From positions 1 to 33,269 of the forward strand of contig CAINHV010000438.1 of the NCBI GenBank assembly GCA_903848965.1: a DNA stretch of 33,269 nt. Direction: 5' to 3'. The translations under genes and the position numbers were made by a program. Source of the stretch: an uncultured Opitutia bacterium. Lineage in GTDB: Bacteria; Verrucomicrobiota; Verrucomicrobiia; Opitutales; Opitutaceae. The notes under the pieces were generated by a model that worked only from the letters and a program-made list of their open reading frames with translations, was not told the DNA's origin and did not search any database. This document shows, piece by piece, positions 1 to 33,269 of the stretch (position 1 is its first letter; each line of letters starts with the position of its first letter).

Positions 1-10
1 TCAATGAACC

Positions 11-76
11 GGCCTCGACGGAGCTCGGCCCTCCCTAAATTTATTCTGCAGGGGCGCGGACGAGCCGCGCCCCTAC
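11..76. repeat. Composite intergenic repeat: GGCC half-element plus ACGAG-loop hairpin
   Basis: Positions 11-34 hold a GGCCTCGACGGAGCTCGGCC unit that recurs at 8824-8844 (inverted), 8868-8889 and 18205-18228. Positions 50-74 form a perfect 10-bp stem with loop ACGAG, and CTAC follows at 73-76. The same stem-ACGAG-CTAC design occurs at 3601-3628 and 30222-30243. CTAC is the complement of the GTAG head typical of REP elements. It lies just 3' of the beta-lactamase gene and could also end its transcript. Confidence 0.7.
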
Positions 77-111
77 GAAGAAGGCACTCCGATCCTTCGC
101 GCCGGCTCCGC

Positions 112-996
112 TTACTTCGCCGTCGGCGGCGCACGACGCGCGTCCGCTTCCTGCCTCGCCAGGTTGGTCCGGAAAGCCTCTTCCTTCTCGGCCACGTACC
201 GCTGGTAGCCTTCGCGGTCGAGGAAGGGATTCGGGCCGCCCGCCTTCAGCCGCGGAACCTTTTCCTCCATGCCGAAGTAGGCGCCATGAGCGCCGAGAAA
301 AAGATCGCAGGGCAGCGACTTCAACACGCGGAACGTCTTCGCGTAGTCGCTCGCGATGTTCGGATAGCGCGGATGGTTCACCAGTTTGTAGCCGTCGTTG
401 ACGTTCGGGCTGCCGATGATGACGGCGTCGTAGGTCTGGCCCGCGTCCGTCACCCGCAGTGTCCAGGTGGTGCAGCCCGGCGTGTGGCCGGGCGTCAACC
501 GGGCGGTGAGCACGGCCTCGCCGAGTTTCACGGTGTCGCCGTCGTGCAGCACCCGATCCACCTTGGTTGCCGGATAGTGGGTCGAGGGCACGTGACCGTA
601 GTTCGGATCGGAGCGGCCGCCGGATTCGACGACGCCGACATCGGCGTCCATCACCTGGTAGCTCGCGCTCGTGAGTTGTTTGATTGCCGCGCTGCCGGCG
701 TTGTGATCCCAGTGCGCGTGGCTGATCAGCAGGATTTTGACGTCGGTGAACTTGAATCCGAGCTGTTCGACGCTCTTTTGGATCATCGGCACGTTGGCCT
801 CGAGATCACTGTTGATCAGGATGTGCCCCTGCGGCGTGGTGATCAGGTAATTCGCCAGTCCGCGGGTGCCGACGTAGTAGAAGTTGTCCGCGATCCGAAA
901 CGCCGGGTAGGGCTCCATCCAGCCCGAGTCGCCTTGGGCGAACAGGCCCGACAGCGACGCGACGAGGCAGATGAACCAGCGGGTAAGAGTGCTCAT
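112..996 (-). CDS. Subclass B3-like metallo-beta-lactamase, exported
   Basis: The 294-residue protein starts with a short hydrophobic signal sequence (about residues 5-21). It carries the metallo-beta-lactamase motif HAHWDH (H93, H95, D97, H98), then H171 in TPGHTPGCTTW and H237 in LGAHGAYF. The MDADVGVVESGG segment and the GCTTW context after H171 are typical of subclass B3 enzymes such as FEZ-1 and L1. These are periplasmic di-zinc hydrolases of beta-lactams, so a similar role is likely. Environmental B3-like proteins are common and some have poor or other hydrolase activity, so resistance is not proven. The start at 996 is the only ATG that gives a signal peptide. The gene stands alone, with repeats on both sides. 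Confidence 0.85.
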   Translation of the reverse strand: MSTLTRWFICLVASLSGLFAQGDSGWMEPYPAFRIADNFYYVGTRGLANYLITTPQGHILINSDLEANVPMIQKSVEQLGFKFTDVKILLISHAHWDHNAGSAAIKQLTSASYQVMDADVGVVESGGRSDPNYGHVPSTHYPATKVDRVLHDGDTVKLGEAVLTARLTPGHTPGCTTWTLRVTDAGQTYDAVIIGSPNVNDGYKLVNHPRYPNIASDYAKTFRVLKSLPCDLFLGAHGAYFGMEEKVPRLKAGGPNPFLDREGYQRYVAEKEEAFRTNLARQEADARRAPPTAK

Positions 997-1082
997 GAGG
1001 GTTCCCGCGACCTTCGATCAATTCGCGGCGTGGTCAATCGCGCCGCCGTCCGAACCGGAGGGTCGTAGCGAGGGATCAATTC

Positions 1083-1183
1083 GTAGGGGGCAGTCTTGTC
1101 CGTTCGACACGCTCAGGGTCCCGAGCGAAGTCGAGGGGCTGCGCCCTCGAATGCACCCCGAACCGGAAGGAGGGCGCCCCTAC
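1083..1183. repeat. GTAG...CTAC-bounded intergenic repeat cluster
   Basis: The stretch starts with GTAGGGGGCA (1083) and ends with GGGCGCCCCTAC (1183), giving opposed GTAG and CTAC heads. Inside, 1103-1136 is an imperfect inverted repeat (TTCGACACGCTC ... GAGCGAAGTCGAG). It lies between the stop of the aldo/keto reductase gene (1195) and the start of the beta-lactamase gene. It looks like a REP doublet with another palindrome inserted or captured inside. Confidence 0.5.
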
Positions 1184-1194
1184 CACAGGCCCCT

Positions 1195-2184
1195 TCAATG
1201 CTTCGGCGGCGCCTTCGTATAGTAATAAAAATTCTTCACCCACACGTGCTCGCGGGCGATGCGCTCGACGAGCTCCGCCGGCAACGGGCCGCGTGCGGCG
1301 GCCGCAAGATTCGGACCGACATGGGCCGGCTCCTGCATCGAGAGCGTCAGCGTGCTCACCGCGGGATGGGAGAGCGCAAACCGGATGGCGAGCTCCGTCA
1401 GGCTCATCCCCGCGGGGCGCGCCACCTCGGCCTCGAGCCGGGCAATGCGGGCGACGTATTCCTGCGCCACGCCGGGGGAAGCGTGTTTCAGCTTGAAGTC
1501 ATTCGCCAGCAGCCACGCGGCATCGTGCGTGCCGGTCAGGGCGCCGGAGTGATCGAGGACGCAGCGCGCGATGACCCCGACGCCGCGTTCCGCGCAGAGC
1601 GGGAGCAGCGCGACCAGCGGGCGCGACTCGAACAGGTTGAAGATGATCTGCACCACCTCGACGAGCCCCGCCGCCACCACGGGCAGCAGCGCATCATGCT
1701 CGTGATCCTGGGCGCTGATCCCGCAGCGGCGGATTTTTCCCTCGGTGCGGAGCGCGCGAAAGGTCTCGAGCCATTCCGGGCGGTGCGTCCACAACGCGTA
1801 CCATTGGTGCAACTGGAGCAGATCGATGCAGTCGACGCCGAGATCGCGCAGGCTCGCCTCCACCGAGGCGCGGATGCTCGCCGGGGTGAACTGCTGCTCG
1901 ATCGGGACGTGGAAGCGAAAATTCGTCGGGTCGAGCGGCTTGACCTTCGTGCAGAGGACCGGCCGCGGGCCCGCCCATTCGCGGAGCGTGCGGCCGATCA
2001 CCGCCTCGCTGTCCTGGTAGTTGCGCGCGGTGTCGAGGCAGGTGACGCCGCCCTCGAGCGCCGCGAGCAGCGCGCGCGACACGCCGCCGGCCAGCGGGGT
2101 CTCGTTGAACCGCATCCCGCCAAACGTGACGACGGATACGGCCGGGCCGCCGCGGCCGAGCGGGCGCTGGGGCAGGGCGGACAT
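1195..2184 (-). CDS. Aldo/keto reductase
   Basis: The 329-residue protein is predicted to be an NAD(P)H-dependent oxidoreductase with the (beta/alpha)8 fold of the AKR superfamily. The catalytic tetrad is visible: D51 and Y56 in DTARNYQDSE, K80 in LCTKVKP and H126 in LLQLHQWY. The C-terminal half keeps the family pattern (SLTELAIRFALSHPAVSTLTLSM), which forms the cofactor-binding region. The substrate cannot be read from sequence. The start at 2184 (MSALPQRPLGRGG) is preferred because the reading frame further upstream overlaps the preceding gene. It begins 14 bases after the stop of the ferritin-like gene, so the two are probably cotranscribed. The chosen length is usual for the family. Confidence 0.85.
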   Translation of the reverse strand: MSALPQRPLGRGGPAVSVVTFGGMRFNETPLAGGVSRALLAALEGGVTCLDTARNYQDSEAVIGRTLREWAGPRPVLCTKVKPLDPTNFRFHVPIEQQFTPASIRASVEASLRDLGVDCIDLLQLHQWYALWTHRPEWLETFRALRTEGKIRRCGISAQDHEHDALLPVVAAGLVEVVQIIFNLFESRPLVALLPLCAERGVGVIARCVLDHSGALTGTHDAAWLLANDFKLKHASPGVAQEYVARIARLEAEVARPAGMSLTELAIRFALSHPAVSTLTLSMQEPAHVGPNLAAAARGPLPAELVERIAREHVWVKNFYYYTKAPPKH

Positions 2185-2198
2185 CGCCGGGCGCGGGT

Positions 2199-3551
2199 TC
2201 AAGCCGCCGCGCCCACCCGGCCGCGGGCCTTCGCCATCAGGCGATCGAACACGGCCTGCGTCGCCGCCTTGTCGGTCTCGGTGGCGCCCTGCTGCAGCAC
2301 GATGACGCCTTGCTCCGCGAGCTTCTTGATTTCGGCGGGCTGGCGCGGGGTGCCCGCCTTTTCGAGGAAATAGGCGAGCCACTTCTTGCCGTAGTGCGAG
2401 TGGATGAGCTCGTCGGCCCAGTCGAAATCCATGTCGTGCGAGCTCATCCGGTCGCCCTCGCGGCCGAAGATTTTGGCCCGCTCCGGCTTCGTGTGGATGT
2501 AGGTGGTCTCGAAGTAGAAGATCACGCCCAGCCGGACAATCGCATCCGCGTCCGCGCCCGAATCGTAGGAAAAGGCATCGAGCGGCATCTCGCTTTCGCC
2601 GAAACCCCATTCCTTGAGTCGCTCATAACCCATCCGGCAGTGGCGAATCTCGTCGAAGCACCAGCGGCTCGCGTCGTCGAGAAAGTCATGCGGCGCCTGC
2701 TCGAGCAGATCATAGAGGCAGGCGCCGGCCATCTCGGCGGCCCAGACCTCGTTGAGATGATGGATCGCCTGGCGGACCTGCAACTGGACACCCTCGCCCG
2801 GCGGCTGGGGCGTGTGGCGGTCTGGCCAGGCGAAACGCAACCGGTGGAAACGCCGATCGCGGACGCCCGTCCGGCTGATGGCGAAGGGCATTCCGCCGGC
2901 GGCGGCGACGTCGAACGCAGCGAGCGCCGGCAACTCCGGGCGCGAGAACATGTCCGGCGGCAGCGCGGCCAGGGCGGCCGCCACGCCGGCGGTCCAGCGA
3001 TCCGCCGCCGGCGTCAGTTCGGGTCGGCGCGCCGCGTGGGCGTCCGCGATCGCGTTGAGCCGGGCGATCTGGCGATCGAGATCCGTGATGGCGTGCTCGA
3101 GAAAATGCACCGACGGGGCGTCGCCGAGCGTATCGGCCCGGGCGAGATGCCGTGCGAACGACTGCCGGACGTGCGGCTTGATCGCGCGGGCCAGCGCGGT
3201 GACGAACGCGAGATCGCTGGGCGCATGGATGAACGACGCATAGATCGCGATGAGCGGCGCCTCGGCGTCGGGGGCGATCCGGCGCTCGGGATAACGCAGC
3301 TCGAGGATCCGCTCCCGCAGCGAACGCGCGACGAGGGCGTCCTGCCAGAGCATCTCCGGCAGGAAGAGTTTTGTGTCCCAGTCCTCGGTGCCCGGCAGCC
3401 AGCCCGCGGCCATCCGCACCAACTCGCGTTCGAGGAAATGGAAGCGCAGCAGCACGGTGGCCGACTCGGCGACCATCAGCTCGGCCCGTTTGCGGCCGGA
3501 GTCAGCCGGCTGCAGAAGAGGGCGGGGGGCGGCAACGGGGGCACTGCTCAT
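2199..3551 (-). CDS. Ferritin-like diiron domain protein (DUF455-like)
   Basis: This 450-residue, mostly helical, probably cytoplasmic protein has paired E-x-x-H motifs typical of ferritin-like diiron proteins. Numbered from the start at 3551 these are E273 in AAEMAGACLYDLL, E301/H304 in FDEIRHCRMGYERL, E348 in FYFETTYIHTK and E381/H384 in ADELIHSHYGKKW. The N-terminal half (LERELVRMAAGWLPGTEDW) resembles DUF455-type proteins of unknown function. Members of the superfamily use a diiron centre for hydroxylation or oxidation, or for iron storage. Which applies here is unknown. The aldo/keto reductase 14 bases downstream suggests a redox pathway. A TTG at 3587 and an ATG at 3578 are alternative starts in the same frame. 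None has a clear ribosome binding site. Confidence 0.65.
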   Translation of the reverse strand: MSSAPVAAPRPLLQPADSGRKRAELMVAESATVLLRFHFLERELVRMAAGWLPGTEDWDTKLFLPEMLWQDALVARSLRERILELRYPERRIAPDAEAPLIAIYASFIHAPSDLAFVTALARAIKPHVRQSFARHLARADTLGDAPSVHFLEHAITDLDRQIARLNAIADAHAARRPELTPAADRWTAGVAAALAALPPDMFSRPELPALAAFDVAAAGGMPFAISRTGVRDRRFHRLRFAWPDRHTPQPPGEGVQLQVRQAIHHLNEVWAAEMAGACLYDLLEQAPHDFLDDASRWCFDEIRHCRMGYERLKEWGFGESEMPLDAFSYDSGADADAIVRLGVIFYFETTYIHTKPERAKIFGREGDRMSSHDMDFDWADELIHSHYGKKWLAYFLEKAGTPRQPAEIKKLAEQGVIVLQQGATETDKAATQAVFDRLMAKARGRVGAAA

Positions 3552-3600
3552 ACGGGTCCACCGTGCGCGGGCCCGCATCGAGGGCAAAGAAAATGGGGCG

Positions 3601-3628
3601 GGGCCTGCCGACGAGCGGCAGGCCCTAC
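3601..3628. repeat. REP-like hairpin with ACGAG loop and CTAC head
   Basis: A perfect 10-bp stem (GGGCCTGCCG at 3601-3610 with CGGCAGGCCC at 3616-3625) closes the loop ACGAG, and CTAC follows at 3625-3628. It shares stem length, loop and head with 50-76. It lies between divergently transcribed genes, so it cannot be a terminator for either. Confidence 0.75.
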
Positions 3629-6103
<2,475 letters not shown>

Positions 6104-6115
6104 TTCACGCGCCCG

Positions 6116-6145
6116 CCGCCCCGTCGCGTTTCCGCGGCGCGGCGG
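6116..6145 (+). terminator. Possible terminator hairpin after katG
   Basis: A 13-bp GC-rich stem (6116-6128 with 6133-6145, one mismatch and one G-U pair) closes a TTTC loop 12 bases after the katG stop. No U-tract follows, so it is at best a U-less terminator or an mRNA-stabilising hairpin. Confidence 0.4.
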
Positions 6146-6167
6146 CTGGATCCGCGATCCTCGGACG

Positions 6168-6469
6168 TTGACCGCGGATTACTCGGATCAGGCGGATAAA
6201 GGCATCGAGCCGGATGATCGAAGCGAGCGGCGGCGCGGTGCGTCTGGTCGCTTCGATCGGCGGTTCGGATCGAGAAGCTGGATCGTGGGTGCGCACCAGG
6301 CGCGCCCCTGCGAAGTGAGTGTAGGGGCGGGGCTCGTCCACGCCCGATGGCTCGGGACCCGCTCCCACACGAATGCGCCACGAGGTGTCTGCCGCGCGGA
6401 CACCGACGCAGGCGCATTCATCCGCTGCCTTGGTTTGGCATCCGCGCCCTCCGCGAAATCCGCGGTCAA
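6168..6469. repeat. Compound inverted-repeat element with CCGCGGATT ends
   Basis: The left end reads TTGACCGCGGATTACTCGG from 6168 and the right end is its inverted relative, closing with ATCCGCGGTCAA at 6469. The same ends bound the element at 10973-11193. The inside holds a doublet of hairpins: 6287-6307 (loop ACCAG) and 6321-6345 (GTAG head, loop CTCGT, the complement of ACGAG). No believable coding sequence is present between katG and the tRNA gene. Confidence 0.6.
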
Positions 6470-6506
6470 AACTCCGGGAGCTGAACCCGGTCCGAAGTCA
6501 CCAAAC

Positions 6507-6582
6507 TGGTGGGCCCACTGGGATTCGAACCCAGAACCAAAGGATTATGAGTCCTCTGCTCTAACCGTTGAGCTATAGGCCC
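6507..6582 (-). tRNA. tRNA with CAU anticodon, probably tRNA-Ile2 (lysidine type)
   Basis: A complete 76-nt cloverleaf reads on the minus strand from 6582. It has a 7-bp acceptor stem (GGGCCTA with TGGGCCC), D arm, anticodon loop CTCATAA, a T arm with TTCGAAT, discriminator A and an encoded CCA. The CAU anticodon fits elongator Met or Ile2, where C34 is changed to lysidine by TilS. The acceptor pairs C4-G69 and C5-G68 match the known TilS-positive pattern, whereas E. coli elongator tRNA-Met has U-A and A-U there. This favours Ile2. Initiator Met is excluded because the acceptor starts with a paired G1-C72 and the anticodon stem lacks the three G-C pairs. Confidence 0.9.
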
Positions 6583-6595
6583 GGCCTCGGACGGC

Positions 6596-6625
6596 ATTAG
6601 GTGCCGCGGCGACCGGGGGAGTCAA
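6596..6625 (-). promoter_or_regulatory. Candidate promoter of the tRNA gene
   Basis: On the minus strand a TTGACT box (6620-6625) lies 18 bases before CCTAAT (6596-6601), which is 13 bases from the mature tRNA 5' end. The discriminator between them and the tRNA is GC-rich, as in stringently controlled stable-RNA promoters. Confidence 0.4.
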
Positions 6626-6643
6626 TCTGCGGCGCGATGCTGC

Positions 6644-6909
6644 GGAATGCCGGGTCGCGAGTGCCGAATGGCGAATTCCGATCGAGGCCATGGCCGAAAA
6701 AAAGCGCAAGAGGCGCGGAATAAGCCAAGGCCTCCACCGACCCACCCGCCTGCTTCAAACGAAACGGCTCCAAGCTTCCGGCATCTTTGCACCATTTGAA
6801 CTGCGGTATTCTCGAATCGCTCACTTCTAGGAGGATCTTGAACAGGAAGATCGGGAAGTTCGGGAAGCCCCAGAGATTTAAACACAGAGGACGCGGAGAA
6901 CACAGAGGG
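6644..6909. repeat. Cluster of three dispersed repeats between tRNA and dehydratase gene
   Basis: Three repeat types fill this 390-bp gap. Positions 6644-6680 have a GAATGCCGGGT...GTGCCGAATGGCGAATTCC unit, related to 15371-15405 and 18551-18691. Positions 6840-6867 have GAACAGGAAGATCGGGAAGT, related to the inverted repeat at 21205-21279. Positions 6880-6909 have the ACACAGAGG repeat, related to 21493-21516. The minus-strand open frames here only translate these repeats, so no gene is called. Confidence 0.6.
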
Positions 6910-6974
6910 GGAATGCGGAACTGGGGGTCGAAATTTTTTGCCTTCGGACCCAGCTCTGCTGCCTCTGTTTTCAA

Positions 6975-8720
6975 TCACGCCCGTTTCAGCGGCGCGACGG
7001 CGGTCATCTTGACCGCGCGCAGGAAGTCGAAATCGCAGCCTTGGTCCGCCTGCGTGACGTGATCGAGGAACAGCCGCCGATAACCGCGCTCGGGGGCGGC
7101 GGCTTCCGGTGCCGCGGCTTTCAGGGCCGCCGTGCGCGCCGCGATCTCGGCGTCGCTCACGAGCAGCGAAAGCGAACGTTGCGTCACGCTGAGCCGGATC
7201 CGATCGCCGGTTTGAACAATCGCCAGCGGGCCGCCGAGCGCCGCCTCGGGGATGACGTGCAGCACGATCGTGCCCATGGCCGTACCGCTCATCCGCCCGT
7301 CGGAAATGCGCACCATGTCCTTCACGCCCTGCCGGGCCAGTTTCTTGGGAATCGGCAGGTAGCCGGCCTCCGGCATCCCGGGCGCGCCAATCGGCCCGAT
7401 CCGCTTCAGCACGAGGATGTCGTTCGCCGCCACGTCGAGGGCTGGATCGTCGATGCGGTTCGCCATGTCCGCGGCATTTTCGAAGACCACTGCGCGGCCT
7501 TCGTGCTCGAGGAGATGCTTCGAGGCGGCCGACTGCTTGATGATGGCGCCGCCGGGCGCGAGGTTGCCTCGCAGCACGGCGATGCCGCCCTCGGCATAGA
7601 TCGGTTGGGCCCGCGGCCGCACGATCTCCTGGGCAAACGCGGGGGGAGCCGCGTCAAGTTCCTCGCCGAGCGTCCGCCCGGTGACCGTGAGCGCGTCGAG
7701 ATGGAGCAGCGGGCGCAGCTCGCGCAGCACGGAGCGCAGCCCGCCGGCGTGATGGAAGTCCTCCATGTAGTAGCGACCCGAGGGCTTGAGATCGACGAGC
7801 ACCGGCGTGTCGCGACCGATGCGATCGAAGGCCTCGAGATCGATCGCGATACCGAGCCGGCCGGCAATCGCGGTGAGGTGAATGATTCCGTTGGTGGACC
7901 CGCCGATCGCGAGGAGCACGCGCAGCGCGTTCTCGAACGCCGCCGGCGTCATAATTTTGTCGGGCGTGAGCCGCTGCGCCGCCATCGCGACCGCCGTCGA
8001 CCCCGTGAGCTCCGCAATGCGCATCCGATCGGCGGTGACGGCGGGAGGCGACGCGCCGCCGGGCACGGTCATGCCGAGCGCCTCGGTGACGCAGGCCATC
8101 GTGCTGGCGGTGCCCATCACGGAGCAGGTGCCGACGCTGGCGATCAACTGATCGTTCACGCGGTTGATCTCGGCTTCGTCGATTTCACCGGCGCGAAAGT
8201 TGCCCCAGAAACGACGGCAATCGGAGCACGCGCCGACGCGCTCGCCCTGGTGGGAGCCGGTGAGCATGGAACCGGTGAAGAGCTGGATGGCCGGCACGCC
8301 GGCGGAGGCGGCGCCCATGAGCTGGGCCGGGACGGTCTTGTCGCAGCCGCCGATCATCACGACGGCGTCCATCGGCTGGGCGCGGATCATCTCCTCCGTG
8401 TCCATCGCCATGAGATTGCGCAGGAACATGCTCGTGGGGTGCGCGAAGCTCTCGTGGATCGAGATGGTGGGAAATTCGACGGGCAGTCCGCCTGCGAGCA
8501 TGATGCCACGCTTGGCCGCCTCGAGCAGCGCGGGCGCGTTGCCGTGGCAGGGATTGTAGCCGCTGCCGGTGTTGATCAGTCCGATCACGGGACGCGCGAG
8601 CGCGTCGTTGGAGAAGCCGCCGCCCTTGATAAACGCCGTGCGCAGGAAGTACGAGAAGCCGGCGTCGCCGTAACTCGTGAGGCCTTTGTGAAATCCGGTG
8701 GGCGGGGTGGGCGTTTCCAT
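6975..8720 (-). CDS. IlvD/Edd-family dehydratase (pentonate/sugar-acid type)
   Basis: The 581-residue cytoplasmic protein belongs to the iron-sulfur dihydroxy-acid dehydratase/6-phosphogluconate dehydratase family, which eliminates water from dihydroxy acids. Three cysteines expected to bind the [2Fe-2S] cluster are visible: C58 in GYNPCHGNAP, C126 in IGGCDKTVP and C199 in VGTCSVMG. K128 next to C126 is the lysine that is carbamylated to hold Mg2+ in characterised members. The length and cysteine positions are closer to L-arabinonate/D-xylonate dehydratases than to the roughly 615-residue IlvD of E. coli. No other branched-chain amino-acid gene is nearby, so a sugar-acid role is favoured. The start at 8720 (METPTPPTGF) is preferred; the upstream frame only reads through repeats. 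Confidence 0.85.
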   Translation of the reverse strand: METPTPPTGFHKGLTSYGDAGFSYFLRTAFIKGGGFSNDALARPVIGLINTGSGYNPCHGNAPALLEAAKRGIMLAGGLPVEFPTISIHESFAHPTSMFLRNLMAMDTEEMIRAQPMDAVVMIGGCDKTVPAQLMGAASAGVPAIQLFTGSMLTGSHQGERVGACSDCRRFWGNFRAGEIDEAEINRVNDQLIASVGTCSVMGTASTMACVTEALGMTVPGGASPPAVTADRMRIAELTGSTAVAMAAQRLTPDKIMTPAAFENALRVLLAIGGSTNGIIHLTAIAGRLGIAIDLEAFDRIGRDTPVLVDLKPSGRYYMEDFHHAGGLRSVLRELRPLLHLDALTVTGRTLGEELDAAPPAFAQEIVRPRAQPIYAEGGIAVLRGNLAPGGAIIKQSAASKHLLEHEGRAVVFENAADMANRIDDPALDVAANDILVLKRIGPIGAPGMPEAGYLPIPKKLARQGVKDMVRISDGRMSGTAMGTIVLHVIPEAALGGPLAIVQTGDRIRLSVTQRSLSLLVSDAEIAARTAALKAAAPEAAAPERGYRRLFLDHVTQADQGCDFDFLRAVKMTAVAPLKRA

Positions 8721-8822
8721 CAGTGGCCGGAGAAAATCGGGCCGCCCTGCGACTGGCAAACGTCGTTTTGCCGGGCGGTCGATCTGAGCCTGAGGAAGGC
8801 GTGGGCGAGGGCCGAGCCCTGG

Positions 8823-8889
8823 AGGGCCGAGCTCCGTCGAGGCCGAAGGGACCAAACTTCGAAGAACGGCCTCGGCGGAGCCCGGCCCT
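8823..8889. repeat. Inverted doublet of the GGGCCGAGC element (REPIN-like)
   Basis: GGGCCGAGCTCCGTCGAGGCC (8824-8844, one base longer than quoted motifs elsewhere) faces GGCCTCGGCGGAGCCCGGCC (8868 on) across a 23-base spacer. Single copies of the same unit occur at 11-34 and 18205-18228. It is noncoding, in the 408-bp gap between the dehydratase and methyltransferase genes. Confidence 0.65.
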
Positions 8890-8942
8890 TCATTCGGTGG
8901 AGCCGCCCGATGGATTTTCATCCCGCCGGCAGCAGTGCTCCG

Positions 8943-9020
8943 AGTGGCACGGGTCTCCTGACCCGTGAAGAGCGCAAGGTAGTCGGATCCGTTTTCATGG
9001 GTCTGGAGACCCATGCCACT
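8943..9020. repeat. 78-nt two-hairpin repeat, copy 1 (GTGG head)
   Basis: The element starts AGTGG and ends CCACT. It contains hairpin 1 (CACGGGT-CTCCTG-ACCCGTG, 8948-8967) and hairpin 2 (CATGGGT-CTGGAG-ACCCATG, 8996-9015). A second copy of exactly the same length lies at 12951-13028. The ends and stems are conserved and the middle is not. Confidence 0.85.
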
Positions 9021-9023
9021 CAA

Positions 9024-9118
9024 TTCAGAACCCCGAACTCAGAATTCAGAACCCCGAATTCAGAACCCCGAACTCCGAACCCAGAACTCCGAACCCAGAA
9101 CTCCGAACTCCGAACTCA
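9024..9118. repeat. Imperfect tandem array of CAGAACYCCGAA units, copy 1
   Basis: About 95 bases of degenerate 8- and 16-base units built from CAGAACCCCGAA, CTCCGAA and CTCAGAA. The array starts 4 bases after the 78-nt element and ends 10 bases before the methyltransferase stop codon. A shorter array at 18237-18289 ends 1 base before another gene's stop codon. Confidence 0.8.
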
Positions 9119-9128
9119 GCCCGCCCGC

Positions 9129-9875
9129 CTACCTCGCCCGCCCTTTGCGCCGGAACACCACCATGTGTTGCGTCGGCAGGGTGTGCACCGTCTCGACGTA
9201 TTCGAGCGGCAGGTCCGCCATCTCCTTCTTGATCTGCGCCTCGGTCATCTTGTGGAGCGGCTTGATTGGAACACTGGGATCCTCGCCGCGGTATTCGACG
9301 AACACCAGGCGTCCGCCGGTTTTCAGCCGGGCGCAGATCGCCTCCATCATCTCGGCGGGGTGACTCAGCTCGTGGTAAACATCCACCATCAGGACGACAT
9401 CCACGGCTTCCGGGAGATTCGGCATCTGCGGGGTGCCCAGGACACCGACGACATTCAGCGCGCCGCGTTCGCGCATCTTGGTGTCGAGCAACTGGAGCAT
9501 CTCTGACTGGATCTCGACGCCGTAGACCACGCCGCGTTCGCCGACCTCCCGGGCCAGTCGCCAGGTGAAATAGCCCGTGCCGCAACCGATGTCGGCGACG
9601 ATCTGACCGGCCCGCAGCCCGAGGCCCTTGATCATTAGTTCGGGCTTCTCCTCGGCGTCGCGTTCCGGGCGATCGAGCCAGGCCGCGCCTTCGTGGGACA
9701 TGAAGTGCGCGATTTCCCGGCCGTAATAGATTTTTCCAATCCCGTCCCTGCTCGGCGCGCGCTGGGTGTAGAGCGGCGAGGCGTCCTGCGCGGGCAGGGC
9801 GAGGACCGAAAACCACGCGACGAGTCCCAAGGCGGTCCAACGAAGCGGGCGAACGAAGGGGGTCGGCGGGTTCAT
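9129..9875 (-). CDS. Class I SAM-dependent methyltransferase with signal peptide
   Basis: The 248-residue protein has motif I VADIGCGTGYFTWRLA at about residues 93-108, an acidic residue at the end of strand beta2 (VYGVEIQSEM), and motif IV-like VDVVLMVDVYHEL. This is a classic Rossmann methyltransferase. The N-terminus (MNPPTPFVRPLRW, then TALGLVAWFSVLALPAQ) is a basic stretch plus a hydrophobic core ending in LPAQ-D, which looks like a Sec signal peptide. That is odd, because SAM is cytoplasmic. Related exported methyltransferases of unknown substrate are known in several phyla. An ATG at 9899 would lengthen the leader by eight residues (MDRADGFT) and is less likely. The substrate is unknown. 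The gene is monocistronic and bounded by repeats. Confidence 0.75.
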   Translation of the reverse strand: MNPPTPFVRPLRWTALGLVAWFSVLALPAQDASPLYTQRAPSRDGIGKIYYGREIAHFMSHEGAAWLDRPERDAEEKPELMIKGLGLRAGQIVADIGCGTGYFTWRLAREVGERGVVYGVEIQSEMLQLLDTKMRERGALNVVGVLGTPQMPNLPEAVDVVLMVDVYHELSHPAEMMEAICARLKTGGRLVFVEYRGEDPSVPIKPLHKMTEAQIKKEMADLPLEYVETVHTLPTQHMVVFRRKGRAR

Positions 9876-9927
9876 GGTAAAACCGTCCGCCCGGTCCACC
9901 GGGTTGACAAGGGCATTCCGGCTCCGC

Positions 9928-9963
9928 GCCAGGCCGCCACTCGCTCACGCTCGCAGCCACGGA
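9928..9963. repeat. Dispersed repeat CCACTCGCTCACGCTCGCAG, copy 1
   Basis: The core CCACTCGCTCACGCTCGCAG followed by CCACGGA occurs here, at 14736-14763, at 21537-21572 and inverted at 30118-30154. Read on the other strand it starts with GTGG and has GTGA in the middle. This matches the GTRG-8 nt-GTGA layout of the hairpins at 15231-15254. Confidence 0.75.
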
Positions 9964-10028
9964 GCGTTGAACCGTGATGTGGGTTGCACGGTCCATGGGC
10001 CGGCACTCATGTTCGCGCCCTCTTTCGC

Positions 10029-10952
10029 ATGCTCCCAACTCAATCCGGCTCCCTCCGGTTCTTCCGCTTTGCGGGCATCCAAGTGTACGTGCACTGGTCC
10101 TGGTTCATCGTGGCCGTGCTCGAGCTTTCCACGCGCCAGGGGCACTACAGTTCGCCGGCCTGGAACATCGCGGAGTATCTGTCGCTCTTCCTCATCGTGC
10201 TGCTGCACGAGTTTGGTCACGCGTTCGCCTGTCGCCAGACCGGCGGGCAGGCGAACGAGATCGTGCTGTGGCCGCTCGGCGGCGTGGCCTATGTGAATCC
10301 GCCGCAGCGGCCGGGTGCGACCTTGTGGAGCATCGCGGCGGGACCGCTTGTCAATGTCGCGCTGGTTCCGGTGCTGTTCGGGCTTTCTTACCTGGGCCAG
10401 AATGCCGGTTGGGGCCAGACGGCGCCGGACGTGATGCGGCTCTTCTATTGGGTGAGCCGGATCAATCTCGTGCTCCTGGTGTTCAATATCCTGCCGATCT
10501 ACCCGCTCGATGGCGGACAGATGCTGCAGTCGATCCTATGGTTCTTCACGGGCCGGGCCCGCAGCCTGCAGATTTCCGCGGCGATTGGCCTCGTTGGCAG
10601 CGCGGCTCTGCTGGGGCTCGCGATCTGGTGGCAATCGATCTGGACGGGGATCATGGCCGTCTTCCTCGGCCAGCGCTGCCTGATCAGCTTTCGTCAATCC
10701 AAGGGGCTTTTCGCGCTCGGGCGGATCCCGCGGCATACCGGCTTCGCGTGTCCTTCGTGTCACGAGGCGCCGCCCGGCGGTCCGATCTGGGTCTGCCAGT
10801 CATGTCAGAACCGCTTCGACCCCTTTTCGACGCGGGCCGTGTGCCCGCATTGCCAGGCGGTGCAGGTCACGACGCCGTGTCCGCATTGTGGAGACGCGCG
10901 GCCGTTCAGCGAATGGCAGGAGACGGGCGGCCGCGTTGGTGGATTTCGGTGA
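10029..10952 (+). CDS. Site-2 protease (M50) with C-terminal double zinc ribbon
   Basis: The 307-residue integral membrane zinc metalloprotease shows HEFGH at residues 60-64 in a hydrophobic helix. The third metal ligand is D161 in NILPIYPLDGG. Both motifs define intramembrane site-2 proteases, which release membrane-bound factors. About six hydrophobic segments span residues 14-215. The tail (residues 238-290) carries eight cysteines in four CxxC pairs (C241/C244, C256/C259, C272/C275, C284/C287). That makes two zinc ribbons, expected in the cytoplasm. They may bind substrate or nucleic acid. The start at 10029 (MLPTQSG) is chosen over an ATG at 9984, because the extra 15 residues are not typical of the family. 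Its substrate is unknown and no sigma/anti-sigma pair is adjacent. Confidence 0.85.
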   Translation: MLPTQSGSLRFFRFAGIQVYVHWSWFIVAVLELSTRQGHYSSPAWNIAEYLSLFLIVLLHEFGHAFACRQTGGQANEIVLWPLGGVAYVNPPQRPGATLWSIAAGPLVNVALVPVLFGLSYLGQNAGWGQTAPDVMRLFYWVSRINLVLLVFNILPIYPLDGGQMLQSILWFFTGRARSLQISAAIGLVGSAALLGLAIWWQSIWTGIMAVFLGQRCLISFRQSKGLFALGRIPRHTGFACPSCHEAPPGGPIWVCQSCQNRFDPFSTRAVCPHCQAVQVTTPCPHCGDARPFSEWQETGGRVGGFR

Positions 10953-10972
10953 CGTGATCGGATCAAGGCCGT

Positions 10973-11193
10973 TTGACCGCGGATTGCGCGGATGACGCGG
11001 ATAACAAGCCAGCAACCCGGATGAATGCGTCACCCTCGGCGCGCTGCGCCAGCGGTGACGCATTCCTGATCGACGCGATCCCGAGCAAGCTCCGAGTTGG
11101 TAGTTCCGGCTTCAGCCGGTCCGGAACCGCCTGAAGGCGGGACTACCAACGCCCGATGCCTTTATCCGCGTCCTCCGCGCAATCCGCGGTCAA
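10973..11193. repeat. 221-bp element: 32-bp terminal inverted repeats with nested hairpin and REPIN
   Basis: The arms 10973-11004 and 11162-11193 are inverted repeats matching at 31 of 32 positions (TTGACCGCGGATTGCGCGGA at each outer end). Inside are a perfect 12-bp stem (GAATGCGTCACC at 11023-11034 with 11054-11065) and, at 11096-11150, an inverted doublet. The doublet has a GTAG head, stem CCGG and loop TTCA on the left, and a TGAA loop and CTAC head on the right. The arms are related to those at 6168-6469. No coding sequence is present. Confidence 0.85.
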
Positions 11194-11209
11194 GGGTTTG
11201 AACCGGCGC

Positions 11210-12688
11210 CTACTCGAGCTGGATTTGGTGCGCCGTCAGCGTCGCCCCGAGTTCGCGTTCGTAGTTGGCGCGGGCACGTCGCTGGTCGGCGAGAGCGCGG
11301 GCGTAGCTGTTCTGGGCGCCGGAGAGGAGCTCCTGCTGCTGGAGGACGAAGAAGGTGGTGCTCGTGCCGGCTTGGAAACGCTTCTGCTCGGCCTCGAGGG
11401 CCTGGCCCGCCAGTTCGAAGGCTGTGCGGGTCGCGGCGACGCGCTGCTTCGTGGTTTCGATCTGGCCCGCGGCGCTGGTGACGCTGAGCGCGATGTCCTG
11501 CTCGAAGCGGACGAGGTCTGCCTCCGAGCGACGGAGCGCAAGTTGCGCGGCGCGGGCGCGGCCCCGACCGTCCGCGAACGTGAGCGGCACGCGGACGACA
11601 AACCCGGCGGTATACGAACGGGCATCCCGGTCACGCACCTCGGCGCGGGCGACCGAGAATTTCGGATCCTGCCCGCTATAGCCGTAGCTGCCCACGAAAT
11701 CGAGGCGGGGCAGGAGCTGGTTCCTCGCGGCCGCGTAGCTCGCGCGATCGATCGTGAGACCGAGGCGAGCCGCCTGGTAATCCGGGCGCAGGTCGTAGGC
11801 CTTCTTCACGTCGCTGGCCGCGTCAACCGTGACTTCCGGCGCCGGTGCCAGATCGGCGATCACGAGATCGGGCCCGGTGGTCTTGAACGCCGGGTCGCCG
11901 GTCAGGAGTCGGAGCTGGTTCTCGACGTCGCGCACACTGCGTTCGGCAAACAGGATCGCCTCCTCGCGCGTGGCAAGCCGGGCGCGAGCCTGGGTGACGT
12001 CGGCATCGGAGAGGGCGCCGATGCGGTTCTTGGTTTCGTTGTCGCGGACGAGCTGGGCGGTGAGATCGCGGAAGACGCGGGCGATGTGCAGGGTGTCGCG
12101 CGCCTGCTGGAGATTGTTGAAGGCGAAGATCACGTCCGTGATCGTGTCGATCACGGTCTGGCGATGCTGCCACTCCGAGATGCCGCGGTTCGCGCGGGCA
12201 ATGCGGAGGCTGGCGAGGTTCGCGCCGAAACCGAAGCCGCGGAGCAGCGGCTGCGTGAACGAGACGCCGCCGAACGTCACATAGTTGTCGGCGAAGCTGT
12301 TGAACGTGCCGCGCTGGTTCTGCGCGCTGCCGCCGAGGCTGTAGGCGAGACCCCACGGCATCAGGCCGTCGAGGGAAAGGCTGTAGTCGTCGGTCGTCGC
12401 GTGTGAACGGGGCGCCAGCGGCGTGAGGGCGATAGACTCGTCCTTGCCCTGCGTCCGGCGGAACGTCAGCGCGGGATCGAAGGAGCCGTAGGCCGTCAGG
12501 ACATTCGCCCGGGCGATCTGCGGGGAAAAGGCGCTGACCTTCAGCCGCTGGTTGTTTTGCAGCGCGAGCCGAATCGCATCATCGAGTGTCAGCGGTGCGG
12601 CCGCCAGCGGACCGACACCCAGCAGTGCCACGGCGATAAGAGCGCCAGCGAACAAGCGGGGGGCGAAGGAACAAGAAGGGATGCGCAT
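11210..12688 (-). CDS. TolC-family outer-membrane efflux channel
   Basis: The 492-residue protein has a signal peptide (hydrophobic core LFAGALIAVALLGVGPLAAA), then the TolC opening LTLDDAIRLALQNNQRLKVS. The rest shows the duplicated helical pattern of the family, with long alanine/arginine-rich coiled-coil helices (for example ARARLATREEAILFAERSVRD). TolC trimers form the outer-membrane duct for MacAB-, RND- and ABC-type exporters. The gene stands alone here, but a good sigma54 promoter precedes it and a MacAB-like exporter with its NtrC-type regulator lies on the same strand from 15412. This is its likely partner. The start at 12688 follows a GTG at 12691 in the same frame. Length is typical. 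Confidence 0.9.
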   Translation of the reverse strand: MRIPSCSFAPRLFAGALIAVALLGVGPLAAAPLTLDDAIRLALQNNQRLKVSAFSPQIARANVLTAYGSFDPALTFRRTQGKDESIALTPLAPRSHATTDDYSLSLDGLMPWGLAYSLGGSAQNQRGTFNSFADNYVTFGGVSFTQPLLRGFGFGANLASLRIARANRGISEWQHRQTVIDTITDVIFAFNNLQQARDTLHIARVFRDLTAQLVRDNETKNRIGALSDADVTQARARLATREEAILFAERSVRDVENQLRLLTGDPAFKTTGPDLVIADLAPAPEVTVDAASDVKKAYDLRPDYQAARLGLTIDRASYAAARNQLLPRLDFVGSYGYSGQDPKFSVARAEVRDRDARSYTAGFVVRVPLTFADGRGRARAAQLALRRSEADLVRFEQDIALSVTSAAGQIETTKQRVAATRTAFELAGQALEAEQKRFQAGTSTTFFVLQQQELLSGAQNSYARALADQRRARANYERELGATLTAHQIQLE

Positions 12689-12721
12689 CACGACAAAATC
12701 GAAAATCGAGAATCCAACATA

Positions 12722-12736
12722 GCAACGTGTGTGCCG
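12722..12736 (-). promoter_or_regulatory. Candidate sigma54 (-24/-12) promoter of the tolC-like gene
   Basis: The minus strand reads CGGCACACACGTTGC. It has GG and GC separated by exactly 10 bases, the conserved CAC after GG, TTGC at -12 and a T after it. The known consensus is TGGCACG-N4-TTGCW. The predicted transcript start is near 12710, about 22 bases before the ATG. An NtrC-type activator is encoded at 23106-24473. Confidence 0.65.
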
Positions 12737-12844
12737 CAGGTGGCCAAGAGGTGTAAGCGACTGAAAGACAGCGACTAGAAATTTAGCGGCGCAACGTCAT
12801 ACCGTCCGCCGGCCACCGCGCGGCTCGTTTGTGGAATGGGACTT

Positions 12845-12858
12845 TCCCAAAAACGGGA
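12845..12858. promoter_or_regulatory. Candidate activator site TCCC-N6-GGGA upstream of tolC-like gene
   Basis: TCCCAAAAACGGGA is centred about 140 bases upstream of the predicted sigma54 start. The same TCCCA-N5-GGGA pattern occurs upstream of the adaptor gene at 20943-20956. A preceding GGGAC is present in both. Enhancer distance is plausible for an NtrC-type protein, but the motif is short. The rest of the 12737-12950 gap shows nothing else except a direct repeat of AGCGACT at 12756 and 12770. Confidence 0.35.
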
Positions 12859-12950
12859 CTTTTCGGGGAGGGGCCTGCGCGTGAGCGCCTGGCCGATGGC
12901 ATCCCAAACCGGAGGTAGGGCGCAGCAAGGCCGAGCATCTACGATTGGTA

Positions 12951-13028
12951 AGTGGCAAGGGTCTCCAGACCCGTGCGCACGGATCCGAGATCCGGTCGGT
13001 TCGCATGGGTCGGGAGACCCATGTCACT
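12951..13028. repeat. 78-nt two-hairpin repeat, copy 2 (GTGG head)
   Basis: AGTGGCAAGGGTCTCC opens the element and GGGAGACCCATGTCACT closes it. It has the same length and orientation as 8943-9020. The hairpin stems are GGGTCT-CC-AGACCC on the left and CATGGGT...ACCCATG on the right. The central 25 bases differ from copy 1. Confidence 0.85.
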
Positions 13029-13072
13029 GCAGTAGCGCCACGGTCGGACTCACCCAGTGCCAGCTGCCTTAA

Positions 13073-14179
13073 CTACGGCTTCGCTCCCGCACCGGCAGGC
13101 GGCGGTGGCACGGTCGTCAGGGCGATGCGGAAGGTGACCCATTGGTTCGCCGTGTTGCCGTGGTAGTCCCAGCGATTCGTGCTCATCAGGCCGTGCGCGC
13201 CGGTTGAGTTCCAGGTCGCACCCCGCATCTCATGATGCGGCAGGATAACCTCCGGGGAATTGGCCGAGGCCGGACCCTGCGGATCGACCTGGTCCTCGGC
13301 CGAATAACGGCCACGCCAGTCGTAGACCCAGCTCCAGCCGTTCCCGATCATGTCGTAGAGTCCGAACATGTTCGGCTTCTTCGTGCCGACCGGATTGGGC
13401 ACGCCGCCGCTGTTGGCGAGCATGACAGAAAACTCTTCGGGTCCCGGCTCACCTTCCTGGTAACCCGCCTTCGCCGCCCGCTCGCGGGCCGGGGCGAGGG
13501 TCACGCCTTTCTGGCGATAGGCGTCCACCTGCTTCGTGCGATCCTCGGCGGACATCTTGTCCTCCAGTTCGATGATTTCCTTCCAATAGCCCGGGTCCGC
13601 CACGCGGTTGCCCCGCGCGCAATACTCCCACTGCGCTTCAGTGGGCAGCCGGTAAATGTATCCTTCCGGCAGCCGGCCGGCCGTCTGCTCCCGCTCGGTC
13701 AGCCACGTGCAAAACTGCATCGCATCATCCCAACTGATACCGAACACCGGATGCTGGTCCGTCTGGCGGTAGTTGGCGATCCCGGGGGCCCGCCAGCTTA
13801 GGCCCTTTTTCCGCGGCTGGGCCTTGTTGGTGTAGATGCCCTTGTTGCCGAGTTCGGCCTCGGTGATGTAGCCGGTGGCCTCGACGAAATGGCGGAACTG
13901 GCCGACGGTGACGGTCGTCGCGCCCATCCAAAAATCCCGCGAGAAGGTGACTTTGTGCTCCGGCTTTTCGTCCCGCGAACTCCCGATGAAATCCTCCGTG
14001 TGACCCATTCTGAAGGATCCCTTCGGAATCTTCACCAGCGTGAGATTGATGCCCGGGACGGTCATCTGCTCGGGCGTTTTCGCCAGCGGCTCCGCGGCGT
14101 GAAGTCCCACGCCGACGGACGCGAAACAGGCCGCCGCCAGAACCGCCGGCACGAGGGAAACGAAAGCAGGGGCACGCAT
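13073..14179 (-). CDS. Exported SUMF1/FGE-domain protein lacking the FGE cysteines
   Basis: The 368-residue protein has a signal peptide (hydrophobic core about residues 7-28, ending LHAAEP). It then has a SUMF1-type fold: LVKIPKGSFRMG, HPVFGISWDDAMQFCTWL, YRLPTEAQWEYCARG, FGLYDMIGNGWSWVYDW and MRGATWNS. True formylglycine-generating enzymes bind copper with two cysteines near the C-terminus, in the segment after RGGS. Here that segment (GAHGLMSTNRWDYHG) has none, so it is unlikely to make formylglycine. Many exported SUMF1-domain proteins are ligand-binding or of unknown function. An insertion of about 50 residues after the ARG motif (EIIELEDKMSAEDRTKQV) is unusual. The start at 14179 gives the signal peptide. 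No sulfatase gene is nearby. Confidence 0.8.
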   Translation of the reverse strand: MRAPAFVSLVPAVLAAACFASVGVGLHAAEPLAKTPEQMTVPGINLTLVKIPKGSFRMGHTEDFIGSSRDEKPEHKVTFSRDFWMGATTVTVGQFRHFVEATGYITEAELGNKGIYTNKAQPRKKGLSWRAPGIANYRQTDQHPVFGISWDDAMQFCTWLTEREQTAGRLPEGYIYRLPTEAQWEYCARGNRVADPGYWKEIIELEDKMSAEDRTKQVDAYRQKGVTLAPARERAAKAGYQEGEPGPEEFSVMLANSGGVPNPVGTKKPNMFGLYDMIGNGWSWVYDWRGRYSAEDQVDPQGPASANSPEVILPHHEMRGATWNSTGAHGLMSTNRWDYHGNTANQWVTFRIALTTVPPPPAGAGAKP

Positions 14180-14296
14180 GGTGGGGTGAGGTCCTTCTGC
14201 CGCGCGGGCGAAATTCCCACAAGGCGGAAACCGCGCCCGGGCGGAGCGGCCCTTTCACTCGGGCCGGGAAGGCGGCCCGCCGGCTCAACCCGACGT

Positions 14297-14313
14297 GTAA
14301 CGTAATACGTTAC
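14297..14313. promoter_or_regulatory. 17-bp palindrome GTAACGTAATACGTTAC, copy 1
   Basis: Perfect 8-bp arms surround one central base. An identical 17-mer lies at 14387-14403, exactly 90 bp away. On the minus strand this copy overlaps a GGAGG-preceded ATG (14316-14318) that would open a peptide starting MVTYYVTRR. It is 118 bp upstream of the SUMF1-domain gene. It looks like a dimeric repressor operator; the binding protein is unknown. Confidence 0.6.
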
Positions 14314-14386
14314 CATCAACGTCCTCCCGTGGCCCGTCGGGCGTCGTGGTACCCTGAGCGGGTGGGGGCGCCGCCGGGGTGGGTTT

Positions 14387-14403
14387 GTAACGTAATACGT
14401 TAC
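14387..14403. promoter_or_regulatory. 17-bp palindrome GTAACGTAATACGTTAC, copy 2
   Basis: Identical to 14297-14313. Two identical operators 90 bp apart fit repression by looping or autoregulation. No regulator gene flanks them in this window. The DNA from 14404 to 14590 shows no gene and no other clear structure. Confidence 0.6.
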
Positions 14404-14596
14404 GCGTTGATCGGGGCACGGGGAGATTAGGTTTCTCTCAGCCGGAATCGTGCAATGGCCGTGAAGCCGGGTTCCTTGGCGATCTGGCGGAAGGCGGATC
14501 TTAAGTCCGAAAGTATGAAGAGGGCGGAGGGTCGGACGTTGCTAATGCCAAGGGGCGAGTGGCCGAATACAGCTCTTTGCTCCAGCGCCGCCGAGC

Positions 14597-14698
14597 CACA
14601 CCCCATGCCCTGCGGGCACCCGTCTCCAAGAGGGGATCGGCGCGAGTGGCTTCCGAAGGTCCCCTCTCGAGAGGGGTGGCGCGCAGCGCCGGGGTGTG
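14597..14698. repeat. 102-bp element with about 40-bp imperfect inverted ends
   Basis: The left arm (14597-14636, starting CACACCCC) and the right arm (14660-14698, ending GGGGTGTG) are imperfect inverted repeats. Each has its own GC-rich palindromes, including a perfect 16-bp palindrome CCCCTCTCGAGAGGGG at 14661-14676. The layout is again that of an inverted doublet with a short spacer. Confidence 0.7.
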
Positions 14699-14735
14699 CT
14701 GCCTCAGAATGAGTAACCCGACGTCACGGCACAGA

Positions 14736-14763
14736 CCCACTCGCTCACGCTCGCAGCCACGGA
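14736..14763. repeat. Dispersed repeat CCACTCGCTCACGCTCGCAG, copy 2
   Basis: The core sequence is identical to 9928-9963 and 21537-21572, but this copy lacks the CCAGGCCG prefix. It lies 50 bases from the stop of the YciI-like gene. Confidence 0.7.
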
Positions 14764-14814
14764 AAGGCACCGGCCTCCCAACTTCCAATGCGCATGGCAC
14801 GGCGAACGTCTCGT

Positions 14815-15204
14815 TCATTTCGCTCTCAACGCGACCGCGTACGGATGCAGCGTCGCGGTCATGACTTTCTCCGCGACCGCGGGATCGCCTTCCATGAAGG
14901 CGCGGGCGGCGGGCTCGTCGTCGGCCTCGAAGATCACGAGGCCCATCGTCTGGTCGCCGGACTCGGTCGTGCGGCCCGCGAGAATCACCTGGCCCGTGGC
15001 GGTCGCGGCCTTGAGTCGCTCGAAATGACGTCCCACCGCGGCCTGATCGGCGGGCGTCCACGCCTTGTCGTCATGCAGCCGCGGCACGAGCCGGAGCACA
15101 TAGAGGAACTGCTTCTTCGGGGCCGGCGTCGCCGCGCCATCCGCCGCGTGCAGCGGTGAGAGCGACGCCAATGACACTACGAGGGCAAGGAGCAGTCGGA
15201 TCAT
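14815..15204 (-). CDS. Exported YciI-like protein
   Basis: The 129-residue protein starts with a signal peptide (MIRLLLALVVSLASLSPLHA). It is followed by a single YciI-like alpha/beta domain of ferredoxin-like fold (about residues 32-127): FLYVLRLVPRLHDD, VGRHFERLKAATATGQVILAGRT, MGLVIFEADDEPAARAFMEGDPAV. YciI proteins form dimers with a small pocket lined by a His and an Asp. Here H and D occur in RLHDD and EGDPAV. No enzymatic activity is established for most. Export from the cytoplasm is less common. The start at 15204 is chosen because it gives the signal peptide; the upstream part of the open frame reads through the repeat at 15231-15308. The neighbours are not obviously related. Confidence 0.75.
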   Translation of the reverse strand: MIRLLLALVVSLASLSPLHAADGAATPAPKKQFLYVLRLVPRLHDDKAWTPADQAAVGRHFERLKAATATGQVILAGRTTESGDQTMGLVIFEADDEPAARAFMEGDPAVAEKVMTATLHPYAVALRAK

Positions 15205-15230
15205 AAGACTTGGATTCCGAAGCTGGCTTC

Positions 15231-15308
15231 GTAGCCCGTTGCGTGAGCAGCGGGACGACTTCCTGCAAAGCGTTCGAGAAGTCCCTGTCCTCACGGACAG
15301 GGCCACGA
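15231..15308. repeat. REPIN-like doublet with GTGA/TCAC loops, copy 1
   Basis: The left hairpin is GTAG-CCCGTTGC-GTGA-GCAGCGGG (15231-15254) and the right hairpin is CCCTGTCC-TCAC-GGACAGGG (15283-15302), closed by CCAC. Reverse-complemented, the doublet at 24655-24730 has the same order, loops and spacing, with paired changes in both stems. Confidence 0.85.
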
Positions 15309-15370
15309 CGAACCGCTTGGCTTCGGGAGTTAGGTAAGAGGTGAGATCTTGGAGCGGGGTATTCAGGGTC

Positions 15371-15405
15371 TTCCAAATTCGGCATTCGCCACCCGGCAAT
15401 TGGCA
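15371..15405. repeat. ATTCGGCATTCGCCACCCGGC repeat next to permease stop
   Basis: The unit TTCCAAATTCGGCATTCGCC, continuing ACCCGGCAATTGG, ends 6 bases before the permease stop codon at 15412. It matches 18660-18691, which also abuts a stop codon, and 6644-6680 in the other orientation. Confidence 0.65.
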
Positions 15406-15411
15406 GTCCCA

Positions 15412-17946
<2,535 letters not shown>

Positions 17947-18289
17947 GGGGGGATGAGAGCTGAGAGCTGAATCGCAGGCGGGGTATTGCAGGGTCAGTGC
18001 CAGCGCGCCGGCCTCGGTGCTAGCGATTGGGCGTCAGCCGTTTAAAATCCCCGCCAAGATCGGCGCGTCACCGGCCGCACCGAAAGTGAAACGAAGTCGT
18101 CCCATGAATGGGACGAGCGGGTGAGTTGAGGGTTGAGAGCTGAGAGAGTGGACAAGAAGGAGATCCCGAATGGTGGGCGTCCGCCTGAAGGCGGAACTAC
18201 GAACGGCCTCGGTGGACCTCGGCCCTCCACTGCTGCACTCCAAACTCCGAACTCCGAACTCAGAACCCAGAACCCAGAACTCCAAACCC
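17947..18289. repeat. Intergenic repeat mosaic between the two permease genes
   Basis: No gene is seen in these 343 bases. GAGAGCTGAGAGCTGA-type repeats lie at 17952-17968 and 18133-18148. A single CCGCCTGAAGGCGG hairpin with a CTAC head is at 18181-18200, the REP unit found doubled at 11100-11146. It is joined to a GGCCTCGGTGGACCTCGGCC unit at 18205-18228. A tandem array of CTCCGAA/CAGAACC units fills 18237-18289 and ends at the stop of the mini-permease. Confidence 0.65.
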
Positions 18290-18290
18290 A

Positions 18291-18548
18291 TCACTCCGTC
18301 CGCAGCGCGGTGAGCGGACTGATCCGTGTCGCGCGGCGGGCGGGGAGCCAGCAGGCAAAAAGCGTGGCGGCGGCGAGCACGAGAGGCGCGACCGTGAACG
18401 CGATCGGATCGAGCGCACCGACTTGGTAGAGGAGACTGCTGACAATGCGGCCCGTCCCGATGCCGAGGGCGAGTATGCCAATCGCCGCGGCGGTGAAGCC
18501 GGGGCTCTTCGCGAGCATGCGCAGCGCGAACCTGAGGTCGTTCATCAT
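18291..18548 (-). pseudogene. 85-residue mini-permease: ADOP N-terminus fused in frame to its C-terminus
   Basis: The first 31 residues (MMNDLRFALRMLAKSPGFTA, then AAIGILALGIG) are the standard N-terminus and first membrane helix of a MacB-type ADOP permease. The last 50 (SSLLYQVGALDPIAFTVAPL, then ACWLPARRATRISPLTALRTE) are its standard C-terminus with the last helix. The roughly 700 residues normally between them are missing, yet the frame is intact. The gene sits in the exporter operon between the ATPase and the full permease, where a second full permease would be expected. Repeats begin 3 bases upstream of the ATG and 1 base after the stop. It is most likely a deletion remnant. A two-helix accessory subunit of the exporter is possible, since frame and start are kept. 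Confidence 0.75.
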
Positions 18549-18550
18549 GG

Positions 18551-18691
18551 AAATGCCGAATTTCGAATTCCGAGTGCCGAATTCGGATGGCCGAGTTCGG
18601 GGGAGTGCGGACGGCGAAGAGAGAGGGGGTGCCGAGTCGGGAAGGGATAGATGGGCAGAGTCCGAAATTCGGCATTCGGCACCCGGCATTC
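18551..18691. repeat. GCCGAATTTCGAATTCCG / CCGAAATTCGGCATTCGG inverted repeats
   Basis: Left unit 18551-18600 (GCCGAATTTCGAATTCCGAG and GTGCCGAATTCGGATGGCCG) and right unit 18660-18691 (CCGAAATTCGGCATTCGGCA, CCCGGCATTCC) are inverted relatives. They fill the gap between the ATPase stop (18693) and the mini-permease start (18548). They are of the same family as 15371-15405 and 6644-6680. Confidence 0.7.
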
Positions 18692-18692
18692 C

Positions 18693-19394
<702 letters not shown>

Positions 19395-19433
19395 GGGTGG
19401 AGGAGGTTGGACCTGGGGTGGAGAAACGGAAGA

Positions 19434-19505
19434 TTAGCGATCGTCGGCGGTGTCGGTGGCGACGAAGGCAACGAGCAGGGCGAGGATGACGGAGATGGCG
19501 ACCAT
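19434..19505 (-). CDS. Possible 23-residue single-helix membrane peptide
   Basis: The frame MVAISVILALLVAFVATDTADDR lies between the adaptor stop and the ATPase start, 39 bases before the ATPase ATG. (The peptide is split here only by its length: a hydrophobic helix at residues 2-16 and an acidic tail.) No clear Shine-Dalgarno sequence precedes it. It has the look of a small membrane subunit or a translational-coupling leader, but chance is not excluded in GC-rich DNA. Confidence 0.2.
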   Translation of the reverse strand: MVAISVILALLVAFVATDTADDR

Positions 19506-19558
19506 GGCGGATATCGGTCTAACACGCGGGGCCGGAAAAAAGTTACAGGCAGGGAGAC

Positions 19559-20839
19559 TCAATTGAGTTTGATGCGGTCGGTGGCGTCCCACTGGGAGCT
19601 GTCGGAAAGGATCACGCGGTCGCCCGGCTTGAGGCCGTCGACGACCTCGATGGTGTTGACCGAGCTGACGCCGAGTTTCACCTGGGTGCGGAGGGCATAG
19701 GCGCCATCGGCGTCGAGCTTGAAGATCCCGACCTGGCTGCGCTCCTGGCCGAACGCGGGGCGGCCGACGTAGATGACGTTGGCCAGCCGCTCGAGCTCGA
19801 TGGTGCCGTCGACGGAAAGATCGGGGCGCGCGCCGCGGGGAAGTTCGCCGGGAAGGAAGACGTCGACGGTGACGGTGCCGTTCTGGACGGACGGATCGAC
19901 GCGGGCGACCTTGCCCTCGACGACGCCGTTGCGGGTGTCGATGACGGCGAGCTGGCCGATCTGGATGTCCTTGGCCTGGGTTTCGGCGACGCGAATCTCG
20001 GCCTTGAGCCGCGCGGGATCGGCGACGCGCGCGAGGTTGCTGCCGGGCTGGACCTGGGCGCCGACCTCGACGGGAAGAAGTTGGAGGACGCCGTTCATGC
20101 CGGCGCGCACCGCGAGGGCGTCGAGTTCGTCGCGTCGCAGCCTGGCCTGGGCGCGGAGGCGATCGACCTCGGCTTGTTTGACGGCGAGCTGGGGCTCGGT
20201 GGTTTCCTGGGCGAAGGCGTAGCGCTTCTGCTCGATGGCATGCCGGGTCTGGGCCTGCTCGGCGGTGACCTTGGAGAGGCGACGTTCCAAATCGGATACA
20301 AGTCCTTCCTTGAAGAGCTGCTCGTTCACCTCGGCCCGAAGCTTCGTCTGCTCGTATTCGGCGCGGGCGCTGGCGGCGACGGACTCGGCCTGGAGCACGC
20401 CGCTCTGGAGGGTGACGCGCAGGTTGAGCAACTCGGCCTCGGCGGCCTTTTGCTGCGAGTCGGCATTGGCCGCGGCCTGCTCGACGTCTGGATTGGCGAG
20501 ATGGAGGATGATGCTGTCCGGCGTGACGAGGGCGCCGGGGCGCAGAATGATCTTGTCGACGCGGCCGGGCGTGCGGGCGGCGATCCAGCGAATTTCCTCG
20601 GGCACCAGGGTGCCGAGGCCGCGCACCTGGCGAACCATCTGGCCCTGCTTGACCGTGTCGATCCACACCGTGTTGAGCTCAACGGTGGGGGCGGCGGGTT
20701 TGAGCCGGGACAGGGCAACGGTGACGCCGATGAGCGCGCAGCCGGCGAGCGCGCCGTAAACGATGCGCTTCTGGCGGCGGGCCTTCGATTGATCGGGACG
20801 CTGAATATCCATGAGCGGGCGGACCTTTGCACCGTTCAT
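19559..20839 (-). CDS. MacA/HlyD-like periplasmic adaptor
   Basis: The 426-residue protein has an N-terminal membrane anchor (about 29-46, VYGALAGCALIGVTVALSRL). A lipoyl/barrel-sandwich half-motif follows (GTLVPEEIRWIAARTPGRVDKIILRPGA). A long alpha-helical hairpin spans about residues 118-245, rich in A, E, Q and R. The second lipoyl half is AVRAGMNGVLQLLPVEVGAQVQPGSNLARVAD, followed by beta-barrel and membrane-proximal domains. This is the membrane-fusion protein that links an inner-membrane exporter to TolC. It is first in the exporter operon, with a sigma54 promoter candidate about 44 bases upstream. An in-frame ATG at 20812 (MDIQRPDQS) is a possible shorter start. No ribosome binding site decides between them. 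Confidence 0.9.
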   Translation of the reverse strand: MNGAKVRPLMDIQRPDQSKARRQKRIVYGALAGCALIGVTVALSRLKPAAPTVELNTVWIDTVKQGQMVRQVRGLGTLVPEEIRWIAARTPGRVDKIILRPGALVTPDSIILHLANPDVEQAAANADSQQKAAEAELLNLRVTLQSGVLQAESVAASARAEYEQTKLRAEVNEQLFKEGLVSDLERRLSKVTAEQAQTRHAIEQKRYAFAQETTEPQLAVKQAEVDRLRAQARLRRDELDALAVRAGMNGVLQLLPVEVGAQVQPGSNLARVADPARLKAEIRVAETQAKDIQIGQLAVIDTRNGVVEGKVARVDPSVQNGTVTVDVFLPGELPRGARPDLSVDGTIELERLANVIYVGRPAFGQERSQVGIFKLDADGAYALRTQVKLGVSSVNTIEVVDGLKPGDRVILSDSSQWDATDRIKLN

Positions 20840-20882
20840 GCCCGGGAGGGCAACGATGTCCTAACTAATTGTTCATAAAAGG

Positions 20883-20896
20883 GCAAAAATTTTGCC
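20883..20896 (-). promoter_or_regulatory. Candidate sigma54 (-24/-12) promoter of the exporter operon
   Basis: The minus strand reads GGCAAAATTTTTGC, with GG and GC separated by 10 bases, CA after GG and TTGC at -12. The predicted start near 20871 gives a leader of about 32 bases to the adaptor ATG at 20839. The same bases form a near-perfect palindrome (GGCAAAA-T-TTTTGCC), so an operator is the alternative reading. Confidence 0.5.
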
Positions 20897-20941
20897 TCGG
20901 CCTCGGGCTTCCCGGGCGGGAGCCGCTGCTGGGACGGTGAA

Positions 20942-20957
20942 ATCCCACTATTGGGAT
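20942..20957. promoter_or_regulatory. Candidate activator site ATCCCACTATTGGGAT
   Basis: Inverted repeat with 6-bp arms and 4-base centre, about 80 bases upstream of the predicted sigma54 start of the exporter operon. It shares TCCCA-N5-GGGA with 12845-12858 upstream of the tolC-like gene. It could bind the NtrC-type regulator. Confidence 0.4.
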
Positions 20958-21100
20958 GGATGGGGGGAAGCGGCGAACCCGCGGCGGGACGGGGTCTAGG
21001 GACAAAGTCAGTTGATGAGCCTGAAGCTAGGAAGCCAGGAGGTCGGAGGAAGCGGTGTTTTCTCTGTAGCCGCGAGCGCCCGCGGGTGGAGGGCAGATCG

Positions 21101-21169
21101 TTCAACTCGCGTGCGCTCGTTGCTACCGGAGGAACGGTCCAGATGTCACGCGAAGGCGCGAAGATAAGG
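21101..21169. repeat. TCACGCGAAGGCGCGAAG repeat, copy 1
   Basis: About 69 bases (TTCAACTCGCGTGCGCTCGT ... GTCACGCGAAGGCGCGAAG, then ATAAGG) recur in inverted form at 30284-30358. The CTCGTTGCTACCGGAG and CCAGATGTCACGCGAAG blocks are kept. The 828-bp gap 20840-21667 contains this and other repeats but no credible gene. Confidence 0.65.
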
Positions 21170-21204
21170 CACAGCGAAACCTAACCTGTCCCTTTTGCGG
21201 ACAT

Positions 21205-21279
21205 TGGAACAGGAAGGCCGGGAAGTTCGGAAAGGACTGGCTTGCCTAGCTTCCCGATCTTCCCGGCCTTTCTGTTCAA
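21205..21279. repeat. Long imperfect hairpin AACAGGAAGGCCGGGAAGTT
   Basis: Left arm 21206-21235 and right arm 21250-21279 can pair over about 30 bp with few mismatches (AGGCCGGGAAG at the core). A single arm of the same family is at 6840-6867. Further along, 21493-21516 holds an inverted relative of the ACACAGAGG repeat at 6880-6909. Confidence 0.65.
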
Positions 21280-21536
21280 TCCGGCTTGGCCCCCTTTGGT
21301 TGCGGCCAATCTCAGTGACGGACCCGCGGCAGACGGGATGGCTGGATGTGCAGGGTGGAGTGGGGTCCCTGCTCTCTCGGGTAGGGCTACGCCGAAGTGA
21401 ACTCGATCCAGAGTTTGGAGCCTGAAGCCATGAAGCCAGGAAACAATCCGCTCCGGCATAGCACCGCATCCCGGCCACTTTGCGCCCTCTCTTAACCTCT
21501 GTGACCTCTGCGTTCCCGCTCCCGGTCGCCGCACAC

Positions 21537-21572
21537 GCCAGGCCGCCACTCGCTCACGCTCGCAGCCACCGA
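21537..21572. repeat. Dispersed repeat CCACTCGCTCACGCTCGCAG, copy 3
   Basis: Identical to 9928-9960 over GCCAGGCCGCCACTCGCTCA and the following CGCTCGCAGCCAC. It lies about 95 bases after the histidine-kinase stop. The DNA between 21573 and 21667 shows nothing further. Confidence 0.75.
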
Positions 21573-21667
21573 ATATCGAACTCGGGGCCTGCGCCCCAGC
21601 GGGGGATTGCCCGGATGGCTTCGCGCTTTCTCGGCTTCGCGAGAGCAAGTCTGTGAATGGCGAATTT

Positions 21668-23011
21668 CTACCCCGGAAGCCGCAGCGTGGCGATGCAGCC
21701 GGTGGCGGCGGTGCGGTTGGTCAGCGTCAGCGAGCCGCCGTGATTCTCGGCGATCTGGCGGCAGAGCACGAGGCCGACGCCGGTGCCCTCGGCCTTCGTC
21801 GTGAAGAAAGGGACGAATAAATTCGTGGCCTGGGCGATGCCGGGACCGTCGTCCTCAATCAGGATTTCAACGGCGCCCGACGCGCGCCGCCACGCCACGC
21901 GCACGCCGGCATCGGGCCGGCCGACGGTGCGCTGTTCGAGCGCCGCTTCGACGGCGTTCTTGATCAGGTTGATCAACACCTGCTCGAGCTGGGCGGTGTC
22001 GCAGGGGAGCGTGAGGTCCGGGCCGTCGGGCGCCGCAACGGCGAGCCGGGTTTCCAGCGCGACGACCCGCTGGATCAGTGGACGCAGGGCGCACGGCGCG
22101 AGCGTGGGTTGGGGCAGGCGCGCGAGCCGGGCATAGGCCTGCATGAAGCGGGCGAGGCTTTCGGCGCGGGCGCCGATGATGTCCAGTCCGCCCCGCATGT
22201 CGTCTTCCCAATCGGCCGGCCGGCGGGGCGACTTCAGGAGATCGCTCAGACTGCCGGCGATCGATTTGATCGGGGCAAGCGAGTTGTTCAGCTCGTGTCC
22301 GAGCACCCGCACGATGCGCTGCCAGGCGAGCAGTTCCTCCTCGCGGAGGGTCCGGCTCAGGTCGGCGATCACGACGAGTTTGTGCGGCCGCCCTCCCTCT
22401 CGGAATTCTGTCCGCCGCATGCCCCAGCGTCCGCTGCCACCGGGGAAGCTGAGCTCGAGGAGCCGCGCGGGCTCGCCCTCGAGACAGGGGGTGAGCCCAA
22501 TCTCGGCGGCGTCCCGGCCGAGGATGCGCTCGGCGGGTTGGCCGAGGAGCAGCTGGCCGGCCTGGTTGGCGAGCCGGAGCTTGCGTTCGCCGTCGAAGGC
22601 AAAAATCGCGATATTGATCTCCTCCATCACAGTGCGGAGGAGCGCGGTGGCCTCGAGCGCGCTGAGCCGCTGATCCTGGAGGGTGCGGCTGAGGGTGTTG
22701 ATCTCGGTCAGGATTTCGCCGAGCGGTTCGTCGCGCCGGGCGCCGCGGGCGCGGATGGCAAAGTCGCCCTCGCGCAGCGCGGAGAGCAGGTTGGCCATCG
22801 TCTGCAGCGGGCGGACGACGTGATTCTGGAGGGCGAACGCGAAGCCCAGCCAGCATCCGACTGTCACCAGCGTGAGCGTCCATTGCTCCTTCGGCTCCAT
22901 GCCGCCGCGCCACACATAGTACTGCGTCACGGCGATCGCGGGCAGTCCGGCCAGCAGCACGTACAGCAGCACGAGCTGCTCATGGGTTAGGCGGCGGGCG
23001 GCCTTGGGCAT
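21668..23011 (-). CDS. NtrY-like sensor histidine kinase
   Basis: The 447-residue inner-membrane kinase has two N-terminal membrane helices (about 12-32 and 44-62), a HAMP-like linker (VVRPLQTMANLLSALREGDF) and a PAS-like domain (about 122-215). The H-box is VLGHELNNSLAPIKSIAGSL with phospho-acceptor H239. The ATPase has an N-box (LINLIKNAVEA), G1 (EDDGPGI), F-box (LFVPFFTTK) and G2 (GTGVGLVLCRQIAENHGG). The short periplasmic loop suggests that it senses membrane or cytoplasmic signals. It follows its response regulator by 94 bases, so the pair is one operon. An open frame begins at 23083, but the start at 23011 (MPKAARRLTHEQ) leaves the normal short N-terminus. The pair precedes the exporter operon on the same strand. 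Confidence 0.9.
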   Translation of the reverse strand: MPKAARRLTHEQLVLLYVLLAGLPAIAVTQYYVWRGGMEPKEQWTLTLVTVGCWLGFAFALQNHVVRPLQTMANLLSALREGDFAIRARGARRDEPLGEILTEINTLSRTLQDQRLSALEATALLRTVMEEINIAIFAFDGERKLRLANQAGQLLLGQPAERILGRDAAEIGLTPCLEGEPARLLELSFPGGSGRWGMRRTEFREGGRPHKLVVIADLSRTLREEELLAWQRIVRVLGHELNNSLAPIKSIAGSLSDLLKSPRRPADWEDDMRGGLDIIGARAESLARFMQAYARLARLPQPTLAPCALRPLIQRVVALETRLAVAAPDGPDLTLPCDTAQLEQVLINLIKNAVEAALEQRTVGRPDAGVRVAWRRASGAVEILIEDDGPGIAQATNLFVPFFTTKAEGTGVGLVLCRQIAENHGGSLTLTNRTAATGCIATLRLPG

Positions 23012-23105
23012 GGTGGGGGCGGGGAATGACCGGGCGCGTCGCGATTTTACCCAAGTGTTCGCAGCCGTTTCGGTCGCGTCCAAAGGCGGACGATCCGCGC
23101 CGCGA

Positions 23106-24473
23106 TCACAGCCCGTATTTCTCGAGCCGCCGGTAAAAGGCGCTGCGGCTGAGTCCGAGCTCCTCGGCGGCCTGGCGGGCGTTGCCGTCGCAGCGGGCCA
23201 GCGTCTTCTTGATCAGGAATGCCTCGACCTCCTCGATGCTCATCTCCTCGAGGCGGGGCGCGGTTTGGGAGGAATTCAGTCCGAGATCAGGCGCGCGAAT
23301 CACGCGGTCTCGGGCCATGAGGACGGCGCGTTCGACGGCGTGATCGAGTTCCCGCACGTTGCCCGGCCATGGGTAGTCGCGCATGGCCTGGAGCGCGCTG
23401 TCGTCGAACCCGGTGATCGCCTTGCGATACCGTTCCACGTGCTGCTTGAGGAAGTGCTGGCCGAGCAAATCGATGTCCTCGCGCCGCTCGCGCAACGGGG
23501 GCAGGTGCAGTTGGATGGTGTTGAGGCGGAACAGTAGATCCTGGCGAAAACGGCCGGCCGACACCTCGGTCTGGAGATCGGCGTTGGTGGCGGAGACCAG
23601 GCGAACATTGGCGTGGTAGGTGCGCGACGAGCCGACGCGCTCGAACTCGCCGGTCTCGATCGTGCGCAGGATCTTGGCCTGCTGGCTCATCGGGATGTTG
23701 CCGATCTCGTCGAGGAAGAGCGTGCCGGTGTCGGCGAGTTCGAACCGGCCGGCGCGGTCCGCCTTGGCATCGGTGAACGCGCCGCGGACGTGGCCGAAGA
23801 GTTCGCTCTCGAACACGCCCTCGGGCAGCCCGCCCATGTTGACCGAGATGAACGGCTTTCCGGCGCGGCTGGAAACCGCGTGCAGCGCTTGGGCGACCAG
23901 GCCCTTGCCGGTGCCGTTCTCGCCGGTGATGAGAACGTTGGCGTCCGACGGGCCGACCCGCGCGATAATCTCGAGAATCGGCTGCATGGCCGCGGACTGC
24001 GCGATCAGATTCGGCCCGCCTTTGCCGCCGCCGCGGAGCAATTGGTTCTCGGCCTCGAGCCGGCGATAGGCACGGACGGCGAAACCGAGATCGACCTGAT
24101 TCCGGATAATCGCGAGCAGCCGCGCGTTCTCCCACGGTTTGGTGACAAAATCACGCGCGCCCCGCCTCATGGCTTCGACGGCCACGTCGACACTCGCCCA
24201 GGCCGTCATCACGACCACCGGGAGAGTCGGATCGATCGCCTGCAGTTTCTGGAGCAGCTCCAAGCCCTCCTGCCCACTGGTGGTGTCGCGGGCGTAGTTC
24301 AGATCCATCAGGACCATCGCATAATCGTTGGCCTCGACGGCCTTGATGACGGCGGCGGGGGACTTGGCCGCCTCGGTCGCGTAACCTTCCGACTTGAGGA
24401 GGAGTCGCAGCGCCTCGATGACGTCCGGCTGATCATCGGCCACAAGGATCCGGTGGGCGGTGGGATTGGCCAT
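23106..24473 (-). CDS. NtrC-family sigma54-dependent response regulator
   Basis: The 455-residue activator has three domains. The receiver (about 8-120) has the acidic pair D13/D14, phospho-acceptor D57 in VLMDLNY and K112. The AAA+ domain has Walker A GENGTGKG (184-191), the sigma54-contact loop GAFTDA (231-236) and Walker B TLFLDEIG (251-258). A Fis-type helix-turn-helix is at the C-terminus (NARQAAEELGLSRSAFYRRL). It would use ATP hydrolysis to open sigma54 promoters when phosphorylated by the kinase encoded 94 bases downstream. The loop has D in place of the second G of the canonical GAFTGA, a variant seen in several active members. Two sigma54 promoter candidates in this window (12722-12736 and 20883-20896) are likely targets. 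The start at 24473 fits the receiver N-terminus. Confidence 0.93.
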   Translation of the reverse strand: MANPTAHRILVADDQPDVIEALRLLLKSEGYATEAAKSPAAVIKAVEANDYAMVLMDLNYARDTTSGQEGLELLQKLQAIDPTLPVVVMTAWASVDVAVEAMRRGARDFVTKPWENARLLAIIRNQVDLGFAVRAYRRLEAENQLLRGGGKGGPNLIAQSAAMQPILEIIARVGPSDANVLITGENGTGKGLVAQALHAVSSRAGKPFISVNMGGLPEGVFESELFGHVRGAFTDAKADRAGRFELADTGTLFLDEIGNIPMSQQAKILRTIETGEFERVGSSRTYHANVRLVSATNADLQTEVSAGRFRQDLLFRLNTIQLHLPPLRERREDIDLLGQHFLKQHVERYRKAITGFDDSALQAMRDYPWPGNVRELDHAVERAVLMARDRVIRAPDLGLNSSQTAPRLEEMSIEEVEAFLIKKTLARCDGNARQAAEELGLSRSAFYRRLEKYGL

Positions 24474-24654
24474 AAACCAGTGACAGGCACCACCGGGGGA
24501 GCTGTCAAGGAACGGGAAAATCGGGCGTCAGTTCGGCTGCAAGCCGCCGCTCGCCGGCGGGCCCCGGAGCGTTCCACCGACCGTTTATGGCCCGGCGACT
24601 GGCGCCCGGCCCCGTCAGCCGGAAGCATGTAATCAGGTAGTTGCCTTGGTTGGG

Positions 24655-24730
24655 GTAGCCCTGCCCGTGAGGGCAGGGAGTTCTTCGTTGCTCCGCTCTA
24701 GGATGTCCCGCCGCTCACGCGGCGGGCTAC
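24655..24730. repeat. REPIN-like doublet with GTGA/TCAC loops, copy 2
   Basis: GTAG-CCCTGCCC-GTGA-GGGCAGGG (24655-24678) faces CCCGCCGC-TCAC-GCGGCGGG-CTAC (24707-24730), both with perfect 8-bp stems. It is the reverse-complement relative of 15231-15308. It lies in the 519-bp gap upstream of the pilus-like genes. Positions 24474-24654 show no gene. Confidence 0.88.
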
Positions 24731-24889
24731 AAAGTTCGCCTCTTTGCGATTTCTACTGCATCGATCCCCCCTCAGCGTACTCGCTTGCCTGACACTAGGC
24801 CCGAACGGAGGATGAGGTATAGGGTCTAAATCAGTCGCTGCTAGGGTAAATAGCCCACATGTTGCAGCTCACGATCGAGGATTGATTAA

Positions 24890-24954
24890 GCGTAATTACG
24901 CATTTTGACTACGTATTAGTCCTCCTATGGTCCACTTGACCGGTTACTACGTAG
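24890..24954 (+). promoter_or_regulatory. Palindrome-rich, AT-richer upstream region of the pilus-like operon
   Basis: Within 65 bases are a perfect 12-bp palindrome GCGTAATTACGC (24890-24901), GACTACGTATTAGTC (24907-24921, 5-bp arms) and CTACGTAG (24947-24954). ACTACGTA occurs twice, at 24908 and 24946. TTGACT at 24905-24910 could be a -35 box, but no good -10 box is spaced from it. The stretch 24770-24990 is clearly lower in GC than the rest of the window. No known riboswitch was recognised. Confidence 0.45.
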
Positions 24955-24992
24955 GCTAAAATCTAGGGATAAAACCTTACCTCTAATTGCTG

Positions 24993-25469
24993 ATGTCGTG
25001 TTCGAAGGCCAAACGCAGTGCTGCTGGCTTCACCTTGGTTGAGGTGATGGTGGGCACGGCCGTGATGCTGCTCGCGCTCGTCGGGATGATTCAGGTCATC
25101 ATCTCAGGCACCGAAATGATGGATGTGGCCAGGAAGCAGACCATCGCGATGCAGATCATCCACGGCCAGATCGATAATCTCCGGCTCAGCGAATGGTCCA
25201 CAGTCAATGGATACCCCGCTTCCCGGACGGTCACGGTCAGCGCCGCCAGCCAGACGACCAATATTGGCTACGGTTTCGTCTTCGGCTCGAATCTTCCCGC
25301 CATTAGCACCGGCTTCACCTGCACGCGGACCATCTCGACGGTCCGGACCGACCTGAAACAGATCACGTTCACCGTCACCTGGCGCGGCAACACCGGCAGA
25401 ACGTACACCCGGACGGGATCGACCTATTTCGGCAACAACGGGCTTTATGTCACCTACCAGCGCACCTAG
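24993..25469 (+). CDS. PilV-like minor prepilin
   Basis: The 158-residue protein has a short basic leader ending in G12, then FTLVEVMVGTAVMLLALVGM. This is a class III (type IV) prepilin signal with the conserved Glu at mature position 5 and one membrane helix. PilD-type peptidase would cleave after G12. The C-terminal part (TSTVRTDLKQ-like, rich in T, S and G) resembles small pseudopilin beta-domains. It is the first gene of a run of seven with overlapping ends. An ATG at 24993 is chosen; TTG/CTG codons just upstream in frame are less likely. No Shine-Dalgarno sequence is visible. It could be a type IV pilus minor pilin or a type II secretion pseudopilin. Confidence 0.8.
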   Translation: MSCSKAKRSAAGFTLVEVMVGTAVMLLALVGMIQVIISGTEMMDVARKQTIAMQIIHGQIDNLRLSEWSTVNGYPASRTVTVSAASQTTNIGYGFVFGSNLPAISTGFTCTRTISTVRTDLKQITFTVTWRGNTGRTYTRTGSTYFGNNGLYVTYQRT

Positions 25470-26001
25470 TCGCGGCTGGCCGGGTCGCCGAAGGGGCTTC
25501 ACTCTCGTGGAATTGCTGGTGGCGACGAGCATCTCCGCCTTCGTCTTCGCGGGCATTCTGGCGGCGTATCTGTTTGTCGGGCGCAATCTCACCCGGTTGG
25601 TGAACTTCCAGCATCAGGAGGTCGAAAGCCGGCGGACGCTGCGCCAGATGACGGAGGATGTGGGCGCCGCGATTAACCTCACCACGGCGACGGCCACGCA
25701 GCTCGCTCTGACGAAGCAAGCTTCGGGCGGCACTACGACGGTCACCTATGCCTATTCCTCCGGGGACGGGACCTTGACGCGCACGGATGCGGCGGGCGCG
25801 CGGATCGTGCTCACGGGATTGACGGCCTTTACCATCACCTACTACAACGAGCGGGGTACGGCGGTGACCCAGAAGCAGAGCGTCAAATCGCTGGAATTTG
25901 CGTTTTCGTCGGCCTCGGGCACGGCCGGCAGTGGCACGAAGTCCAGTTATCAGACGGTTTCCCCCCGGGTCGTCGTGCGCAACAAGGCACTGCTGAAGTG
26001 A
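25447..26001 (+). CDS. PilW-like minor prepilin
   Basis: The 184-residue protein has a basic leader (GRRRG, cleavage after G17), then FTLVELLVATSISAFVFAGI, with Glu at mature position 5. This is a clear prepilin N-terminus. The body has QMTEDVGAAINLTTATAT and a threonine-rich beta region, resembling PilW/GspJ-type minor pseudopilins that cap or prime a pilus. Its start overlaps the end of the preceding gene by 23 bases, which indicates translational coupling. Only the general class can be assigned with confidence. Confidence 0.8.
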   Translation: MSPTSAPSRGWPGRRRGFTLVELLVATSISAFVFAGILAAYLFVGRNLTRLVNFQHQEVESRRTLRQMTEDVGAAINLTTATATQLALTKQASGGTTTVTYAYSSGDGTLTRTDAAGARIVLTGLTAFTITYYNERGTAVTQKQSVKSLEFAFSSASGTAGSGTKSSYQTVSPRVVVRNKALLK

Positions 26002-27293
26002 CGCCGTTCCCCTCCAGATTTTCTTCCCGACGCGGCTCCGTCATGCTGGCCGCGCTCTGCTTCGCGGCGGTCCTGACGCTCGCGCTCGGGAGTTATCTGA
26101 CGCTGTGTTATCGCACCTTGGAAATGAGCACGCGCTCCCTGCAGGGTACGCATGCCCTGGAGCTGGCAGAGACTGGACTGGAGGACGCGCTGTGGGCCCT
26201 GAACAATGACGATTGGTCAGCATGGTCGATCAATGGTACTACGGCGACGAGGAGCATCACGGGCTTTGCCTACGAGAGCGGAGCGGCCGGTTCCGTGGAG
26301 CTGGCGGTCACCAGTTACGATGGCACGGCCGGAACGCGGGTCGTGACTGTGACCGGCACGACCACGAGGCCCGATGGGCAGACGGTGAGCCGCACCCTGA
26401 CCTCCACGTCCGCCAAGGCGCCGCTGTTTGTGAATGCGATCGCCGCCACCTCCGGCCGCGTGCGGTTCAGGGCGGCCGGCACCGTCGACAGCTATGACTC
26501 GCGGCTGGGCACGTACGGATCTCAAACGCCGACCTATTCCGCCGTGGTGGCTTCGGTTTCGACTTCCACGAGTTCCGCGACGGTCCAACTGACCAACGCG
26601 CAGATCAAGGGCTACGTGGCCACCCTGAGCACGGGACCGTCGTACAGTTCCAGCGCGCGACTGATGGGCCCGACCACGCCGGTCGCGACGAAGATCGATG
26701 CCAATCAAATCAGCACCAGTCCCTATCAGCCGATTTTCGGGGAGTTGTCCCCCGCGGGGACGAGTATGCTGTTGCCGACGGGAACGGCCACCATCGGCAC
26801 GGCCGGGGCGGCGACATCGGAACTTTACCATACCAGCGGGATCTCCCTGAATGGTGGCCAGGTGCTGACGATCGACGGCCCGGTTGTAATCACCGTGACC
26901 GGCGATCTGACGATTTCCAATTCAGCCAGGATTCGGATCACGACCAATGGGTCGCTCGAAGTGCATCTCGTCGGCGACCTGGCCATCAACGGCAACGGCA
27001 TCCAGAACGACACCCTGCTGCCCAGGAAACTCGCCATCATCGGGACCGAGGACGAGAACGACACTCTGGGGATGGCCACCAACCAGCCCTTCTACGGCGT
27101 GATTTACACGCCGCTCGCCTCGATCACCATTGGCAACAGCCAGGCGATTTACGGCTCCATCGTGGCCAAGGCGGTGACCTTCAACGCATCGCCTGCTTTC
27201 CACTATGACGTCAGCCTGCGCGAGACCGAGTTCTCCGGCATCGACACCCCCTATGCGATCTCCGGCTGGCGCGAGTCGATCCATGGCAGCTGA
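25998..27293 (+). CDS. PilX/GspK-like pilus assembly protein with large C-terminal domain
   Basis: The 431-residue protein probably starts at a GTG that overlaps the preceding stop (GTGA). The leader ends RRG, then SVMLAALCFAAVLTLALGSY. This is a prepilin-like helix without Glu at mature position 5, as in GspK. After a helical spine (STRSLQGTHALELAETGLEDALWALNNDDW), residues 70-431 are rich in T, S and G and contain repeated beta-strand patterns (SISLNGGQVLTIDGPVVITV, TGDLTISNSARIRI). This resembles a right-handed beta-helix or the PilX C-terminal domain family. It would be secreted or surface exposed. Its length is well above that of typical PilX (about 200), so it may be the tip protein. 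The next ATG (26043) would remove half the leader. Confidence 0.65.
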   Translation: MTPFPSRFSSRRGSVMLAALCFAAVLTLALGSYLTLCYRTLEMSTRSLQGTHALELAETGLEDALWALNNDDWSAWSINGTTATRSITGFAYESGAAGSVELAVTSYDGTAGTRVVTVTGTTTRPDGQTVSRTLTSTSAKAPLFVNAIAATSGRVRFRAAGTVDSYDSRLGTYGSQTPTYSAVVASVSTSTSSATVQLTNAQIKGYVATLSTGPSYSSSARLMGPTTPVATKIDANQISTSPYQPIFGELSPAGTSMLLPTGTATIGTAGAATSELYHTSGISLNGGQVLTIDGPVVITVTGDLTISNSARIRITTNGSLEVHLVGDLAINGNGIQNDTLLPRKLAIIGTEDENDTLGMATNQPFYGVIYTPLASITIGNSQAIYGSIVAKAVTFNASPAFHYDVSLRETEFSGIDTPYAISGWRESIHGS

Positions 27294-27371
27294 ACGCAGC
27301 TCGGTGGCCCGTTTTTATGCTCGCGCGTGCGGCGGGTTGACGCCGTCGTCAGCAGGCCGCGCCTGAATGTC

Positions 27372-28430
27372 ATGTCTGCTTTTTCACTCCTAGCCAGAAA
27401 CCAGCGCACGGGAGTGCTGCTGAACGGCACGGACCACGCCCTGCAGCTCGCGCGCCTGAACCGGCTGGATCAGAAGCCGGTGATGCTGGACTCGTTCACG
27501 GAGCTGGCCGCGGGTGACGAGGAAGGTCTTCTCCGCTGGCTGCGCGCGACCTTCCTGGACAAGGGGCAGGGTTACCTGCCGGCCTACTGCGGTTTTCATC
27601 CGCCGGATCGCGTCCTGTTGCGGGAAACGATCAACACGCGTCGGATGACGGAGCCGAACTACCTGGCGGCGCTGCTCGCCGAGCAGGCGAAGCTCACCTC
27701 GGTCAGTGACTGGCAGGTGGCGGTCCTGCATCCGCTGGACGGTGAACTCTTCACGGCGGCAACGCCCTCGCGGCCCGGGTTGTTGCTGGGCTTCCCGCTC
27801 AGCAGCGTGCGCGATCTGCAGCAGCGCCTGCGGAAGGCCGGCATGCGCCCCCGGCGGCTCGAAGTGGGCAGCGTGGCGCTGCTCGGCGCCCTGTCCCGTT
27901 ACCTGCGCGAAACCGCCTACCCGCATGCCACCGTCGTGTGCGAGATCGGCCAGACCCAGACGCGCATCTACTTCGTGGCCCGCGACGGCGTGCACACGCC
28001 GGCCACGCTGCCGCACGGGCTGCTTTCGATTCACGAGGCGGCGATGAAGGAACTCGGCGTGCCCGACATCGCGGCAGCGCGGCAGCAGCTCGCGGATCCC
28101 ACGGCCGAGCTGCGCGCGCACAGCCGCCGCCTCGTTCGCATGCTGACGCGCCACCTGAAACCGGCGGTGGACTATTTCGAAATGCAGACGGGCCAGCCGA
28201 TCGGGGCCCTGTTTTGCGCCCACCTTCCCACCAAGCTGGCTTGGCTCGAGGAGGCGCTGTGTGCCGCGATCGACTTGGAATTTCTCGTCCCGGATTTCGC
28301 CACGTGGCTGCCCCTTGCCGGCCTCGAGCTGGCCCCCAACACGCCGCCGCTCCCGCGGGCCTGGTTTCAAGCCCTGAGCCTTGTGTCCGAACTGGCCCCG
28401 CTGGCCACCGCCAATGAAGCGAAATCGTGA
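27372..28430 (+). CDS. PilM-like actin-fold protein
   Basis: The 352-residue protein lacks a signal peptide and is likely cytoplasmic. VVCEIGQTQTRIYFV (about 192-206) looks like a phosphate-1/2 strand-turn of actin/FtsA-fold proteins such as PilM and GspL. The N-terminal half contains a strand (GVLLNGTDHALQLARL) of the same fold. PilM binds the cytoplasmic tail of PilN and links the alignment complex to the motor. The PilN-like gene follows with a 17-base overlap, which supports the assignment. An ATG upstream at 27327 would add 15 unlikely residues. Sequence similarity to PilM is weak by eye, so the call rests on gene order as well as fold hints. Confidence 0.6.
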   Translation: MSAFSLLARNQRTGVLLNGTDHALQLARLNRLDQKPVMLDSFTELAAGDEEGLLRWLRATFLDKGQGYLPAYCGFHPPDRVLLRETINTRRMTEPNYLAALLAEQAKLTSVSDWQVAVLHPLDGELFTAATPSRPGLLLGFPLSSVRDLQQRLRKAGMRPRRLEVGSVALLGALSRYLRETAYPHATVVCEIGQTQTRIYFVARDGVHTPATLPHGLLSIHEAAMKELGVPDIAAARQQLADPTAELRAHSRRLVRMLTRHLKPAVDYFEMQTGQPIGALFCAHLPTKLAWLEEALCAAIDLEFLVPDFATWLPLAGLELAPNTPPLPRAWFQALSLVSELAPLATANEAKS

Positions 28431-29016
28431 CCCGCTGGCCCTGAGTCCACACTGGCATGTGGACTGCCGCATCGAGGCGGATCTGCCCGAGGACAACATC
28501 GTCGGGACGCGTTTCCTCATCAATGTCGTGTTCACCGCCGTGGCCCTCGTGGCACTGCTTTACACCGGCTGGCTCGGCTACGTGAACCTCAACCTGCGGC
28601 ACCAGATCCGGGACTGGGAGCTTCGCATCAACGAGAACCGCGCGGAGGTGCGCGACATCCAGCGCATGCAGCAGGAATACGCCGCGGAGGCGGCCAAGAT
28701 CGACCAGGCGCACGCGCTGGTCAGTCCCGAGCTCTTCGTCTCGGATCTCTTCGCCAACATCGGCCGCACCCGGCCCGAGCAAATGGCGATCGACCTCATC
28801 GAGTGGTCGGATGCCGGGGTCGTCGTGCGGGGCAGCGTCGCGGAAAAATCCGAGCGGGCCACCCGCCTGCTCGGCGGCTACGTCGAGCAGTTGCGCCGGG
28901 ACGATAAAATCGCGCCGCTCTTCCGCGAGATCAGCCTCACGGACGTTGGACGCGGCGCGGCGGGTGACACCCTGCGGTTTGAAATCATCTTCCGCCTGAA
29001 GAACCCCCGGTCGTGA
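28414..29016 (+). CDS. PilN-like inner-membrane protein
   Basis: The 200-residue bitopic protein has a cytoplasmic N-terminus (about 33 residues), one membrane helix (34-56, FLINVVFTAVALVALLYTGW), a coiled coil (about 60-105, with RDWELRINENRAEVRDIQRM) and a periplasmic alpha/beta domain (about 120-200). This is the architecture of PilN and of the C-terminal part of GspL. It begins inside the preceding gene (17-base overlap) and ends overlapping the next by 4 bases. In PilN the conserved INLLP motif near the N-terminus binds PilM. Here the equivalent region (EADLPEDNIVG) lacks a clear INLLP, so the partner contact may differ. Confidence 0.65.
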   Translation: MKRNRDPLALSPHWHVDCRIEADLPEDNIVGTRFLINVVFTAVALVALLYTGWLGYVNLNLRHQIRDWELRINENRAEVRDIQRMQQEYAAEAAKIDQAHALVSPELFVSDLFANIGRTRPEQMAIDLIEWSDAGVVVRGSVAEKSERATRLLGGYVEQLRRDDKIAPLFREISLTDVGRGAAGDTLRFEIIFRLKNPRS

Positions 29017-29567
29017 ACGCCTTCTTCGCCAACCTTCCCGGCCTGGTGCGGCGCTATCCGCAGAGCGCGATCTGCCTCCTGCTCACGATCGTGTTGAGTG
29101 GAACCGCGGGGATCCTCCAGGGCCAGATTGGCGAACTCGACGTGATCCAGCGGGAGCGCGCCCGGGAGGGCGAGGCCATGCTCGAGTTGCTCGTCGGCGG
29201 ATCGACCCAGCGGCAGGAACTCGCGGCGGTGCACGAAGTATCGCGGCGGATCGACGACAACCTCGTGGTCGAGGACAACCTGGCCGAGAACCTCTGGTAT
29301 TTCTACAAGCTGGAGGAGCAGACCCGGGCGCGGCTGCCCGAGTTGCACCAGCTCAGCTCGCCCGCCGGCGACAAGTCGACCCTGTATAAGCGAATTCCCT
29401 GCACGCTTCGCGCCACCGGCAGCTTCGAGCAGGTGGCCGCGTTCCTCCTCGCGCTCGAGACTGGCCCCCGCTTGGTGAACATCACGGCCTTTAGTTGCGC
29501 CCGCACCGGCACGGGTGGGTCCGGCCTCGCGCTCGATCTGTCCATCGAACTCCTCGGCAAGAAATGA
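29013..29567 (+). CDS. PilO-like inner-membrane protein
   Basis: The 184-residue protein has one membrane helix (about 17-35, QSAICLLLTIVLSGTAGIL), a periplasmic helix and coiled coil (36-100), and a ferredoxin-like domain at the end (KRIPCTLRATGSFEQVAAFLLALETGPRLVNITAF). This ending is typical of PilO/GspM (small-amino-acid, then GSFEQVAAFLLALE). It starts at GTG in a GTGA overlap with the preceding gene. PilN and PilO normally heterodimerise in the periplasm to align the secretin with the inner-membrane motor. Confidence 0.7.
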   Translation: MNAFFANLPGLVRRYPQSAICLLLTIVLSGTAGILQGQIGELDVIQRERAREGEAMLELLVGGSTQRQELAAVHEVSRRIDDNLVVEDNLAENLWYFYKLEEQTRARLPELHQLSSPAGDKSTLYKRIPCTLRATGSFEQVAAFLLALETGPRLVNITAFSCARTGTGGSGLALDLSIELLGKK

Positions 29568-30094
29568 ACCGCGCGTCCTTCCTGATTCTTCTCGCGGTCC
29601 TCCGGCTCGGCGCTTCGCCGCTGGCGGCGGCCGAGCCCGTGCCGAAGGCGATCCCTGGGACGCCCGCGGCGCCTCCGCCCCTGTCGCCCCGCTTCAAGCA
29701 GGTGCGGGAGCGCATCGGCGCTTTGTATCAGAATCGAAACGAGACTCCGCCGCCCCCCGATCCCCGGTACAATCCCTTTCGTCCACCCGGGGTGGCCATC
29801 CAGTCCGCCCCGGTGCTGCCCGCCAGCGTCGAGCCCGCCTTGGGCGAACCGGTGCCCGTGGCCTCCGCGACCGATCTGGCGCGGCTGCAGGAAGCGGTCG
29901 CCACCCTCAAGGTCAGCGGCACCTTCGAGAAGGACGGCCGGCTCTATCTCGTGATCAACGCGAAGCCCTACAAGGACAACGACGTGATCCAGACGCAGGT
30001 GCAGGGCGAGCCGGTTTACATGCGAGTCCGGCAGGTCTCGCGCCGCAGCGTCACCGTCGTGCTCAACGAGGCCGAGATGACGCTCAAGTTCTGA
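29564..30094 (+). CDS. PilP-like exported protein
   Basis: The 176-residue protein has a signal peptide (MNRASFLILLAVLRLGASPL, cut after AAA), a proline-rich linker (about 30-80) and a C-terminal beta domain (ATLKVSGTFEKDGRLYLVIN, then PVYMRVRQVSRRSVTVVLNEAEMTLKF). The end resembles the HR domain of PilP/GspC, which binds the secretin. No lipobox cysteine is seen after the signal peptide, unlike classical PilP lipoproteins. It overlaps the PilO-like gene by ATGA, giving the order M-N-O-P. No PilQ follows: the next 440 bases are repeats and then a metabolic operon. The assignment relies on order and the C-terminal pattern. Confidence 0.55.
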   Translation: MNRASFLILLAVLRLGASPLAAAEPVPKAIPGTPAAPPPLSPRFKQVRERIGALYQNRNETPPPPDPRYNPFRPPGVAIQSAPVLPASVEPALGEPVPVASATDLARLQEAVATLKVSGTFEKDGRLYLVINAKPYKDNDVIQTQVQGEPVYMRVRQVSRRSVTVVLNEAEMTLKF

Positions 30095-30117
30095 GCGGGA
30101 CAATCCGGGTTCGATAT

Positions 30118-30154
30118 TCCGGTGGCGGCGAGCGTGAGCGAGTGGCGGCCTGGG
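30118..30154. repeat. Dispersed repeat CTGCGAGCGTGAGCGAGTGG relative, copy 4 (inverted)
   Basis: Inverted copy of 9928-9963, here with GGTGGCGGCGAGCGTGAGCG at the start and AGTGGCGGCCTGGG at the end. It lies 24 bases after the PilP-like stop. Confidence 0.7.
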
Positions 30155-30221
30155 AGGAGATCGAATAGGGTCACACCAAGGTAAAGCTGGGCCAGTTCAC
30201 GCGAAGGCGCGAAGCCATCCG

Positions 30222-30243
30222 GGCGTGGACGAGCCACGCCTAC
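30222..30243. repeat. REP-like hairpin with ACGAG loop and CTAC head
   Basis: GGCGTGG (30222-30228) and CCACGCC (30234-30240) close loop ACGAG, followed by CTAC. It matches 50-76 and 3601-3628. A GTAG at 30253-30256 opens a second, less regular half, so it may be the remains of a doublet. Confidence 0.7.
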
Positions 30244-30283
30244 AAAAATTACGTAGCGCGCCCACGACGGCTGGTCGGCCACC

Positions 30284-30358
30284 CGCGAAGATAAGGTTCC
30301 GGCTTCGCGTGACATCTGGATTGCCTGCTCCGGTAGCAACGAGCACCCGCGAGTTGAC
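30284..30358. repeat. TCACGCGAAGGCGCGAAG repeat, copy 2 (inverted)
   Basis: Inverted relative of 21101-21169. It keeps CTTCGCGTGACATCTGG and CTCCGGTAGCAACGAG. A short TTCACGCGAAGGCGCGAAG also lies at 30197-30215. The rest of the gap (30359-30534) shows no gene or clear structure. Confidence 0.65.
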
Positions 30359-30534
30359 CGGCAGGGTCGCTGGCGACGGGCCCGTTTTGCGCGGCGTCGA
30401 TCGCCGCCCTGCCGATCAGTAGGGGTAAAAAATTCCCTGCAGCCGGCGCGGTTCCCGAGTCCGCGTCAGTTCCAGCATCAGGCCGGGATTCCGTTTGCAC
30501 GCGCTGTCCGGGACCGCGACCTTGGTCGTCCCCG

Positions 30535-32010
30535 ATGGAAAAGAAACCGAGCCACGATCGCGATCCTCGTCCGCCGGCTCCGAAGTCTTCCGGTGCACCG
30601 GCCACGGTGGAAACCGGCTGGCTGCCCGACCTGGTTTACACGGGGGAGAAATTTGAAGCGGGTCTGGCTTTTTTTGCCGACGCCCTGGGCCGGATCACGC
30701 GTTTTTCCCGTGAGCCGGCCGATCTCGCGATGGCACGGCGACTGGCCGGGCAGGCCGCGCTGCCGGGATTGGTGAATACCCACGCGCACGGCTTCCATCG
30801 GCTCGTTCGTGGCCGGGCCGAACTGCGGGGGCGCGCCGACCGCGACGCGCGCGCACCCTGGCGGAACGCCTTGGAGCGGGTGGCGTCGCGCGTGACGGCG
30901 GAGGACGTGTTCGACGTCGCGCGGATGACCTTCATGGAGATGCTCCTGTCGGGCATCACGTGCGTCGGGGAGTTTCATTACCTGCACCACCCGCCCGACG
31001 GCCAGCCGGCGCCGGAGCCGAACCATCTCGCGCAGGAGGTGATTCGCGCGGCGCACGACGTCGGCATCCGGATTGCGCTGCTCCGCGTCGCGTGGAGCCG
31101 GGCGGGCTTTGGCGCCCCCGCGGAAGCCGCGCCCCCGCGTTTCGACACGGGACCCACCGAACGCTGCCTGCGCGACACCGATGCGCTGCACCAATGGGTC
31201 GGGCGGAATTTTCCCACCGACGAGGCCTGGGTGGGCATGGGCGTGGCCGGGCTGGCGCAGGTGCCGCTCGAGTCCTTGAAGACGATCGCCGCGCACGCGC
31301 GCAGCCAGCGTTTCCGGCTGCATGTGCAATTGGCCGCGACGGCGGAGGAGAATGCCGCGTGCCGCGCGGAATACGGACGCACGCCGGTGGCGCTGCTCGC
31401 GGAGCACGGCATCGTCGACAAGCGCTTCACGGCGGTCGATGCGATCCATTTGTCGGAGGAGGAAATCAAAATCCTCGGCACCGCCCGCGCGACGGCCTGC
31501 GTTTGTCCGGTGACCGCGGCGAATCTCGGCCTGGGCCTGGCACCGGTGGAGGCGCTGGCGGCGGCCGGAGCCGGCGTGGCATTGGGGACCGACAGTCACG
31601 GGCAGATCGATCTCCTGCAGGAGGCCCGGGTGCTGGAGTACGCGCTGCGGCTCGCCGGGTCGCGGCGTCCCGGGCTGGCGGCTGATCCCGCGACGGCGTT
31701 GTTTCATGCGGCCACGGTCACCGGGGCCCGCAGCCTGGGTTCGACGGGCGGTGCGCTCGAGGTGGGCCGGCCGGCGGATTTCTTCACCGTCAATCTATTC
31801 GATCCCGCGCTGGCGGGCTCCGATGCCGGATCGCTGCTTGCGCACGTCGTCCTGGCGCTCGAGCGCCGGGCGGTGCGCGAGGTGTGGATCGGCGCCCGGC
31901 AGCGGCTCGTCAACGGCCGGCACGCCCTCCATGGCCCGATCGTCGGACGCTTCGTCGAGGGGCAGCAGCGCGTCTGGGCCGGCGGCGAGGCGGGGCCGGT
32001 CGTGCGTTGA
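30535..32010 (+). CDS. HutF-like amidohydrolase (formimidoylglutamate deiminase family)
   Basis: The 491-residue cytoplasmic metal-dependent hydrolase has metal ligands H83/H85 in LVNTHAHGFHRL, H263 in RLHVQL, H305 in VDAIHLSEEE and D353 in ALGTDSHG. The GEFHYLHH segment (146-152) and the C-terminal pattern GALEVGRPADFFTVNLFDP are hallmarks of HutF, which deiminates N-formimino-glutamate in histidine breakdown. The HutF segment after the third histidine normally reads HIAEQ. Here it is HVQLAATAEEN, so a substrate contact differs and specificity may have changed. No other hut gene is nearby. It precedes a nucleotidyltransferase by 30 bases and a PIG-L deacetylase, in one apparent operon. The first 25 residues are atypical, so the true start may be downstream. 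Confidence 0.75.
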   Translation: MEKKPSHDRDPRPPAPKSSGAPATVETGWLPDLVYTGEKFEAGLAFFADALGRITRFSREPADLAMARRLAGQAALPGLVNTHAHGFHRLVRGRAELRGRADRDARAPWRNALERVASRVTAEDVFDVARMTFMEMLLSGITCVGEFHYLHHPPDGQPAPEPNHLAQEVIRAAHDVGIRIALLRVAWSRAGFGAPAEAAPPRFDTGPTERCLRDTDALHQWVGRNFPTDEAWVGMGVAGLAQVPLESLKTIAAHARSQRFRLHVQLAATAEENAACRAEYGRTPVALLAEHGIVDKRFTAVDAIHLSEEEIKILGTARATACVCPVTAANLGLGLAPVEALAAAGAGVALGTDSHGQIDLLQEARVLEYALRLAGSRRPGLAADPATALFHAATVTGARSLGSTGGALEVGRPADFFTVNLFDPALAGSDAGSLLAHVVLALERRAVREVWIGARQRLVNGRHALHGPIVGRFVEGQQRVWAGGEAGPVVR

Positions 32011-32040
32011 CCGCGGCGGACGATCCCTTCTTTTCGCTTC

Positions 32041-32946
32041 ATGTCCCTCACCCTGGTGGTTCTGGCGGCTGGCATGGGGTCGCGTTACGGCGGCCTGAAG
32101 CAAATCGATCCGGTCGGCCCGGCCGGCGAGACCGTGCTGGATTACGCGGTGTTTGATGCGCGGCGCGCCGGATTCTCGCGCGTGGTCTTCGTGATCCGCC
32201 GGGATTTCGAGGAGCTTTTCCGCGATTCGATCGGCGCGCGCTACGCGGATCGGGTCGAGGTGGATTATGTCTTTCAAGCGGTGGATGCCCTGCCGGCCGG
32301 CTTCGGATCGCCGGCGGCGCGCGAGAAACCGTGGGGCACGGGCCATGCGCTCTGGTGTGCGCGGGCGGCGGTGCCGGGAAATTTTGCGGTGATCAATGCG
32401 GACGACTTCTACGGCGCGGATTCCTTCCGGCAGCTCGCGGGCTTTCTTACGCCGGCGCGGCCGCCTGAGGTGGCGCTGGTGGGCTTCATGCTGGCCAACA
32501 CGCTGTCGGAGCACGGCGCGGTGTCGCGCGGGGTCTGTGCGGTCGACCGCGGCGGCGCGCTCCAGGAGATCGTCGAGCACACCGGCATTCTGCCCACCGA
32601 CGTCGGTCCCGGCCGGAAGTTCAGCGGGGCGGAGGTCGTCTCGATGAACTGCTGGGGATTCACGCCGGCGATCTTCGAGGGCCTGGATCGGCAGTTTCGC
32701 AGCTTCCTCGCGCCGCTGGGACTGGGCGCGGCGCCGGCGGGTGCCGGGCCGGATTCGCTCAAGGCGGAGTTCTACCTGCCGGCAGCGGTGTCGGCGCTGG
32801 TGGCGGAGGGACAGGCGACGGTGCGGGTCCTGCCGACGGCCAGTTCGTGGTTTGGCGTGACCTACCGTGAGGACAAGCCGCGGGTCGAGGCGGCGCTTCG
32901 CACGCTGATCGCGGCCGGAGAATACCCCGCGGCCCTGCGGGCCTGA
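32041..32946 (+). CDS. Sugar-1-phosphate nucleotidyltransferase-like protein
   Basis: The 301-residue cytoplasmic protein begins LTLVVLAAGMGSRYGGLKQI, the signature loop of the NTP_transferase family. It has NADDFYG (about 119-125) as the metal-binding aspartate region and WGTGHALWCARAAV before it. This fits a protein that transfers a nucleotidyl group to a sugar phosphate or similar acceptor. Its acceptor cannot be named. There is no second left-handed helix domain, so it is not a GlmU-type fusion. It starts 30 bases after the amidohydrolase and is followed by the deacetylase 57 bases later. This grouping suggests a shared pathway for a sugar or amine conjugate. Confidence 0.8.
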   Translation: MSLTLVVLAAGMGSRYGGLKQIDPVGPAGETVLDYAVFDARRAGFSRVVFVIRRDFEELFRDSIGARYADRVEVDYVFQAVDALPAGFGSPAAREKPWGTGHALWCARAAVPGNFAVINADDFYGADSFRQLAGFLTPARPPEVALVGFMLANTLSEHGAVSRGVCAVDRGGALQEIVEHTGILPTDVGPGRKFSGAEVVSMNCWGFTPAIFEGLDRQFRSFLAPLGLGAAPAGAGPDSLKAEFYLPAAVSALVAEGQATVRVLPTASSWFGVTYREDKPRVEAALRTLIAAGEYPAALRA

Positions 32947-33003
32947 GGGAGACCGGAACTTCGCGCTCGTCCGCACAGCGGGCGGCGGACAGTTTTTCCG
33001 CCG

Positions 33004-33269
33004 ATGAAATTCCACCGTCCCGATGCCGACGTCTTTGTGCCCGAGCCGGCCGGGTTGACTTCGGAACAAGCGCTGGCCCGGACGACGCACCTGTGCGTCG
33101 TCGCGCACCAGGATGACATCGAGATCATGGCCTATGCGGGCGTGGCGGAATGCTTCGGGCGCGACGATCGGCATTTCACCGGCGTGGTCGTGACCGATGG
33201 TGGCGGCTCGGCCCGCACCGGCCGGTACGCGGGGTTCACGGATGCGGAGATGCGCGCGGTGCGCCGCGA
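33004..33269 (+). CDS. PIG-L/LmbE-family deacetylase, 5' part
   Basis: The first 88 residues are in the window and the gene runs off the right end. The motif AHQDDIE (about residues 35-41) is the zinc-binding loop of PIG-L/LmbE proteins, normally AHPDDE. The proline is replaced by Q, and the spacing DDIE is one residue longer than the common DDE. A VVVTDGGGSARTGRY segment follows, as in members that remove N-acetyl groups from glycoconjugates such as GlcNAc-linked compounds. It begins 57 bases after the nucleotidyltransferase and probably ends the operon. The start at 33004 is the first ATG; no Shine-Dalgarno sequence is clear. Confidence 0.8.
   Translation, partial: MKFHRPDADVFVPEPAGLTSEQALARTTHLCVVAHQDDIEIMAYAGVAECFGRDDRHFTGVVVTDGGGSARTGRYAGFTDAEMRAVRR

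Follow-up and report, generated by a model that had tools for sequence, protein, structure and literature searches.

An 85-residue ORF in an exporter operon of an uncultured Opitutia bacterium is very probably the remnant of a full-length ADOP permease

Between the ATPase gene and a full-length permease gene of an ABC exporter operon in an uncultured Opitutia bacterium lies an open reading frame of 85 codons, hereafter the mini, made of the two ends of a MacB-type permease. A first reading, made from the letters of the DNA only, placed the ORF correctly between these two genes and left two explanations: either an in-frame deletion had just occurred, or a two-helix derivative is being kept by selection. 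The window (the whole stretch analysed here, 33,269 nucleotides) is one whole contig of the 577-contig MAG G000, which is 94.7% complete. Upstream of the mini are the ATPase, the HlyD-type adaptor, the histidine kinase and the sigma-54 activator, and downstream is the full-length permease ADOP-B (Table 1). As set out below, the mini is very probably what is left of a full-length permease, ADOP-A, after one internal in-frame deletion of about 780 codons that followed the split from the nearest relative compared.

Table 1. Features of the locus in the window, and in-frame ADOP remnants found in two other genomes
Feature	Location	Strand	Evidence and remarks
Mini, 85-aa ADOP-A remnant	18291..18548	-	Residues 1-31 N-terminal end, 32-85 C-terminal end
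Mini, N-terminal part	18456..18548	-	Cytoplasmic start and TM1, ending LALGIG
Mini, C-terminal part	18294..18455	-	Last TM and PARRATRISPLTALRTE tail
ABC ATPase of exporter	18693..19394	-	PF00005, E 3.5e-35; 97% to G004
ADOP-B, intact full-length permease, 844 aa	15412..17946	-	TIGR03434, E 3.6e-221; 92% to G004
HlyD-type periplasmic adaptor	19559..20839	-	PF16576, PF13437
Sensor histidine kinase of operon	21668..23083	-	PF02518
Sigma-54-dependent (NtrC-type) response regulator	23106..24473	-	PF00158, PF00072, PF02954
ADOP-C relic, 26-codon N-terminal stub	14439..14516	-	Start ATG to ATA; 65% to G004 ADOP-C residues 1-26, E 3e-5
Intergenic short tandem repeat, downstream of mini	18237..18290
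Intergenic short tandem/inverted repeat, upstream of mini	18554..18600
G282 mini, 79 aa	G282:C7:19416-19652; L107 (G282:C7:12000-31000) 7417-7656		TIGR03434, E 9e-25; in frame
G115 remnant, about 188 aa	L091 (G115:C30) 5090-5656	-	In-frame, internally deleted ADOP, both ends kept

The frame of the mini is intact, as first described, and translation from 18548 to 18291 gives the 85 residues MMNDLRFALRMLAKSPGFTAAAIGILALGIG / TGRIVSSLLYQVGALDPIAFTVAPLVLAAATLFACWLPARRATRISPLTALRTE, with the junction peptide spanning LALGIGTGRIVSS. Homology begins at 18548; the reading frame stays open for a further 48 codons upstream, which is why tools call a 132-aa ORF from 18689. In profile searches the NCBIfam ADOP model, TIGR03434, matched the mini in two stretches (E 6.8e-26), the best of which aligns residues 32–85 with model positions 750–803, and Pfam FtsX matched with 3.7e-6. 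Both ends are homologous to ADOP permeases, in agreement with the sequence-only reading, and the C-terminal part comprises 54 residues. The score of 90.6 bits is far below the family cut-off of 622.3 bits, which applies to about 800 positions, because nearly everything between the two matching ends is missing.

The state before the loss is displayed by G004, a member of the same genus and the nearest relative among the genomes compared. Its operon has the same gene order as the window, with identities of 97% for the ATPase, 92% for ADOP-B, 89% for the HlyD-type adaptor, 88% for the histidine kinase and 93% for the response regulator. Exactly at the place of the mini, between the ATPase and ADOP-B, G004 (contig C97) carries an intact ADOP-A of 865 residues that scores 776 bits against TIGR03434 (cut-off 622 bits), and residues 32–85 of the mini are identical to its C-terminus at 46 of 54 positions (85%). 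Many further genomes of the family likewise carry an intact ADOP-A ortholog, so the proposal that an ancestral second permease had been shortened by an in-frame deletion was borne out when the orthologous loci were compared. A search of G000 itself for the missing middle returned only the two end pieces and distant paralogs. Taken with the intact, syntenic ortholog in G004, this indicates that about 780 codons were lost, more than the roughly 700 residues first estimated. The deletion falls after the split from G004, at a synonymous divergence of about 0.5 per site; the claim that it had just occurred holds to that extent and to no finer date.

How the two ends may have been joined is suggested by the orthologs. 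They have LALGIG(A) around the 5' breakpoint and LA(L/V)(G/A/V)TG(K/R/Q) around the 3' one, and in some of them the codons of both regions are nearly identical, for example CTTGCGCTCGGCATCGGC versus CTCGCCCTCGGCACCGGC in L097. The ancestral ADOP-A (about 865 aa) would have come first among the permeases that follow the ATPase in a conserved operon of two-component system, adaptor, ATPase and several permeases. A single internal event could then have removed about 780 codons, with short homology probably joining two similar stretches that code for TM helices, LALGIG near the start and LAL-x-TGR near the end. With its breakpoints in two short stretches of this kind, a deletion would leave the frame unchanged and yield LALGIG-TGR. 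As the lost G000 sequence is itself unavailable, we infer this route from the orthologs. The frame may have been kept by chance, or a non-polar deletion may have been better tolerated upstream of ADOP-B, an intact and itself duplicated permease that could partner the ATPase once ADOP-A was gone.

Repeats do lie on both sides of the mini, as had been remarked, but they are intergenic and recurrent. The same low-complexity repeats are found at 9022-9119 and in the spacers of G004, there also beside the intact ADOP-A; in all three stretches of the window the units are of 7/14/21 nt and of the GAACTC/GAATTC type. Since both flanking repeats are outside the ORF, they were ruled out as endpoints of the deletion.

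The N-terminal part of the mini allows for a larger deletion, in which the N-terminus of one tandem ADOP was fused to the C-terminus of a second and one and a half permease genes were removed. Indeed, the relatives G002 and G003 have an extra ADOP between the ATPase and ADOP-A. Moreover, the core identity of residues 1–31 to the G004 ADOP-A is only 19/28, against 21/31 to the G004 ADOP-C. Overall, however, the N-terminus finds its best matches in other genera, among their ADOP-A orthologs (24/28 in G149, 23/28 in G067 and G070); the nearest relative, G004, has ADOP-A alone at this place; and 31 residues are too few for a decision. A fusion of two genes is kept in consideration because the G004 ADOP-A resembles the N-terminus of the mini less closely than ADOP-A from other genera does, and slightly less closely than the G004 ADOP-C, and we regard it as unlikely, with an appreciable residual probability.

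Internal deletion of ADOP-A, the preferred explanation, fits an operon that is shedding permeases. G004 has a third permease, ADOP-C, located after ADOP-B and a gene with a YCII domain. Over the 3.2 kb that hold ADOP-B and the YCII gene (14812-17970) the window is 87% identical to G004, but of ADOP-C only the N-terminal stub is left, in a region where a blastn match joins window positions 14452-14568 to L034 5097-5212 (E 1e-12). ADOP-A itself was broken independently in G016, where a deletion joined a piece of the first periplasmic domain out of frame to the last part of the gene; residues 32–85 of the mini are identical to this relic at 49 of 54 positions (91%). Elsewhere in this part of the window, two identical 17-nt palindrome-like sites, GTAACGTATTACGTTAC, of which no pair would be expected by chance, are located 90 bp apart at 14297-14313 and 14387-14403, 5' of the gene at 14179-13073, and look like operator sites.

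The second of the original explanations, that selection keeps a two-helix derivative, was examined from the substitution pattern. The dN/dS of the C-terminal part of the mini against G004 is 0.13, compared with 0.08 for ADOP-B and 0.06 for the last 54 codons of ADOP-B. This value is no proof of function and was ruled out as such: the broken G016 relic is equally low (0.11 in comparison with G004, 0.09 with the mini), and the low ratio is therefore taken as inherited from the full gene. The changes unique to the C-terminal part of the mini are eight synonymous and one non-synonymous, where 71% non-synonymous would be expected at random (p about 3e-4, binomial by hand), which gives no indication of neutral drift in the mini. 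This pattern means either that the deletion came late on the branch or that the remaining sequence is constrained. In the G016 relic the corresponding unique changes are 3:0.

The sequence-only reading had named one observation that would speak against a recent deletion, the same short gene conserved in many genera. No ortholog of the mini was found in three overlapping sets, 57 relatives, 252 genomes of the family and a draw of 388 genomes from the phylum, nor in its own genome, its genus or one GTDB contig scan. A plasmid search for it found nothing, and a literature search for deletion derivatives of ADOP found nothing relevant in the collection of papers searched. One similar case is that of G282, from another family of the same class, whose 79-aa mini is at the same place of the same type of operon (RR-HK-HlyD-ATPase-mini). 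Compared with the first ADOP of its relative G635, a full-length gene there, its ends show 82% and 72% identity; the next ADOP in G282 is likewise only a short stub; and no close copy was found elsewhere in the family of G282. Judged by its different parent paralog and its different junction, the G282 mini is an independent event. The G115 remnant is unrelated to the mini and located away from any ATPase.

When N-C end pairs were scanned in 40 more ADOP-rich stretches (752 kb, 154 pairs), no other mini came up, only one truncated gene with stops. Taken with the isolated cases above, this indicates that ADOP minis are rare, sporadic and independent. Individual inspection of short open-frame matches showed most of them to be contig ends, frameshifts or C-terminal pieces; the candidates rejected were those of G070 (a split full-length gene), G190, G147, G148, G194, G068 and G098 (a C-terminal ADOP piece fused to the start of another gene). 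This last ORF, at L094 (G098:C2) 4605-5468 (+), combines an N-terminus that resembles a TonB receptor with the final part of an ADOP and is probably another deletion product.

All three ADOP remnants that retain both ends, those of G000, G282 and G115, are in frame (3/3), a count that detection partly favours and that is not called selection because three cases are too few. For the two that precede further permease genes, the mini and the G282 mini, avoidance of polarity would be a sufficient and is our preferred reading.

What the mini could do is constrained by what it has retained. Hydropathy shows two hydrophobic stretches, and two long helices are predicted at residues 16–43 and 49–76 in a single-sequence structure model of low confidence (pLDDT 64, pTM 0.32). 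In MacB-type permeases each subunit has four TM helices, the first two of which are separated by a periplasmic domain (PMC5985334); the mini shows two helices only, the first and last of the duplicated permease. As it has neither periplasmic domains nor ATPase-contacting helices, it cannot act as a transporter. A functional membrane peptide of two helices, derived from the permease and selected, for instance, to bind or regulate ADOP-B or the ATPase, would agree with the in-frame junction, the intact start and stop, the normal codon usage (GC3 0.86, like the neighbours), the 8:1 ratio of unique changes, the two predicted helices and the presence in G282 of another mini, of independent origin, in the corresponding place of the operon. 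Against it, each mini is confined to one genome, the two stem from different permease paralogs with different junctions, the same purifying pattern is found in the broken G016 relic, and dead permease stubs are present in both operons. We consider such a peptide quite improbable. The suggestion of a derivative kept by selection is thus not supported: the mini is known from a single genome and has no ortholog in any other genome searched, ADOP-C in the same operon is a dead stub, and a broken relic has a dN/dS just as low.

The 577 contigs of the MAG leave some room for a full ADOP-A that the organism has and the assembly skipped. This is very improbable, since no other contig holds the missing middle, the junction has only very short homology, the join keeps both frame and codon register, and the separate ADOP-C stub shows real decay nearby. 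It is equally doubtful that the position of the first permease in operons of this type repeatedly produces, through separate deletions that keep the frame, expressed two-helix hairpins which modulate the remaining permease or ATPase and are later lost.

The mini is a rare, lineage-specific deletion remnant, and presumably a non-functional two-helix hairpin that would at most be transiently expressed. Because the whole gene is present at the same place in close relatives, the ORF counts as a gene remnant of the ordinary sort, not as a small protein of a new kind. It reveals no new system; what it offers is a small case of gene loss, well controlled, which shows how paralogs are lost from the multi-permease ABC exporter operons of Verrucomicrobiota and how automated annotation can mistake a remnant of this sort for the gene of a small permease.

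Compared with known systems, both ends of the mini are ADOP sequence (TIGR03434), but about 780 residues are absent, including all periplasmic and central membrane domains. The operon resembles those of MacB/FtsX-type (type VII) ABC transporters in its HlyD/MacA-like adaptor, separate ATPase and MacB-like permease, and the mini retains the C-terminal FtsX motif; unlike a MacB subunit (PMC5985334), it has no periplasmic domain, and two helices where MacB has four TM helices. The G282 remnant shares its operon context, its open frame and the derivation of its ends from one ADOP, intact in G635, but differs in the paralog concerned and in the junction. The mini is also like the internal-deletion remnants of bacteria, with its ends kept, its middle lost, its ortholog intact in close relatives and its neighbours decaying, and differs from them in that the deletion is in frame and so leaves a short ORF with its native start and stop.
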